Below are positions 1 through 64,000 of a stretch of DNA of 64,000 bases, in pieces. The DNA comes from Rheinheimera sp. 1928-s. Its GTDB lineage: Bacteria; Pseudomonadota; Gammaproteobacteria; Enterobacterales; Alteromonadaceae. Position numbers and translations under genes: made by a program. How positions within the stretch are numbered: position 1 is the first letter of the stretch; each line of letters starts with the position of its first letter. The DNA lies in the NCBI RefSeq assembly GCF_029269265.1, contig NZ_JARIXP010000008.1, forward strand, positions 62,001-126,000, read 5' to 3'. The notes below the pieces were generated by a model. The model had not been told where the DNA came from, did not search any database, and worked only from the letters and a program-made list of their open reading frames with translations.

Positions 1-68
1 TTGTATTAATAGCTGTGATCCTTGCACTACAGTTTGGCTTCATCACCCCTCACCACAGACCCTATTGA
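1..68 (+). CDS. 3' end of a small membrane protein (possible DUF2909-type)
   Basis: Only the last 21 codons are in the window, read in the frame starting at base 3 and ending with TGA at 66-68. The peptide is strongly hydrophobic (Val, Leu, Ile, Ala) and ends in a short His/Pro/Arg tail, so it looks like the final membrane helix of a small protein. It runs towards the oxidase operon and stops just before a shared hairpin. In related bacteria a DUF2909 twin-TM protein sits beside cox subunit III; that identity is inferred from position alone. Confidence 0.45.
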   Translation, partial: VLIAVILALQFGFITPHHRPY

Positions 69-73
69 ATAAG

Positions 74-93
74 GCGGGTCGTTTCAGACCCGC
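74..93. terminator. Bidirectional terminator hairpin
   Basis: A perfect 7-bp stem GCGGGTC/GACCCGC encloses a 6-base loop. It lies between the 3' ends of two convergent genes, the partial left-edge gene and cox subunit III. T-rich flanks are short on both sides, so it may act weakly. Confidence 0.6.
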
Positions 94-100
94 TTCGCTT

Positions 101-982
101 CTAAAGCACGTAAACAAACACAAACAAACATAACCAGACTACATCGACAAAGTGCCAGTACCAGGCCGCTGCCTGAAAGGCAAAATGCTTATGCGCCGTA
201 AAATGATTTTTCAGCACAATTCTCAGGAACATCACCAGTAAAAACACTGCCCCTAAAGTCACATGCAAACCATGGAAACCCGTTAGTAAAAAGAAGGTAT
301 TGCCGTAAATGCCTGAGTCCAGTTTTAATCCCAAATCCTGATAAGCGTGGATGTATTCAACGACCTGCAAATACAGAAATCCAGCGCCCAACAAGATGGT
401 AAGTCCTAACATCAGCTTCAGCTGACCTCTTTTGTTTTGCTCTAAACCTGTATGAGCAAAATGCAAAGTGACGGAAGAAATTAATAAGATAATGGTGTTG
501 TATAAAGGTAAACCCTGCCATGGCATGGCCTGAGTTTCAGTGCCTCCTGGTGTCTTCAGTAAAGGCCAGGCTGCTTCAAATGCCGGCCATAACACTGCAG
601 CTGTACTGGCGTTATTGCTTGCACCATCCAGCCATGGAATAGCAATAATTCGGGCATAAAACAAAGCGCCAAAAAAGGCGGCAAAAAACATCACTTCGGA
701 AAAGATAAACCAGCTCATACATTGCCGGAACGACCTGTCCATTTGTTTGCTGTATAAGCCATTCATCGATTCATCAATCACATTACGAAACCAGCCCACC
801 AGCATAAAAATTAAGGTAGCTATGCCAGCCAGTAATAAATAACCGCCATAACCCGGCTGATCTTTGGTCACTTCATTGACATAATTGCCTGCCCCAAAAG
901 CAATCATAAAAAGTGCTACAGCCCCCACTATTGGCCAGGGGCTTTGCTCTGGCACATAATAATGTTCATATTTGTCACTCAT
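101..982 (-). CDS. ctaE: Cytochrome c oxidase subunit III
   Basis: Integral membrane subunit III of the aa3-type terminal oxidase. It has no redox centre and stabilises subunit I and its proton uptake. The 293-residue protein shows about seven hydrophobic segments and the family pattern of conserved Trp, His and Glu in the membrane, including an EVMFFAAFFGALFYAR stretch near residue 95 and a C-terminal WYWHFVDVVW motif near residue 275. Its start overlaps the end of the Cox11 gene by 8 bp, so it is the last gene of a ctaC-ctaD-ctaG-ctaE operon. Length and motifs are normal for the family. Confidence 0.96.
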   Translation of the reverse strand: MSDKYEHYYVPEQSPWPIVGAVALFMIAFGAGNYVNEVTKDQPGYGGYLLLAGIATLIFMLVGWFRNVIDESMNGLYSKQMDRSFRQCMSWFIFSEVMFFAAFFGALFYARIIAIPWLDGASNNASTAAVLWPAFEAAWPLLKTPGGTETQAMPWQGLPLYNTIILLISSVTLHFAHTGLEQNKRGQLKLMLGLTILLGAGFLYLQVVEYIHAYQDLGLKLDSGIYGNTFFLLTGFHGLHVTLGAVFLLVMFLRIVLKNHFTAHKHFAFQAAAWYWHFVDVVWLCLFVFVYVL

Positions 983-1538
983 TGTTGTCCCCTGTTGCTG
1001 TCTCTGCAGTGACCGGGGCTACAGCATCCACTTCATACAGGGTGTATGACAAAGTGATGGTGCTGAATTGTTCCGGTAATGCGGGATCGACATAAAATTG
1101 CAACGGCATCAATAACTGCTGACCTGCCGTCAGATGTTGTTGGGTAAAACAGAAACATTCCATTTTATTAAAATACAAAGCAGCCTGACCCGGTGATACC
1201 GAAGGCACAGCCTGCGCTGTCATAGAACGCCCTGTAATATTATGGGCAAGATAATCTATACGATGGATTTCGCCCGGATGAACCCGGATTTTATGTACCA
1301 CAGGCTCAAAAACCCATGGCATGTTGTTATTTGGACGGGCAATAAACTCGACCAGCACTTCACGTTGTTTATCCGGAATTGCGGCTTCTGCTGTGGCTGC
1401 CATGGTGGAGGTTTTGCCATTGAGGCCCGTTAAATCACAAAATACATCGTACAAAGGCACCAAGGCATAACCAAAGCCAAACATGGCTGCGGTCAGCAGG
1501 CAAAGTTTAATCACAACAGGTTGATGCTTCAGTGCCAT
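975..1538 (-). CDS. ctaG: Cytochrome c oxidase assembly protein Cox11/CtaG
   Basis: Copper chaperone that delivers copper to the CuB site of subunit I. The 187-residue protein has one N-terminal membrane anchor (about residues 9-28) followed by a periplasmic Ig-like domain. The copper-binding motif NKMECFCF lies near residue 125, as in Cox11 proteins. A Leu-Tyr-Asp-Val-Phe-Cys stretch follows the anchor, as is typical. It sits between subunits I and III, 8 bp after subunit I and overlapping subunit III, which supports co-translation with its clients. Confidence 0.95.
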   Translation of the reverse strand: MALKHQPVVIKLCLLTAAMFGFGYALVPLYDVFCDLTGLNGKTSTMAATAEAAIPDKQREVLVEFIARPNNNMPWVFEPVVHKIRVHPGEIHRIDYLAHNITGRSMTAQAVPSVSPGQAALYFNKMECFCFTQQHLTAGQQLLMPLQFYVDPALPEQFSTITLSYTLYEVDAVAPVTAETATGDNNE

Positions 1539-1546
1539 ACCAGCTC

Positions 1547-3139
1547 CTACTTAATTTCGGGTGGAGTAGTAAAGCTGTGATAAGGCGCAGGAGAAGCAAT
1601 AGTCCACTCCAGCCCTTCAGCCCCTTCCCACACCTGATCTGTAGCTTTTTCGCCACCTTTAATGCATTTCACCACCAGCCAGACAAACAACAACTGGGAT
1701 AAACCAAAGGCAAAACCACCAATGCTTATCAAGGCATTAAAGTCGGCAAATTGCAGGGCGTAGTCCGGGATCCGTCGTGGCATACCAGCTAAGCCGACAA
1801 AATGCATAGGGAAAAACAGCACATTGACCGAAATCAGCGAACACCAGAAATGCCACTGGCCTAAGGTTTCGTCGTACATATGGCCTGTCCACTTCGGCAG
1901 CCAGTAATAAGCAGCAGCCATAATGGAGAAGATGGCACCTGTCACCAGTACATAGTGGAAATGAGCGACAACAAAGTAGGTGTCATGGTATTGGAAATCG
2001 GCCGGTGTAATAGCCAGCATCAATCCCGAGAAGCCGCCTATGGTAAAGAGCACAATAAAGGCCAAAGAAAACATCATTGGCACTTCAAAGGTCATGGCCC
2101 CTCGCCACATAGTCGCCACCCAGTTAAATACTTTTACCCCGGTCGGCACCGCTATCAACATAGTGCAATACATAAAAAATAGTTCTGCGGCGACCGGCAT
2201 ACCAGTGGTAAACATATGGTGCGCCCAGACCAAAAAGGACAGCAGCGCAATACTGGAGGTTGCATACACCATAGAGGCATAACCAAACAGCGGTTTGCGT
2301 GAGAAGGTGGGTACTATGCTGGAGATAATGCCAAAAGCCGGCAATATCATAATGTAAACTTCAGGGTGACCAAAAAACCAGAAAATATGCTGGAACAACA
2401 CAGGATCGCCGCCCCCTGCTGCATCAAAGAAACTGGTCCCAAAGTACTTATCGGTCAGCACCATAGTGACAACACCTGCCAGTACTGGCATAACAGCAAT
2501 CAACAGATAGGCTGTAATAAACCAGGTCCAGACAAACAATGGCATTTTCATATACGTCATGCCAGGTGCACGCAGGTTCATAATGGTCACTATGACGTTA
2601 ATAGCACCCATGATGGACGATATGCCCATAATATGAACTGAGAACACAAAAAGCGCTGTGCTGTCATTGCTGTAAGTCGTGGAGAGCGGTGCGTAGAATG
2701 TCCAGCCAAAGCTGGGGCCGCCACCTTCCATAAAGAGCGAAGCTAACAAAATGCTAAAGGCAAAAGGCAGGATCCAGAAACTCCAATTGTTCATCCGTGG
2801 CAGCGCCATATCCGGAGCCCCTATCATCATAGGAATCAGCCAGTTAGCCAGGCCGGTAAAGGCTGGCATTACAGCACCAAACACCATAATCAGACCATGG
2901 ACTGTGGTCATCTGATTAAAGAAGTTTGGTTCGACAATTTGCAGTCCTGGCTGAAACAATTCGGCCCGGATCACCATCGCCATAGCACCGCCGATAAAAA
3001 ACATCAGCAGTGAAAACAGCAAATACAAAGTACCTATGTCTTTATGATTGGTGGTGTAAAGCCAGCGTTTTAACCCTTTGGCTGGCCCATGATGCTCGTG
3101 CTCAGCATGAGCATGCGGATCTGTAGTAACAGTACTCAT
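1547..3139 (-). CDS. ctaD: Cytochrome c oxidase subunit I
   Basis: Catalytic subunit of the aa3-type haem-copper oxidase, which reduces O2 to water and pumps protons. The 530-residue protein has twelve predicted membrane segments. The haem a ligand His81 is in TTVHGLIM. The CuB/active-site motif GHPEVY places His258, Glu260 and the cross-linked Tyr262, and the Glu of this motif marks the A1-type oxidases. HHMFTTGM and HDTYFVVAHFHY supply the remaining CuB and haem ligands. The N-terminus is His-rich (residues 9-17) and cytosolic. It lies 9 bp downstream of subunit II. Confidence 0.97.
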   Translation of the reverse strand: MSTVTTDPHAHAEHEHHGPAKGLKRWLYTTNHKDIGTLYLLFSLLMFFIGGAMAMVIRAELFQPGLQIVEPNFFNQMTTVHGLIMVFGAVMPAFTGLANWLIPMMIGAPDMALPRMNNWSFWILPFAFSILLASLFMEGGGPSFGWTFYAPLSTTYSNDSTALFVFSVHIMGISSIMGAINVIVTIMNLRAPGMTYMKMPLFVWTWFITAYLLIAVMPVLAGVVTMVLTDKYFGTSFFDAAGGGDPVLFQHIFWFFGHPEVYIMILPAFGIISSIVPTFSRKPLFGYASMVYATSSIALLSFLVWAHHMFTTGMPVAAELFFMYCTMLIAVPTGVKVFNWVATMWRGAMTFEVPMMFSLAFIVLFTIGGFSGLMLAITPADFQYHDTYFVVAHFHYVLVTGAIFSIMAAAYYWLPKWTGHMYDETLGQWHFWCSLISVNVLFFPMHFVGLAGMPRRIPDYALQFADFNALISIGGFAFGLSQLLFVWLVVKCIKGGEKATDQVWEGAEGLEWTIASPAPYHSFTTPPEIK

Positions 3140-3148
3140 CTGCGCCCC

Positions 3149-4282
3149 CTATTTCGACTGTGCTTTGGCGATGTCGGCAGCTTGCACCAAATCACCCGTG
3201 TTATTGTCCCAGGCGTTGCGCTCGTAAGTCACCACAGCCGCAATCTCACTCAATGTCAGTTGTTTAGCAAAAGCCTGCATTGAGGTACCTGTTTTGCCAT
3301 TCAGCACTATATCGATATGAGCAGGTAAATCTTCCAGTGCCATTTTGCTGCCTTTAAGCGCAGGGAAAACACCTGGAATACCCATGCCATTTGGCTGGTG
3401 GCACGCGGCGCAATAACCCATATAGGTTTTTTCACCTAAAGCCATTAGCTCTTCTTTGCTCATATTCATGGCCAGCAGTTTTAATTCTGCTTCTTTGGCT
3501 GCCGCCTGAGTGGCCGATTCCTGAGCTATCCACTGCTCAAAATCAGCTGGCTCTTTGGCTACCACTACCACAGGCATAAAACCATGGTCTTTACCACAAA
3601 GCTCAGCGCACTGGCCGCGATAAATGCCCGGATGGTCCACACGAGTCCATGCTTCATTGATAAAGCCAGGGTTGGCATCTTTTTTCACTGCAAAAGCCGG
3701 AACCCACCATGAATGGATCACGTCATCTGAAGTCACTAAAAAGCGGACTTTTTTACCTGTAGGTATCACTAAAGGCCGGTCTACTTCTAGCAAGTAGTTT
3801 TCACCTTTACTTAGTTTATTGTCGATTTGCTGACGGGGAGTGGCCAATAAAGAGAAATACTCCACTTTATGGTCCATGTATTTGTAATGCCACTTCCACT
3901 GCGAACCTGTGATCAAAATGCTCACATCTGCTTCGGAAGTGTCTTCCATGGCTATCAAAGTTTGGGTGGCGGGAATTGCCATAATAATCAGAATAACTAC
4001 AGGAAAAGCAGTCCAAAGCAGCTCTACTTTGGTGCTCTCATGGAATTGGGCTGGTTCAACGCCCTTTGATTTACGATGATGAATGATGGACCAAAACATC
4101 ACCCCAAATACCGCTATCCCTATTGCACAGCAAATGTAAAAAATCTTCATATGCAGGTCATAAACCTGCTGACTGATTTCTGTAACCCCTTGAGTCATGT
4201 TCAAAGGCATTTCTGCAGACTGCGTTGAAAACGCAAGCAAAAAGGTTAGCAGCGACCAACACAGATAACTGGTTCTCGCCAC
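3149..4282 (-). CDS. ctaC: Cytochrome c oxidase subunit II with fused cytochrome c domain
   Basis: Electron-entry subunit of the terminal oxidase. I choose the GTG at 4282 because AGGAGA lies six bases upstream and a clean signal peptide follows. An upstream ATG at 4360 adds 26 basic residues and has no clear ribosome site. From the GTG the protein has 377 residues: a signal peptide, two membrane helices (about 45-65 and 90-108), a cupredoxin domain with CuA ligands His190, Cys225, Cys229 and His233, and a C-terminal cytochrome c domain with CAACH at 291-295. The haem fusion is the caa3-like arrangement. It is the first gene of the operon; the 270 bp upstream should hold its promoter, but I see no clear consensus there. 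Confidence 0.94.
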   Translation of the reverse strand: MARTSYLCWSLLTFLLAFSTQSAEMPLNMTQGVTEISQQVYDLHMKIFYICCAIGIAVFGVMFWSIIHHRKSKGVEPAQFHESTKVELLWTAFPVVILIIMAIPATQTLIAMEDTSEADVSILITGSQWKWHYKYMDHKVEYFSLLATPRQQIDNKLSKGENYLLEVDRPLVIPTGKKVRFLVTSDDVIHSWWVPAFAVKKDANPGFINEAWTRVDHPGIYRGQCAELCGKDHGFMPVVVVAKEPADFEQWIAQESATQAAAKEAELKLLAMNMSKEELMALGEKTYMGYCAACHQPNGMGIPGVFPALKGSKMALEDLPAHIDIVLNGKTGTSMQAFAKQLTLSEIAAVVTYERNAWDNNTGDLVQAADIAKAQSK

Positions 4283-4554
4283 GTGACTTCTCCTCTGTCT
4301 TTGCACAAAAGCAAATTGCAGATCAAAGACAGTCACACCCACAGCAGTCTTTTTCCGCAATTGCCATTATTATTATTGTCCCGACTTAACTTGCATAAAT
4401 CGGTGCACTGATTTTTTTGTTTTGTTATCAGTTGCATATAACAAGTAGTCAAGGAACAGACAGAAGTAAACCCGGAAAATGAAAAAGCACCGATAAAACC
4501 TAATGGTCGTACCAGTGCCTTCATATTAGCAAACTATTGAGAAAGGTAGATTTT

Positions 4555-5184
4555 TTACCAGCTGCTGGTTCGGATCACGCCAACGGCAAGGCCTTCAATG
4601 GCAAAATGCTGCTGACTTAAGTCCACTTTAATCACATCAAAATCACCGTTTTCCGGATGCAGATAAACCATCTGTCCTTCACGGCGGAAACGTTTGACCG
4701 TCACTTCATCTTCAACCCGTGCAACCACTATTTGCCCCTGACGAGCTTCTGTTGTTTTATGCACAGCCAATAAGTCACCATCCAGAATACCGATGTCTTT
4801 CATGCTCATGCCCTGCACTTTTAATAAAAAGTCAGCATTGGGCTTAAACAAGCTGGCATCGAGCTGATAACGCTGCTGAATATGTTCTGCTGCCAGAATA
4901 GGTTGACCAGCCGCTACTTTACCAATCAGCGGTAAACCCGGTTCTTCTTCTTCAACATCGTTGGCCGCCTCATCTTCAACCAGACGAATTCCGCGGGACG
5001 TGCCCGGCATCATTTCGATAAAACCTTTTTTCGCCAGCGCTTTTAAATGCTCTTCAGCTGCATTGGCTGACTTAAACCCCAGCTGAGTCGCAATTTCAGC
5101 ACGGGTTGGCGGCATACCTGAGGCCGCCTGATAATCTTTAAGCAGTTGCAGAATTTCGGCTTGTCTTGGTGTTAATGGACGCAT
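4555..5184 (-). CDS. lexA: LexA repressor
   Basis: SOS-response repressor and RecA-stimulated self-cleaving serine protease. The 209-residue protein has an N-terminal winged helix-turn-helix (about residues 1-70, with [20 protein letters not shown] as recognition region), the Ala92-Gly93 cleavage bond in VAAGQP, nucleophile Ser127 in GMSM and general base Lys164 in TVKRF. All key residues are present. Two SOS boxes overlap its promoter, so it is self-regulated. It diverges from plsB, the same neighbourhood seen in E. coli apart from dgkA, which is absent here. Confidence 0.97.
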
Positions 5185-5188
5185 AATG

Positions 5189-5204
5189 CTGAATACCTAT
5201 ACAG
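5189..5204. promoter_or_regulatory. LexA (SOS) box 1
   Basis: CTGAATACCTATACAG matches the CTGT-N8-ACAG operator except for A at the fourth position. It ends close to the lexA start codon and lies 22 bp (start to start) from a better box, the tandem arrangement known for E. coli lexA. Confidence 0.75.
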
Positions 5205-5210
5205 TGGATA

Positions 5211-5226
5211 CTGTGAGTATATACAG
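5211..5226. promoter_or_regulatory. LexA (SOS) box 2
   Basis: CTGTGAGTATATACAG is a perfect CTGT-N8-ACAG operator with an AT-rich centre. It is the stronger of two boxes upstream of lexA and is 90 bp from the plsB start, so an effect on plsB is possible but not shown. Confidence 0.9.
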
Positions 5227-5315
5227 CCTTTTGCAGTCTGCCAAGTCGTAGACACAATTTTGCTGGTCTGGTCTTCCATGCTATTCTAGCCGCTGTTTAT
5301 AAGTACGGATTTGAT

Positions 5316-7754
5316 ATGTTAAAACCAATGACATGGTTAGCCAAAGTGCTGTACTGGCCGCTCAAACCTTTGGTCAGATGCAAAATAGTGCCAGAACCTG
5401 TAGCAGAAAATCTGGCGCTTGACCCCAAACAGCCCGTGTTCTACATCAGCAGAACTGCCTCCGCCAGCGACTTAGCCACCATAGCCCGAGTCTGCGATAA
5501 GCTTGGTTTGCCTGACCCTATGGAACCAGTGCTCGTTGGTAAACAAAGCCTGTCCCGTATTATTTTTCTCGAACAGCCTCGCGTGCTTTGGGGGAGTCGT
5601 GCTTCAACTGACGCCTTGCAGCAAGGTTTAGCTTTGCTACAGGCTCATCTGCACGATCCGCATTTTTCCGCCCAACTACTGCCAGTTTCTGTACTTTGGG
5701 GTCGGGCTCCAGGCAAAGAAAACAGTGTGAAGTCTATGCTCGGCGAGTCTGAATCTCCGAGTTGGCTGGCCAAGTTATTTATCGTCTTGATCTCAGGCCG
5801 CCATACCTTAGTGCGGTTCAGCAAAGCGGTTTCAGTACGCCAAATCATAGAAAATTCAACGGTAAACGAAGATACTGCCCACAAATTATTACGAGTGGCA
5901 CGGTTTCACTTTTACCGCCAACGTCTGGCAGCTACAGGCCCAAAACTGCCAAACCGAGCGGCTTTATTTAACTCTCTGCTTGCTTCAGATGTGTTGAAAA
6001 AAGCTATTGAAGACGAAGCAAAAAGCAAAAAAATCAGTATCAAAGAAGCCCGGACTGAAGCGTTAAAACTATTGGAAGAAATAGCAGCAGACTACCGCGA
6101 GTCTACCCTGAGAGTGGGCGATCGCTTCCTCGGCTGGTTATGGAAAAAGTTGTATTCGGGCTTAAAAATCAGCAATGGTCAGGTGCTGACTGATCTGGTG
6201 CAAAAAGGCCATGAAATTGTTTATGTGCCTTGCCACCGCAGTCATATGGATTATCTGCTGTTGAGTTATGTGATTTACCATCAGGGCTTGGCGCCGCCTC
6301 ATATAGCTGCTGGCATTAACCTGAATTTCTGGCCTGTAGGTACTTTGTTCCGCCGTGGCGGTGCTTTTTTTATCCGCCGCAGTTTCAGTGGCGATAAGCT
6401 GTATTCTGCCGTGTTCCGTGAATACCTAAGCAAGCTGTTCAGTAAAGGCTATCCGGTCAAGTATTACTCCGAAGGCGGTCGCAGCCGCACTGGCCGTTTA
6501 TTACAGCCTAAAACCGGCATGCTGGCGATGACAGTACAAGCTTTGCTGCGCGGCATAGACAGACCTATCAGCCTGGTACCCGTTTATCTGGGGTACGAGC
6601 ATGTGATGGAAGTGAATACCTACCTGACTGAACTGAAGGGCTCAAGCAAGAAAAAAGAGTCTATAGGCGGAGTCTTCAGTGCAGTGCGAAAACTGCGGGA
6701 CTACGGCTATGGTTACGTTAACTTTGGTCAGCCCATTTCGTTAAACAGTTTTTTAACTCAGCAGGTGCCTGACTGGCGTGCCGCGGCAGAAACCGCAGAC
6801 ACACAAAAACCTGCCTGGCTGAATCCTACAGTCGCCACACTCGCCACCCAGATTATGCAGCGAATTAACCAGGCGGCGGCGCTGAACAGCATCAACCTGA
6901 TTGCCACCTGTTTACTGGCAACCCGACAGCATTCTCTGACCCGGCAGGAGCTGACCACTCAACTGGAGTTTTACCGCAACTTACAACACTATGCGCCTTA
7001 CCATAGCGGTGTGACTCTGCCTGAAGGCTCCGTCAGCCAGTGGATTGACCATGCTATTCGGCTTAAAAAGGTAGAAGTGTCGCAAGACAGCTTTGGTCAG
7101 ATCATTCAACTGACGCCGGAAAATGCGATTTTATTAAGCTACTACCGCAATAATGTCTGTCATTTATTCATGCTGCCCGCCATTCTGGCGACGGCTTTAT
7201 TGCAGCATTCAGAGTTAAGCAAAGTGCAGCTGATCAATATCTGTCAGTTGCTACAACCTTTGCTGCAACACGAATTATTTTTGCAACTGGATCAGTTTAA
7301 CGCCTACATAGAACAGGTGTTGGACCAATTGCAGCAGCATCAGTTAGTGGACACTAAAGGCCAGTCTTTACAGGCAGCACCGGTTCAGCAGGTGGGCCAT
7401 TTTATGCTGGAGTTACTGGCACATAATGCCCAGGACGTGCTGCAGCGTTATGCGGTGGTGTTGAACTTGCTGCAATTACACAGCCCTTTGACCCGAGCTG
7501 ATTTAGAGCAGCAAAGCCATGAATTGGCACAACGCTTAAGTACTTTACATGGTATCAGCTCGCCTGAGTACCATGATAAGCAGCTGTTTGCGACCTTAAT
7601 TAATGCCTTGCGAGAAGCCGGTTATTGTCGTAGCAATGAACAAAACGAGCTGGAGGCCACAGCCATTTTGTTACCTTTACAACAAACAGTAAACGGCTTA
7701 TTAAGAGCGGACGTACTGCAAACAGTGCTCAGCATAGTGAAAAAGAAAGACTGA
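5316..7754 (+). CDS. plsB: Glycerol-3-phosphate 1-O-acyltransferase PlsB
   Basis: Inner-membrane enzyme that acylates sn-glycerol-3-phosphate at position 1 from acyl-CoA or acyl-ACP, the first step of phospholipid synthesis. The 812-residue length matches E. coli PlsB. The catalytic HX4D motif is His307-Asp312 in PCHRSHMDY, followed by the glycerol-phosphate binding block around FFIRR (352-356) and the EGGRSRTGR block at 386-394. The long C-terminal region is typical of the PlsB type and absent from PlsC. It is transcribed divergently from lexA and ends at a strong hairpin. Confidence 0.97.
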   Translation: MLKPMTWLAKVLYWPLKPLVRCKIVPEPVAENLALDPKQPVFYISRTASASDLATIARVCDKLGLPDPMEPVLVGKQSLSRIIFLEQPRVLWGSRASTDALQQGLALLQAHLHDPHFSAQLLPVSVLWGRAPGKENSVKSMLGESESPSWLAKLFIVLISGRHTLVRFSKAVSVRQIIENSTVNEDTAHKLLRVARFHFYRQRLAATGPKLPNRAALFNSLLASDVLKKAIEDEAKSKKISIKEARTEALKLLEEIAADYRESTLRVGDRFLGWLWKKLYSGLKISNGQVLTDLVQKGHEIVYVPCHRSHMDYLLLSYVIYHQGLAPPHIAAGINLNFWPVGTLFRRGGAFFIRRSFSGDKLYSAVFREYLSKLFSKGYPVKYYSEGGRSRTGRLLQPKTGMLAMTVQALLRGIDRPISLVPVYLGYEHVMEVNTYLTELKGSSKKKESIGGVFSAVRKLRDYGYGYVNFGQPISLNSFLTQQVPDWRAAAETADTQKPAWLNPTVATLATQIMQRINQAAALNSINLIATCLLATRQHSLTRQELTTQLEFYRNLQHYAPYHSGVTLPEGSVSQWIDHAIRLKKVEVSQDSFGQIIQLTPENAILLSYYRNNVCHLFMLPAILATALLQHSELSKVQLINICQLLQPLLQHELFLQLDQFNAYIEQVLDQLQQHQLVDTKGQSLQAAPVQQVGHFMLELLAHNAQDVLQRYAVVLNLLQLHSPLTRADLEQQSHELAQRLSTLHGISSPEYHDKQLFATLINALREAGYCRSNEQNELEATAILLPLQQTVNGLLRADVLQTVLSIVKKKD

Positions 7755-7775
7755 GAAAATAACGTTTGCACCGAC

Positions 7776-7803
7776 AAAAAAACCACCAGAAGGTGGTTTT
7801 TTT
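7776..7803. terminator. Bidirectional terminator between plsB and tesB
   Basis: Stem ACCACC/GGTGGT with loop AGAA, flanked by seven A on the left and seven T on the right. It therefore forms a canonical Rho-independent terminator on both strands for the two convergent genes. Confidence 0.92.
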
Positions 7804-7820
7804 ATTCAGCTGCTGAGAAA

Positions 7821-8690
7821 TCAGCGGGCTTTGTCGTAACTACGGATCACGCCCTCTTGCATAGTGGACGCCACTAACACACCATCCCTATTAAAAAACT
7901 GACCACGCACCAGACCACGGGCACCTGAAGCACTTGGGCTATCTACCGCGTACAATAACCAGTCGTCAAAACGGAAATCGTGATGGAACCACATGGCGTG
8001 ATCGATAGTGGCAACCTGCATATTAGGCGCCATAAAAGACTTACCATGAGGCTGCAAAGCGGTCGGCAGGAAGTTAAAGTCTGACGCATAAGCCAGCAGA
8101 TACTTGTGCACCCTTAAATCATCCGGCATTACACCATTGGCTTTAAACCAGACATAACGTTTCGCCTGACTGATTTGCGGATTAAAAGGGTTATGAAAAG
8201 CCACAGGCCGCATTTCAATGGGTTTTTCGCAGATAAACTTGCTGCGTAATGATTCAGGAATTAAATGGGCGTGCTCGCGGTAAAACTCTAAATCAGACGC
8301 CAACTCTTCAGGCGCAGGCACTCGGGGCATCAGCTCCTGATGCTCAAAACCTTGTTCTTCGGCCTGAAAAGACGCCGTCATATAAAAAATAGGTTTACCA
8401 AACTGAATAGCGCTGACCCGTCTGGTACTGAAGCTTTTGCCGTCACGGATATTTTCCACTTCGTAGACTATAGGTTTACTGGCATCACCTGGACGTAAAA
8501 AATAGGAGTGGAACGAATGCACTTTACGATCAGCGTCTACTGTTTCTTTGGATGCAGACAAGGCCTGCCCCATCACCTGACCACCAAACACAGCTTTAAA
8601 ACCCAGATCCTGACTTTGACCTCTGTACAAACCCTGCTCTATGGTTTCCAGCTTTAAAAGGGATAATAAGTCGGACAAAACCTGACTCAT
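7821..8690 (-). CDS. tesB: Acyl-CoA thioesterase II
   Basis: Hydrolyses acyl-CoAs to free fatty acid and CoA in the cytoplasm. The ATG at 8690 is chosen because AGGAG lies seven bases upstream; an in-frame start at 8732 lacks such a site. The resulting 289 residues match E. coli TesB (286). The protein has the double hot-dog fold: an N-terminal half with [10 protein letters not shown] near residue 38 and a C-terminal half with the [14 protein letters not shown] block near residue 235. It diverges from the EVE-domain gene. Confidence 0.93.
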
Positions 8691-8826
8691 GTGCAACTCC
8701 TGAAAAATAGTGATAGCTCTATTGTGCAGCATGCCAGAGCAGAGTGCAAAATTGGCTGGTTCAGGCAGGCTAATTCAGGCTAAAGTAGTTTTTCTTCATC
8801 CTTGCACTACAGACCGAGTAAAACTG

Positions 8827-9303
8827 ATGAACTACTGGTTATTTAAAACTGAACCTGAAGAATGCAGTATTGATGACTTTGCCAAAGCACCGGACAAAGC
8901 CATTGTATGGGAAGGTGTGCGCAATTATCAGGCCCGTAACTTTTTGCGGGATCAGGTGAAAGCCGGGGATCTGGTGTTTATTTATCATTCCAGTTGCAAA
9001 GATATTGGTATTGCCGGTCTGGCGAAAGTGGTACAAAGCAGTTACCCCGACCCAAGCCAATTTAACTCACTAAGCCCTTATTTTGATGCGAAATCCAGTG
9101 GAACTAAGGCGCCATGGGTTGCTGTGGATCTGCAATTTGTCGAGAAATTCCCCCAACTGTTGTCGCTCGACAAACTCAAACAGTCAACTAAGCTAGAGCA
9201 GCTAGCGCTGGTTAAAAAGGGCAACAGATTGTCTGTGATGCCTGTCAGTTCAGCAGAGTGGCAACAGATACTAACAATGAGTAAGAATCAGGGGACAGCG
9301 TAG
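8827..9303 (+). CDS. EVE domain-containing protein
   Basis: A 158-residue single-domain EVE protein (PUA-like fold) of the thymocyte nuclear protein 1 type, which in other organisms binds modified bases in nucleic acid; the ligand here is unknown. The diagnostic start MNYWLFKTEPEE, the WEGVRNYQARNFLRD block at about residue 29 and the GDLVFIYHS strand at about 47 are all present. ATG 8827 is chosen because the family begins exactly there; the open frame extends 39 codons further upstream without family similarity. Its stop is followed directly by the next small gene. Confidence 0.9.
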   Translation: MNYWLFKTEPEECSIDDFAKAPDKAIVWEGVRNYQARNFLRDQVKAGDLVFIYHSSCKDIGIAGLAKVVQSSYPDPSQFNSLSPYFDAKSSGTKAPWVAVDLQFVEKFPQLLSLDKLKQSTKLEQLALVKKGNRLSVMPVSSAEWQQILTMSKNQGTA

Positions 9304-9534
9304 ATGAAGCAGGAAAGACGGCGTGAACCACGGGATTTAAATTACTTCTGGGAAATGCTTAGCATGGCACAGAAGTTTTCTGTCTCGGAATTACAGCGTT
9401 TTGGTTATGAGTTGTCTTTTGTGCGGCAGCAGGAACAACAAAGAGTAGCAGTACTAAAAGCCGGGCTTAAAATGGCCTCTATTGATGAGGACGGGCAAAT
9501 TAATACAGCACCAGAGGTTTTCCTGCGCGATTAA
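9304..9534 (+). CDS. Small conserved-looking hypothetical protein
   Basis: A 76-residue, highly charged protein with no membrane segment. It begins with an Arg-rich stretch (KQERRREPRD) followed by an amphipathic helix-rich middle and a Gln-rich turn near residue 42. I do not recognise a family. The ATG follows the stop of the EVE gene with no gap, so the two are probably translated together. Confidence 0.65.
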   Translation: MKQERRREPRDLNYFWEMLSMAQKFSVSELQRFGYELSFVRQQEQQRVAVLKAGLKMASIDEDGQINTAPEVFLRD

Positions 9535-9565
9535 GTGGGCTCTTCAGAACAGGCTATAAAACAGA

Positions 9566-10066
9566 TTAGCCAGCCAGCCGATCAGAATGCACAGGCTGAT
9601 AGTCCTGCAGCATCTCCACAGCACGCTGACACATTTTCAGGTAAGACGTCAGCGTATTGCTTTGCCAGAACTCAGTCAGCGCCGGATGATGACGGATAAA
9701 GTTTTCCATCTCATTAAAACTCAGCTGATTTTGTTGTTTCAGAAATTTGGCGACGGCCTGACGTGGCAAGGTGCTGTGATTGGCTTGCTCCTTACATAAC
9801 ACCGGAATAGCTTTACACAATAACTCAGTATGCTGGTACCAGACAGGCACCTTAGTCTGAGTTCGGCCAGCCTGGTGCACTTTGGCTAACAGCTGCTGGC
9901 TTTGCTCTTCGGCCAGCCAGAATGCCAGATGCTCTAATTGCACAGACTGTTGCTCAGCAAAATGCAGTTGCACTTTTAACCTGTTTTGCATTTTACCCAA
10001 CTGATCCAGTTTCATTGCCAAAAACACAATAGGCGCAACCGCGATCAACAATAACAACATCCACAT
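9566..10066 (-). CDS. Membrane-anchored hypothetical protein
   Basis: A 166-residue protein with one N-terminal membrane segment (about residues 2-19) and a mostly helical, Gln- and Leu-rich soluble part; residues 20-60 could form a coiled coil. I recognise no catalytic motif or family. It converges with the preceding small gene and has its own start 110 bp downstream of the DUF885 gene's stop on the same strand. Confidence 0.65.
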   Translation of the reverse strand: MWMLLLLIAVAPIVFLAMKLDQLGKMQNRLKVQLHFAEQQSVQLEHLAFWLAEEQSQQLLAKVHQAGRTQTKVPVWYQHTELLCKAIPVLCKEQANHSTLPRQAVAKFLKQQNQLSFNEMENFIRHHPALTEFWQSNTLTSYLKMCQRAVEMLQDYQPVHSDRLAG

Positions 10067-10176
10067 CTGAATTTCACTCCCTGGCGCTGCAACTAAAACA
10101 GCGGCACTTTAACAGAGGCGGGGGCGGAATCCTATGACAGAATAACTACAAAACACGGCCCCCGGATCAGAAAGTG

Positions 10177-11901
10177 CTACGGCTGCTTTTTCTGTTGGAT
10201 ATAGTTCGCCACTTGTTGCTCTAAAATGGACAAAGGCACACTACCATTACGCAATACCACTTCGTGGAACTCACGCACGTCAAAGCTGTTGCCTAATTGC
10301 TGTTCCGCTTCTTTACGTAACTTTTTGATGGTCAGTTCACCCAGTTTGTAAGACAAGGCCTGAGCTGGCCAGCTGATGTATCGGTCAATTTCTGTGGTGA
10401 CGTTGTGCATAGACAAAGCCGTATTGCTGGCCAGAAAATCAATAGCCTGCTGACGACTCCAACCCATGGTATGCATTCCTGTATCCACCACTAAACGGGC
10501 AGCACGCCACATTTCATAGGTCAGACGGCCAAAGTTACTGTAGGGGTCCTGATAAAAACCCATTTCAATACCCAGGTATTCAGAATACAACCCCCAACCC
10601 TCGCCAAAAGCTGAGGTGTAGAAATTACGGCGATACTCAGGCAATGAGGCTTGTTCACGGGCTAAAGAAATTTGCAAATGATGCCCAGGTACAGCTTCGT
10701 GCAAAGTTAAAGCTTCCATTTCATACAATGGACGACGGTCTAACGCATAAGTATTCACCCAATAAAAACCTGCCCTGTCATCACGGTTTGTACCTGCATA
10801 GCGGCCTGTGGTGTATTTAGGGGCAATTTCTGCTGGCACAGACACCACACCAAAAGGGGTGCGGGGTAAGGTTTTGAAGTATTTAGGCGATTCAGCATCT
10901 ACTTTTTTTGCAATATAGGCGGCTTCTTTTAACAAGTCTGTTGGGGTTTTGGCATAAAACTGAGGATCGGTACGTAAAAACTGAATAAAGTCGGCGAAAC
11001 TGCCTTTAAAACCCACCTGATTGATGATGCCCTGCATTTCTGCGCGGATACGGGCTACTTCATTCAGTCCTGTCTGATGCACTTGTTCTGGTGTCAGTTT
11101 TAATGTGGTGTAGTGCTCCAGTCGGTTCTGATAATAGTCACGCCCTTGCGGCCATTCACTGGCAGCAATGCTGTCGCGAGCTCCAGGCAAATACTGCTGC
11201 ACCATAAACTGATAAAACTGCTGGTAAGCCGGATTCAGTTGCTGTTCGACTATCTGTTTTGCTTCTGATTGCATAGCAGTCCAGTTGTCAGCATCGACAA
11301 ATTCAGGCTTTCGGGTAAAAGGCCGGTAAAACACATTCTGTTCCGGCGTTTTGCTGACAAAAGCCAGAATACCTTCGTCAAAGCCTGCCAGTACAGCTTT
11401 AGGCTGAGTCATACCCGTCGCTAAACCTTGTTTCATCCAGTCGGTCTGTTGTTGCATATAACGCGGAATGGTTTTTAACTTGGTAAGGTAATCCTGATAA
11501 TCCTGTAGCGTTTTGAATTCGGTACCAGACACCATAAAGGCCAGGCTACTATGAAAACCTGATTCCGAGGTTAAAGGAATAAGGTGAGCACCGTACTTGT
11601 ACTCTGAAATAGCGTCTTTGAGGCTATAGTGCAAAATGGCATGATTGATTTGTTGCTGTTCAGTCAAAGTGGCAACATCCACCTGCTCTAACTTTTTCAG
11701 CCATTGTTGCCGCTGCTGATCGGCTGCTGCCAGAGTTTCAGCCGACATATCCGGCAAACTGGTTTTACTGCGGTTATCTAAGGCTTTTTCGGCTTGCCAT
11801 AACTGATTGGCGAACTGATCAAAATCTGTTGGTTGCATCGACGAACTGCTACAACCCGTGACCAACAAAGCAATACCAAAAAACATGAATTTCTGACGCA
11901 T
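10177..11901 (-). CDS. DUF885 family lipoprotein, probable metallopeptidase
   Basis: An exported 574-residue protein of the DUF885 group. ATG 11901 is preferred because GGGGA lies upstream and the residues that follow form a lipoprotein signal ending in the lipobox LVTGC (about residues 13-17). The upstream ORF extension to 11991 is basic and lacks a ribosome site. The conserved HEAVPGHH motif lies at about 401-408 and resembles a metal-binding HExxxxH site, with further conserved Glu in FGEGWGLYSEYLG near 440. The substrate is unknown. Confidence 0.88.
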   Translation of the reverse strand: MRQKFMFFGIALLVTGCSSSSMQPTDFDQFANQLWQAEKALDNRSKTSLPDMSAETLAAADQQRQQWLKKLEQVDVATLTEQQQINHAILHYSLKDAISEYKYGAHLIPLTSESGFHSSLAFMVSGTEFKTLQDYQDYLTKLKTIPRYMQQQTDWMKQGLATGMTQPKAVLAGFDEGILAFVSKTPEQNVFYRPFTRKPEFVDADNWTAMQSEAKQIVEQQLNPAYQQFYQFMVQQYLPGARDSIAASEWPQGRDYYQNRLEHYTTLKLTPEQVHQTGLNEVARIRAEMQGIINQVGFKGSFADFIQFLRTDPQFYAKTPTDLLKEAAYIAKKVDAESPKYFKTLPRTPFGVVSVPAEIAPKYTTGRYAGTNRDDRAGFYWVNTYALDRRPLYEMEALTLHEAVPGHHLQISLAREQASLPEYRRNFYTSAFGEGWGLYSEYLGIEMGFYQDPYSNFGRLTYEMWRAARLVVDTGMHTMGWSRQQAIDFLASNTALSMHNVTTEIDRYISWPAQALSYKLGELTIKKLRKEAEQQLGNSFDVREFHEVVLRNGSVPLSILEQQVANYIQQKKQP

Positions 11902-12224
11902 TTTATCTTCCCCGTCCTTTTTCTTTGATTCTACTCTGTTCAGTTTTGTCAGCCAGTGCAACGGGCTGTGCTTTTTGGAGACTGGCCGCAATAAAGTGCC
12001 CTGAGGGATTAAAAAAGCTGTTTTTTAATCAGCTATCAGCGTTTTTTTAGACGATAAGAAAAAAAACTCAAAAAATAAGTCATTAATAAAGCTAGAGATG
12101 AAGACTTTTTCTAATAGATATGTCAGCTTAACCATATCAGTCTGTTTGCCTCTACGTAAGTTTCGCGTAACATTGCGTTTTGAAGGCTAAATTAGCAGTA
12201 GTATTTAGTGGAGTTGTGTTTGGC
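11902..12224. other. Intergenic region with AT-rich inverted repeat
   Basis: The gap lies between the DUF885 lipoprotein gene and a diverging diguanylate cyclase gene. It contains a perfect 10-bp inverted repeat (GATTAAAAAA and TTTTTTAATC, loop GCTG) at 12007-12030 and is otherwise AT-rich with runs of A and T. Promoters for both genes must lie here, but I cannot assign them. No RNA gene is visible. Confidence 0.55.
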
Positions 12225-13247
12225 ATGAAATATCAGGACTCAATCGAGCAAGCAAGTGAAAAAGCAGCGCTGACCGCAGCTTTTTTGCAGCGGCATCGTT
12301 TGGCAGCCCATCCGGTCAATTACACTGTGATCTATGAGTATATCAATGGTCAAAATGCCGGATTATGTCAGGCCATAGAACAAAAACTTTCGGTTCAGAG
12401 TAGTTTTGACGACTTTGTTCTGGCTGAACTTTACAGCCAATGGTTAAGCCCACACCATCAGCGTCAGGAAGAACTGAGTCAACAAGTCGCCACTATGTTG
12501 GGCAAGTTGTCAGGCACCACAGATATCGCCGGTGAAGCAGTGCAGCATTATCTAGATGTGCTGGACCAGGCCTTGTTGGGTTTTGACCCGAACAACGCCA
12601 ACCGCAGCCGTGAAAGTGTGAACAAAGTCATCAGCGCAACTTACGCTATCAAAGCCAGCCAGCAGAAACTCAAAGACCAGCTCGATTTTTCCAACGAGCA
12701 ATGTCATGCATTACGTTCTGAACTGGAACATCTGAAAAAAGAACGTCAACTGGACCCTTTAACAGGTTTATACAACCGACTGGCAATGCAGGAACATCTG
12801 GATCTGTGGCTGACCGAAAATCCTGGTCGTCGTATTGCCGCTATAGCGGTGAATTTAGATCATTTTGCACAGTTTAATCAGGACTATGGCGTTGGTGTAG
12901 GTGATGTAATTTTAAGCAAAGTAGCCCGCAAAATTGCCAGTTATGTGCAGGAAAGTGGCTTGCCAGTGCGTTCTGGTGGCGAAGAATTTCTGATCTTATT
13001 GCCTGATGTCGATTTACGTACCGCAGGTGAAATCGCAGAACAAGTGCGCAAGGGTGTAGAAAAGCTGCGGTTTGTTTCGGCCAAAAGTAAAACAACCTTA
13101 CCTAAAATCACTATTTCTCTGGGGGTCAGCATCTATAACTCTGCAGAGAACTGGCATCAGTTTTTATCCCGCAGCAGCAAAGTATTGCTGGAAGCCAAAG
13201 TGCGTGGCCGCAATCAGGTCGCCACTGAGTTAATGCTGGCCACCTGA
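12225..13247 (+). CDS. Diguanylate cyclase (GGDEF), soluble
   Basis: Makes cyclic di-GMP from two GTP. I start at ATG 12225, with GGAG about 11 bases upstream; an in-frame TTG at 12180 would add 15 residues. The N-terminal half (about residues 1-165) is a helical domain with the VNYTVIYEY motif found in a recurrent family of cytosolic cyclases. The C-terminal half is a complete GGDEF domain with DPLTGLYNR and the active-site GGEEF at 251-255. No RxxD inhibitory site lies five residues before it, so product inhibition through the I-site is not expected. The next gene starts one base after its stop. Confidence 0.9.
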   Translation: MKYQDSIEQASEKAALTAAFLQRHRLAAHPVNYTVIYEYINGQNAGLCQAIEQKLSVQSSFDDFVLAELYSQWLSPHHQRQEELSQQVATMLGKLSGTTDIAGEAVQHYLDVLDQALLGFDPNNANRSRESVNKVISATYAIKASQQKLKDQLDFSNEQCHALRSELEHLKKERQLDPLTGLYNRLAMQEHLDLWLTENPGRRIAAIAVNLDHFAQFNQDYGVGVGDVILSKVARKIASYVQESGLPVRSGGEEFLILLPDVDLRTAGEIAEQVRKGVEKLRFVSAKSKTTLPKITISLGVSIYNSAENWHQFLSRSSKVLLEAKVRGRNQVATELMLAT

Positions 13248-13248
13248 T

Positions 13249-14322
13249 ATGGCCAGCTTGCTAAAAGAGTTATTTAGTCAGGCATTTTTACAACAGCTTG
13301 CAAGCTTATGTTTGCACCACTTTCCTGCCTTTAATCAGTCTCATTTTCTGCAACAGACTCAAGGGGCGGATTGGGAGCAGCTGGAACTCAAAGCCAGAGT
13401 GCGTCATATCAGCCATTCTTTACACCAGAGCCTGAACTTAGCCTACCCCGATGCCATCGCAGTATTAATGCCGGTCAGCAGCCATTTTTCCGGTGTACCA
13501 GGTTTTGTGTTTGCTGATTATGTGGAAGTCTTTGGTCTGGACCATCCAGAAACCTCTTTTAATGCCTTGGCTCACTTTACTTGTTTCTCCACTGGCGAAT
13601 TTGCCATCCGGCCTTTTTTACAGCGTTATCCGGAGCAAACTCTGGCTCAAATGAAAAGCTGGGCCTGCTCTGATAATCTGCATTTACGCCGCCTGGCCAG
13701 CGAAGGCACCAGACCCCGTTTGCCCTGGGGTATGGCACTTAAAGCTTTTAAAAAAGACCCAAGCCCTTTATTGCCCATTTTAGAGCAACTGAAAACAGAT
13801 GCTGAACCTTATGTGCAGCGTAGTGTGGCCAACCATTTAAATGACATCAGTAAAGACCACCCGGATCTGGTGGTTGAGCTGGCACAAAACTGGTTTGGTC
13901 AGCACGCTGTCACCGACTGGATCATTAAACATGGGTTACGGGGTTTATTAAAGCAGGCGCATCCTGGGGCTTTAAGCTTATTTGGCTTACAGCAATTGCC
14001 GTTGCAGGTTCAGCTTGAAATGCACAATGCCAAAGTATCGGCACAGCAGCCTTTGCATTTTCATATCATCTTATCTGGCCCAGCAGAGCTTGAAGCAAAG
14101 GTGCGGCTGGAATACAAAATTGGTTACCGGAAAAAATCTGGTCAGTTAAATTACAAGGTGTTCCAGTTGAGTAATAAAACATGGTCAGGCCAGAATTTGC
14201 GATTTGAACGCCGCCAGTCTTTTATTGATTTAACCACCCGCAAGCATTATCCAGGACAGCATCACCTGCAAATTATGCTCAACGGCCATTGTTATGCTGA
14301 AAGTTTTTTTGAGTTGATCTAA
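13249..14322 (+). CDS. DNA alkylation repair protein, AlkC-like
   Basis: A 357-residue HEAT-repeat DNA glycosylase of the AlkC/AlkD superfamily, expected to remove N3-alkyl purines from DNA. The diagnostic LRRLASEGTRPRLPWG segment (about 144-159) and the YVQRSVANHLNDISKDHPD segment (about 184-202) are clear. The last about 90 residues form a predicted beta-rich domain, consistent with the Ig-like tail known in some AlkC proteins. The start is one base after the cyclase stop, so the two are probably co-translated. I do not give a symbol because the AlkC/AlkD boundary is not certain by eye. Confidence 0.85.
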   Translation: MASLLKELFSQAFLQQLASLCLHHFPAFNQSHFLQQTQGADWEQLELKARVRHISHSLHQSLNLAYPDAIAVLMPVSSHFSGVPGFVFADYVEVFGLDHPETSFNALAHFTCFSTGEFAIRPFLQRYPEQTLAQMKSWACSDNLHLRRLASEGTRPRLPWGMALKAFKKDPSPLLPILEQLKTDAEPYVQRSVANHLNDISKDHPDLVVELAQNWFGQHAVTDWIIKHGLRGLLKQAHPGALSLFGLQQLPLQVQLEMHNAKVSAQQPLHFHIILSGPAELEAKVRLEYKIGYRKKSGQLNYKVFQLSNKTWSGQNLRFERRQSFIDLTTRKHYPGQHHLQIMLNGHCYAESFFELI

Positions 14323-14425
14323 AACATTCTGCCCTGCATAAAACGACAGGATAAGTTGGCGTAAGCCGCCGAATCTTTTACACTAGCGCCACTTTAGTTC
14401 ACTACGAACAGCCAAAGGCTTTTTT

Positions 14426-15181
14426 ATGACTGACCAGCAACCTGATAGCACTCATTTTGGCTTTAAAACCGTAAAGCAGACTGAAAAAGTTTCGCTTGTG
14501 GCCAATGTATTTCATTCTGTTGCGGCCAAATATGACCTGATGAACGATGTGATGTCGATGGGCATCCACCGTTTATGGAAAAGATTCACCATTGACTGCA
14601 GTGGCGTGCGCCCTGGTCATCAGGTGTTGGATTTGGCCGGTGGCACTGGTGATATCACCGCCTTGTTTTCCAAAAGAGTAGGCCCTACCGGCAAAGTCAT
14701 TCTGGCCGATATTAACGAATCTATGCTCAATGTTGGCCGCGATAAATTGCGCGACTTAGGTTTAGTCAACAATATAGATTACGTACAAGCCAACGCCGAA
14801 GCCTTGCCTTTTGCAGATAACAGCTTTGATATCATCAGCATAGGTTTTGGTTTGCGTAATGTCACAGACAAAGACGCAGCGCTGCGCTCAATGTACAGAG
14901 TGCTCAAACCTGGTGGTCGTTTACTGGTACTGGAATTCTCCAAACCTGAATACGAGTGGCTAAGCAAAGTCTACGACCTGTACTCTTTTAAGTTGCTGCC
15001 TGCGATTGGCGGCTTAGTGGCGAACGATAAAGAAAGTTACCAGTATCTGGCCGAATCGATTCGTATGCATCCGGACCAGGATACGCTGAAGCAGATGATG
15101 GAAACGGCTGGTTTTGAACATGTCAGCTACCACAATCTGACAGGTGGCATAGTAGCACTGCATAAAGGCTATAAATTCTGA
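14426..15181 (+). CDS. ubiE: Ubiquinone/menaquinone C-methyltransferase UbiE
   Basis: SAM-dependent C-methyltransferase acting in ubiquinone and menaquinone synthesis. The 251-residue protein has the UbiE signature [18 protein letters not shown] near residue 38, the SAM-binding motif [10 protein letters not shown] near 70, and the conserved [20 protein letters not shown] region near 150. Its stop overlaps the ubiJ start (TGATG), and ubiB follows, giving the ubiE-ubiJ-ubiB order found in E. coli. Confidence 0.97.
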
Positions 15182-15786
15182 TGCTCAGTTTAGTGCCACA
15201 ACTGATCTGCGCAACTTTGGAAAAAGTGCTGCACAAGGTTGTGGCTATGGATCCGGCATCCCCTGTTTTATTGCAAAAAGTACAGGGTAAACAGCTGGCT
15301 TTGCAGCTGCAGGAATTGCCGTGGCGTTTTGTGTTGTCTGCCACAGCAGACACTTTATTGCTGAATCAGCATAATGAGAAAGTCGATTGTGTCATTGCCA
15401 CCGATCTGGCAACCCTGCAAAAACTGAATGACCCGAGTCAACTCACCCGTTTAATTAAACAGGACAAACTTCAGATTGAAGGCGATCTGCAGGTCGCCCA
15501 GCAATTCAGTACTCTGTTACAGCAACTAAACCCGGACTGGGAGCAACATCTCTCAGGTTGGTTGGGTGATGCTTTGGCGCATAAAGTCGCCACTGCTATT
15601 AAGCAACTGCAGCTCTACATCCAGACACAATTACAGCAACTGGAACAAGCTACTGTTGAGCTGGCCCAGGACGAACTGGCACTAAGCCCAACCCAAGCTG
15701 AAATGAATCAGTTCAGTCGTGATGTCAGCCAACTGCAAGCCAGGCTGGATCAATTAAGTCGCCACAACGCCTTCAGGCAGGAGTAA
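15181..15786 (+). CDS. ubiJ: Ubiquinone biosynthesis accessory factor UbiJ
   Basis: A 201-residue protein with an N-terminal SCP2-like lipid-binding domain (about 1-110) and a C-terminal coiled coil rich in Gln, Leu and Glu (about 140-200). UbiJ binds ubiquinone intermediates in the soluble Ubi complex with UbiK. Position between ubiE and ubiB, length and architecture all match. Sequence conservation is low in this family, so synteny carries much of the call. Confidence 0.9.
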
Positions 15787-15788
15787 TT

Positions 15789-17411
15789 TTGGGTCTGCGC
15801 CGTTTTTACCACATTTTAAAAACCCTGCTGCAATACGGACTGGATCAACTGATCCCAGAGCAATGGCAACCCTGGTATTTCCGGGCCGCCCGTAGTTCTG
15901 CGTTCTGGCTGAAAAACAAGCACCCCGACAAAACCGAAGGTGAACGTTTACGTTTAGCTTTGCAGCAACTGGGGCCGGTATGGGTTAAGTTTGGCCAGAT
16001 GTTATCCACCCGCCGAGATTTATTTCCTGAGCAATGGGTCGATGAGTTAGCCAAATTACAAGACAAAGTAGAAGCTTTTCCTGGCGATCAGGCCAGACAG
16101 CTGATTATTAAGCAGCTGGGATTACAACAGATTGACGACTTATTTGAACAGTTTGACGAAAACCCATTGGCATCAGCTTCTATTGCTCAGGTGCACACGG
16201 CACAGCTGAAACAAGCAGATGGCAGTTTGGCTGATGTAGTGATTAAAGTGATACGCCCGGACATCAGGCCACAAATTCTGGCCGATCTGGAACTGATGGA
16301 TGCTTTGGCAGCTTTAGTTGCCCGTTACCTGCCTGACGGTAAGAGATTACGCACCAAAGAAGTGGTAGCAGAGTATCGCAAAACCATTCTGGATGAACTG
16401 GATTTACAACGCGAAGCGGCAAATGCCATTCAGTTAAAACGTAATTTTGAAGGTTCAGACTCACTTTATGTGCCTTATGTGTATGCCGACCACAGCAGAC
16501 CCAGTGTGATGGTGATGGAGCGGATTTACGGTATACCCGTATCAGATTTAGCGGCGTTGCGCGCTCAGGGTACTAATCTGGAATTATTAGCGAAACGTGG
16601 CGTAGAAGTATTTTTCACTCAGGTATTCCGCGACAGCTTTTTCCATGCCGATATGCACCCAGGCAATATTTTTGTGTCTTTTGAAACGCCGGACAATCCA
16701 AAATATATAGGTATAGATTGCGGCATAGTAGGCACTTTAAATAAAGAAGATAAACGTTATCTGGCCGAAAACTTTGTCGCCTTTTTTAACCGCGATTACT
16801 TAAAAGTGGCCCAACTGCATGTGGATTCAGGCTGGGTGCCAGCAGACACCAGTGTCGAAGAATTTGAAAGTGCAATACGCACTGTCTGTGAACCTATCTT
16901 CCAGAAACCGCTGCAGGACATCTCTTTTGGTCAGGTGTTGTTTAATCTGTTTAACACAGCCCGTCGTTTTAATATGCAGGTTCAGCCGCAACTGGTATTG
17001 TTGCAAAAAACCCTGCTGTATATTGAGGGTTTAGGGCGTCAGTTGTACCCGCAATTGGATTTATGGCAAACCGCTAAACCATTTCTGGAAAACTGGGTCC
17101 AACAGCAAATGGGACCAGCCGCCTTATGGCGCGAAATTAAAGCAAATTTACCTTTTTGGGCAGAGAAAATGCCTGAAATGCCGGGATTGTTGCACCATTA
17201 TTTGCAACAAGGCCCTCGACAACAGGCCAATTTGTTAGCCCAATTGCAGCTGGTACAGCTGCAGCAGCAAAACCAGACGAAAAAACTGGCCAATGCGGTG
17301 CTGGCAGGTTGCAGTTTATTAGCAGCTGTCTTATTACTGACATCTGGCTGGTCTATAACAGCGGCGGGACTTGCCCTGGTAGCACTGGGCTTTGCCCTGA
17401 AAATTAACTGA
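15789..17411 (+). CDS. ubiB: UbiB atypical kinase/ATPase for ubiquinone synthesis
   Basis: Membrane-anchored member of the ADCK/UbiB family needed for ubiquinone biosynthesis. The 540-residue protein starts at TTG (15789), with AGGAG seven bases upstream; no nearby in-frame ATG precedes the conserved N-terminus MGLRRFYHI. The KFGQ motif lies in [16 protein letters not shown] near residue 65, the nucleotide-binding region follows, and FHADMHPGN near 290 supplies the metal site. Two C-terminal hydrophobic helices (about 495-540) anchor it. It is the last of the ubi genes before tatABC. Confidence 0.96.
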
Positions 17412-17459
17412 CGAGCCAGCAGGTTCGTTTAAGCAGTTTGAAAACCGAAGGAGAATAAC

Positions 17460-17726
17460 ATGGGTTTTGGCGGTATTAGTATTTGGAATTTGCTGATCAT
17501 TCTGGTGATTGTGGTCCTGCTGTTTGGCACTAAACGTTTGCGTGGCATAGGTTCAGATCTAGGCTCTGCTATTAAAGGTTTCCGCAATTCAGTCAAAGAT
17601 CCGGAAGAGACTGTTGAACCTGCAGCTCCGGTAGCTCAATCTGCACAGCAGCCGCAAATCAAAGCTGAAGTGAAAGAGCCTGCACCAGCCAGCACTGAAT
17701 CCACAAAAACACCTGAACAACGCTAA
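17460..17726 (+). CDS. tatA: Sec-independent translocase subunit TatA
   Basis: Pore-forming subunit of the twin-arginine translocase for folded proteins. The 88-residue protein has a short N-terminal membrane helix (about 5-20), the conserved FG motif in [12 protein letters not shown], an amphipathic helix, and a Glu/Pro/Ala-rich tail. A strong ribosome site (AAGGAG) lies seven bases upstream. tatB starts immediately after the stop codon. Confidence 0.95.
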
Positions 17727-18119
17727 ATGAGTTTTTGGGAATTAGTCATCATTGCCGTAGTTTCTCTGCTGGTGTTAGGCCCGGAGCGATTGCCGGGCGC
17801 TATTCGCAGCGTCAGTGGTTTTGTTCGCAGTGTGAAACAATTTGGTCAGCAAATGCAGGCTGAATTAAACGATGAGCTGCGGATACAAGAGTTACACGAC
17901 AAGTTAAAACAAGCTGAAGAAAAGGGCCTGTTAAACCTGTCCACTGAAGAGATGGAGGCTATGGCTGAGTTGCGTCAGGCGGCGGCAGATGTGACAAATC
18001 CTTACCCTAAAGCTAACACTACAGCACAACCACAAGCACAGTCCGTGGCAGCTGAGACTCCCCTTCCTTCCGTTACACCGGATCCAGTAGTAGCAGATGA
18101 CAAAAACCACAAATCCTAA
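17727..18119 (+). CDS. tatB: Sec-independent translocase subunit TatB
   Basis: Substrate-receptor partner of TatC. The 130-residue protein has an N-terminal membrane helix with the TatB-typical [14 protein letters not shown] motif, an amphipathic helix to about residue 70, and an Ala/Pro-rich tail. Its 3' end overlaps the tatC start by 23 bp, which suggests coupled translation. Confidence 0.95.
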
Positions 18120-18846
18120 CAGCCTGTTAGGGCACCTTATTGAATTGCGCCGTCGGCTGTTAAACACAGTGATGGCAGTGCTGCTGGTCTTTATTTGCCT
18201 GGCTTATTTTGCCGCTGATATTTACCATTTAATGGCGTCGCCGCTGATGGCTGTATTGCCCGCTGGCGCTTCTATGATAGCGACAGATGTTGCAGCACCA
18301 TTTTTTGCCCCTTTTAAATTAACCTTTATCGTCGCGCTTTGTCTGACTGTGCCTTATATGTTGTGGCAAATCTGGTTGTTTGTGGCCCCGGCTTTATACA
18401 AAAAAGAAAAGCATCTGGTCGCGCCGCTGATTATCTCCAGCACAGTACTGTTTTATTGTGGTATAGCTTTTGCGTACTACATCGTCTTTCCTATCGTCTT
18501 TGGTTTCTTCACTAGTGTGGCCCCTGAAGGAGTGACCATAGCCACAGATATCAGTAGTTATCTGGATTTTGTGTTAAAACTTTTTTTTGCTTTTGGTTTA
18601 TCTTTTGAAATTCCGGTCGCTGTATTGTTATTAGTATGGACAGGTGCAGTCACCCGCCAACAATTAACAGAAAAACGACCCTATTTTGTCGTGTTTGCTT
18701 TTATCATAGGTATGTTGCTGACACCACCTGACGTGCTCTCGCAGATCCTGCTAGCAGTGCCTATGTGTTTATTGTACGAGCTAGGAATATGGCTCAGCCG
18801 TTTTTATGTGCCGGTTGAAACGTCCGAATCCTCTGATCCAACATAA
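18097..18846 (+). CDS. tatC: Sec-independent translocase subunit TatC
   Basis: Polytopic twin-arginine signal receptor. The 249-residue protein has six predicted membrane helices and the N-terminal motif [10 protein letters not shown] found in TatC. The conserved FAYYIVFP and [10 protein letters not shown] segments are present. It overlaps tatB, giving a complete tatABC set followed by a small exported protein and tatD. Confidence 0.96.
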
Positions 18847-18864
18847 ATTTTTCGGGAAATTATA

Positions 18865-19356
18865 ATGAAAGGTATCATCACAGTATTAGCATTATTCGCA
18901 TCAAGCCTGCATGCGGCAGATGTAACAGAACAACTGCAGCAATGTCGTTCTGTAACCAACGATTTGCAGCGACTGATTTGTTACGACAAGATAGGAAAAA
19001 CAGGTTCAGCTTCCTCTTACACAACAGTCGCCGCGGCCACTACTAATACTGTCGTTGCCACGACTGAAGCAGCAAGTTCAAACCCTGTTGCTGAATTTGG
19101 TCTCGAGCACAAACCAAAAGCACGGAAAATAGAAGCTATTGATAATGTGTCGCTTGAGTTACAAAGTGCAGGGCAGAATAAACTTGGATTCATGGTGTTC
19201 ACTTTTACCAATGGTCAAGTGTGGCGTCAGACAACAAAAGAAGAGTTCTTCATCGAAACAGGCAGTGCCTATCAGGTTGAACGCGGCATCCTGGGCGCTT
19301 TTTATCTGAACAAAGTGGGTTCAAACCGTAAAGTCAGAGTGGTTCGGGAACAATAA
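18865..19356 (+). CDS. Exported hypothetical protein
   Basis: A 163-residue protein with an N-terminal Sec signal peptide (cleavage likely after SSLHA near residue 17), a short segment with two Cys (CRSVTNDLQRLICYDK), an Ala/Thr-rich low-complexity linker (about 48-75) and a C-terminal beta-rich domain with NGQVWRQT near residue 116. The Cys-LQRLICYD pattern is common in secreted small proteins of proteobacteria. Its function is not known. It lies 18 bp after tatC and 2 bp before tatD. Confidence 0.8.
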   Translation: MKGIITVLALFASSLHAADVTEQLQQCRSVTNDLQRLICYDKIGKTGSASSYTTVAAATTNTVVATTEAASSNPVAEFGLEHKPKARKIEAIDNVSLELQSAGQNKLGFMVFTFTNGQVWRQTTKEEFFIETGSAYQVERGILGAFYLNKVGSNRKVRVVREQ

Positions 19357-19358
19357 GA

Positions 19359-20155
19359 ATGCCAGGCTGGTTTGACGCAGGTGTCAATTTATTCAGCGAA
19401 CGTTTTGCGCAGGATCGTGACGCCGTCGTTCAACGAGCACAGCAAAACCATATTCGCGAGTTGTTATTAATTAGCAGCGATCTCGCTGAAAGTTATCAAA
19501 ACAGCGGCTACTGTCAAACTGCAACAACACTCTATTGCACTGCTGGTGTGCACCCGCACCAAGCCTCTTCGGTGACTGAAGGCTGGGTTGAGGAATTGCA
19601 ACTGCTACTGCGCCAACCTGCGGTAGTTGCTGTGGGCGAATGCGGCTTAGATTTTAATCGCAATTTCTCTGCACCAGAGCAGCAAATTCAGGTTTTTGAC
19701 CTACAACTGGCTTTAGCAATACAGCAGAAAAAGCCGGTTTACCTGCATGAGCGTGATGCTTTTTCTACTCAAATCAGTTTGTTAAAAAAACACTCAGGAC
19801 TGACCGGTATAGCACACTGCTTTACCGGCGATAGATCCGAATTAAAGGCCTATCTGGACCTGGGGCTTTATATTGGTATTACCGGCTGGTTATGTGACGA
19901 AAAACGTGGGCAGAACTTAATGGACGCTATCCGCTATTTGCCACTGGACAGGCTGATACTGGAAACTGACGCGCCTTTTTTGTTGCCTAAAACCATGGCC
20001 CCCAAACCTAAATCCAGCCGAAATGAGCCTGTATATTTACCTCAAATCGCCGCACAGTTCGCCAAACTGACAGGTCACGACCTTGATGATATCGCCTTAA
20101 ACAGCAGGAAAAATAGCCTGGGACTGTTTCAAATCACAGCAGACGAGTACTCACT

Positions 20156-20159
<4 letters not shown>
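19359..20159 (+). CDS. tatD: TatD family metal-dependent hydrolase
   Basis: Cytoplasmic metal-dependent DNase of the amidohydrolase fold. The 266-residue protein has the TatD motifs: an N-terminal metal region (here FDAGVNL instead of the usual HxH, as in E. coli TatD), AVGECGLDFNR near residue 90, KPVYLHERDAF near 127, HCFTGD near 151 and LETDAPFLLP near 204. The gene is in its expected place after tatABC. Its stop overlaps the next ATG by 4 bp. Confidence 0.94.
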
Positions 20160-21911
<1,752 letters not shown>

Positions 21912-21924
21912 TAAAATCTAAAAA

Positions 21925-21972
21925 TGGGGTCAGATCACATTAGTTATGTGTAACTAATGTGATCTGACCCCA
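21925..21972. repeat. Perfect 22-bp inverted repeat, REP/MITE-like, between hemB and gppA
   Basis: Two perfect 22-bp arms (beginning TGGGGTCAGATCACATTA) are separated by the loop TGTG, with further A/T pairing outside one mismatch. It fills the gap between two convergent stop codons almost completely. The TGGGGTCAGA start is common at palindromes associated with IS200-like REP transposases; that link is from memory. It could also serve as a terminator on both strands. Confidence 0.8.
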
Positions 21973-21974
21973 AT

Positions 21975-23480
21975 TTATTCAATACTCAGCTGCCAACCGG
22001 CTTGCTGTTGATACAACACTTCCTGTTCCAGTTCAGCGCGCATCAGGGGATGATGATCCAACCAGCCATCCGGCAAAGTTAAAGTCAAAGCTTCAGCTTG
22101 TGCTGTGATTTGTACTTCAGGTAAGACTTCGTGACGGCGACGCATCGACAAAATCACCGACAGCCGCAGTAAACGGGTTAACCGTACGGCTAACAGCACT
22201 GATGTCATGGTTTGTTTCGACAAAATTTCTTTGTGAATGTCCGCTCTGTGGTTATAGACCAGCGCCATCAGCAGTTGTTGCTGAGCCCGGGTAAAACCTG
22301 GCAGTTCAGCATGGCTGATAATGTAAGCGCCATGGTGGTGATGGTTTTTGTATTCAATCAACAAGCCCAGTTCGTGCAACAAAGCACCAGAGCGCAACAT
22401 GGCTAAACCTTCAAAGCTGGCTAAATTCCATTGCTGATGCAGCTGGTCGGCCAAAGTAGCGGCCATATCCGCCACCCGCTCTGCGTGTTGCTGGTCGATG
22501 TAATAACGCACCATCATGCTTTGCATGGTACGGGCACGCACATCCTGATGCTGCAGCTGCGGCAACATGCTATACAACACACCTTCGCGCAACGCGCCGC
22601 CGGATAAAGTCATACCGCTGATATTCAGCACCCGGAACAGGGCTATTAAAATAGCTAAACCAGAAGGGAATACCTGCTTACGCTCCTGAGCTAAACCTGG
22701 CAGATTCAGCTGGTCCATATGACCACAGGCCAGAGCCTGCTGCATAATGGCTTCCAGTCGTGGCAAAGTGATGACTTCATCTTTGCCCTGACCTACTAAA
22801 ATTTCCTGCATCGCTTGCACAGTGCCTGAAGCGCCTACGGCATTTTGCCAGCCTTGTTGCAGGTACTGATCACTGATAGTGCGGATTTCATGTTCTGCAG
22901 CAGCAATAGCGGCATTAAAGTTGGCTTCACTTAATTCGTTATTTTCAAAATAACGCTCAAGAAAAGTGACACAACCCATATTCAGACTGGACAATAAAAT
23001 AGGCTGGAAGCCCTGCCCTACAACGATTTCTGTCGAAGCGCCGCCTATGTCGATCACCAAACGGTTCGAATCACAATTGGAGGTATGAGCTACGCCCAGA
23101 TAAATAATGCGAGCTTCTTCTTCGCCGGAAATCACCTGAATAGGCTGGCCTAAAATAGCTTCAGCTTCCACCAGAAAGGTTTTGACATTACGGGCTAATC
23201 GAAGTGTAGCTGTACCAACAATACGGATATTTGCAGAAGGAATATCTTGCAGACGTTCAGCAAACAAAGCCAGGCATTCCCAGCCTCGGGTCATGGCTTG
23301 TTTACTGAGCACTAAACTGTCGTTTAAACCTGCGGCCAAACGCACTTTACGTTTGACCCGGCCTATCACCTGGACGCTGCCCCCAACAACTTTCACCATC
23401 AACATATGAAAGCTATTGGAGCCGAGATCGATCACAGCATAAATATCATTATGCTGTGTCGGTTTTCCTGCGCCGTCCAT
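21975..23480 (-). CDS. gppA: Ppx/GppA family phosphatase (GppA by synteny)
   Basis: Hydrolyses pppGpp to ppGpp and/or polyphosphate. Motifs of the ASKHA fold are clear: AVIDLGSNSFHML near residue 15, EEARIIYLG near 120, and VIDIGGASTEIVVG near 140. A C-terminal HD-like domain carries LHELG and a His cluster. I choose ATG 23480, four bases after the rhlB stop (501 residues). In-frame starts at 23519 and GTG 23540 would overlap rhlB and have no clear ribosome site. Adjacency to rhlB matches E. coli gppA. Confidence 0.88.
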   Translation of the reverse strand: MDGAGKPTQHNDIYAVIDLGSNSFHMLMVKVVGGSVQVIGRVKRKVRLAAGLNDSLVLSKQAMTRGWECLALFAERLQDIPSANIRIVGTATLRLARNVKTFLVEAEAILGQPIQVISGEEEARIIYLGVAHTSNCDSNRLVIDIGGASTEIVVGQGFQPILLSSLNMGCVTFLERYFENNELSEANFNAAIAAAEHEIRTISDQYLQQGWQNAVGASGTVQAMQEILVGQGKDEVITLPRLEAIMQQALACGHMDQLNLPGLAQERKQVFPSGLAILIALFRVLNISGMTLSGGALREGVLYSMLPQLQHQDVRARTMQSMMVRYYIDQQHAERVADMAATLADQLHQQWNLASFEGLAMLRSGALLHELGLLIEYKNHHHHGAYIISHAELPGFTRAQQQLLMALVYNHRADIHKEILSKQTMTSVLLAVRLTRLLRLSVILSMRRRHEVLPEVQITAQAEALTLTLPDGWLDHHPLMRAELEQEVLYQQQAGWQLSIE

Positions 23481-23484
23481 AGAC

Positions 23485-24756
23485 TTAGCGCGGGCGGCTA
23501 CGTGGGTTTCTTGGCCCATTCTGATTAGGTCGTCCACCACTGCGAGCTTGACCCGGACGACGTCTGACCCGTGGTTTTGGCACAGTCAAATCTTCCAGCA
23601 AGGCAGAGGTATCGTATTGAGTCACTGGGATCATATGACGAATATAGTCTTCGATAGCCGTCAGATTCAGTGCATAACGCTCACAGGCAAAACTGATGGC
23701 TTTGCCACTTTCACCAGCTCGGCCAGTACGGCCAATACGGTGCACATAGTCTTCACAATCGTCTGGTAGGTCGTAGTTAAATACATGACTGACCATAGGA
23801 ATATGCAAACCACGAGCGGCAACGTCTGTTGCAACCAGAATATCCAGTTTACCGCTGGTGAAATCCTCCAGAATACGTAAACGTTTTTTCTGGATCACAT
23901 CACCTGTCAGTAAACCAACACGGTGGCCATCGGCTTCCAACCAAGCGTGAATATCTTCACAGCAATGTTTGGTATTAGCAAAAACAATGGCTTTATCCGG
24001 CCATTCTTCTTCCATCAGCGTCAGCAACAACTTCATTTTGTGCTCGTCTGACGGATAAAATAATTCTTCAGAAATACGTGAGCCGGTCATTTGTTCAGGT
24101 GCCACGTGAATATGTACGGGCTGGTTCATCTGCTCAAATGCAAGTTCCTGCACCTTGTAAGACAAAGTGGCAGAGAACAATAAGCTCAAACGTTCAGTCA
24201 CAGGCGGCATACGACGGAACATAAAACGGATGTCTTTAATAAAGCCCAAATCGAACATACGATCGGCTTCATCCAACACCACCACCTGAATTTGTGACAA
24301 GTCGTACAGGCCTTGTTTTAAGTAATCGATCAGGCGACCTGTAGTACCAATTAAAATATCTGCGCCTTGTTCCAACAATTGGCGTTGAGAATCGTAACCC
24401 TCGCCCCCATAAATCAAAGCAAGCTTCAAGCCGGATGTTTTGGCAAGCGCCTGAGCGTCATGATGGATCTGAACCGCCAGTTCGCGCGTAGGAGCCATGA
24501 TGATGGCACGAGGTTGACCTTTGGCTTTAGGCTCGTGGGTTAACAAATGATGGAAAGTTGCCGTCAGAAAGGCGAGCGTTTTACCAGTACCGGTTTGAGC
24601 CTGGCCCGCAATATCTTTGCCCGCTAACGCAAGAGGCAAACATTGAGCCTGGATTGGAGTACAATGGTCATAACCTTGCGCGGCCAAAGCGGCAAGAACC
24701 TGTGGAGCCAATGCGAAATCGGCAAATTTATGCTGAGTTAAGTGTGTTTTATTCAT
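23485..24756 (-). CDS. rhlB: ATP-dependent RNA helicase RhlB
   Basis: DEAD-box helicase that works with RNase E in the degradosome. The 423-residue protein has the Q motif near residue 34, Walker A AQTGTGKT at 53-60, PTRELA near 89, DEAD at 162-165, a SAT motif near 197 and [10 protein letters not shown] near 340. The tail is rich in Arg, Gly and Pro, typical for RNA binding. It diverges from trxA exactly as in E. coli, with gppA downstream. Confidence 0.96.
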
Positions 24757-24854
24757 ACGCGCTTAGCATAACCGTTACGCTTGCAATAAGAAACAGTCCG
24801 GATAAAATTGACAATACTTTTTTATAGTTACGCCCAAAGCAATTGGAGAATGAA

Positions 24855-25181
24855 ATGAGTGAACATATTCTGCAGGTGTCAGACGACAGCTTCGAAGCCG
24901 ACGTGTTAAAAGCTGCTGCCCCTGTTCTGGTCGATTTTTGGGCTGAGTGGTGTGGTCCGTGCAAAATGATTGCACCTATCCTCAACGAAGTAGCACAAGA
25001 ATACGCAGGTAAAGTAACAGTGGCTAAGGTCAATATTGACCACAACCCTGGCACACCACCAAAATTTGGTATTCGTGGTATCCCAACTTTACTGTTGTTT
25101 AAAAACGGTCAGGTTGCAGCGACGAAAGTAGGTGCTTTGTCCAAAACTCAGTTAAAAGAGTTTTTAGACAGCAATATCTAA
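24855..25181 (+). CDS. trxA: Thioredoxin 1
   Basis: Cytoplasmic disulfide reductase. The ATG at 24855 has GGAG six bases upstream and gives 108 residues, nearly identical in length and pattern to E. coli TrxA; an ATG at 24843 would add four residues. The active site WCGPC has Cys33 and Cys36. The cis-Pro loop RGIPTLLLF is present. It ends at a strong terminator, so rho is probably transcribed from its own promoter. Confidence 0.97.
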
Positions 25182-25187
25182 GCTCGT

Positions 25188-25222
25188 AACAAAAAGGCGT
25201 ATTTTTTATACGCCTTTTTGTT
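25188..25222 (+). terminator. Rho-independent terminator after trxA
   Basis: A perfect 14-bp stem (AACAAAAAGGCGTA with its complement) around a T-rich loop, followed by a run of T. It separates trxA from rho. Confidence 0.93.
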
Positions 25223-25375
25223 TTTTACGGCTGGACGACTGAAAATTATCCTGCTAATGTGTAACGCAGCAACAAATCCCTGTAACCACGCTTTTCCGTT
25301 GACTAAACCTAAGCCTACTTCCTTTTAATCAGCGGCAAGCAATTTAATTCTGTTTGACCAACAAGAACCCATCAT

Positions 25376-26644
25376 ATGCATTTAACCGAACTAAAACTGA
25401 AGCCGATTAACGAGCTGGTTGATTTAGCCGAGTCTATGGGCCTGGAAAACATGGCCCGCTTACGTAAGCAAGACATTATTTTCGCTATCCTGAAATCCCA
25501 CGCCAAAAATGGCGAAGAGATTTTTGGTGACGGCGTTGTTGAAATTCTAACCGATGGCTTCGGTTTCCTACGTTCTTCTGACAGCTCCTATTTGGCTGGC
25601 CCGGACGACATTTACGTCTCACCAAGCCAAATCAGACGCTTTAACCTGCGTACTGGTGACACCATTTCTGGCTTAATTCGCCCGCCAAAAGAAGGCGAAC
25701 GTTATTTTGCTTTGCTAAAAGTGAACGAAGTGAACTTCGGTCGCCCTGAGCAAGCCCGTAACAAGATTCTGTTTGAAAACTTAACGCCGCTGCACGCCAA
25801 TTCCCGTTTACGTATGGAACGTGGTAACGGCAGTAAAGAAGACATCACAGCCCGCGTATTAGACCTGGCCTCTCCTATTGGTCGTGGTCAGCGTGGTTTG
25901 ATTGTGGCGCCACCAAAAGCTGGTAAGACAATTCTTCTGCAAAACATAGCTCAGTCTATTGCGGCCAACCACCCTGAATGTGTGCTGATGGTATTGCTGA
26001 TTGACGAACGTCCGGAAGAAGTGACCGAGATGCAACGTCTGGTTAAAGGTGAAGTAGTAGCTTCTACCTTCGACGAACCAGCCAGCCGTCACGTTCAGGT
26101 TGCTGAAATGGTGATCGAAAAAGCCAAGCGTTTAGTTGAACACAAAAAAGATGTGATCATTTTACTCGACTCTATCACTCGTTTAGCCCGTGCTTACAAC
26201 ACAGTGATCCCAAGCTCAGGCAAGGTATTAACAGGTGGTGTCGATGCCAACGCTTTACACAAACCAAAACGCTTTTTTGGTGCAGCCCGTAATGTGGAAG
26301 AAGGCGGTAGCTTAACCATTATTGCTACAGCTTTGGTCGACACTGGCTCGAAGATGGACGAAGTGATTTACGAAGAATTTAAAGGTACAGGTAATATGGA
26401 ATTACACCTGTCTCGTAAAATTGCTGAACGTCGTATCTTCCCTGCTATTGAATTTAACCGTTCAGGCACCCGCCGCGAAGAGCTGCTGGCATCGCCGGAA
26501 GAGCTGCAAAAAATGTGGATCCTACGCAAAATTCTGCATCCAATGGATGAAACAGATTGCATGGAATTCCTGATCGATAAACTGTCGATGACCAAAACCA
26601 ACGACGAGTTTTTTGAGTCGATGAAACGGCAAAAAAATAGTTAA
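25376..26644 (+). CDS. rho: Transcription termination factor Rho
   Basis: Hexameric RNA helicase that ends transcription at Rho-dependent sites. The 422-residue protein is close to E. coli Rho throughout: an N-terminal RNA-binding domain with DGFGFLRS (about 57-64), Walker A APPKAGKT near 179, [10 protein letters not shown] (Walker B region) near 207, and the Q-loop/R-loop region near 285. The roughly 190-bp leader between the trxA terminator and rho is available for autoregulation, as known in E. coli, but I see no specific element. Confidence 0.98.
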
Positions 26645-26649
26645 CCCCC

Positions 26650-26678
26650 AAAAACCGGCCTCGTTGCCGGTTTTTTTT
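26650..26678 (+). terminator. Rho-independent terminator after rho
   Basis: Stem AAAACCGGC/GCCGGTTTT around CTCGTT, followed by eight T in total. It lies between rho and the NADH dehydrogenase gene. Confidence 0.92.
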
Positions 26679-26694
26679 ATGTGAGAAAAAACAG

Positions 26695-27990
26695 ATGACA
26701 ACCCCGCAGATCGTAGTCATTGGTGGTGGCGCTGGTGGACTGGAACTGGCAACCCGCCTTGGTAATAAATTTGGCCGTAAGGGCAAAGCGGCTATTACCC
26801 TGATTGACAGAAACTCGACTCATATCTGGAAACCTTTGTTGCACGAAGTGGCGACAGGCACTTTGGATGTGGATATTGATCAGGTGACTTATCGTGCTCA
26901 TGCCAGAGCACACGGCTTTGAGTTTCAGCTTGGTACTTTTACCGGCCTGAACCGAACAGAACGACAAGTCACTTTGGCGCCTGTGCTGGATGAAAGTGGT
27001 GAAGTGGTATTGGAAGAGCGCCGTATTCATTATGATTATCTGGTACTGGCCATTGGTAGTGTGTCGAATCACTTCAATACGCCTGGTGTGCAGGAACATT
27101 GTATTTTTCTCGACAGCCCTGCTCAGGCCAATCGTTTCCATCGCCGTTTACTTGAAGCTTATTTGAAGCTGAACTCACCTTTGCATCCGAAAGAGAACCT
27201 GAATATCGCCATAGTTGGCGCAGGCGCAACTGGTGTTGAACTGGCAGCGGAACTGCACCATGCCGCGGCAGAGCTGAATTTGTATGGCTTTAACGATATG
27301 AAACGTGACCGCTTAAAAATCTCCGTGATTGAAGCTGGTCCTCGTATTCTGCCGGCCCTGCCGGAACGTATAGCTGCAGCGGCACACAAAGAGCTACTAA
27401 AACTGGGTGTTGATGTGCGGGTTAACACCAAAGTCACAGCAGCAGATGAACATGGCCTGCAACTGGGGGATGAACATTTACAGGCTGAACTGATGGTCTG
27501 GGCTGCAGGTATCAAAGCGCCGGATTTCCTGAAAGACTTAGATGGTTTAGAAACCAACCGTATTAATCAGTTGATGGTATTACCTACATTACAAAGCAGT
27601 ATCGACAGTCAGATTTATGTGATAGGTGACTGTGCTGGTTGTCCGCTACCGGATAACAAATGGGTGCCACCACGGGCTCAGTCAGCACATCAGATGGCAA
27701 GTCATGTCGCTAAAAACCTGACGGCGGCTTTGTCAGGCAAAGCGCAATCGGCTTATCACTACAGAGATCATGGTTCACTGATTTCACTGAGCCGTTTTGG
27801 CACTGTGGGTAATCTGATGGGCAATCTGGTAGGTGGCGCTATGATGATCGAAGGCCGTATTGCCCGTATGGCTTATATATCGCTGTATCGTATGCACCAG
27901 GTGGCTTTGCACGGCTGGTTCCGCACTGTCGTAATTTCGGTGATCGGTAAAATCAATAAAATCATCAGGCCACGATTAAAGCTGCATTAA
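26695..27990 (+). CDS. ndh: Type II NADH:quinone oxidoreductase (NDH-2)
   Basis: Single-subunit, non-proton-pumping NADH dehydrogenase feeding electrons to quinone. The 431-residue protein has an N-terminal FAD-binding GGGAGG at about 10-15, a second Rossmann motif [14 protein letters not shown] near 174 for NADH, the YVIGDCAG motif near 307 and a C-terminal amphipathic region rich in Met/Ile/Arg for membrane attachment. It begins only 17 bp after the rho terminator, so its promoter may overlap the rho 3' end or it may depend on read-through. Confidence 0.94.
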
Positions 27991-27997
27991 AACCTTA

Positions 27998-28879
27998 CTA
28001 CAGACCACTCAAACGGGTTTCAGCCTGCTCTGGTACAAAAAGCCGGGCTTGCTGAAATCCGTCATAATGCGGTTCCAGCAGTTGCTGTTCCTGCTCTGAA
28101 AACCAGCGATACATGGCGTTTTTATACTCAGGCTTTTGTTTTAATCTAGTAAGAGCAGTATCTATATCTTCAATCCAACCCCTACCGGTATCCGATTTTG
28201 AACAACTGACATAGGTGTAAGAAAAACCTGGTATCTCTGCTATGGACCTGAACTGCAGTTTAAGATCCTGCCCTGCTTCGATACTGAAATACCGTAAACG
28301 GTTAGGGTAATCCACTACATAATCTACGCGTTTTGCAGCCAGTAGCTGGGCGGGATTCAATGTGGTCATAGAGCTGCTGCCCAGGTTGCTGCCTTTTTTA
28401 TTAATCTGTGTTGCTATTACCTCAGGGTAAGCTCTGTCATTTTCGATCAGGCCCAGCAAATCCGAATCCTTCGTCAATGTTTCCATCCGCACCGCCTGCG
28501 CTGGGTACAGCCTTTTAAGTGTGTTGTGATCATGCAGAGCATTGATCGCCAGATTAGGCAACATAGCAGCAGGCTGAGAAAAGTAAGTACGCTGATCCCG
28601 CTCAGGTGTATACCGCAAGCCAAAGGTACAGTGATTTTCGCTGGTGGTGGCCGACACTTTGACTATTCGGGCAAGATGGATTTGATTGATCTGATGTTGA
28701 TACTGCGGCAAAGCGTCAATCAGCTGACTCAGCATCAAATCAAAAGAGCCTTGTCCGGCGTATGGCCCTTCACTGATACGATAAGGCGGCCAATGGCTGG
28801 TGTACCAAACCATTGAAGGTTGGGCCGAAGCAGCAAAGGCCCATAACATGAACGTAATACAACAACTTAACTTATTCAT
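27998..28879 (-). CDS. Periplasmic solute-binding-like protein (SBP_bac_3 / TIGR02285-like)
   Basis: A 293-residue exported protein with a signal peptide ending near ASAQ (residue 19). ATG 28879 has GGGAGG at ideal spacing. The motif YTSHWPPYRI near residue 24 and the GSFDLMLSQL segment are typical of polar-amino-acid-type periplasmic binding folds. No ABC transporter genes are adjacent, so it may be an orphan sensor or binding protein rather than a transporter component. The TIGR02285 assignment is from memory. Confidence 0.75.
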   Translation of the reverse strand: MNKLSCCITFMLWAFAASAQPSMVWYTSHWPPYRISEGPYAGQGSFDLMLSQLIDALPQYQHQINQIHLARIVKVSATTSENHCTFGLRYTPERDQRTYFSQPAAMLPNLAINALHDHNTLKRLYPAQAVRMETLTKDSDLLGLIENDRAYPEVIATQINKKGSNLGSSSMTTLNPAQLLAAKRVDYVVDYPNRLRYFSIEAGQDLKLQFRSIAEIPGFSYTYVSCSKSDTGRGWIEDIDTALTRLKQKPEYKNAMYRWFSEQEQQLLEPHYDGFQQARLFVPEQAETRLSGL

Positions 28880-28983
28880 CCAGCCTCCCTGCAAAGAAGC
28901 CAGTACAGTAGCAAATGCCTTTATCAGCAACAAGGTCGTTCGTCGCAAGCTGAAAACCTGAACCCTGGCTCAGATTAAATAGC

Positions 28984-29010
28984 AAAAAAGCCACATCAAG
29001 TGGCTTTTTT
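28984..29010 (-). terminator. Terminator downstream of deoA
   Basis: Stem AAGCCAC/GTGGCTT with six A and six T flanking and loop ATCAA. On the minus strand it closes the cdd-deoA unit. The symmetrical A and T runs would let it work on the plus strand as well. Confidence 0.9.
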
Positions 29011-29028
29011 CAACAGTTTTTCTGACTA

Positions 29029-30345
29029 TTAATCAATCACTAAGTGAATAATTGGATCAATAGTGGCCGCTGTTGTTTCAATAGTTAAAGCCGCCAGATA
29101 CTCAGCTTTGGCATGCTCTGCGGCTTCCGTTGTATTGGCATGCACCCGTGCTAACAGGTCGCCTGCTGTCACTTGTGCGCCCAAGGCTTTCACATCGCTG
29201 AAGCCCACAGCCATGTTGATCACCTGGTCCGGGTGAGCACGGCCACCACCTAAACGCACCACAGCCATACCAATAGCAGTGGTATCGGCTTTGTTCAGAT
29301 AACCGGCAACAGGTGCTGTGATATCCAGTACTACTTTGGCTTTGGCCAGATACAGCTCCGGTTTTTCCAGCAAGTCTGCTGGTCCGCCCTGAGCAGCCAC
29401 CATTTTGCTGAAAATCTCCGCTGCTTTACCTGAAGTTAAACTTTGCTCCAACGCAGCTATAGCGCTGGTTTTATCTTTAAACAAGCCGCCTAATTGCAAC
29501 ATGCTGGCGCCTAATTCTAAAGTTACCTGATGCAAACGAGGTTCACGGTATTTGCCGGTCAAATAATCCAGCGTTTCCAGTATTTCCAGCGCATTGCCTG
29601 CTGTTGCACCCAAAGTCTGGTTCATATCAGTTAACAGAGCCTGAGTTGGCACTCCAGCGCCTTTGGCGGTGTTCACTATGCTTTTGGCCAAAGCTGAAGC
29701 ATCAGCGACATTTTTCATAATGGCGCCAGAGCCAATTTTCACATCCATTGTCAGCGCTTGCAGGCCAGCCGCCAGTTTTTTCGACAAAATAGAAGCGGTG
29801 ATCAAAGGAATAGATTCGACAGTGGCTGTAACATCACGGATTAAATACAGACGGCGGTCAGCCGGGGCCAGCTCGCCACTTTGCGAGACGATGACGCAAC
29901 CTTGTTGTTTCACCAGCTGCTGAATTTTATCTAAAGGCTGCTGGCACTGGTAACCCGGAATAGCTTCCAGTTTGTCGATAGTGCCACCGGTATGGCCTAA
30001 GCCACGACCAGCGATCATAGGCACATAAGCGCCACAGGCCGCGATCATAGGGGCCAGCATTAAGCTGACTTTATCACCCACACCGCCAGTACTGTGTTTA
30101 TCCACAACTGGACCATCCAGCATATCTGTCCAGTTCATCACAGCACCTGAATGCTGCATAGCACGGGTTAATGCCACAGTTTCTGCTGTGCTCATGCCGT
30201 TCAGATAAATAGCCATAGCCAAGGCAGCGGTCTGGCCTTCACTGAAACTTTGATCCGTTAAACCACGGACAAATTGCTGTATAGCCGCTTCTGTCAAAGC
30301 GCCACCATTACGTTTTTGTTTAATAATTTCCTGAGGTAATAACAC
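29029..30345 (-). CDS. deoA: Thymidine phosphorylase
   Basis: Cleaves thymidine and deoxyuridine with phosphate to the base and deoxyribose-1-phosphate. The 438-residue protein has the family signature around VDKHSTGGVGDKVSL (near residue 82), GRGLGHTGGT near 114 and SIPLITASILSKKLA near 185. The start is GTG at 30345, with CTGGAG six bases upstream. It lies 14 bp downstream of cdd on the same strand, forming a pyrimidine-nucleoside salvage unit. Confidence 0.96.
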   Translation of the reverse strand: MLLPQEIIKQKRNGGALTEAAIQQFVRGLTDQSFSEGQTAALAMAIYLNGMSTAETVALTRAMQHSGAVMNWTDMLDGPVVDKHSTGGVGDKVSLMLAPMIAACGAYVPMIAGRGLGHTGGTIDKLEAIPGYQCQQPLDKIQQLVKQQGCVIVSQSGELAPADRRLYLIRDVTATVESIPLITASILSKKLAAGLQALTMDVKIGSGAIMKNVADASALAKSIVNTAKGAGVPTQALLTDMNQTLGATAGNALEILETLDYLTGKYREPRLHQVTLELGASMLQLGGLFKDKTSAIAALEQSLTSGKAAEIFSKMVAAQGGPADLLEKPELYLAKAKVVLDITAPVAGYLNKADTTAIGMAVVRLGGGRAHPDQVINMAVGFSDVKALGAQVTAGDLLARVHANTTEAAEHAKAEYLAALTIETTAATIDPIIHLVID

Positions 30346-30359
30346 AATGCACTCCAGAG

Positions 30360-30782
30360 TCAGAATTTTTTGCTATTGGCCAGAAACAACGGGGTAAAAG
30401 CGCTGGGTAATAATTGTTCCAGCGTCCATTCCTGCTGTTGTTCTAAATGATTGCAGCTGCGTACCGGACTGTCCGGTGTAAAAAACTCAGCGATCACCTG
30501 ACGACAAATGCCACAAGGCGGGGTGAGTTGTTCTTGCGGGGTGTAGACCATCAGGCCGACAAACTGACGCTCACCGGCCACTACAGCTGCGGCTATAGCA
30601 TTACGCTCGGCGCAAATAGTGCCGCCATAAGACGCGTTTTCAACATTACAACCAGAATAGATTTTGCCACTGCTGGCTTGTACTGCGACACCTACCGGAA
30701 ATTTGCTGTAAGGCGCATAGGCCTGTTCGGATGCTGCTTTGGCAGCGAGGGCTAATTCAGCCCATTGAATACGTGTAGTCAT
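30360..30782 (-). CDS. cdd: Cytidine deaminase
   Basis: Deaminates cytidine and deoxycytidine to the uridine forms. The 140-residue protein is the short homotetrameric type (E. coli Cdd is about twice as long). The zinc site is complete: CAERNA near residue 57 with the catalytic Glu, and PCGICRQ near 92. It is the first gene of the cdd-deoA pair, so deaminated deoxyuridine can pass directly to thymidine phosphorylase. Confidence 0.95.
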   Translation of the reverse strand: MTTRIQWAELALAAKAASEQAYAPYSKFPVGVAVQASSGKIYSGCNVENASYGGTICAERNAIAAAVVAGERQFVGLMVYTPQEQLTPPCGICRQVIAEFFTPDSPVRSCNHLEQQQEWTLEQLLPSAFTPLFLANSKKF

Positions 30783-30883
30783 AGTTTAAATTTTTGCAGG
30801 TCATACGGCCTTAGGTTATGCGCCTAAAGCCGTTCAGAATCAAGAGCCAGCTGGTGATAAAACCAACAAATGCAGCAAAAAAG

Positions 30884-32065
30884 TTAAACTTGTACTGCTT
30901 GCGTATGTTTTTTATGCAACAAATAGCTGAAATAACTGACAGTCCCCAGAAGCCATACGGCCAGTATAGGGATCAGCCAATAGGCTGTGGCTATACCCAC
31001 TTGTTGTGCAGCCAAACCTGTGCCCAAAGCTGCGGCCTGATAACCAATGGCACCGCCAATATTGGCAAGACCAGACAACACCGGACCATTGTCACTGTCC
31101 AGATCCATAGCTGCCGTTAACATCAGCGGGAATATTGCTCCTAAACCAAAACCCAAAGCAAAGTTCCCCAGTTGCAATAAAGCGGGTACAGCGGTGATTT
31201 TTACTAAAACAGCCCCACAAAAAGCACAGATCACCAGCATCATCAGCAACTGCGCGCTGCTAAACCAACGTAAAAATAATGAAAAACTCAACCGGCTCAG
31301 CACCATACCGCCGGTAAAAAAGGCAAAAATTAAGCGCGACTGCTCAGTGCTTAACGCTAAGCCCTGGCTGGCGTAAGTGACAAACCAATTGCCATGGCCC
31401 CACTCCACCGCACCGTAACCAAACATCATTAAAGCCAAAGCAAAAAATACCGGTTTTTTCATCACCTGACGATAAGACAAACTGCCTTTGGTGTACGTCA
31501 TATGAGCAGGACTTTGATGGGTACGACCCAAATACCAGGCATAAGCCGCAGTACCTGCCAGCATCACAGCTAATAAACGCAGTGGCCAGCGCCAGTCTTC
31601 AATACCCCAATACAACACCACTACATATAAGGGCGCAGCTAAAGTCCCTAAGCTGAACATAAAATCCATAAAACCCATCATACGGGCGCGTTTTGCCACA
31701 TAAAGCCGGGCGATCAGGGTATGACCAATAGTAAAGAGGCCTGAACAGGTTAAACCCAAAGCAAAGACAAAAACCAATAACAAAGGCCAGAACTGCACCA
31801 GAGATGCACCAATAATCAGTACCACAAGCGTCAGTAATAACACGGCAAACAAGGGCACAAATTCAAATTTCTGCACATATTTGCCGCCTAAAAAGGCACC
31901 GGTAATAGAACCCATCGACAAACAGGCAAAAAACAACCCACTGGCAGCGGGCGACATCTGCAGTTGCTTCATCATATCGGGCAACAGAATGCCCCATAAA
32001 ATACTGAGTAAACCCAATAACATAAAACTTAAATACACCAGTACCGTCACTTGCCGCTGATACAT
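30884..32065 (-). CDS. MFS transporter
   Basis: A 393-residue membrane protein with twelve predicted helices in two halves and a cytosolic loop near residues 185-205. It has the general look of the TsgA/FucP-like branch of the major facilitator superfamily; the substrate cannot be read from sequence. The cytosolic loop after helix 2 contains GGKYVQKF. It is 9 bp downstream of the omega-amidase gene and is probably the last gene of the aminotransferase-amidase operon, which could hint at an amino-acid or keto-acid substrate; this is inference. Confidence 0.85.
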   Translation of the reverse strand: MYQRQVTVLVYLSFMLLGLLSILWGILLPDMMKQLQMSPAASGLFFACLSMGSITGAFLGGKYVQKFEFVPLFAVLLLTLVVLIIGASLVQFWPLLLVFVFALGLTCSGLFTIGHTLIARLYVAKRARMMGFMDFMFSLGTLAAPLYVVVLYWGIEDWRWPLRLLAVMLAGTAAYAWYLGRTHQSPAHMTYTKGSLSYRQVMKKPVFFALALMMFGYGAVEWGHGNWFVTYASQGLALSTEQSRLIFAFFTGGMVLSRLSFSLFLRWFSSAQLLMMLVICAFCGAVLVKITAVPALLQLGNFALGFGLGAIFPLMLTAAMDLDSDNGPVLSGLANIGGAIGYQAAALGTGLAAQQVGIATAYWLIPILAVWLLGTVSYFSYLLHKKHTQAVQV

Positions 32066-32074
32066 GGGTTCTCC

Positions 32075-32857
32075 CTAAAATGAAGGCGTGAATACAAAAG
32101 GGTCTGCGTCCAGATAGGCTGGAAATTTCTGTTTAAATTGGTGTAAAGCAGCCAGATCCAGCTCTGCCAGCACCACACCACTTTGCCTGACAGGAAGTTC
32201 AGCCTGAATTTGACCTAAATAATCCACTACCATGCTGTCACCGCTATAAGTTAAGCCGTTGTCATCCGACCCGATACGATTACAACCCAGCACATAAGCC
32301 TGATTTTCAATAGCGCGAGCCTGCAACAAAGTGCGCCAAACCTGACGCCGTGGTTCCGGCCAGTTCGCCACATAAATCAGCACATCGTAATCCTGCTGAT
32401 TGCGGGCAAACACCGGAAAACGTAAGTCGTAACAAACCTGCAAACAAAACCGAAAGCCAAGGTAAGAGACGATCACCCGCTCTGTACCCGCCTGATAATG
32501 TTGCGGCTCGCCCCCCATCCGAAACAAATGGCGTTTGTCATAAAACTGCACTGCACCGTCAGGAGTAACAAACAATAATCTGTTAAAAATCTGACCTTGG
32601 GCCGAAATAGCGACAGAACCACAAATAGCAGCTTCTGATAACTTAGCCTGCTGCTGCATCCATTGTACTGTAAGCCCTTCCATAGTTTCAGCAATAACAG
32701 TTGAATCCATGCTAAAACCTGAATTAAACATCTCAGGCAAGATAAAAAGCTGCACGTCCTTATGCTGTTTTATTTGCTGTTCAAAATATCTGTGGTTCGC
32801 GGCGCTGTTCTGCCAGACCAGTTCGGACTGGATTAACGCAACACGGATAACTGACAT
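32075..32857 (-). CDS. Omega-amidase / carbon-nitrogen hydrolase (YafV/Nit2 type)
   Basis: A 260-residue nitrilase-superfamily amidase. The catalytic triad is Glu42 (LPEMFNSGF), Lys108 (YDKRHLF) and Cys142 (VCYDLRFP). Family members of this branch hydrolyse alpha-ketoglutaramate and related omega-amides. It overlaps the end of the aminotransferase gene by 25 bp. Pairing with a glutamine- or methionine-type aminotransferase suggests it pulls transamination forward by destroying the keto-amide product. Confidence 0.9.
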   Translation of the reverse strand: MSVIRVALIQSELVWQNSAANHRYFEQQIKQHKDVQLFILPEMFNSGFSMDSTVIAETMEGLTVQWMQQQAKLSEAAICGSVAISAQGQIFNRLLFVTPDGAVQFYDKRHLFRMGGEPQHYQAGTERVIVSYLGFRFCLQVCYDLRFPVFARNQQDYDVLIYVANWPEPRRQVWRTLLQARAIENQAYVLGCNRIGSDDNGLTYSGDSMVVDYLGQIQAELPVRQSGVVLAELDLAALHQFKQKFPAYLDADPFVFTPSF

Positions 32858-33990
32858 AAAATCTCCGTCGCTTGAGTTAAAGTCTGAGGCTCTTTAGCAA
32901 AACAAAAACGAATGATACGCTGACTGGGCGGCTGTCGGTAAAACACCGACAACGGAATAGCCGCCACTTTATGCTCACGGGTTAACCACTGACAAAAAGC
33001 CACATCGTCCAAATCACTGAATGCGCTGTAATCGGCCAGTTGAAAATAACTGCCACGACAAGGCAATAAACTCCAGGCCGAATCCGCTAAACCCAGCTGG
33101 AACTGATCACGTTTTTGCTGATAAAACGCGGCCAGCCCTTTCACCTCTTCCGGCTGTTCAGTCAGTAAGTGGGCAATCGCATGCTGAGCCGGAGTGAAAC
33201 TGGAGAAAGTGACATACTGATGAATTTTACGAAATTCAGCAGTCAGCTCAACCGGAGCTACGGCATAACCCAGCTTCCAGCCGGTGACATGAAAGGTTTT
33301 ACCAAAAGACGAGACTATCACTGTGCGATCGGCCAGTTCAGGGTACTGATTCGCACTGTGCTGCGCCAATCCATCAAAGACCAAATGCTCGTAGACTTCA
33401 TCGCTGATGCAATACAAACGGTGTTTTAATACCAGAGCCTGCAGAGCTAACCAGTCCTGATGACTAAATACTGCCCCTGTTGGGTTATGCGGGCTGTTGA
33501 CTATGATCAGCCGCGTTTTTTTACTGATTTGTTTTTCCAGTTGCGCCCAGTCCACCTGATACAAAGGCGGCAACAAAGGCACATGCACAGTAAAACCGCC
33601 CGCCAACTCCACAGCAGGTTGATAACTGTCATACGCAGGATCAAAGACGATCACTTCATCACCGGCACGAACCAAGGTCTGAATAGCCACAAATAAAGCT
33701 TCAGTGGCACCACTGGTCACTGTTATTTGCTGCTCAGCACAAAGTTCCCGCTGATAACAGCTTTGCACCAAAGCTGCGATTTGTTGTCGTAGCGCCAGCA
33801 CACCGGGCATGGGCGCATACTGATTCAGGCCAGCTCGGGCAGATGCCGCCAATAATTCGATCAATCGCGGGTTGGATGGGAAATCAGGAAAGCCCTGAGA
33901 TAAATTAATAGCCTGATGCTCAGCTGCCAGCTGCGACATTTGGCTGAAAATAGTGGTACCTAAGGCGGGTAATTTACTTTGTAACTTCAT
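32833..33990 (-). CDS. Class I aminotransferase, methionine aminotransferase (YbdL) type
   Basis: A 385-residue PLP enzyme resembling E. coli YbdL and glutamine transaminase K. Key parts are NLSQGFPDFPSN near residue 29, SGATEAL near 93, NSPHNPTG near 165, SDEVYEH near 196 and the PLP lysine Lys231 in SSFGKTFHVTGWKLGY. The likely reaction is transfer of the amino group to 4-methylthio-2-oxobutanoate, giving methionine. It diverges from the MtnB-like gene across a probable MetJ operator, and its 3' end overlaps the omega-amidase gene. Confidence 0.9.
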   Translation of the reverse strand: MKLQSKLPALGTTIFSQMSQLAAEHQAINLSQGFPDFPSNPRLIELLAASARAGLNQYAPMPGVLALRQQIAALVQSCYQRELCAEQQITVTSGATEALFVAIQTLVRAGDEVIVFDPAYDSYQPAVELAGGFTVHVPLLPPLYQVDWAQLEKQISKKTRLIIVNSPHNPTGAVFSHQDWLALQALVLKHRLYCISDEVYEHLVFDGLAQHSANQYPELADRTVIVSSFGKTFHVTGWKLGYAVAPVELTAEFRKIHQYVTFSSFTPAQHAIAHLLTEQPEEVKGLAAFYQQKRDQFQLGLADSAWSLLPCRGSYFQLADYSAFSDLDDVAFCQWLTREHKVAAIPLSVFYRQPPSQRIIRFCFAKEPQTLTQATEILCQLSVLR

Positions 33991-34062
33991 AAGTTAATCT
34001 CAAAACAGCACAAAAACAGTACAAAACTGACTGGCCTGACAATGGAACGAATGCTATCATCC

Positions 34063-34094
34063 AGACAGTTTTATGTGTAGACGTCTAAACATCA
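34063..34094. promoter_or_regulatory. Probable MetJ operator (four contiguous 8-bp met boxes)
   Basis: The 8-mer AGACGTCT at 34079-34086 is the exact met-box consensus. In strict 8-bp register around it lie AGACAGTT (5/8), TTATGTGT (4/8) and AAACATCA (5/8). Tandem 8-bp boxes of uneven quality are how MetJ binds cooperatively. The site lies between the divergent aminotransferase and MtnB-like genes, both methionine-salvage functions. Confidence 0.7.
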
Positions 34095-34096
34095 AG

Positions 34097-34720
34097 ATGA
34101 ATCAATCTCTGCAAACCCATCAATTAAACCCTTATGCAATCCAGCTCTGTACTTTAGGCCGCTGGATAACACAACGCCAATGGTTGCCGTCAGGCAGCGG
34201 ACTTTTTTCTGTCCGCACCTCTGAGCATAGCGCGCTTTTCACCGCATCAGACAAAGATAAAAGCGAGTTAAGCCCGGCAGATTTAGTGTCGTACGATTGG
34301 GCAAACCCAAACGAAAGCGATACCGCAACAGCTATCCATCAGTTTTTGTATCAGTTAAAGCCTCAACATAAAGTAGTGCTGCAAACTCATGATCTGCAAG
34401 CGACGGTATTTTCCCGCTTAATCAAAGCCGATCAACATCTGTTTGTAGGGTACGAATTACAACAGCAAGTTGCGGCCACTGCAGCACAGCGCAGCTGTTG
34501 CCCTCTGGCTATTTTGGATCCACAAAGTACCGAGCTGACTCTGCAGGAATTGCACCAACGCTTTGAGCGCGAAACCTTAGCTTATGCCTTTTTGATCCGT
34601 GGCCATGGCCTTTATGTTTGGGGAGACAGCATTGACAGCGCTAAGCGGCATCTGGAGACATGGCAATTTTTAATTGCCTGCGAATTGGAACGCATTAAAG
34701 CGGCCAATCAATTTAACTAA
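34097..34720 (+). CDS. MtnB-like class II aldolase family protein, altered zinc site
   Basis: A 207-residue homologue of methylthioribulose-1-phosphate dehydratase (methionine salvage). I choose ATG 34097 because the upstream in-frame ATG at 34073 would place the MetJ operator inside the gene. Family marks are the aldolase-II fold, GYELQ with the catalytic-type Glu120, and RGHGLYVWG with His170. Two changes are odd: the usual HTH zinc pair reads QTH (Gln96, His98), and the phosphate-binding SGNFS reads SGLFS (34-38). No mtnC or mtnD follows. It may be a changed or decaying enzyme. Confidence 0.8.
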   Translation: MNQSLQTHQLNPYAIQLCTLGRWITQRQWLPSGSGLFSVRTSEHSALFTASDKDKSELSPADLVSYDWANPNESDTATAIHQFLYQLKPQHKVVLQTHDLQATVFSRLIKADQHLFVGYELQQQVAATAAQRSCCPLAILDPQSTELTLQELHQRFERETLAYAFLIRGHGLYVWGDSIDSAKRHLETWQFLIACELERIKAANQFN

Positions 34721-34906
34721 GGGTTCTGAGCGCTGCCGGTCTAACAGACTTTTACAGGCAGTGGCGCCTCATTTTGGTGCATCAATGACGCAAGCAGGTT
34801 CAATCCCTGTGCGGCCTGATAAAAAACTCTTTTATAATCAAAGGTGTGAACTTGTGGTTCCGTTTTTGCTTAAGTTCAGCGTCTTTGGTAACAATTGTGA
34901 ATATCT
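34721..34906. other. Intergenic region with several hairpins and a tRNA-like T-arm
   Basis: Between the MtnB-like gene and the LysR gene I see nested stems CTGCC/GGCAG (34733-34761) enclosing GTCT/AGAC, then GCGCC/GGTGC with a 7-base loop (34764-34780), then a T-arm-like hairpin GCAGG-TTCAATC-CCTGT (34794-34810). No acceptor stem closes them into a cloverleaf, so I do not call a tRNA. Confidence 0.45.
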
Positions 34907-35791
34907 ATGGCCATCCATAGCTCGATGCGCGGCCTGCGCTGTTTTTGTGTCGCAGCCGACTGTTTAAGTTTTAAAGAAACCGCTCGCCAGTTGTATCTGA
35001 CTCCTTCAGCTGTCAGCCATCAAATTAAACAACTGGAATCTGAGCTTGGGCTGGATTTGTTCTTGCGCCAAACCCGGTCAGTAGAGCTGACCGCTCAAGG
35101 CAAGGCCTTTTATCAGGCCCTGCTGCCTTTGATGCGGGAGCTGGAACAAACCTTACGTACTTTTAGCCAGCAGAAAAATCCGACTGAAATCAGTATTTCG
35201 ATGCCAGAATTTTTTGCCAGTGAGCTTTTTGTACCGCGTTTAGTAGGTTGGTCAGAACAACATCCAGATATCAACCTGAAAGTTGAAACCATCAAATCGC
35301 GGCAGGATCCGGCTAAACATACCGATCTGCAGATTTTATTGGCCAGCAGTAAACCCACAGACAAAATAGCTTATGAGTTATTTCCGATAAGCTATGTCCC
35401 TGCCTGTAATCCGGCGTTATATCAACAACTCAGTGGCCTGGGTTTTGAGGCTTTAACCAAAGTGCCTTGTCTGGTGCATCAGGCCAGACCCTGGTCCTGG
35501 CATCAATGGGCAGAACAGCTGGAAATGGAAGTATTTACTCCAAAACAAGTGATCCAGCTCGACAGTATGTTCAGTGTAGCCCGGGCAGCTCAGCAGGGAT
35601 TAGGCATAGCTCTGGTGCCCTGGCCTATCAGTCAATCCTGGTTTGCCAGTGGCAGCTTAAAACGTCTGTTCAGTGAAGAACTGGAAAGTCGCGACAAGTA
35701 TTATCTGGTGCAACACGAGACAGACCCAAATAAACCGCAAATTCAGTTATTGGTGGATTGGATTTTACAAAGTTTTCAGCGTGCATTTTAA
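34907..35791 (+). CDS. LysR-type transcriptional regulator
   Basis: A 294-residue one-component regulator. The N-terminal winged helix-turn-helix is classic: SFKETARQLYLTPSAVSHQI at about residues 21-40, then QLESELGLDLFLR. The rest is a periplasmic-binding-like effector domain with PWPIS near residue 243. A second in-frame ATG at 34925 is possible; neither has a good ribosome site. LysR proteins often act on neighbours, but no divergent target is present here, so its regulon is unknown. Confidence 0.92.
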   Translation: MAIHSSMRGLRCFCVAADCLSFKETARQLYLTPSAVSHQIKQLESELGLDLFLRQTRSVELTAQGKAFYQALLPLMRELEQTLRTFSQQKNPTEISISMPEFFASELFVPRLVGWSEQHPDINLKVETIKSRQDPAKHTDLQILLASSKPTDKIAYELFPISYVPACNPALYQQLSGLGFEALTKVPCLVHQARPWSWHQWAEQLEMEVFTPKQVIQLDSMFSVARAAQQGLGIALVPWPISQSWFASGSLKRLFSEELESRDKYYLVQHETDPNKPQIQLLVDWILQSFQRAF

Positions 35792-36078
35792 CTCTATGCT
35801 TCTTTGAGCGCGGCCTTGTTTTTTATAGGTGTTGTTAGCTACAGGGATGTAGGTAACAGCTGACTCCAAACCCAACCTCTATATCGCAAAACTCCCACAG
35901 AAACACTGCTTATCAACTTCAGGTTACATTTTTTGTTGCACCACAGATGAATTTTTCTCACTTGTCAGGTGGATTTATATCCTTTGTCAGTTCGTCAGTA
36001 ACTTTCTAAAGTAAGCACAGTGCAGTGAATAACCTGCACTTTGAAATGAAATTACTGATGAGTACTGGAGAGTAAATT

Positions 36079-36606
36079 ATGAAAGCGACATCCCTTAGCT
36101 TTGGCAAAAAAGTAGCAGTGATGCTGTTGGCCTCAAGTTCTTTTGTCGCCACAGCAACAACCGGCGGTTTCAAAATGGTGTTAATTGAAGATACCCCGGG
36201 TGTTAGCAAAATTAAAGCTGGTCTGTACCAGGAAGGCGTTGCAGAAGCGACAGCTACAGACAAGCAGGCTGATGCGTTCAGCAAACATATGAGCTTATGT
36301 GTTGCATACACTCATATGGCGGAGTTTAAACAGGCAGAGCAGGCATGCAGTTCAGCCATTTATGCCGCCCGTCGCGCCGAAGGTTCAGACAGCAGCTACA
36401 AACGCGAAATGCGCTCTTTTGCTCACACTAACCGTGGTGTGGCCCGTTTGATGGGTCAGGATCCTGTTGCAGCTTTAGCTGATTTTCAACAGGCCACCAC
36501 ACTGGAGCAAAGCGAGATCAACCAGCACAACCTGGCGCTTTTAAATGAAAAAATTAAGGCCGTCAGCCCTGTGTACACAGCGTCAACCTTAAGCGTGACA
36601 GACTGA
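36079..36606 (+). CDS. Exported TPR-like protein
   Basis: A 175-residue protein with a Sec signal peptide (about 1-26) and a helical region with tetratricopeptide-like spacing (HMSLCVAYTHMAEFKQAEQACSSA near 75 and RGVARLMGQDPVAALADFQQ near 118). It is probably periplasmic. I do not recognise a named family. The ribosome site GGAGAG is good. The 287 bp upstream contains a 7-bp hairpin (AGTGCAG/CTGCACT, 36019-36040) in the leader and nothing else I can name. Confidence 0.8.
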   Translation: MKATSLSFGKKVAVMLLASSSFVATATTGGFKMVLIEDTPGVSKIKAGLYQEGVAEATATDKQADAFSKHMSLCVAYTHMAEFKQAEQACSSAIYAARRAEGSDSSYKREMRSFAHTNRGVARLMGQDPVAALADFQQATTLEQSEINQHNLALLNEKIKAVSPVYTASTLSVTD

Positions 36607-36635
36607 AAAGGTATTGTCATCTTGAGACACTAGAC

Positions 36636-36660
36636 TGGGCGCTATTTATTTAAGCGCCCA
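36636..36660 (+). terminator. Hairpin between TPR-like gene and small ORF
   Basis: Perfect 8-bp stem TGGGCGCT/AGCGCCCA with a 9-base AT loop. It lacks a downstream T-run, so it is a weak terminator or a processing or attenuation structure ahead of the 43-residue gene. Confidence 0.5.
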
Positions 36661-36679
36661 AGTTTAGAAGGAGACTGTT

Positions 36680-36811
36680 ATGTCATTCCATATACCGCAA
36701 GATCACGACGTTTATGAGCATTGGTTAAATTGGTTACTACAGCACTGGTCTTTTTACCGTCAGCTTTCGGTTAGCCAGTGGGATATCGAAAACGAAGATT
36801 TTCAGCAGTAA
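36680..36811 (+). CDS. Small protein (43 residues)
   Basis: An open frame of 43 codons starting at ATG 36680, with a strong ribosome site (AAGGAG, eight bases upstream). The product is rich in Trp, His, Gln and Asp/Glu (for example EHWLNWLLQHWSFYRQ) and looks like a soluble amphipathic helix. It is bracketed by an upstream hairpin and a strong downstream terminator, which supports a real independent gene. No family is recognised. Confidence 0.65.
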   Translation: MSFHIPQDHDVYEHWLNWLLQHWSFYRQLSVSQWDIENEDFQQ

Positions 36812-36877
36812 AAGACTGTGATTGCAATTCACGTGGCTCCCCGGCCTGAATTGCAGTTGCTGTCTGAAGTAACTGTG

Positions 36878-36919
36878 AGCAGGCAAACCGCCCCCCCTGT
36901 CAGGTTTGTCTGCTTTTTT
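36878..36919 (+). terminator. Strong Rho-independent terminator after the 43-residue gene
   Basis: A 12-bp stem (AGCAGGCAAACC pairing with GGTTTGTCTGCT, one G-T pair) with a C-rich loop, followed by T5-6. Confidence 0.9.
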
Positions 36920-36920
36920 A

Positions 36921-37051
36921 TTATACCCGTCGTACTTGCAGCCGCAGCGTTGTTGACTGCGTGCTTTCGCCCCAGTCACATAGGACAACTATGCTCCCCG
37001 GGTCTCAATCCCTAGCCGCCTAGCTCTGACAGCAATTACTTAGGGGATATT
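36921..37051. repeat. ERIC-like (IRU) intergenic repeat
   Basis: About 130 bp with imperfect terminal inverted repeats (TTATACCC at the left, GGGGATATT at the right). Read on the minus strand it contains the ERIC-type strings GTGACTGGGGCGA, a central CATAG/CTATG palindrome and a TACGACGGGTATA end. Length and order match the ERIC/IRU family; the exact subfamily needs alignment. Together with the next element it fills the gap between the small ORF and the DUF3010 gene. Confidence 0.75.
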
Positions 37052-37055
37052 CATA

Positions 37056-37082
37056 CGGGCGGGGACAAGCCCGCGCCCCTAC
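37056..37082. repeat. REP-like GC-rich palindrome
   Basis: An imperfect palindrome, CGGGCGGGGACAAG followed by CCCGCGCCCCTAC. On the minus strand it begins GTAGGGGCGCGGGCTTGTCC, which resembles REP sequences of Pseudomonas. It lies five bases beyond the ERIC-like element. Confidence 0.55.
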
Positions 37083-37182
37083 AATTAACTGCCCTCAGAA
37101 TTAACATCAATGAGGTTGGCTATAGTTTTTCCTTATTAAGCTGTCATAATATGCCCAACTTGAGTTAGTCAGAGAAATCCCT

Positions 37183-37605
37183 ATGCGCGTTTGTGGTGTT
37201 GAAATGAAAGGCAGTGAAGCCATTTTGTGTTTATTGGCTATAGATAGCGGCCTGTTTGATATTCCGGATTGCCGCACTGTGCGTTTGCCGCTGTTAAAAG
37301 ATCAGGACAGCGAACAAATGAAAAAATTTCAGTTTGTGTTTGCCAAACTGGCAGAAGACTACAAAATCGACACTTTTGTGATCCGTGAACGGCCGCAAAA
37401 AGGCAAGTTTGCTGGTGGTGCCGTTGGTTTTAAGATGGAAGCAGCGCTGCAATTATTACCTGATGTCAACACCGAAATTCTGACCAGTTCTTTTATTAAA
37501 GAGCAGCTGGCGCGCCACCCTGTGCCTATCGTATTTAAGGAAACAGGATTAAAAGGTTTTCAGGAAACGGCTTTTATAACCGCTTATGCCTATCTTGCTA
37601 AGTAA
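37183..37605 (+). CDS. DUF3010 family protein
   Basis: A 140-residue protein matching DUF3010, a small family seen in Vibrio and Shewanella. It starts MRVCGVEMKGSEAILCLL and ends with an ETAFITAYAY helix, a pattern compatible with a ribonuclease-H/RuvC-like fold. Conserved Asp, Glu and Lys include IRERPQKGKFAGG near residue 67. No function is established. It ends at a strong terminator. Confidence 0.88.
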   Translation: MRVCGVEMKGSEAILCLLAIDSGLFDIPDCRTVRLPLLKDQDSEQMKKFQFVFAKLAEDYKIDTFVIRERPQKGKFAGGAVGFKMEAALQLLPDVNTEILTSSFIKEQLARHPVPIVFKETGLKGFQETAFITAYAYLAK

Positions 37606-37618
37606 GATCCGGCTTTAA

Positions 37619-37655
37619 ACAAAAAAGGCAGCCATTTTTATGCTGCCTTTTTTGT
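37619..37655. terminator. Bidirectional terminator after DUF3010 gene
   Basis: A 14-bp stem (ACAAAAAAGGCAGC with its complement) between convergent genes, with A- and T-runs so that either strand can terminate. Confidence 0.92.
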
Positions 37656-37685
37656 CACTTAATTTTATGTCCTGGCTCTTATGCT

Positions 37686-39077
37686 TCAGCCCTTATGTTT
37701 TAAAAGGTAGGCTTTTAAATCCTGCTTCACTTCCGGCAATAACAAATACAAGGCCAGAATATTCGGCACCGCCATTAAAAAGATCATCGAGTCGATAAAA
37801 TCAAATACCGCCAGCATATTAGGCACAGCCCCTATAGCGACGACTGAACAAAACAGCACTTTAAAACTACGCTGAGTAAAATCGCTGTGGCCAAATAAGT
37901 AAGTCCAGGACTTTAAGCCATAAAAAGACCAACTCACTACTGTTGAATAGCCAAACAACAATAGCGCGACCATTAGCACCAGCGGGAACCAGTCAAACAC
38001 TGAGCCAAAAGCGGCAGAGGTCATTTGCACACCATCCAGACCTGGCTGTAAATACACGCCACTGACCACGATCACCAGTGCCGATATAGTACAAATCACC
38101 ACGGTGTCGATGAATGGCTCCAGTAAACCGACAAAACCTTCAGACACCGGATCTTTAGTGCGGGCCGCCGAATGCGCTATAGGGGATGAACCTATACCAG
38201 CCTCATTAGAATAAGCAGCGCGGCGAAAGCCCTGAATAATCACCCCTATCACACCACCATAAGCAGCTTCTGGCGCAAAAGCACTGTGTAATATGGTCCA
38301 GATTGCAGCCGGAATAGCATCAAAGTGCATCACCAGAAAGACAAAAGCGGCCGACAAATAAATAGCACACATCAAAGGCACTAATTTACTGGTGACACGG
38401 GCAATACTTTTAATACCACCGACTATCACCAGCCCCACTAAAAACGAATACACCAAACCAAATACCCAGGCATTGTCAAAACCTGTCACCAGCTTGACCT
38501 GAGAAAACCCCTGATTCACATGGACAAAACCAGCAGAGCCAAACACACAGGCAATAGCAAAAAAGGCCGCTAAAAAACTACCCAGCCGTGGCAAACCATA
38601 TTTATCCAAAGCCGCTTTGATGTAATACATAGGGCCACCGGACGTCGAACCATCGGCGTTATAGACCCGGTATTTCACCGCCAGCGTACATTCAACAAAC
38701 TTAGTGGTCATGCCCAAAAAGCCAGCCACTATCATCCAGAAAGTAGCGCCTGGCCCACCCAAAGCGATAGCCACTGCCACACCAGCAATATTGCCAGTGC
38801 CCACTGTGCCGGATAAAGCCGCTGACAACGCCTGAAACTGCGTAATATCACCTTTGGCGGTTTTGTCCGTATAGTCACCACGTAACACGCGAATGGCATG
38901 GCGAAAACCACGAATATTGATAAAACCTAAATAACAGGTAAAAACCACAGCGCCCAGCACCAGCCAAAGCACAGTGACAGGCAAAGCAGCACCATTGACA
39001 GGAATGGCATAAAACACCACTGAGGCTATGGCAGAACTCAGCCATTCAAAGGCCTGCTGAAAACTAAAATCGGACAT
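37686..39077 (-). CDS. Sodium/alanine symporter, AGCS family
   Basis: A 463-residue inner-membrane Na+-coupled amino-acid (alanine or glycine) symporter. ATG 39077 has AAGGTG upstream; the in-frame start at 39119 adds residues without membrane character. About eleven helices are predicted. The AGCS signature GTGNIAGVAVAIALGGPGA lies near residue 100, and SNEAGIGSSPIAHSAA near 300. It converges with DUF3010 and diverges from the exported phosphatase-like gene. Confidence 0.93.
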   Translation of the reverse strand: MSDFSFQQAFEWLSSAIASVVFYAIPVNGAALPVTVLWLVLGAVVFTCYLGFINIRGFRHAIRVLRGDYTDKTAKGDITQFQALSAALSGTVGTGNIAGVAVAIALGGPGATFWMIVAGFLGMTTKFVECTLAVKYRVYNADGSTSGGPMYYIKAALDKYGLPRLGSFLAAFFAIACVFGSAGFVHVNQGFSQVKLVTGFDNAWVFGLVYSFLVGLVIVGGIKSIARVTSKLVPLMCAIYLSAAFVFLVMHFDAIPAAIWTILHSAFAPEAAYGGVIGVIIQGFRRAAYSNEAGIGSSPIAHSAARTKDPVSEGFVGLLEPFIDTVVICTISALVIVVSGVYLQPGLDGVQMTSAAFGSVFDWFPLVLMVALLLFGYSTVVSWSFYGLKSWTYLFGHSDFTQRSFKVLFCSVVAIGAVPNMLAVFDFIDSMIFLMAVPNILALYLLLPEVKQDLKAYLLKHKG

Positions 39078-39288
39078 AAACACGCACCTTGGGATCTGGA
39101 TTTCTACCGTCTGATACACTTCCAGACGGCTATTTTTATAGATGGCTATCTTCAGCGCAGATCAGAAGCAACGCAAGCTTTTTTAGCCTGAATACTATTG
39201 ATGTCACCGAATTGCCATCAGTTTTAAGCTTTGCTGTCATCTTCAACTGGCAGGATCGGCCCCAATCCACTGCTGTTGGGGCTTTCTA

Positions 39289-40428
39289 ATGAAGTTGAAC
39301 TGGCTTATAGGGCTGTTGGTATTGTTGCCGCTTAGTGTAAAAGCAGAACCTAAAGTAGTACTGGTGAGCATAGATGGTGTGCGCTGGCAGGAAGTCTTTG
39401 CCGGAGCAGACCCAGCGCTTTATCAGCAACCAGAGTGGGTTAAAACGCCGGAGCTTATCCGTCAGTTTATACCAGGCAAACCTGAGCTTTTAATGCCGTT
39501 TTTGCATCAAACCGTGAACCAGCAAGGCATAACCCTGGGCGACCGCAGTCAGGGTTCACGCATCAATGTCAGCAACTCGTATCAAATTTCTTACCCTGGT
39601 TATCAGGAATTACTGGCTGGTTTTGCCGACCCGGCGATTCGCAGCAACAACAAAATAGCCAACCCCAATGTCACAGTACTGGAATGGCTAAATCAACAAC
39701 CCCAGCTGCAGCATAAAGTGGCAGCTTTTGGCTCCTGGGAGTTATTCCCTTATATTCTGAATACAAAGCGCTCGGGCCTGACGGTGAACGCCGGTTTTAT
39801 GCCGGAACAAGGCAAATTGAGTGAAAAACAACAGTATCTGAATCAGTTGCAAGCCAAAACGCCAAGCCCTTTTGCGACTGTGCGGCTGGATGTTTTTACT
39901 CAGGAGTTTGCACTGGAACATATGCGCTTACATAAACCTAAACTGTTGTATATCGCTTTAGGTGAAGCTGACGATTTTGCCCATTTAGGCCAATACGATC
40001 AGTATCTGGCGGCAATTCACCGCAGCGATCAGTTTATTGCCGACTTATGGCAGGAATTACAAAACGACCCTTATTACCGTGACCAAACTACTTTACTGAT
40101 CAGTACTGATCACGGCCGTGGCGAAGCAGCCCAATGGCGCTCCCACGGTAAAGGCGCAGCTGTACCAGGTTACAAAGGGCCGGTGCCACAAATTGCCGGT
40201 TCAGAACAGGTGTGGCTGGCAGCTATAGGGCCAGCTATTCCGGCTGCAGGTTTAATCCGTACAGCACAAAGCTGGCGACAAGGCCAGATGGCCGCCACTA
40301 TAGCGGCTGCTCTGGGCTTTGATTATCTGGCAGTGCAACCTAAAGCCGCACCTGCTTTTGATTTTAACGCCGTAGCTCAGCTGGCAGTATCTGGTACAAC
40401 TCCAACGGCAAACCGTCAGGGTCTTTAA
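39289..40428 (+). CDS. Exported alkaline phosphatase-superfamily hydrolase
   Basis: A 379-residue protein with a signal peptide (about 1-19) and an alkaline phosphatase/sulfatase-fold domain. Metal-site marks are VSIDGVRW near residue 26, the presumed nucleophile region SNSYQISYPGYQE near 95, EADDFAHLG near 224 and STDHGRG near 263. The substrate is unknown. Its last 65 bp overlap the 3' end of the VOC gene on the other strand, so the C-terminal about 20 residues may not be conserved. Confidence 0.85.
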   Translation: MKLNWLIGLLVLLPLSVKAEPKVVLVSIDGVRWQEVFAGADPALYQQPEWVKTPELIRQFIPGKPELLMPFLHQTVNQQGITLGDRSQGSRINVSNSYQISYPGYQELLAGFADPAIRSNNKIANPNVTVLEWLNQQPQLQHKVAAFGSWELFPYILNTKRSGLTVNAGFMPEQGKLSEKQQYLNQLQAKTPSPFATVRLDVFTQEFALEHMRLHKPKLLYIALGEADDFAHLGQYDQYLAAIHRSDQFIADLWQELQNDPYYRDQTTLLISTDHGRGEAAQWRSHGKGAAVPGYKGPVPQIAGSEQVWLAAIGPAIPAAGLIRTAQSWRQGQMAATIAAALGFDYLAVQPKAAPAFDFNAVAQLAVSGTTPTANRQGL

Positions 40429-40768
40429 AAAAGGTGTAAGCACGCTCAGTGTACGGGTCAATCTGCACAGGCTCCACTGCAATACCATGCTGCTCTAAAT
40501 GTGTGACCACCTGAGCGACGTCCAGCACCTGAAAAGCCAGATGACGTAAACCCTGAGCTTCAGGTGTGCTGGGGCGAGGCGGCGGATTTGGGAAAGAAAA
40601 TAACTCCAGTTGACTACCATCAGGCAACTGCAAGTCCAGTTTGTAAGACAAGCGTTCAGCTCTGTAATGTTCAGCCAGAACGTTTAAGCCCAGAATTTCA
40701 GTGTAAAAATGTTTTGAGCGCTGATAATCACTGCAAATCAGCGCCACATGATGAATACCGGCCAACAT
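40364..40768 (-). CDS. VOC family protein, YaeR-like
   Basis: A 134-residue vicinal-oxygen-chelate protein close to E. coli YaeR, a glyoxalase-I-like family of unknown substrate. HHVALICSDY at the start, LELFSFPNPPPRPS near 54, GLRHLAFQV near 73 and DPDGLPLELYQ near 116 are all present, including the likely metal His and Glu. ATG 40768 is chosen over the TTG at 40786. Its 3' end overlaps the phosphatase-like gene in opposite orientation. Confidence 0.92.
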   Translation of the reverse strand: MLAGIHHVALICSDYQRSKHFYTEILGLNVLAEHYRAERLSYKLDLQLPDGSQLELFSFPNPPPRPSTPEAQGLRHLAFQVLDVAQVVTHLEQHGIAVEPVQIDPYTERAYTFFKDPDGLPLELYQILPAELRR

Positions 40769-40831
40769 GGTTTTAGTCTCAGGCAATAATACAGCTTGCC
40801 AGTGTGCCAGCTGAGAAGCTTCAGAACCAGT

Positions 40832-41476
40832 TTAAAACTTCGATAAAAACTCAGAGCGAGTTGCGGCATCGGTTTTAAAAGCACCGCCCAACGCCATAGT
40901 TTTAGTACTGGAACTGGTGTCCATAACGCCACGGGACTTCACACAATAATGCACAGCATCAATGCTAACAGCCACGTCTTTTACACCCAACAACGCTTGT
41001 AACGAAACCTGTATTTGCTGAGTTAAACGCTCCTGCACCTGCGGCCGCTGCGCAAAAAACCGCACTATACGGTTCAGCTTCGACAAACCAATAATCTTCT
41101 GGCCCGGTATATAAGCAACAGTAGCGGTGCCATCTATGGTGACAAAATGGTGCTCACAGGTGCTGGTAAAACTAATGTTCTGCACCTTCACCATTTCTTC
41201 AGCACGCATTTTATTGTCGATCATCGAAATCTTCGGAAAAGTGCTGTAATCCAAACCAGAAAACACTTCGTCCACATACATCTTGGCAATACGGGCAGGC
41301 GTTTCCGCCAGACTATCATCTGTTAAATCCAAGCCAAGGGTATGCACCACTTGCGTCATTAATTCAGTTAAACGCTGTTTCTTCTGATCATTCGACAGAC
41401 CATTGTCCAACATAGGCGTTTCCAGCCCAGCAGCTTCCAGCGCGCTGCGAACCACTAAAGCAGATTCAGTTAACAT
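40832..41476 (-). CDS. folE: GTP cyclohydrolase I
   Basis: Converts GTP to dihydroneopterin triphosphate, the first step to folate. The 214-residue protein has the zinc ligands in STCEHHF (Cys and His) and HYCVKSRG (Cys), plus the conserved [20 protein letters not shown] block. Length matches E. coli FolE. It is a single gene with its promoter in the region shared with the accessory island. Confidence 0.97.
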
Positions 41477-41861
41477 AAAAGCTCTCGCTGCTTGTTATCA
41501 ATAGTCCATAGTATACGCAGACCACAGAGAGTTGGTTTAGTTTGGTGAATAAGTTGTTAAAGCGGGCTGATGCCTCGCCTCTGGACTCTGCAAACACTAC
41601 TGCAGCAGCCTGAAATCTTAGATAGTCACTGGTTGCAATCGTCAGTTATTTCGTCTGAGCGAGTGGAAGCACCGCTAGCGTCCTGTCTGTATAGCATCTG
41701 TCGAACGTGATTTATCATGTTTTAGAAAAAAACATTGAAAAACAGGTACATTGGAGCTAGTTTGGTATAGTTCAAAATCAGGGAAGAATGCGAAGAAGTG
41801 CCGACTCGCAAGCGCGGTACCTTTTAGCAAGAGTCAGTACACAACAACATGGAAATATCAT
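41477..41861. other. Left flank of AT-rich accessory island
   Basis: The gap between folE and the HEPN-like gene. It contains a 7-bp hairpin (ATGTTTT/AAAACAT, 41717-41735). It also holds the 13-mer TTGGTATAGTTCA at 41762, which recurs with one change at 44159 beyond the island. No gene or RNA is supported here. Confidence 0.5.
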
Positions 41862-42479
41862 ATGTCAGACAAAAAAATACAAGAACAGTTTGGTCAAGTG
41901 TTTATAGATGCAATGGCTGAATTCGCCAAAAAGGACATCAAGCCTACAGCCGAGCTAGAAAGCGACGAGTTTTCGCATGTCCAAAATGCTGATCTACGCA
42001 AAGCACTATCGGAGACTCTTTATGGTACTCGATGGTTATACAAACTTGGCTTAGCATTACTTGCCACAAATGAAGAGCAATATGCCCACGTTAGAGCGCA
42101 AATAATTGATTACGCTTCAATATGCGAAGCTTTGTTAGCAGATGTAATTTCACAAGGTTACTCCACTCATAAGTTGTCAGGAACTCAATACCAACACTTT
42201 GATTTACAGTGTAGAAAAGTGATGCATTGGAATAACACCGATCCATTGGTATCAGTAAACAAAACAAGTTTTGAATGGCGTATAAAAGTGGCTCTCGAAT
42301 CAGGTATTATTGATGCGACATTGAACAGCAGCTTAAATGGCATGAGGTCTAAGAGGAACACTGTACATTTAACAAATAAAATTATGTCTGGCGTAACTTA
42401 TTGGGCTGGATTTGCAAAACGCAGCCATACAACAATGTACCAGCTAATTACCCAATCAAAAGCGTGGCTCGGCGTTTAA
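41862..42479 (+). CDS. Hypothetical protein, possible HEPN-like helical domain
   Basis: A 205-residue, largely helical protein. ATG 41862 has GGAA nine bases upstream. Codon use is AT-rich compared with the flanking core genes. Near residue 175 it has RSKRNTVHL, which fits the R-X4-6-H motif of HEPN ribonucleases and resembles the RNxxH end of DUF4145-type proteins; this is a motif-level guess. It is the first of three genes that look acquired together. Confidence 0.6.
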   Translation: MSDKKIQEQFGQVFIDAMAEFAKKDIKPTAELESDEFSHVQNADLRKALSETLYGTRWLYKLGLALLATNEEQYAHVRAQIIDYASICEALLADVISQGYSTHKLSGTQYQHFDLQCRKVMHWNNTDPLVSVNKTSFEWRIKVALESGIIDATLNSSLNGMRSKRNTVHLTNKIMSGVTYWAGFAKRSHTTMYQLITQSKAWLGV

Positions 42480-42770
42480 TTTCGCAGTGTTAACACCAAA
42501 TTTCATCACGAGAAAAATGCACTGGTTGCGTCAACCAGTTGCACCACTTTCCACGCTAAATTTGAGGGCCAGGGGTACACTTTGTACGTTACATTAAAGC
42601 TGCAAACTATGTGCAAATGTACTATAAAGCCATCACATTAGACTTATTCTCTTCGTTGTAAGATAAGACATCTCCGAAAATGTTAATCGATGCCCTCTAT
42701 TCAAATCTCATTAAATAACTTAACCTTTTTAAAGTATGAAAAAATTTCAGTTAGTGTTAAGGAGTAATAA

Positions 42771-42968
42771 GTGACAAAACCAAATACCCCTCCAAATAGC
42801 CAGCCCCGTCCGAGTAACGAAGACTTTAAAAATCGCGTTGGTAATAATAGCGGTGACGGTGGCAAAAGTCGGGATACTTTTTCTGACAATACCGTATCAA
42901 ATACAACTGCAGTTCCAAAGAGGCCGGGAACTAGCGGAGACACCAATGGCAATGGCGGCAAAAGGTAG
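42771..42968 (+). CDS. Small disordered Pro/Asn/Gly-rich protein
   Basis: A 65-residue protein starting at GTG 42771, with a strong AAGGAG six bases upstream. Composition is dominated by Pro, Asn, Gly, Ser, Thr and charged residues and ends NGNGGKR; no fold is expected. It lies 48 bp before the SLATT-like gene. I recall similarly Pro-rich short ORFs beside such two-TM genes elsewhere, so it may be a partner. Function unknown. Confidence 0.6.
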   Translation: MTKPNTPPNSQPRPSNEDFKNRVGNNSGDGGKSRDTFSDNTVSNTTAVPKRPGTSGDTNGNGGKR

Positions 42969-43016
42969 TACGTATCTTCCCTCCAGACATTGAGATTCAA
43001 TAAATGGTAGGCTTTC

Positions 43017-43553
43017 ATGAACGAGCAAGATAGAGAAAACGAATTACAAGACAAGCAGTGGGAGTTAACTTGGGATATTCGACGTTCTATACGTTATCAC
43101 ATGGCGCGCCAAGCTTTTTTCGAAGACTTTAACAGAGTTGTTACAGGAATGAATGTGCTACTCAGTTCGTCTGCCATGGCTGCTTTACTAAGTTCACATA
43201 TGAAAGAGTTTGCTCCTTGGTTAATGTTTGCCGTCGCTGTTTTTAACACTCTTGATCTAGTAATTGGTACGTCTAAAGCTGCTTGGCTGCACAGAGATCT
43301 AAAAAATCGTTTCATAGACTTAGAAAAACGATTTTGCAAAACAGCACAAGTAACTAAGGAAAACTTAGATGAAGCGACCGCGATACGTTTATCTATTGAG
43401 TCTGAAGAACCTCCCATATTTAGAACATTAGATTTGGTATGCCACAACGAATTAGTTGAAGCAATCAGGTGGACCAATGAAAGTGAAAAGCTAGAAAATT
43501 TAAAGAAGATACCTAAAGTCAAATGGTTACTTCGAAATATTTACCGATACTGA
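43017..43553 (+). CDS. Two-TM SLATT-like protein
   Basis: A 178-residue protein with an N-terminal basic amphipathic helix (WDIRRSIRYH near 19-28), two membrane helices (about 41-59 and 66-85), then a long helix LHRDLKNRFIDLEKRF and a conserved-looking EPPIFRTLDLVCHNELVEAI. This order fits the SLATT fold, membrane effectors proposed in nucleotide-signal conflict systems. No SMODS, SLOG or cyclase gene lies next to it in this window, so the trigger is unknown. Confidence 0.7.
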   Translation: MNEQDRENELQDKQWELTWDIRRSIRYHMARQAFFEDFNRVVTGMNVLLSSSAMAALLSSHMKEFAPWLMFAVAVFNTLDLVIGTSKAAWLHRDLKNRFIDLEKRFCKTAQVTKENLDEATAIRLSIESEEPPIFRTLDLVCHNELVEAIRWTNESEKLENLKKIPKVKWLLRNIYRY

Positions 43554-44030
43554 GAACGTAGAGCATATGGGCACAATGAATTTAGAAACCTAAGAGAAAA
43601 CTCAGAAGCATGTCTTGTGGTGCACATAATTTCCGTTTTCCGATCTTTGAACCTATCAGGAAAAAAGAATTTCCAACTACTGGCACCAAATCCCCATTAG
43701 GAGCAAGCTAAAGCTGTTCAACGCAAGCGTTGTCGCTGCGACCTGGGGTCGCCTTTTATGAATTGCATCCATGCAATTCACCCTGCGGGCCAGCCTTCGG
43801 CTGTTAGAAAGTGCTTCCTGCACTTTCTTGCTTTGGATACTTTCTTTTGGCGAAGCAAAAGAAAGTATCTCGCCGGCGGCGAAACGCTCTAAATTCATAG
43901 CCTTAATATATTTACTGCCGACAGCCTCATTGTTGTACTGCCGCTTCGCGTCGAGTACAACCTACAACTGCTCAAAGCAAGCGTTGCCAAAGGCGAAAGC
44001 TTTTAACCTAACTGAGCCCTGTAAAGAATC
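43554..44030. repeat. Palindrome array
   Basis: No gene is supported. Perfect or near-perfect palindromes follow one another: CAACGC/GCGTTG (43719-43732), GCGACC/GGTCGC (43738-43752), TGAATTGCAT/ATGCAATTCA (43759-43780), CAGCC/GGCTG (43791-43803), GAAAGTGC/GCACTTTC (43807-43827), a 14-bp arm GATACTTTCTTTTG with its complement (43836-43869) and TTGTAC/GTACAA (43933-43960). Confidence 0.8.
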
Positions 44031-44240
44031 CACCTTCTGAAGAAGGTGGCTTTGTGTTAAGCCCCTAAAAGGGGCCCTTTGTCGAGTAACTGAGCAACTG
44101 CAGCGTCCGTTACTTTTTTATTTAGTCTGTGCCAAAGAACTTGATGCCTAATCCCAGCTTGGTATAGCTCATAAGAAAAATACAAACAGAGTTTCAGGCA
44201 AAGCCTTTTGGATGATAACCACCTACTGAAGTAGGTGGTT
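44030..44240. mobile_element. Possible IS200/IS605-type non-autonomous element (PATE-like)
   Basis: About 210 bp bounded by two similar subterminal hairpins, CCACCTTCT/AGAAGGTGG (44030-44049) and AACCACCTAC/GTAGGTGGTT (44217-44240). Both share the CCACCT..TGAAG..AGGTGG pattern seen at ends of IS605/TnpB-type elements. A GCCCC/GGGGC hairpin lies at 44061-44075. No transposase is inside. The identification is by pattern only. Confidence 0.45.
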
Positions 44241-44261
44241 TAGGGCCGAAAACCAAAAACA

Positions 44262-44282
44262 AAGCCGCAGTAAAAGCGGCTT
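44262..44282 (-). terminator. Terminator of the lipoprotein gene at 44310
   Basis: On the minus strand the stem AAGCCGC/GCGGCTT (loop of seven) is followed by TTGTTTTTGG, a normal Rho-independent terminator 28 bp after the stop codon. Confidence 0.8.
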
Positions 44283-44309
44283 CGTTGATGCAGAGTGTTG
44301 ATAAACCAA

Positions 44310-45215
44310 CTACAAAGTAAAACGTCCCACCATATCTTCCACTACTTGCTTCATCAGCTTATCATGCACTGCTCGGCGGCGGTCTGCTGCTTTGGCGCCA
44401 ATCGACACTGCATCACTGGTGCCCTGAACCAGTTGATCGTTATAAGCCGCGTACTGCTGCGGCACGTAAGGCTGGCAGTAGCCGTCAATACAGTAGACAT
44501 AGGTGTTAGCTACGATTTGATCAGCGTCTTCCTGCGATTGCACATTGTTCCACTCGTAAAACCAGATGGCGCGGCCATTTTCCACTAAGGTGACGCTGGC
44601 ATTAATACTGGCGCTTAATACCTCAATACCTGCAATCATGGCCTGTTCGTTTTGTTTGGCGTAGGTGTCGAGTAAATTGGCCATGTAACTGTCGACAGCA
44701 GTTGGAACTTTACCTCCATCAGATGTGTTGTAAAAACGTCTGTCCCAACGGGCGTCCTGGCCTGCCTGAGTGACACCTCGCTCTAGTGAGTTAATCTGGA
44801 ACATCGCATCGGCTCTGAGTTTTTTTGCCGCATCCAGATGGGAAGTAGAGACTGTCATTTCGTTTTGCAGCACTTTCCAGCTAATCACACCAAAACCAGC
44901 TTTGGCTAACGAGCTTTCAATTTGTGCCATTTCGACACCACAAGTGGTTTGCATGACGTTGGTTTCAGCCCGGGCTGTACCTGTGCGTTGTGACTGAGAT
45001 TCACTGACACAAAAGTCCGGCGCTTTCACAGCTATAGTGGTAATACGCGGGAAATTGGCTGCAAAACCCTGACCTTTGGTAATAGTGGCGGGCACTCGGT
45101 CGGCCGCTGCGCTCATTTTGAAGTTCGATTCCACCTGATAATAGCTATAAGAGCTACAACCGGTCATCAATACCGCAAAGCCGGTCAGGCAAATAAGTTT
45201 CAACAGATTCTTCAT
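44310..45215 (-). CDS. Outer-membrane-type lipoprotein of unknown function
   Basis: A 301-residue protein with a lipoprotein signal (lipobox LMTGC at about 16-20) and a good ribosome site (AAGGAATAAAGGT). The mature protein is mixed alpha/beta. It has Cys pairs in the N-terminal third (APDFCVSES, TTCGVEM) and in YCIDGYCQPYVPQQY near 244, probably disulfide-bonded, and ends with a Lys/Arg-rich helix. I recognise no family. A second lipoprotein gene lies 55 bp upstream on the same strand. Confidence 0.8.
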   Translation of the reverse strand: MKNLLKLICLTGFAVLMTGCSSYSYYQVESNFKMSAAADRVPATITKGQGFAANFPRITTIAVKAPDFCVSESQSQRTGTARAETNVMQTTCGVEMAQIESSLAKAGFGVISWKVLQNEMTVSTSHLDAAKKLRADAMFQINSLERGVTQAGQDARWDRRFYNTSDGGKVPTAVDSYMANLLDTYAKQNEQAMIAGIEVLSASINASVTLVENGRAIWFYEWNNVQSQEDADQIVANTYVYCIDGYCQPYVPQQYAAYNDQLVQGTSDAVSIGAKAADRRRAVHDKLMKQVVEDMVGRFTL

Positions 45216-45269
45216 ACCTTTATTCCTTTTTCTTTTAATGGATGTTGCTCTACAGAAAGCCTCAGTAGA

Positions 45270-45602
45270 TCAGTAGATTTGCCAATACAGATCCGGTGGG
45301 GTCGACACTTCGGCCTGGCGGCCAACCACCCTGCCTTCTTTGTTAAAAGCTTCCAGATTGCTGCACGTCACCGCCAAGGGGATCACCAAACTGCGGCCGG
45401 TTTTCAGCTCTCGCGCTAATACTCTGTCGTTGCTGTCGTCATTGGCATCGCAGGAACGTTCGACAATACGGTCTATGGTTTCGCCTGTGGAGTTCACTAC
45501 CGTCAGTTCGGGGGCTTTAATTCGGGCGCTATAGGGTTCTGCACAAGAGCCTAAAAAAAGCAGGCAGAAACCGGAAAGAAGAATGGGAGATATCTTAGTC
45601 AT
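45270..45602 (-). CDS. Small lipoprotein of unknown function
   Basis: A 110-residue protein with a lipoprotein signal (lipobox LGSC at about 17-20). The mature part is short, with two Cys (RSCDAND, VTCSNLEAF) that could pair and a beta-rich pattern. It lies 55 bp upstream of the larger lipoprotein gene on the same strand, so the two may be co-expressed. No family is recognised. Confidence 0.75.
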   Translation of the reverse strand: MTKISPILLSGFCLLFLGSCAEPYSARIKAPELTVVNSTGETIDRIVERSCDANDDSNDRVLARELKTGRSLVIPLAVTCSNLEAFNKEGRVVGRQAEVSTPPDLYWQIY

Positions 45603-45686
45603 TGATCTGGCTTTGTATTTTAATTATTCCAGACCAGAGTATTGAACAAATTAAAAAAGCGTCAAGTTTTGATCAATTTTTAATCG

Positions 45687-46481
45687 TTAAATTTTTATTT
45701 TTCCTTGTTTTTCCAGTTTTTTTACCTCTAACCACAACAATTCCATTTCATCCAGGTTGCTTTGGGCCGGACTGGAGCCTTGATCCACCAATGCCTGCTC
45801 CACCTGCCGAAAACGCCGCTCAAACTTTTGATTAGCCTGGCGCATTACTTTTTCCGGATCAAAACCTTGTTTACGCACTACATTGACTAGCGCAAACATC
45901 AAATCACCCAGCTCTTCTTCCAGTTCAGCAGCGCCTGCTGGTAATTCAGCCACTTCCTGAATTTCTTCCTGCACTTTATCCCAGGCCCCTTCTACATCAG
46001 GCCAGTCAAAACCGACCTGCGCACAACGTTTTTGCAGTTTGTAGGCACGGCTTAAAGCAGGCATCGCCAGCGGGATATTATCCAGCACAGAGGTTTTGCC
46101 AGAAGCGGTGCGTTCTGTAGTTTTGATGGCTTCCCAGTTTTGCAGCACAGCTTTGCTGCTGTCCAAATTCATATCGGCAAACACATGAGGATGACGGCGA
46201 ATGAGTTTGTCGTTAATGGCAGCAGCGCAGTCGTCAAAGTCAAAACGGCCTTCTTCTTTGGCAATCTGCGCGTAAAACACCACCTGAAACAATAAGTCAC
46301 CCAGCTCATCTTTTAATTCGGCATAGTCTTCACGAGCTATAGCGTCGGCCACTTCATAAGCTTCTTCCAGCGTATAAGGCACTATGGTCTGGTAGGTTTG
46401 TTCTTTATCCCAAGGGCAGCCGTTTTGTGGGTCCCGTAGTCTGGCCATAATGGCTAATAGTTGCTGAAGTGGTTGTGACAC
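45687..46481 (-). CDS. mazG: Nucleoside triphosphate pyrophosphohydrolase MazG
   Basis: Hydrolyses NTPs to NMP and pyrophosphate and lowers ppGpp in E. coli. The 264-residue protein has two MazG domains. The first carries PWDKEQTY, EEAYEVADAI and ELGDLLFQVV (metal-binding EExxE and ExxD), and the second EEELGDLMFALVN. It starts at GTG 46481 with AGGA upstream. It follows relA on the same strand, the conserved relA-mazG order. Confidence 0.96.
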   Translation of the reverse strand: MSQPLQQLLAIMARLRDPQNGCPWDKEQTYQTIVPYTLEEAYEVADAIAREDYAELKDELGDLLFQVVFYAQIAKEEGRFDFDDCAAAINDKLIRRHPHVFADMNLDSSKAVLQNWEAIKTTERTASGKTSVLDNIPLAMPALSRAYKLQKRCAQVGFDWPDVEGAWDKVQEEIQEVAELPAGAAELEEELGDLMFALVNVVRKQGFDPEKVMRQANQKFERRFRQVEQALVDQGSSPAQSNLDEMELLWLEVKKLEKQGKIKI

Positions 46482-46504
46482 AATAGATCCTGCAGAAGAA
46501 GCAA

Positions 46505-46522
46505 CCGGAGCTAAAACTCCGG
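46505..46522 (-). terminator. Hairpin between relA and mazG
   Basis: Stem CCGGAG/CTCCGG with loop CTAAAA in the relA-mazG gap. There is no T-run, so at most partial termination or RNA processing is expected. Confidence 0.5.
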
Positions 46523-46547
46523 CGCTATTGGCTGTTAAATTCGCAAT

Positions 46548-48740
46548 TTAATGAAAACGTTTGGCTTCGATCACATCATCAATCTGGCTAACTTTGGTCA
46601 GCAGTTTGTTCAGTGAGTCCAGGTTATACAGCTCCATCGTCATAATGATAGTGGCCGTTTGCTGGGAGATATCTGAGTTACTGCTCATCCGCAGCACGTT
46701 GGCTTTTTCATTGGCCAGAATGCTGGTGATATCCCGTAACAAACCATTGCGGTCGTGCGCCACTATACGAATAGTCACCTCATAACCTGAGGCGTATTTA
46801 TCGCCCCAGGTAGCTTCAACCACCCGTTCACGATGCGCTTCCTGCAAAGTTTTAAACTGGTCACAGTCATCACGGTGCACAGCTATACCGCGGCCCTGAG
46901 TGATATAACCAACGATGGCATCACCAGGCAAGGGCTGACAACAACCGGCCATATGAGTCAATAAGTTACCTACGCCCTGCACCACCACATGGCTTTTTGG
47001 CTGGGCCGACATAGGTTTGCTAATAAGGCGCGGGTCAATTTCAGGCTGTTGAATTTTGCCCGACTGACTTTGCACATAATGCACAACCTGGGTGACTTTA
47101 ATTTCACCGCCACCAATACCGGCCAGTATCTCTTCCATGCTGTTGACGTTAAAACGCGCCAGCACTTTAGGAATATTGTCGATACTAAGATTCAACCGGC
47201 TTAATTCGGTATCCAGCAGATCTTTACCGGCCGCTATGTTTTTATCTCTGTCCTGCAGACGGAACCAGTACTGAACTTTTGAACGAGCACGGCTGGATTT
47301 TAAGTAACCTGAGTTCGGGTTTAACCAGTCTCGGCTTGGGTTAGGTTCGCGGCCCGTTAAGATTTCAATTTGATCGCCGGTTTTCAGTTGATAGGTAAAA
47401 GGCACGATACGGCCGGAAATTTTCGCGCCTATGCAGCGGTGACCCACATTGGAGTGCACATAATAGGCAAAATCCAGCGGCGTGGAGCCAACAGGTAAGT
47501 CAACAATATCGCCTTTAGGGGTAAAGACATAAACCCTGTCTTCGGTGACCTGATTTTTTAACTCTTCAGCTAAATCCGAGCCATCGACCAGCTCTTCCTG
47601 CCAGGCCAAAAGTTTACGTAACCAGCTGATTTTCTCATCCAGTTGACCTTCGCGAGCGGCATGACCAGCACCTTCTTTATAACGCCAGTGCGCTGCAACA
47701 CCCAGTTCGGCATCGTCATGCATCTGATGAGTACGAATTTGAATCTCCACAGGGCGACCCGCAGGGCCAAGCACGACGGTATGAATAGACTGATAGCCAT
47801 TTTGTTTTGGCGTGGCTATGTAGTCGTCGAATTCTTTGGGCAGATGACGCCAGGACGTATGCACTATGCCCAAAGCGGCGTAACAGTCCTGCACCTTAGT
47901 GGTGACAATACGCACGGCGCGAATATCGTACAGCTGATCAAAAGCCAGCTGCTTTTTCTGCATCTTTTTCCAGATACTGAAAATATGTTTAGGTCTGCCG
48001 TACACTTCCACTGAAATAGCAGCGTCCTGCATTTTTTGCCGTACTGAGCCGACAAAATCCTGCATATATTGTTCGCGGTCCAGGCGCTTTTCTTCCAGCA
48101 AACTGGCAATTTGTTTGTAGGTTTGCGGGTGCAGGTAACGAAAAGCTAAATCTTCCAGCTCCCATTTGATTTGGCCTATGCCTAAACGGTTGGCCAGCGG
48201 GCCAAAAATCGCATTGGTTTCTTTGGCAGCCAGTACCCGGGTTTCTTCGTCAGCGTTTTTTACTGAACGCAGGTAACAAATTTGTGCCGCCAGTTTAAGG
48301 ACCACAGCGCGCACATCTTCCACCATGGCCAACAACATACGGCGCAGGTTGTCGGCTTGTTGTGGGTTGCTGCTTTGATTTGGCCCGACCGGAATAGAAC
48401 GAATAGCTTCCATCTGGCGCACTGCGTTTAGCATGGTCAACACGGCGGAACAAAACTGGGTTTCCACCTGCTCCAGATCAATCAGTTTGGCCTCGACCAA
48501 AGGAAACAATAAGGCAGCGGTTAAGGCATCTTTGTCCATACGCAAATCAGCCAGAATTTCGACCATTTCCCAGCCCGTCTGAACTTCGGGCTCTTGATCA
48601 GTTAAATTCTGTTGATGTAACCAGAGTTCGACATCCAGCAGTGCATTAATTTTTGCTTCAGGTAAACCTAAAGCAGTTAACCAGCTCTGAGTGCCGCCTG
48701 GGTGGTATTCGGCGCTATGTGATTGCCTTACCGTTACCAT
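46548..48740 (-). CDS. relA: GTP pyrophosphokinase RelA
   Basis: Ribosome-associated (p)ppGpp synthetase of the stringent response. The 730-residue protein has a degenerate N-terminal HD region without the usual HD pair, the synthetase domain with GRPKHIFSIWKKM near residue 241 and YDIRAVRIV near 264, a TGS domain with VFTPKGDIVDLPVGSTPLDF near 403, a zinc-finger/RIS region with AGCCQPLPGD near 605, and a C-terminal ACT domain. It starts 3 bp after rlmD on the same strand. Confidence 0.97.
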   Translation of the reverse strand: MVTVRQSHSAEYHPGGTQSWLTALGLPEAKINALLDVELWLHQQNLTDQEPEVQTGWEMVEILADLRMDKDALTAALLFPLVEAKLIDLEQVETQFCSAVLTMLNAVRQMEAIRSIPVGPNQSSNPQQADNLRRMLLAMVEDVRAVVLKLAAQICYLRSVKNADEETRVLAAKETNAIFGPLANRLGIGQIKWELEDLAFRYLHPQTYKQIASLLEEKRLDREQYMQDFVGSVRQKMQDAAISVEVYGRPKHIFSIWKKMQKKQLAFDQLYDIRAVRIVTTKVQDCYAALGIVHTSWRHLPKEFDDYIATPKQNGYQSIHTVVLGPAGRPVEIQIRTHQMHDDAELGVAAHWRYKEGAGHAAREGQLDEKISWLRKLLAWQEELVDGSDLAEELKNQVTEDRVYVFTPKGDIVDLPVGSTPLDFAYYVHSNVGHRCIGAKISGRIVPFTYQLKTGDQIEILTGREPNPSRDWLNPNSGYLKSSRARSKVQYWFRLQDRDKNIAAGKDLLDTELSRLNLSIDNIPKVLARFNVNSMEEILAGIGGGEIKVTQVVHYVQSQSGKIQQPEIDPRLISKPMSAQPKSHVVVQGVGNLLTHMAGCCQPLPGDAIVGYITQGRGIAVHRDDCDQFKTLQEAHRERVVEATWGDKYASGYEVTIRIVAHDRNGLLRDITSILANEKANVLRMSSNSDISQQTATIIMTMELYNLDSLNKLLTKVSQIDDVIEAKRFH

Positions 48741-48743
48741 TCG

Positions 48744-50084
48744 CTACTTTCTCCTGTGAAACAAAGCCATCAACTCCAGATGGCTGGTTTGTGGAAACAT
48801 GTCCATCGCACTGATTTTATCCAGCTGATAACCACAAGCCAGTAAAACTTTTGCATCCCGGGCAAAAGTGATCGGATTGCAGGACACGTACAATATCTGT
48901 GCCGGACTTAAAGCCGCTATTTGCTCCACTGCACCCACAGCACCAGCACGGGCTGGATCGAGCAGTACTTTTTGGTACTTCGGCTTATTCCAGTCGGCTT
49001 TGGGCCAGGGCAAATGCAAATCAGCCTGACTAAAACTCAGATTGCTCAGGCCATTTAGTACTGCATTACCTTCTGCCCGCCGCACCATAGTGGTGACACC
49101 TTCCAGGCCGTGCACCCATTTGGCGCGCTGCGCTAAAGCCAGACTGAAGTTGCCTATACCACAATAGAGTTCCAACACCTGATCGTCAGGCCGCAGACTG
49201 AGCCAATCCAGTGCCTGCTGCACCATTTGCTGATTAATCCCCTGATTGACCTGAATAAAATCAGCGGCAGAAAACTTCAGCTTTAAGCCCAGTGCTGGCA
49301 ACTGATAACAAGGTTCTGCAGTTCCGACTTGCCAATGCTGATAAAGTTCAGGCTCTGCTTCGCCTATCCATATGGCTTCGGGCCAGGCCTGGATCAGTGC
49401 TTGTTGATCAGATTCTGGCAGAGGCCGGATATGCCGCACTATTAAATACACCTGACCGTCGGCATCGAGCGCTTCAACATGAGTAATAGCAGAGCCTTGT
49501 TGCAGTTTTGGCAGCTGTTGTTGCAATACGCTAAATACTGGCGCTAAAGCCGGGCTGAGCACTAAACAGTGTTCAATTGAGGTAATAACTTTGTCGTTGG
49601 CTTTACGAAAACCTACAGTAAATTGCTGCGTCTTTTTCTCAAACCAAACACCAATACGGGCTTTACGGCGATAACCTTCACCCGCACTTTTCAGCGGTGT
49701 CAGCCAGGGTAAACTGGTTAAACCCGTCTGATGACGAATCAGTTGATCCACGCCCTGCTGTTTTAGCTCCAACTGGTGTTCAGCCGACAGATACTGCAAC
49801 TGACAACCACCGCAGTCGGCAAAATGCTTACATAGCGGAGCCTGCCGCAATGACGAGGCTTGTAAAACTTTGACCACTTTGCCTTTGGCTGATTTATCTT
49901 TTTGTTCAGTCAATTGCACCTTCACCCGTTCACCGGGCAAAGCACCACTGACGAATACAATGCGCTTTTGCTCAAAGCCTATGCCCTGAGCTTCGTGATC
50001 CAGACGTTCGATCTGTATTTCGATTTGTTTTAACTGTTGAGGTTTATCTCTGGTGCCTTTGGCAGCCTGATAAATTTTGACCAT
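48744..50084 (-). CDS. rlmD: 23S rRNA (uracil-1939-C5)-methyltransferase RlmD
   Basis: SAM-dependent enzyme making m5U1939 in 23S rRNA. The 446-residue protein has an N-terminal TRAM domain (about 15-75), the Fe4S4 cluster motif CKHFADCGGC near 87-96 with a fourth Cys in EHCLVL, the SAM motif VLELYCGIGNFSLALA near 303 and the catalytic Cys in SCNP near 403. It is upstream of relA and divergent from barA, as in E. coli. Confidence 0.96.
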   Translation of the reverse strand: MVKIYQAAKGTRDKPQQLKQIEIQIERLDHEAQGIGFEQKRIVFVSGALPGERVKVQLTEQKDKSAKGKVVKVLQASSLRQAPLCKHFADCGGCQLQYLSAEHQLELKQQGVDQLIRHQTGLTSLPWLTPLKSAGEGYRRKARIGVWFEKKTQQFTVGFRKANDKVITSIEHCLVLSPALAPVFSVLQQQLPKLQQGSAITHVEALDADGQVYLIVRHIRPLPESDQQALIQAWPEAIWIGEAEPELYQHWQVGTAEPCYQLPALGLKLKFSAADFIQVNQGINQQMVQQALDWLSLRPDDQVLELYCGIGNFSLALAQRAKWVHGLEGVTTMVRRAEGNAVLNGLSNLSFSQADLHLPWPKADWNKPKYQKVLLDPARAGAVGAVEQIAALSPAQILYVSCNPITFARDAKVLLACGYQLDKISAMDMFPQTSHLELMALFHRRK

Positions 50085-50170
50085 CTGGACTTAGTACCTG
50101 TGGTGGGCTTTTGGTAAGCCTTGTGTCATTATAAATTCGCTCCGGACTATTCTATCAAGCAGCGCTAAAG

Positions 50171-52945
50171 ATGACGAAAATTGGTTTAAGAGATTGGGTC
50201 TTATTGACCACCCTGGTGCCGACCTTGCTGGTCAGTTTATGCCTTGGGGGTTATTTTAGCTATGCCCGCCATCATGATTTAGCCCAGTATCTGGAAGATC
50301 AGGCTGAAAACATTGCTGTGCCTTTAGCTATAGCCAGTGAACATGCCTTATTACATAACAGCAGGCAGGACGTCAAACGTTTGCTGGATGTCAGCCACAG
50401 AAAAAACTCAGCTCTGGTGAAAAGTATCGCCATTTTTAATGCCGACCACGAGCTCTTTGTCACCACCAATTATCATAAAGACTTTGCCATGCTGAAGTAC
50501 GAGCCAGACAGCGCTATTCCGCAGCAAAGCACCATCACCGACCTTGGCAACTGGCTGGTGATCCGCACGCCTATTTTGCCGGAACAGGCTGATTTCAGCA
50601 CAGATCCAGCCGACCAGCCGCTAGGTTACATCTCAGTACAAGTGGCCAAAGACAAGGTGATGCTGGCACAACAAACCTCTTTGCTGAGCAGTTTGCTGAT
50701 TATTTTGGCAGGGCTTGCCGCTTGTGTGTATTTCAGTTTGCGCCTGATTAAGAAAGTCAGTAGTCCTCTGCAGCAAATGGGCGATGTGATAGACCAACTG
50801 CGGGAAGGTCAGTATCAAAGCCAGTTGCAGCAACCGTTTTTAGGCGAACTGGAGCAATTGCGCTCTGGCATTAATGCACTGGCAACGGCGCTGAAAACCC
50901 ATGACGAAGAAATGCAGCAAAGCATTGAACAGGCCACCAGCGACTTGCAACAAAGTATGGAACAGCTGGAGATGCAAAATATCGAGCTGGACCTGTCCCG
51001 TAAAAAAGCCATGGAAGATAACCGCAGCAAATCTGACTTCCTGGCCAAAATGAGCCATGAATTACGCACGCCACTGAATGCTGTTATTGGCTTTGCCCGT
51101 CAGTTGCTGAAAACCAACCTGACGCACAACCAGCAGGATTATCTGGCCACTATTCAAAAATCAGCCAACAGTTTGTTAAGCCTGGTCAATGACGTGTTGG
51201 ATTACGCCAAACTGGAAGAAGGCAGAATGCCGATTAACCCCGAGCCTTTTTCATTACGCGATTTATTAAATGATTCGGTGGAGTTACTGGCCTCGAATGC
51301 CTTTGATAAACAGCTGGAATTAGTCTTGCTGGTTGAAAACAGCTGCCCTGACGATTTAATAGCAGACCCGATGCGGATCAATCAAATTCTGACCAATATT
51401 GCCGGCAATGCGATTAAATTCACCGAACAAGGCAGTGTAGTGATCCGCGTTAGCTGTCGCCCTATGCCGGATGAACAATGGCAATTGCGCTTTTCAGTGC
51501 AGGACACAGGTATAGGTATTCATGAAGAACAGCAAAAAAGTTTGTTTGGCGGTTTCACTCAGGCCGACAACAGCATAGGCCGTCGTTATGGTGGCACAGG
51601 CTTAGGCTTAGTGATTTCTCAGCGTTTAGTCACAGCTATGGGCGGTAAAATTGGCTTCGACAGCAAAGCAGGCGAAGGTTCGACCTTCTGGTTTACGCTG
51701 CTGTGCAAACGTCATCATTTATCCATAGCTGAACCTTTGCCTTTGGCAGAGCTGAAGCAAAAAACTGTGTTGTATTTTGAGCCTCAGCAGTATTCCCGTG
51801 AAGCCATGTTGGCTCAGCTGGATCATTGGGGACTCAATATTATCAGTTGCAGCAATATGAGCCAGTTGAGCCAGACTTTGGCTTTGCAGCCGCAAATTGA
51901 TATGGCGCTGATTGGCCGCTCTATTTCACTGAATCAGGTGAATCAGGTGATTGAATTGCTGCAGCAGTTACAACTGCACAGCGAACAGCTGTATTTGCTG
52001 GTTAATACCTTGTCGCCGAATTTACGTGAAGTATTACAAGCCTCAGGCGCCAAAGCTGTGTTATCCAAACCTGCACATTACCGCAAACTGGCAATGACGT
52101 TGGCTCAGCCTTATTTAGATTTCCCTGAGCAAAACCCGTTGCAGGACAAACCCAAAGCCCGCTTGCGGGTGCTGTCAGTGGACGATAACGAAGCCAACTT
52201 AAAACTGATTAATACCCTGCTGTCTGAAATGGTCGAGCAGGTCGATTCAGCCCGTAATGGCGCTGAGGCTTGGCAAAAGGCCAACCAGCAGCATTACGAC
52301 CTGATTTTTATGGATATTAATATGCCGGTGATGGACGGCATTCAGGCTTGTCAGCGTATTCAGCAAAGTTCGCTGAATGAAGCCACCCCTATTATTGCTG
52401 TAACAGCTCATGCGTTAGAGGGCGAAAGAGAGCGGCTTTTAGCTTTAGGTTTTTGTGAATTTTTAACCAAACCTCTGGATGAAAAATTACTGCATTACAC
52501 CTTGCGCGAATGTTGCCCTGATTTCCAGCAAGCATTGGCAGCTTCTGTCAGTGAAACTCAGTTGCCACAAAGCAAACAGCTGGACTGGACTCTGGCTTTG
52601 CAAAGAGCAGGCGGCAAACTGGACTTAGCCAAAGAAATGTTATGGATGCTGGTGCAGTCTTTACCTGAAAGCCTGGCTTTGATTCAACAGGCGATGCAAC
52701 AACAAGATGCAGAACAACTGTTGCAACATATTCATAAACTGCATGGAGCCAGCTGCTACACAGGTTTGCCAGTCATCAAACAACTGACAGAACTGATTGA
52801 AACAGAACTGAAAAAAGGTAAACCAGCTGAACAACTGGAACCTGAGTTATTTGAACTGCAGGACAGGATCCAATCCTTATTGCAGGACGCCAAAAACTGG
52901 CCGCCGTTGGTCACTGAGCCAGCACCAACAAAAGTATCAGGCTAA
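50171..52945 (+). CDS. barA: Hybrid sensor histidine kinase BarA
   Basis: Tripartite membrane kinase for the UvrY/GacA response regulator that drives Csr small RNAs. The 924-residue protein has two membrane helices (about 10-30 and 170-190), a periplasmic sensor, a HAMP region, HisKA with His296 in MSHELRTPLN, HATPase_c to about 515, a degenerate receiver-like stretch (about 525-645), a receiver with Asp715 (FMDINMP) and an Hpt domain with His855 (HKLHGAS). It diverges from rlmD. Synteny with relA and rlmD matches E. coli. Confidence 0.95.
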   Translation: MTKIGLRDWVLLTTLVPTLLVSLCLGGYFSYARHHDLAQYLEDQAENIAVPLAIASEHALLHNSRQDVKRLLDVSHRKNSALVKSIAIFNADHELFVTTNYHKDFAMLKYEPDSAIPQQSTITDLGNWLVIRTPILPEQADFSTDPADQPLGYISVQVAKDKVMLAQQTSLLSSLLIILAGLAACVYFSLRLIKKVSSPLQQMGDVIDQLREGQYQSQLQQPFLGELEQLRSGINALATALKTHDEEMQQSIEQATSDLQQSMEQLEMQNIELDLSRKKAMEDNRSKSDFLAKMSHELRTPLNAVIGFARQLLKTNLTHNQQDYLATIQKSANSLLSLVNDVLDYAKLEEGRMPINPEPFSLRDLLNDSVELLASNAFDKQLELVLLVENSCPDDLIADPMRINQILTNIAGNAIKFTEQGSVVIRVSCRPMPDEQWQLRFSVQDTGIGIHEEQQKSLFGGFTQADNSIGRRYGGTGLGLVISQRLVTAMGGKIGFDSKAGEGSTFWFTLLCKRHHLSIAEPLPLAELKQKTVLYFEPQQYSREAMLAQLDHWGLNIISCSNMSQLSQTLALQPQIDMALIGRSISLNQVNQVIELLQQLQLHSEQLYLLVNTLSPNLREVLQASGAKAVLSKPAHYRKLAMTLAQPYLDFPEQNPLQDKPKARLRVLSVDDNEANLKLINTLLSEMVEQVDSARNGAEAWQKANQQHYDLIFMDINMPVMDGIQACQRIQQSSLNEATPIIAVTAHALEGERERLLALGFCEFLTKPLDEKLLHYTLRECCPDFQQALAASVSETQLPQSKQLDWTLALQRAGGKLDLAKEMLWMLVQSLPESLALIQQAMQQQDAEQLLQHIHKLHGASCYTGLPVIKQLTELIETELKKGKPAEQLEPELFELQDRIQSLLQDAKNWPPLVTEPAPTKVSG

Positions 52946-53613
52946 TCATTAGCGTAAGTGCGACGTTTCTGCAAAATATCCTTGATTTGATCCACCGTGG
53001 TATCGTCATTGCAGGATGTGCCTGCAAATAACCATAGTGCATTTTTACCTGCATCAGGAGGCGGCACTCTCCAACACACCCCATGCGCATTAATCAACGA
53101 ACTGCCGTCGGTAAAGGCTTTTACTGGTTTAAACATATCAGGCGCCAGATCAGTATCGACCGGATTGATGGATCTGACCACCACTTCACGTTGTTGGTTC
53201 CACTCTGTCATTGGCTCTGAGGCTTTAGCCGTCACAGAAGCAAGTGCGCGATCAGCCAGCGACATAGGGCCCGCCGCTTCGGTTGGTTTTGACTCACGCA
53301 TTTCTGCATAGGCTGTGGCTTCAAGGGCTGATTTTAGTTCAGCAGCCGGAGTCACTGCTGTGGTTTCAGAAGTTTTGGCCTTGCTAACGGCCGTATTTTT
53401 TTTAGCTGGAAGCACAGATTGTGGTGTTTTGTTTTTAATGATCACTTGCTGTTCAGCAACAATGGCTGGCGCTGGTTTCGCCCGAATTGCAGTGTAACTG
53501 TAACTTTGAATAACAGTTGAAGCTGAGGGCTTTTCAGGCGTTGGGATCACCACAAAGGAGAGCGCCCACAGCAATAAAGCATGAACGACAATAGAAAATA
53601 TCCATATCTTCAC
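52942..53613 (-). CDS. Membrane-anchored Ala/Pro-rich hypothetical protein
   Basis: A 223-residue protein with one N-terminal membrane helix (about 3-24), a long Ala/Lys/Thr-rich periplasmic linker (about 40-130) and a C-terminal folded part with two Cys (HGVCWRVPP and GTSCNDD). The N-terminus resembles TonB-like anchors, but no TonB C-terminal motif is seen. Its stop overlaps the barA stop by 4 bp on the other strand. Confidence 0.75.
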   Translation of the reverse strand: MKIWIFSIVVHALLLWALSFVVIPTPEKPSASTVIQSYSYTAIRAKPAPAIVAEQQVIIKNKTPQSVLPAKKNTAVSKAKTSETTAVTPAAELKSALEATAYAEMRESKPTEAAGPMSLADRALASVTAKASEPMTEWNQQREVVVRSINPVDTDLAPDMFKPVKAFTDGSSLINAHGVCWRVPPPDAGKNALWLFAGTSCNDDTTVDQIKDILQKRRTYAND

Positions 53614-53709
53614 AACAGCACTCCAATGTCAGGCTGAGGTTTCTGACATCGGAGTAACTCAAAGATTCAATAAGCCTGGCAAAAATCACCAACTAAGGTA
53701 TTGATAGTA

Positions 53710-55461
53710 TTAACCTTGGAAGAACTGGACTTTGTTACGCCCTTGCTGTTTCGCCTGGTACATGGCGGTGTCGGCATCTTCAATCAGCTTGGTAAAATGA
53801 TAACCGGATATTTGCGCTGAAGTGACACCAAAACTGGCGCTTAACTGAAACTCATAACCCGAAACGGCGGTATCTATATTGCTGATCGCATCCCGACAAA
53901 TATCGGCCAGCAAGTGCGCTTTATCGCTTTGGCAGCCCGGTAATAAAATGGCAAATTCTTCCCCGCCAATACGGCCAAATACGTCGTTATTGCGCATAAA
54001 ATTGCGACAGGTATCCACAGTCTGACGTAAAGCCCAGTCGCCTGCCGCATGACCATACTGGTCGTTAATTTGCTTAAAATGGTCCAAATCAAACACTATA
54101 AGGGCGGCAGGTAATTGGCCCTTTTCGCATAAAGCCAACGCTTCTTTGGCTGAAGCTGAAAAGTGATATCTGTTGCTGATTGCCGTTAAATCATCGTATT
54201 CAGCCAAAGCTTTAAAGCGCTGACGGGCGACAAAACTGCGGTAAGCCATAAAGGCAAGGCCCAGCACCAGCGCCACTAAAGCAACAATCAACAGTTTGTT
54301 AAAGGTAGCCTGATGTTTCAGTGCTGTTTGTTCGTACTGCAGCAACTGATTGTCTTTATCCAGCAACGCAATTTTTTGATTTTGAGCCAGAATTTCTGAG
54401 TGAGCTGTGTGATAAGCCATTTGTTGTGCTGACTTATCATCCATATAAGCAGTGAAAGCTGCGGTATATTGTTCGTGATATTCCAAGGCTTGCTGATAGT
54501 CTTTTTCAGTTTTGGCAATTTGATGTAATACCGCAAATGTTTCCGCCGCGACTAAGCTGGATCTGTCTTGTTTTAAAGCATCAGTAACTTTTATCGCATG
54601 TTCTTTTGCTAAATCAACCTGACCAAGACCGTAGTAAGCTTGCGCAAGCACACTATCAAATTTCAGTATTAATGAATAATAGCGGGTAGATTCAACCTGG
54701 TTATTATGAGACAGCAGCAAGCTGATCGCACCTTGATAATCGTTCAGGTCTATCTTGTGTCTGGCGATAAGGGCCACGATGATATTTGCCCATAAAGGTT
54801 CATTGCGTTCTGTGCAGTAGGTCAGACCTTCCGCAGATTTCAACTGAAAATCATCTGTACGACCAGACAGATACAGCGCTTCAGCTCTCAACTGATGCGC
54901 GGCGCATACCGCATTTGAACTGGGCTTTTCATTAATTAGCTGATCGATATAACTTAATGACAAATCATATTTGCCTATCAGGTTGTACATCAGAGCGATC
55001 ACCCTCATCCCCTGCTCACGGGCTTCCGGCTGAGAGACCATATCCAGCTGGATGATGAGTTGTTCAAGGTACACAAAGGCATCAAGATAGCGACGCACCA
55101 ACACCAAACTATTGATGGCCAGAGCTTTTGCTCTGAACGAAATAACTGTATCTGCCTGTTCAATCAGTGGCATCAAAATGCTCAGAGCTTGCTGAGTATT
55201 GCCCTCATACACTGCACTGTATGCTTTCAGCAGCGTTAAATACTCTTGCTCAAAGCCTGACAGTTGATTTTCGTCAGCCGTCAGCTCATTCAGCTTTACG
55301 GAAAACTCTTGAAAATCACTGCTTTTAATTCTGTCTAAATACAACAGTTTATCAACCCACACTGTGGCGAGGACAGGTGTAGAAAAACAAGCAAACAGAA
55401 GCGGCAGCAGAAAAAGCCGCACACCTCTGATAAACCTGGGGTTGATTGTTAAAAACAACAT
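53710..55461 (-). CDS. TPR-containing membrane diguanylate cyclase
   Basis: A 583-residue protein with a signal or anchor segment (about 14-33), a periplasmic array of TPR-like helices (about 60-330), a coiled coil, a membrane helix (about 390-411) and a GGDEF domain with GGEEF at 499-503. An RxxD inhibitory site (RNND) lies five residues before it, so the enzyme should be active and product-inhibited. Its ATG directly follows the stop codon of the precursor-like gene at 55462, so it is probably translated with it. Confidence 0.92.
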   Translation of the reverse strand: MLFLTINPRFIRGVRLFLLPLLFACFSTPVLATVWVDKLLYLDRIKSSDFQEFSVKLNELTADENQLSGFEQEYLTLLKAYSAVYEGNTQQALSILMPLIEQADTVISFRAKALAINSLVLVRRYLDAFVYLEQLIIQLDMVSQPEAREQGMRVIALMYNLIGKYDLSLSYIDQLINEKPSSNAVCAAHQLRAEALYLSGRTDDFQLKSAEGLTYCTERNEPLWANIIVALIARHKIDLNDYQGAISLLLSHNNQVESTRYYSLILKFDSVLAQAYYGLGQVDLAKEHAIKVTDALKQDRSSLVAAETFAVLHQIAKTEKDYQQALEYHEQYTAAFTAYMDDKSAQQMAYHTAHSEILAQNQKIALLDKDNQLLQYEQTALKHQATFNKLLIVALVALVLGLAFMAYRSFVARQRFKALAEYDDLTAISNRYHFSASAKEALALCEKGQLPAALIVFDLDHFKQINDQYGHAAGDWALRQTVDTCRNFMRNNDVFGRIGGEEFAILLPGCQSDKAHLLADICRDAISNIDTAVSGYEFQLSASFGVTSAQISGYHFTKLIEDADTAMYQAKQQGRNKVQFFQG

Positions 55462-55737
55462 TTATCCAACTTTCAAAAAGCTGATTTTCTCTGTTTCTGG
55501 CTCTTGCTCCGGCTCTGCCGGTTCATCACCATCTGGTTGATCTGCTGGATGCACACCACAAACAACATTAGTACGGGCTCCTAACATTTGCTCTAAGGCT
55601 TGCTGGTCTCCACTGATTACCGCTGCTACAAGCATAGGATCGGTGTCCGCCATTAACTCTGCTAATTGCTCTGCATTAGCGTAACGTAACTCTGAGCTTT
55701 GACCCATTTTTTCTAATAACTGAATAACAACTGACAT
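55462..55737 (-). CDS. Putative borosin precursor peptide 2
   Basis: A 91-residue protein, paralogous to the one at 57253. Shared features in order are MSxVIxLLEKMGQ and LRYA (helical, 1-20), a DP-x-LxAAxxxG segment (33-43), LGARTNVVCGV at 52-62, an acidic linker (66-83) and a KVG end. The helical half fits the small borosin-binding domain of split-borosin precursors, and the LGARTNVVCGV block is the candidate core. The ribosome site AGGGAG is strong. The stop abuts the GGDEF gene start. Methylation is inferred, not shown. Confidence 0.75.
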   Translation of the reverse strand: MSVVIQLLEKMGQSSELRYANAEQLAELMADTDPMLVAAVISGDQQALEQMLGARTNVVCGVHPADQPDGDEPAEPEQEPETEKISFLKVG

Positions 55738-55835
55738 AGTAACTCCCTGACTTTACGAGAAAGATCTGCAGTATGTCGCAGACAGGCTCAACAACCGAAT
55801 CCACTGTAAAACGATAAAATTAAAAGCACAAGGGA

Positions 55836-55851
55836 AGCAGGTCTTCCTGCT
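55836..55851 (-). terminator. Hairpin downstream of the acetyltransferase gene
   Basis: Stem AGCAGG/CCTGCT with a 4-base loop. On the minus strand it is followed by a T-rich stretch. It separates the methyltransferase-GNAT pair from precursor 2 and may be a weak terminator. Confidence 0.5.
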
Positions 55852-55877
55852 GAAAATAGCTATAAAGATACTTTGAC

Positions 55878-56396
55878 TCAGTCTGGTGTATACCAGTATC
55901 TGTCATACTGAGCGGGGTCAGCACTATAACCAGCAGCAATGTTCGAGCGGACTGCGGCCCTGTTGTCCGGGTTAGTCTGAGTCCATATCTTCACGCCAGT
56001 GAACACTTGGTGCACTCGTTGACTGAACGCCAATTTAGCCTCTGTGCCATACCCCAGACCTTGCCAGTGAGGTAATAACATCAAGCCCACTTCAGCCGTG
56101 GCCGCCTCAGATTGCCACTGATTGACCGCACATAAACCTATAGGGTGGCCATCACGGCATATCGCCAGAAACAAACGCTTAAAAGGTTTTTTTGCATTGA
56201 GACGTAGCGCAATTTGAAAGCTATTTTTGGCTTTTTCTGTATCAAGGGGCGGACCAATAAAGGCCATCACTTCAGCGCTGGTGTATAAATCCAGATACAA
56301 CTGCTGGTCTTGTGGCATAAAAGGCCGGATTAACAAACGGGCTGTTTGGATCACAAAGTGATCTGCAACAGCAGCTTTAGCCCAGTCAGCTGTCAT
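55878..56396 (-). CDS. GNAT family N-acetyltransferase
   Basis: A 172-residue protein of the RimJ/RimL-like GNAT group. It starts with a TARLLIRPF strand near residue 18 and has the acetyl-CoA binding segment LLPHWQGLGYGTEAK near 107-121. Its ATG overlaps the methyltransferase stop (ATGA), so the two are coupled. Acetylation of a peptide N-terminus or of the matured product is a plausible role; the substrate is unknown. Confidence 0.88.
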   Translation of the reverse strand: MTADWAKAAVADHFVIQTARLLIRPFMPQDQQLYLDLYTSAEVMAFIGPPLDTEKAKNSFQIALRLNAKKPFKRLFLAICRDGHPIGLCAVNQWQSEAATAEVGLMLLPHWQGLGYGTEAKLAFSQRVHQVFTGVKIWTQTNPDNRAAVRSNIAAGYSADPAQYDRYWYTPD

Positions 56397-57187
56397 ACCT
56401 GACCTTCTTGCGCCACCACAGCTTTTAACTTATCCAGAATAACCTGATTGGCTTTGGCTACAGTAGCCGGAGGTATCACTAAAGTGGTTTTTAAATCCAT
56501 TTGGGCTTTAGGTAATTCAGACAACGCCAAACGTTCGATACGAGGTTGTTGAATAGGTAAAGTGACGGCTTCGTATAAAATCACCTGATGCTCCAGCGGG
56601 TACCATTGGCTTAGCAGCTCCACTAATACGTCACGATAAGCGCTGCCTGTGGTGAATTTAGCCAACGACTTATCACCAGCTACGCCAATCTGCCATAAAA
56701 TCAGATAAGCGGCAGTGTCTATAGTGCGCTGATAAAACATCAGATTGCTGGCTTCATAATGCTGGCAACCATAAGTGCCGGGGTCTAAGCCTAAATCGGC
56801 ATATAAACAGTCTTCAGCAGAAATACCCGGCTCCATATGGGCCCTATAGCCTTCAGCTGTAGCTTCTTTAATGGCCTGATGCGGCACCCAGGCAAACACG
56901 CCGGGATGGCCATAAAAAGCACCACAAACTTTTTTGCCTGCATGTACTTCAGCCAGCATAGCAGCGACCATTTGTTTATAGGTGATCATACGGGACTGGC
57001 CTTCAGAATAATAAGGCTGCAGGCTTCGCACATCGGCATTCATGCCCTGGATCCAGAGCTCAGTAGTGCCATCAGCCACCAATACAAAAACCACATCAGC
57101 TTGTTCTATATAACTGCGGGATAAAGGACTGATATGAGAGCCCAAAGTCATACCAGTGCCTACACAAACCAAACTACCTTTTTGCAT
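56393..57187 (-). CDS. Split-borosin alpha-N-methyltransferase (SAM/tetrapyrrole methylase fold)
   Basis: A 264-residue stand-alone enzyme; ATG 57187 has AGGAGA upstream. Motifs match borosin N-methyltransferases: GSLVCVGTGM (4-13), PYYSEGQSRMITYKQM (58-73), FYGHPGVF (91-98) and AHMEPGISAEDCLYADLGLDP (116-136). By my alignment from memory Tyr60, Arg66, Tyr70 and Tyr92 fall at OphMA positions Tyr66, Arg72, Tyr76 and Tyr98. There is no fused precursor, so this is the split form as in Shewanella SonM. Expected reaction: SAM-dependent methylation of backbone amides in a precursor peptide. Confidence 0.9.
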   Translation of the reverse strand: MQKGSLVCVGTGMTLGSHISPLSRSYIEQADVVFVLVADGTTELWIQGMNADVRSLQPYYSEGQSRMITYKQMVAAMLAEVHAGKKVCGAFYGHPGVFAWVPHQAIKEATAEGYRAHMEPGISAEDCLYADLGLDPGTYGCQHYEASNLMFYQRTIDTAAYLILWQIGVAGDKSLAKFTTGSAYRDVLVELLSQWYPLEHQVILYEAVTLPIQQPRIERLALSELPKAQMDLKTTLVIPPATVAKANQVILDKLKAVVAQEGQV

Positions 57188-57221
57188 TGATTTCTCCTGC
57201 TGCCACAATCACAGTTGCGAA

Positions 57222-57243
57222 AAAGCTGCCCTCAGGCAGCTTT
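57222..57243 (-). terminator. Attenuator-like hairpin between precursor 1 and methyltransferase
   Basis: A perfect 9-bp stem (AAAGCTGCC/GGCAGCTTT, loop of four) followed on the minus strand by further T residues, 10 bp after the precursor stop. Partial read-through would yield more precursor than enzyme, a common RiPP arrangement. Confidence 0.8.
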
Positions 57244-57252
57244 GATACCAGA

Positions 57253-57489
57253 TTAGCCAACTTTGGCCAATGATGTAATTTCTTCCTGCTCGTCAGTTTC
57301 TTCAGCAGCGTAAACACCACAAACTACATTAGTGCGGGCGCCTAAAACTGCAGCCAGTTGCTCCTGAGAGCCAGCCAGAATAGCAGCGGCTAAAGCCGGG
57401 TCTAACTCTGCTGTCACTGTAGTTTTATCGGCATAACGTAAATTGGCGTCTTGGCCCATTTTTTCCAATAAGCTGATCACTGTAGACAT
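57253..57489 (-). CDS. Putative borosin precursor peptide 1
   Basis: A 78-residue protein. ATG 57489 has AGGA at good spacing; an in-frame ATG at 57516 would add nine residues. It has a helical N-terminal part (VISLLEKMGQDANLRYA at 4-20, then a DPALAAAILAG helix), the block LGARTNVVCGV at 49-59, an acidic stretch (62-70) and a KVG end. It is the nearest upstream neighbour of the methyltransferase, which supports it as the main substrate. The core boundary and the methylated residues cannot be read from sequence. Confidence 0.8.
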   Translation of the reverse strand: MSTVISLLEKMGQDANLRYADKTTVTAELDPALAAAILAGSQEQLAAVLGARTNVVCGVYAAEETDEQEEITSLAKVG

Positions 57490-57617
57490 TTGAATTTCCT
57501 TAATAAATAAGCTCATTACGGGGCATAAATAACATAGCCCGTTCAGGCAACAATAATGTGCCCGTTTCGATACTAACGCTGAGTTTGTACTTTTGACCAG
57601 TTTTATTATGTCTGGTA

Positions 57618-57656
57618 GAAGCGCAGCTTTATCCCCGCCCGCAAAGCTGCAGCTTC
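57618..57656 (-). terminator. Hairpin after acpS
   Basis: GAAGCGCAGCTTT pairs with AAAGCTGCAGCTTC apart from one bulged base, enclosing a C-rich loop, 18 bp beyond the acpS stop. No T-run follows, so termination strength is uncertain. It separates the housekeeping operon from the borosin-like cluster. Confidence 0.6.
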
Positions 57657-57674
57657 AAGTACTAAGGGGATTAA

Positions 57675-58052
57675 TCAGGATTCTAAAATAACTGTCGCAC
57701 AAGCATAAGCCTGTTCGTCGCTGATGGAGAGCCAGACCGAACGCACTTGCATTGAATCGGCCAGCTCTTTGGCCGGGCCTGTGAGTTCAAGTTGAGGGCG
57801 ACCTGAAGGGTCGTTGCTGACAATAAAATGTTGGAAGGAGATACCACGGCCTATGCCGGTGCCAAGCGCTTTAGCTGCGGCTTCTTTGGCGGCAAAACGT
57901 TTGGCGAAATAACGGGCTGGCTGGCCATGAGCAGCTAAGATGTGCTGCTCAGATTCAGTGAGTACCCTTTGTACTAAACGGGGCGAGCGCGTCAGGCTTT
58001 GCTCTATACGCGCAATTTCGATGATGTCGGTGCCTAAACCAACAATAGCCAT
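57675..58052 (-). CDS. acpS: Holo-[acyl-carrier-protein] synthase
   Basis: Transfers 4'-phosphopantetheine from CoA to ACP. The 125-residue protein has the AcpS motifs GLGTDIIEIARIE at the start (metal-binding Asp) and FAKRFAAKEAAAKALGTG near residue 49-66. Its ATG overlaps the pdxJ stop by one base, as in the E. coli pdxJ-acpS order. Confidence 0.96.
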   Translation of the reverse strand: MAIVGLGTDIIEIARIEQSLTRSPRLVQRVLTESEQHILAAHGQPARYFAKRFAAKEAAAKALGTGIGRGISFQHFIVSNDPSGRPQLELTGPAKELADSMQVRSVWLSISDEQAYACATVILES

Positions 58053-58783
58053 TAACGGCGCGCCTCCACCATCAGACGTTTCATTTCAGCCACAGCAGGG
58101 CCTAAACCAGAAAAGATGGCGCGGGCAACAATAGCATGACCAATATTCAGCTCGTACATCTCTGGAATAGCTGCTATAGGCTGCACGTTATGGTAATGCA
58201 GGCCGTGACCAGCATTGACTGTTAAACCCAAGGAAGCGGCATAAGCCGCGGCTTCTGTGATGCGCGCCAATTCTGCCTTTTGCTTTTTCGGATCCGTCGC
58301 TTCAGCATATTGGCCTGTATGAATTTCAATATAAGGTGCACCAGCTTTAGCCGCTGCTGCTATTTGTTTTTCATCGGCGTCGATAAACAACGAGACTAAA
58401 ATATTGTCCTGCTGTAGGCGTAATACTGCATCCTGAATTTTATCGAACTGGCCTGCTACTTCCAAACCGCCTTCTGTGGTCAGTTCCTGGCGTTTTTCCG
58501 GCACTAAACAGCAGAATTCAGGTTTTAACTGAGCGGCAATACCTAACATTTCTTCAGTCACAGCCATTTCAAAATTTAAACGAGTAGCGATGGTTTGGCG
58601 CAACACAAATAAATCGCGGTCCTGAATATGGCGGCGGTCTTCACGTAAATGCACAGTGATACCATCAGCGCCAAATTGCTCAGCCAATAAGGCAGCATGC
58701 ACAGGTTCAGGGTAATAAGTGCCACGGGCCTGACGTAAAGTGGCAACGTGATCGATATTGATACCTAAATAAATGGCGCTCAT
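58052..58783 (-). CDS. pdxJ: Pyridoxine 5'-phosphate synthase
   Basis: Condenses 1-deoxyxylulose-5-phosphate with 3-amino-2-oxopropyl phosphate to pyridoxine phosphate. The 243-residue TIM barrel has [15 protein letters not shown] at the start, [13 protein letters not shown] near 40, a catalytic-type Glu in EMAVTEEM near 73 and [13 protein letters not shown] near 186. It lies in the recO-pdxJ-acpS string. Confidence 0.97.
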
Positions 58784-58785
58784 AG

Positions 58786-59466
58786 CTACTTCCTGATCGG
58801 TTGAAATAATGCTCTGCTGGTTAAAGGTTTACTGCCAAGTAAAGGCGCTAACAATAAACGGCTTAACTGTTTGGCGGTTTTTAATACGTCGTCTTGCTGC
58901 CATTGCTGCTGGCCTATAGCTTTAAGATTTTCACCTTTCCAGCCTTTGCCGGAAATTTGCCAGCCTTGCTCCGGCCACCACTGATACAAAGCGCCATCCT
59001 GCAAAGCTTCACCTTCTGAATCGTAATCCCAGTCAACCGGCTGGCCTAACTCGGTCAGCAGGGAGAATTCAAACTGACGTAAACAAGGCTCCAGCTCGTC
59101 GGTTAACAGTTGCTGCAAAGTCTGCTGGTACAACTCAAATAAAGCGTCGGAACCAACGTTTTCCGGCCATAACCGGCAAATCAGCTCATTTAAGTACATG
59201 GCACCAAACAGCTTTTCACCTTGCAGCAAAAAGGCCGGGCCTGCTTCTTCCGCTTTACTGACCGTTTTTAATTCAGAACGACCCAGCAGTTCCAGTTGCA
59301 ATAACTGAAAAGGCTGCAATGACAAACGTTGTTGTTTTTTACTGCTGGATTTGCGGATAACAGCACTGACCCGGCCCAGTTCAGGCACCAGCAGCTGCAA
59401 TAACAACTGCTGTTCCTTAAAAGCGCGGCTGTGCAGAATAAAAGCTGGCCAGCTGCGATTGTCCAT
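58786..59466 (-). CDS. recO: DNA repair protein RecO
   Basis: Recombination mediator that loads RecA with RecR. The 226-residue protein has an N-terminal OB-fold (about 1-80: [19 protein letters not shown], then [12 protein letters not shown]) and a helical C-terminal domain. RecO is poorly conserved; the zinc-type Cys cluster is absent, as in other gammaproteobacteria. It lies 2 bp upstream of pdxJ and 1 bp after era, which supports the call. Confidence 0.93.
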
Positions 59467-59467
59467 T

Positions 59468-60364
59468 TTAGTCTTCGCCGTAACCTAAGCTGCGCAAAGC
59501 GCGCTCGTCATCAGCCCAACCTGATTTCACTTTGACCCAGACCTGCAAAAATACCGGTTGTTCAAATAAGGTTTCCATATCTTTACGGGCTTCAGTGGCG
59601 ATGGTTTTAATGCGTTCGCCTTTTTTACCTATCACCATCTGCTTTTGTGTATCACGTTCGACTAATACTAAAGCAGCGATATGGTAATGTTTTTCTTCCC
59701 ATTTAAAGCGTTCAATTTCAACAGTCACAGCATAAGGCAATTCGTCACCTAAAAAGCGCATCAGCTTTTCACGCACTATTTCAGATGCCATAAAGCGGCT
59801 GCTGCGGTCAGTGACATATTCTTCCGGGAAGAAGAATTCGCACGGAGGTAATTGCTTTTGTACCAACTCGCGCAACGTCTGCACGTTAGTGCCTTTTTCC
59901 GCTGACAAAGGGATGATCTGCTGAAACTCAAGCTGACTACCAAGCCATTGCAAATGCGGCAATAACTCTTCTTTGTCTTTGTATAAGTCGACTTTATTCA
60001 CCACCAACAACACTGGTTTTTTTGCCGCGATCAAACGGTTTAATACCATCTGGTCGTCGTCCGTCCAACGCGTACCTTCCACCACAAAAATAATCAGCTC
60101 TACATCCAGAATAGTGCTGGCGGCGGCTTTGTTCATCAGGCGGTTAATGGCGCGCTTTTCTTCGATATGCAAACCTGGCGTGTCGACATAGACAGTCTGG
60201 TAATTATCCTGCGTGTCTATACCTACAATGCGGTGACGGGTGGTCTGGGGTTTACGCGACGTAATACTAACCTTCTGACCCACCAGCTGGTTTAATAATG
60301 TGGACTTACCCACGTTCGGACGGCCAACTATGGCAACCAGTCCGGCAAAAGTCTCAGAGGTCAT
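59468..60364 (-). CDS. era: GTPase Era
   Basis: Essential GTPase for 30S subunit assembly that binds the 3' end of 16S rRNA. The ATG at 60364, overlapping the rnc 3' end by 11 bp, gives 298 residues like E. coli Era (301). G motifs are GRPNVGKST (G1), DTPGLH (G3) and NKVD (G4), followed by a C-terminal KH domain with [11 protein letters not shown] longer frame up to 60493 overlaps rnc and has no family similarity. Confidence 0.97.
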
Positions 60365-61028
60365 TTTTAACTTGTTCCAATAAAATCCGTGCTGAATCCT
60401 GTTCAGCTTTGCGTCTGGAATTACCAGACGCGATAACAGGAGCTCTGCCCTGCACAGTACAACGCACAGTGAACACCTGATCGTGGTCATCACCTTGTGT
60501 ATCTATCACTTCATACAAAGGTAAAGGTAAACGACGACCCTGCAGGTATTCCTGTAACTGAGTTTTACTGTCTTTTTGTACACCTGGCTGAATATCGGTT
60601 AAACGGCTGCCAAACCAGTTTAATATCCGCTCTTTGCAGGCTTCGATACCAGAATCTAAAAAGATAGCACCCAAAATGGCTTCGACAGCATCAGCCTGGA
60701 TAGATTCACGGCGTAAGCCACCACTTTTCATCTCGCCAGGGCCAAGCCGCAGGTATTCAGCCAGTTCCAGCTCTTTGGCTATTTCAGCCAAAGTAATACC
60801 TTTGACCAAAGAAGAACGCATACGGGTTAAGTCGCCTTCGCGGGCTTTCGGGAAATGAATATACAGAGCTTCGGCAATCACCATGCTAAGCAGAGCATCA
60901 CCTAAAAATTCCAGCCGCTCATTGTGCTCACCTTTACAACTACGGTGAGTCAGGGCTTGTTCGAGTAACGCGACCTGCTGAAACTGGTAACCCAGCTTTT
61001 TCATCAGGCCGCTGACAGGTTTTTGCAT
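60354..61028 (-). CDS. rnc: Ribonuclease III
   Basis: Double-stranded RNA endonuclease for rRNA and mRNA processing. The 224-residue protein has the signature [20 protein letters not shown] near residue 38, a second acidic site in [15 protein letters not shown] near 112, and a C-terminal dsRNA-binding domain (about 153-222). Its start overlaps the lepB stop by one base, giving tight coupling. Confidence 0.97.
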
Positions 61029-61951
61029 TAATTAATTTTGCCTAAACGTTCAAAACGCACGCCAACCGGCACCCATGAAGGCAACCAGTTATCCGGGTCT
61101 TCACTAAATTCAAAACTCATCCAGATAAATACCGCTTTACCCACCAGATTTTCTTCAGGCACAAAACCCCAGGCACGGCTGTCACGGCTGTTATCGCGGT
61201 TATCGCCCATCGCAAAATAGTGGCCTTCAGGCACAATAAATTCTTCGATGGCAGTACCTGGCTGTTTGTAATACTGCATTAAATCTTCGGCTTTAAACGG
61301 ATGCTGCAGTATGTCGTGTTTATGCTCGCCAAATTGCTCGGAGTAACGTTTGGTGGGCAATTCGCCATCCATAAACTCGCCTTCAGCCTGCAAGGTCAAA
61401 GGCACTGCTTCTAAACCAGGGCAGGTACTTTTGTCGGCTGCAGCACAAGCAGGCTGGATAAACAGCTGCTTGTTTTTGTAGATAATGCGATCACCAGGTA
61501 AACCCACAGTACGCTTGATAAAATCAATAGTAGGTTGTTCCGGGTATTTAAATACAATCACGTCACCCCGTTCTGGACGACCTGTGGTGATCAGCGGCTT
61601 ACGCCAGACTGGATCTTTGACGTCGTACGAAAACTTCTCCACCAGAATAAAGTCACCGACCAATAAGGTGGGCATCATCGACCCTGATGGGATCTGAAAC
61701 GGCTCGTATAAAAACGACCGGATAATGGTAATGGCCAGAATCAGCGGGAAAATTTCTTTGGCGGTTTCTGCCAGATAAGAAGGTTTTTCCAGCTCTTCAA
61801 TAGCGCTTAATGGCAGGCCACCCGCTGCAGCCGCCTGAGCGGTCGCAACTTTAACTTTACGTTTTGGCGCAAATACCAGTATATCAATCAGCCAGATCAA
61901 ACCACTGACTAAGGTCAATACTACGAGGAAAATTGCAAAATAACCTGCCAT
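61028..61951 (-). CDS. lepB: Signal peptidase I
   Basis: Removes signal peptides from exported proteins. The 307-residue protein has two N-terminal membrane helices (about 3-28 and 65-82) and the Ser-Lys dyad Ser91 (PSGSMMPTL) and Lys146 ([11 protein letters not shown]), the same numbers as in E. coli. The [11 protein letters not shown] box lies near 273. It is the second gene of the lepA-lepB-rnc-era operon. Confidence 0.97.
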
Positions 61952-61965
61952 AACTACCCTTGTTG

Positions 61966-63765
61966 TTATTTACCGACTTTCAGAATGGCAAGGAAGGCTT
62001 CCTGTGGAACTTCCACATTACCTACCTGCTTCATACGTTTTTTACCGTCTTTCTGTTTCTGCAACAGCTTTTTCTTCCGGCTGATATCGCCGCCATAACA
62101 TTTAGCTAATACGTTTTTACGTAATTGTTTTACCGTAGTACGGGCAATCACGTGTGCACCTATAGCAGCCTGAATAGCAATATCAAACATCTGGCGAGGG
62201 ATCAGCTCTTTCAGCTTTTCAGCCAGCTCACGACCACGGCCCTGAGCAAAGTCTTTATGGCTGATAATAGCCAAAGCATCAACCCGCTCACCGTTGATCA
62301 GAATATCAACCCGTGACATTTCAGAGGTCTGGAAGCGTTTAAAAGCATAATCCAGCGACGCATAACCGCGGCTGGTGGATTTTAAGCGGTCGAAGAAGTC
62401 CATCACCACTTCAGCCATTGGCAGTTCATAGACCACTGCCACCTGACGACCGTGGTAGGTCATATTCATCTGCACACCACGTTTTTCAATACAAAGGTTA
62501 ATGACGTTACCTAAATATTCTTGTGGCACCAGAATATGAGCTTCAACTATAGGCTCACGAATTTCATCAATATTACCCACAGGCGGTAATGCACTTGGGT
62601 TATCGACCATCACTGTTTCACCATTTTTGGTGATCACTTCGTACACTACGGTCGGCGCTGTGGTGATTAAGTCCAGATCGTATTCACGCTCTAAACGTTC
62701 CTGAATGATTTCCATATGTAACATACCGAGGAAACCAATACGGAAACCAAAACCTAAAGCGCCTGAGCTTTCTGGTTCATAAAACAGTGACGAGTCGTTT
62801 AAGCTGAGTTTTTCCAGCGCATCACGGAAGTCTTCGTAGTCGTCTGAAGAAACAGGGAATACACCTGCATACACCTGTGGCTTAATACGTTTAAAACCAG
62901 GTAAAGGCTCAGTGGCTGAGTTTTTCGATAAAGTTAAAGTATCGCCCACTGGCGCGCCTTTAATTTCTTTAATACCACAGATGACAAAACCTACTTCACC
63001 TGTATTTAAAATACCTGTGTTGTTGGCTTTAGGGGTAAATACCCCCACTTTGTCCACTTCGTAGACCATGCCGGTCGACATCACTTTGATTTTGTCTTTT
63101 AACTGAATTTTGCCGTGTTTTACACGAACCAGTGACACTACGCCCTGGTAAGGGTCAAACCAGGAATCGATAATCAGCGCCTGAGTTGGGCCATCCGGAT
63201 TACCTTCAGGGCATGGAATATTGGCGACTATAGTCTCCAGTACATCTTCAATACCTAAACCGGTTTTGGCAGAACACTGCACAGCGCCTATGGCTTCGAT
63301 ACCAATAATGTCTTCAATTTCTTCGGCAACGCGGTCCGGATCGGCTTGAGGTAAGTCGATTTTATTCAGAATTGGTAAGACTTCGAGGTTCATTTCCAGC
63401 GCTGTATAGCAGTTGGCAACGGTTTGAGCCTCAACACCCTGACCCGCATCAACCACCAATAAAGCACCTTCACAGGCCGCTAAAGAACGGCTGACTTCAT
63501 AAGTAAAGTCAACGTGGCCCGGCGTGTCGATAAAGTTTAGCTGGTAGGTTTCACCGTCTTTGGCTTTGTAATGCAAAGTTACGCTTTGCGCTTTAATGGT
63601 GATACCACGCTCACGTTCCAGATCCATTGAATCTAAAACCTGCGCCTGCATTTCACGATCGGTTAAACCACCACAAAACTGGATCAGACGATCCGACAGC
63701 GTCGATTTGCCGTGGTCTATGTGGGCTATGACTGAAAAGTTACGAATATGAGTAATTTTTGGCAT
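61966..63765 (-). CDS. lepA: Elongation factor 4 (LepA)
   Basis: Ribosome-associated translational GTPase, also called EF4. The 599-residue length and [10 protein letters not shown] (G1) near residue 14, DTPGHVDF (G3) near 79, NKIDLPQ (G4) near 133 and the LepA-specific C-terminal domain with [13 protein letters not shown] near 555 identify it. It is 14 bp upstream of lepB and leads the operon in this window; a probable rseC lies further upstream. Confidence 0.98.
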
Positions 63766-63925
63766 TTTTTCCGCTAAAGCTGCTATCAGGTGGCCCCACT
63801 CTGACCCTTATGGTCACAAACCGGGCGAACACCAAAGTTGATTCAGATAAATTTGCCGCGAATTGTACTCGATCTCGGCATTGGTTGCTATGTGTTCAGA
63901 TGTTACAGCGGATTTCAGCAGAGGA

Positions 63926-64000
63926 TTAATCGGTAATGCGGACATGTTGTACCGCCAGTTCCGGCAATACCGCAAGGATCTCTATTTGCTCTTGCTGTGC
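63926..64000 (-). CDS. 3' end of probable RseC
   Basis: The last 24 codons of an open frame ending with TAA at 63926-63928. The tail (IEILAVLPELAVQHVRITD) resembles the C-terminus of RseC, the membrane protein of the sigma-E (rseABC) operon that precedes lepA in related bacteria. The identity rests on weak tail similarity and position, so no symbol is given. Confidence 0.45.
   Translation of the reverse strand, partial: AQQEQIEILAVLPELAVQHVRITD

Follow-up and report, generated by a model that had tools for sequence, protein, structure and literature searches.

On the minus strand of a contig of Rheinheimera sp. 1928-s, we identified a cassette that we read, with a probability of roughly 0.6, as a type IV split-borosin system of the SonM/SonA kind coupled to its own receptor, with methylation, processing, export and binding all inferred. 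The arrangement suggests that a peptide, whose backbone is probably methylated (an inference in itself), may be a signal read by the adjoining membrane sensor; in many bacteria, peptide genes of this kind stand paired with such a sensor. It is this adjoining TPR-GGDEF receptor that makes the locus interesting.

The cassette, its methyltransferase and its precursors

Within the window, by which we mean the whole 64,000-nucleotide stretch of DNA that was analysed, the cassette genes occur on the minus strand in the order A1, M, GNAT, A2, D:

57253..57489, minus strand: A1, first precursor peptide, 78 aa, open reading frame
57222..57243, minus strand: terminator-like 9-bp hairpin between A1 and M, with a 3' arm continuing into five U
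56393..57187, minus strand: M, SonM-type borosin alpha-N-methyltransferase by homology, 264 aa, open reading frame with ATG start
55878..56396, minus strand: GNAT acetyltransferase, possible tailoring enzyme (PF13302, E 2.3e-18)
55462..55737, minus strand: A2, second precursor peptide, 91 aa, with the same LGARTNVVCGV as A1 and a different leader and tail
53710..55461, minus strand: D, putative receptor, 583 aa, with signal peptide or anchor, TPR-type sensor, TM helix and GGEEF

The initial annotation had paired an enzyme with an upstream peptide, which stands for the methylase and the 78-residue reading frame, but it missed A2, the GNAT gene and the adjacent TPR-GGDEF protein D. By open reading frame analysis, A1 lies 65 nt upstream of M, whose start could alternatively be placed at 57208 with an upstream TTG; the GNAT start overlaps the M stop by 4 nt, and the first base of D directly follows the A2 stop codon. 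The hairpin has a minimum free energy of -16.2, against -10.6 for shuffled sequences (z -2.3; 6 of 200 shuffles equally good), and is a possible attenuator that would yield more A1 than M. A pattern scan of 53500-57800 reported no terminator-like site between A1 and M, this hairpin being absent from its output, and returned 3 promoter-like sites versus 6.9 by chance and 11 terminator-like sites versus 4.2. No Rfam match was found in 53000-58100.

The AcpS, PdxJ and Era proteins flanking the cassette share 98-99% identity with those of R. soli BD-d46 (L005), and M is present at E <= 1e-40 in 21 of 22 genus genomes, the window's own genome counted. In the named-genome set, for which 98 loci passed and the best 80 of 98 were used, only 9 loci have the acpS neighbour of the window, so the cassette stays intact at different genomic sites. 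Among nine named loci sharing the window's gene context, A1 is present in L004, L008 and L010 only; A1 is an accessory precursor. A foreign origin of the cassette was rejected on composition, the GC content of 45.6% against 46.7% for the window giving no signal.

By homology, M is a SonM-type split-borosin N-methyltransferase, methylation itself being inferred, and we hold with high confidence that the locus belongs with the borosins. The 264-residue minus-strand reading frame carries GSLVCVGTG, PYYSEGQSRMITYKQM, FYGHPGVF and PGISAEDCLYADL, as the initial annotation described. Its assignment of the enzyme to the split borosins, and nearer to OphMA than to cobalamin or siroheme methylases, is borne out by the comparison with SonM and OphMA that it had proposed. 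In a search of the PDB, M matched SonM at E 1.9e-84 and fungal OphMA at E 1e-49; a precorrin-2 methylase (E 0.77) was the only tetrapyrrole methylase among the matches listed, and clustering with CobA, CbiF or RsmI was not observed. M and SonM are identical at 140 of 252 aligned residues and fall in one clade of the M tree. The SonM residues Y58, R67 and Y71, to which the mechanism given in PMC8429565 assigns stabilisation of the amide, correspond to Y60, R66 and Y70 of the window M, and this Tyr/Arg/Tyr set is kept in 81 of 81 aligned M (window and best 80 of 98 loci).

Pfam assigns M to TP_methylase only (E 1.1e-17), and NCBIfam gives matches to YabN (4.3e-11) and precorrin-3B methylase (0.011), both weak and far under the family cut-offs; on these rests the alternative of a common tetrapyrrole or rRNA methylase, akin to CobA, CbiF or RsmI, beside small reading frames that have nothing to do with it. 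We find this hardly tenable: SonM and OphMA match more than 45 orders of magnitude better than the only listed tetrapyrrole methylase, PDB scores on which we rejected this reading, while the catalytic set is retained and conserved SonA-like precursors adjoin M. The gene is the single one of its kind in the genome, the next match (E 0.011) being a short stretch with two stops.

The 78-residue peptide with a small helical domain that had been noticed upstream of the methylase is A1 (reading frame 57253-57489), in which AlphaFold places five helices up to modelled residue 47, the remainder being disordered (mean pLDDT 74). It comprises a five-helix borosin binding domain at about residues 3-48, a linker and core, ARTNVVCGVYAAEE, and an acidic tail. 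An iterative profile search of the window and the best 80 of 98 loci yielded 103 precursor-like reading frames. When a profile of 62 precursors was compared with the PDB, SonA came out on top (E 3.5e-6 over the binding domain; next, unrelated match 0.37), and relatives occur beside M at 77 of the best 80 of 98 loci, in agreement with the earlier view of A1 as a precursor of the SonA kind. SonA was not found by single-sequence phmmer with A1 alone, and Foldseek of the A1 model ranked SonA first with a non-significant E of 7. A SonA-like binding domain in A1 is also inferred because the five-helix model matches the domain described for SonA, which has five helices (PMC8429565).

The previously proposed core, LGARTNVVCGV, is present at A1 residues 49-59. 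Its first two residues, 'LG', align with the final part of the binding domain, which makes a core start near A51 more likely, and the core is not unique. The stretch is identical in A1 and A2 with 4 of 33 nucleotides differing, all synonymously, a pattern that looks more like purifying selection than recent copying. No precursor beyond A1 and A2 was found elsewhere in the 4.64-Mb assembly (third match E 0.75). Among the receptor-paired precursors of the window and the best 80 of 98 loci, the core cysteine occupies the same column in 70 of 81, a proline occurs shortly after that column in 79 of 81, the core run is hydrophobic and the tail averages 38% Asp/Glu.

Precursor tails at L051:7363-7848 and L058:7416-7892 are long, Lys-rich and repetitive, the usual tail being acidic. 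A precursor-like gene at L034:7145-7622 lies in two reading frames and is apparently broken. A single M is accompanied by up to five precursor reading frames or several A-D units at L150:6988-9213, L046:6802-10906 and L143.

The sensor and its pairing with the cassette

D comprises an N-terminal signal peptide or anchor, a sensor of some 350 aa at about residues 31-380, a single TM helix at 390-406 and then a GGEEF domain, with the sensor predicted to lie in the periplasm. The diguanylate cyclase domain (PF00990, E 2.2e-43) has an intact GGEEF signature and RNND at the RxxD I-site. In the AlphaFold model (mean pLDDT 92.5), TPR-type helix hairpins extend to about residue 320 and are followed by one long helix that spans the membrane and leads into the GGDEF domain. 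Pfam recognises TPRs in related proteins but none in the D of the window. The 50 Foldseek matches listed for D are GGDEF-domain proteins throughout, which leaves the AlphaFold model, the helix pattern and the TPR matches of relatives as the grounds for a TPR fold. Sensor cysteines C186 and C216, on neighbouring predicted helices, are invariant in 81 of 81 D (window and best 80 of 98 loci), and a cysteine pair 30-35 residues apart is found in all three SonM-type D too; judging from the model, C186 and C216 possibly form a disulfide. No second copy of the sensor was found in the window's genome at E <= 0.01.

Among the best 80 of 98 loci, 78 have a D-type sensor gene that begins, on the strand of M, no more than 5 kb from the M start; both loci without one stop at a contig edge right after M. 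A precursor lies near M at 77 of these best 80 of 98, L075 having D and no recognised precursor, and a GNAT gene at 64 (39 after M, 25 before). With the window included, there are 86 full-length D, and for 81 of them a precursor gene stops between -58 and +56 nt relative to the start of D; the five without a precursor directly upstream are the second D of L025, the first of L034, the second of L043 and of L044, and that of L075. Loci of SonM orthologues (68-74% identical to SonM) likewise have a precursor and a TPR-GGDEF gene in 3 of 3 Shewanella genomes, S. oneidensis not among them, and the same three genomes carry a window-type M as a second system.

The converse was addressed in 370 gammaproteobacterial genomes, where M occurs in 11, the precursor in 4 (all M-positive) and a D-type sensor in 7, that is, in 5 of 11 M-positive versus 2 of 359 M-negative genomes (Fisher p 1.7e-7), the last two by weak matches (E about 2e-11). 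At six of six distant M among the 11 (28-42% identical), sensor and recognised precursor were absent, so the receptor link is confined to the SonM-like clade and does not extend to all borosins. In a tree of 98 M, receptors occur throughout that clade except at L124, whose very long branch (3.13) arises within the receptor clade and whose position is unsure. The expectation of a dedicated, co-inherited signal gene and sensor gene is met.

Within the window's family, M was found in 80 of 196 genomes, at 95 places, of which our survey covers 66 in 64 regions (M identity 39-66%; three repeat named loci). A TPR-sensor protein is encoded no more than 2.2 kb from M in all 64 family loci, on the same strand in 63 and divergently in L149. 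The sensor output is GGDEF in 47 of the 64 and a hybrid histidine kinase in 17. A precursor was recognised at E <= 0.01 in 49 of 64, including 9 of the 17 kinase loci, and none was recognised in the other 8 with E up to 0.01; GNAT is near M in 32 of 64 loci and in 0 of 17 with a kinase receptor. Pfam applied to seven kinase receptors gave TPR (partly below cut-off), HisKA, HATPase and receiver domains. Three further examples lie beside M and a SonA-like precursor:

L120:5477-8446, minus strand: TPR sensor-hybrid histidine kinase
L121:4254-7346, minus strand: TPR sensor-hybrid histidine kinase
L122:5871-9128, plus strand: TPR sensor-hybrid histidine kinase

L120 holds the kinase version together with a GGDEF version in one locus. 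By inspection, all 20 kinase receptors (the 17 and those of L120-L122) are hydrophobic at the N-terminus and again in a segment that begins at 384-417, and 17 of 20 pass a scripted criterion for the same topology; they resemble D in hydrophobic N-terminus and TM spacing. Kinase and GGDEF outputs form large groups in the tree of 98 M, the output having switched once or twice only. Because sensors of this kind are joined to a histidine kinase in relatives, peptide and sensor are the constant elements and the output is not. That the output was exchanged while sensor and precursor were kept is the strongest reason to regard peptide and sensor as partners.

Proposed maturation, divergence and competing explanations

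The methylated peptide is most likely the ligand of the D-type sensor, binding being inferred. By sequence, A1 and A2 are separate precursors, each with a five-helix leader like the one that SonA uses to bind SonM. M would methylate backbone amides in the VVCGVY stretch, where G58 and Y60 of A1 would be the first candidates if the register follows SonA L63/I65, and GNAT may acetylate the peptide. Leader and acidic tail would then be cut off, here by an unlinked protease and in Shewanella relatives perhaps by a cassette-encoded pepsin. The methylated peptide, presumed protease-resistant and more membrane-permeable, would arrive in the periplasm and bind the TPR sensor of D, altering c-di-GMP synthesis in the producer and its neighbours.

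A protease of pepsin family A1 was found in 38 of 157 loci (with L049/L130, L054/L133 and L059/L135 as repeat pairs), on the same strand, in most cases immediately before GNAT or M; that of L144 matches PF00026 at E 2.3e-21. Examples are:

L144:4258-5694: pepsin gene
L057:3595-5364: pepsin gene
L133:4766-6085: pepsin gene

Pepsins occur in 26 of 196 family genomes, all 26 with M and 25 within 6.4 kb of it; in G429, pepsin and M are on different contigs. None was found in 116 M-negative family genomes at the thresholds used (Fisher p 4e-12), and none in the window's host at E <= 1 with the query that recovered 26 other genomes. By family-level sequence assignment, the cassette pepsins belong to the family of the shewasins, which are active and mainly cytoplasmic according to PMC4814920, and we regard them as a candidate maturation protease for the precursor. 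At L049, L130 and G381:C10:69237-69729, the pepsin gene is in broken pieces, and the second borosin cassette next to it is otherwise intact.

Signal core and sensor were not found to diverge in step across the window and the best 80 of 98 loci. With M and GGDEF accounted for, core and sensor distances gave a partial r of -0.06 (416 of 500 permutations as high); core distance follows that of GGDEF (0.40, 0/500) and of M (0.25, 0/500). This is not as a simple core-receptor match predicts. After the same correction for M and GGDEF, leader distance does follow that of the sensor (partial r 0.32, 0 of 500 permutations), and a 68-row non-redundant set gave the same picture. A-D pairs move together in 9 of 9 comparisons with a clear sensor signal, from 21 among seven two-unit loci, a result that rests on two lineages only and is not independent. 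Sensor divergence between paralogous D with similar GGDEF domains was dropped as evidence, because unlinked loci behave alike.

Given a core that does not track the sensor and a leader that does, it is a live rival that the complete precursor or its helical leader, and not a small released peptide, acts on the receptor, with methylation tuning the precursor; the absence of a pepsin from the window's host points the same way. We nevertheless judge it quite unlikely: the leader is homologous to the SonM-binding domain of SonA and by inspection has no signal peptide, whereas the sensor is predicted to lie outside the inner membrane, and the two genes, being neighbours, may correlate because they are inherited together.

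The lack of co-divergence between core and sensor could also be accommodated if the split borosin had another product role, antimicrobial or in metal or redox chemistry, and the TPR-GGDEF protein or kinase merely timed the cassette while sensing something unrelated. Consistent with this, the 14 neighbour clusters found most widely across 81 loci (window and best 80 of 98) include no exporter, and the conserved core cysteine (70/81 in the same set) could be chemically active. Such a role appears unlikely to us, as this genome has one copy of the sensor and genomes without M seldom have any (2/359, weak), a precursor directly adjoins the receptor gene for 81 of 86 D (window and best 80 of 98 loci) and is duplicated jointly with it, and a mere regulator need not retain its sensor while exchanging its output.

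We keep to a methylated peptide as ligand of D, against which stand the independence of core distance from sensor distance, the lack of an exporter among the most widespread neighbours, a host without pepsin, some loci where no precursor was recognised and the few output changes. As a wider claim, SonM-kind borosins may be widespread gammaproteobacterial signals with a periplasmic TPR receptor, a c-di-GMP or phosphorelay output and, in Shewanella and other Alteromonadales, maturation by pepsins; this we advance only tentatively, at somewhat less than even odds.

Relation to known systems

Type IV split borosins are already known. A GGDEF partner of borosins may already be in print too, because a figure legend on borosin architectures in PMC11395268 includes a 'GGDEF-sequence-containing domain'; the legend does not state the borosin type or the role of the GGDEF component. 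The histidine-kinase version, the receptor idea and the c-di-GMP link of borosins were not met in a literature search limited to listings and abstract openings. Neither the quantified receptor pairing nor the pepsin link was met in the literature searched, and no paper found there had borosin and c-di-GMP together.

In Miller et al., the role of borosins is left open, and a constant sensor-like partner turns it into a testable question: does the peptide bind the TPR domain and alter c-di-GMP? If our reading is true, a modified ribosomal peptide would serve as a signal in Gram-negative bacteria and feed a second messenger or phosphorelay, and bacterial pepsins, of which activity and a mainly cytoplasmic location are described in PMC4814920, would gain a plausible job.

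The closest known system is SonM/SonA of Shewanella oneidensis, which (PMC8429565) shares with the window a stand-alone methyltransferase (SonM, 263 aa) with the same catalytic residues and a separate precursor of about 75 aa that resembles A1 in its five-helix binding domain. SonM and SonA assemble as a dimer of heterodimers. SonM orthologues in the three Shewanella genomes further resemble the window in having a precursor and, directly downstream, a TPR-GGDEF gene. The window M comes from a lineage paralogous to that of SonM, with which it shares about 55% identity, and its cassette differs in the GNAT gene, the two precursors and a VVCGVY core replacing that of SonA.

OphMA and other fungal borosins have a methyltransferase domain homologous to the window M (E 1e-49), but in the OphMA type enzyme and precursor are fused in one protein, whereas here they are separate. 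In Gram-positive quorum sensing, the TPR receptors of the RRNPP family are cytoplasmic and read re-imported peptides. D is like them in that a TPR domain is proposed to read a short peptide from a neighbouring gene; it is unlike them in that this domain is predicted to be periplasmic, anchored to the membrane and joined to a GGDEF or kinase output.
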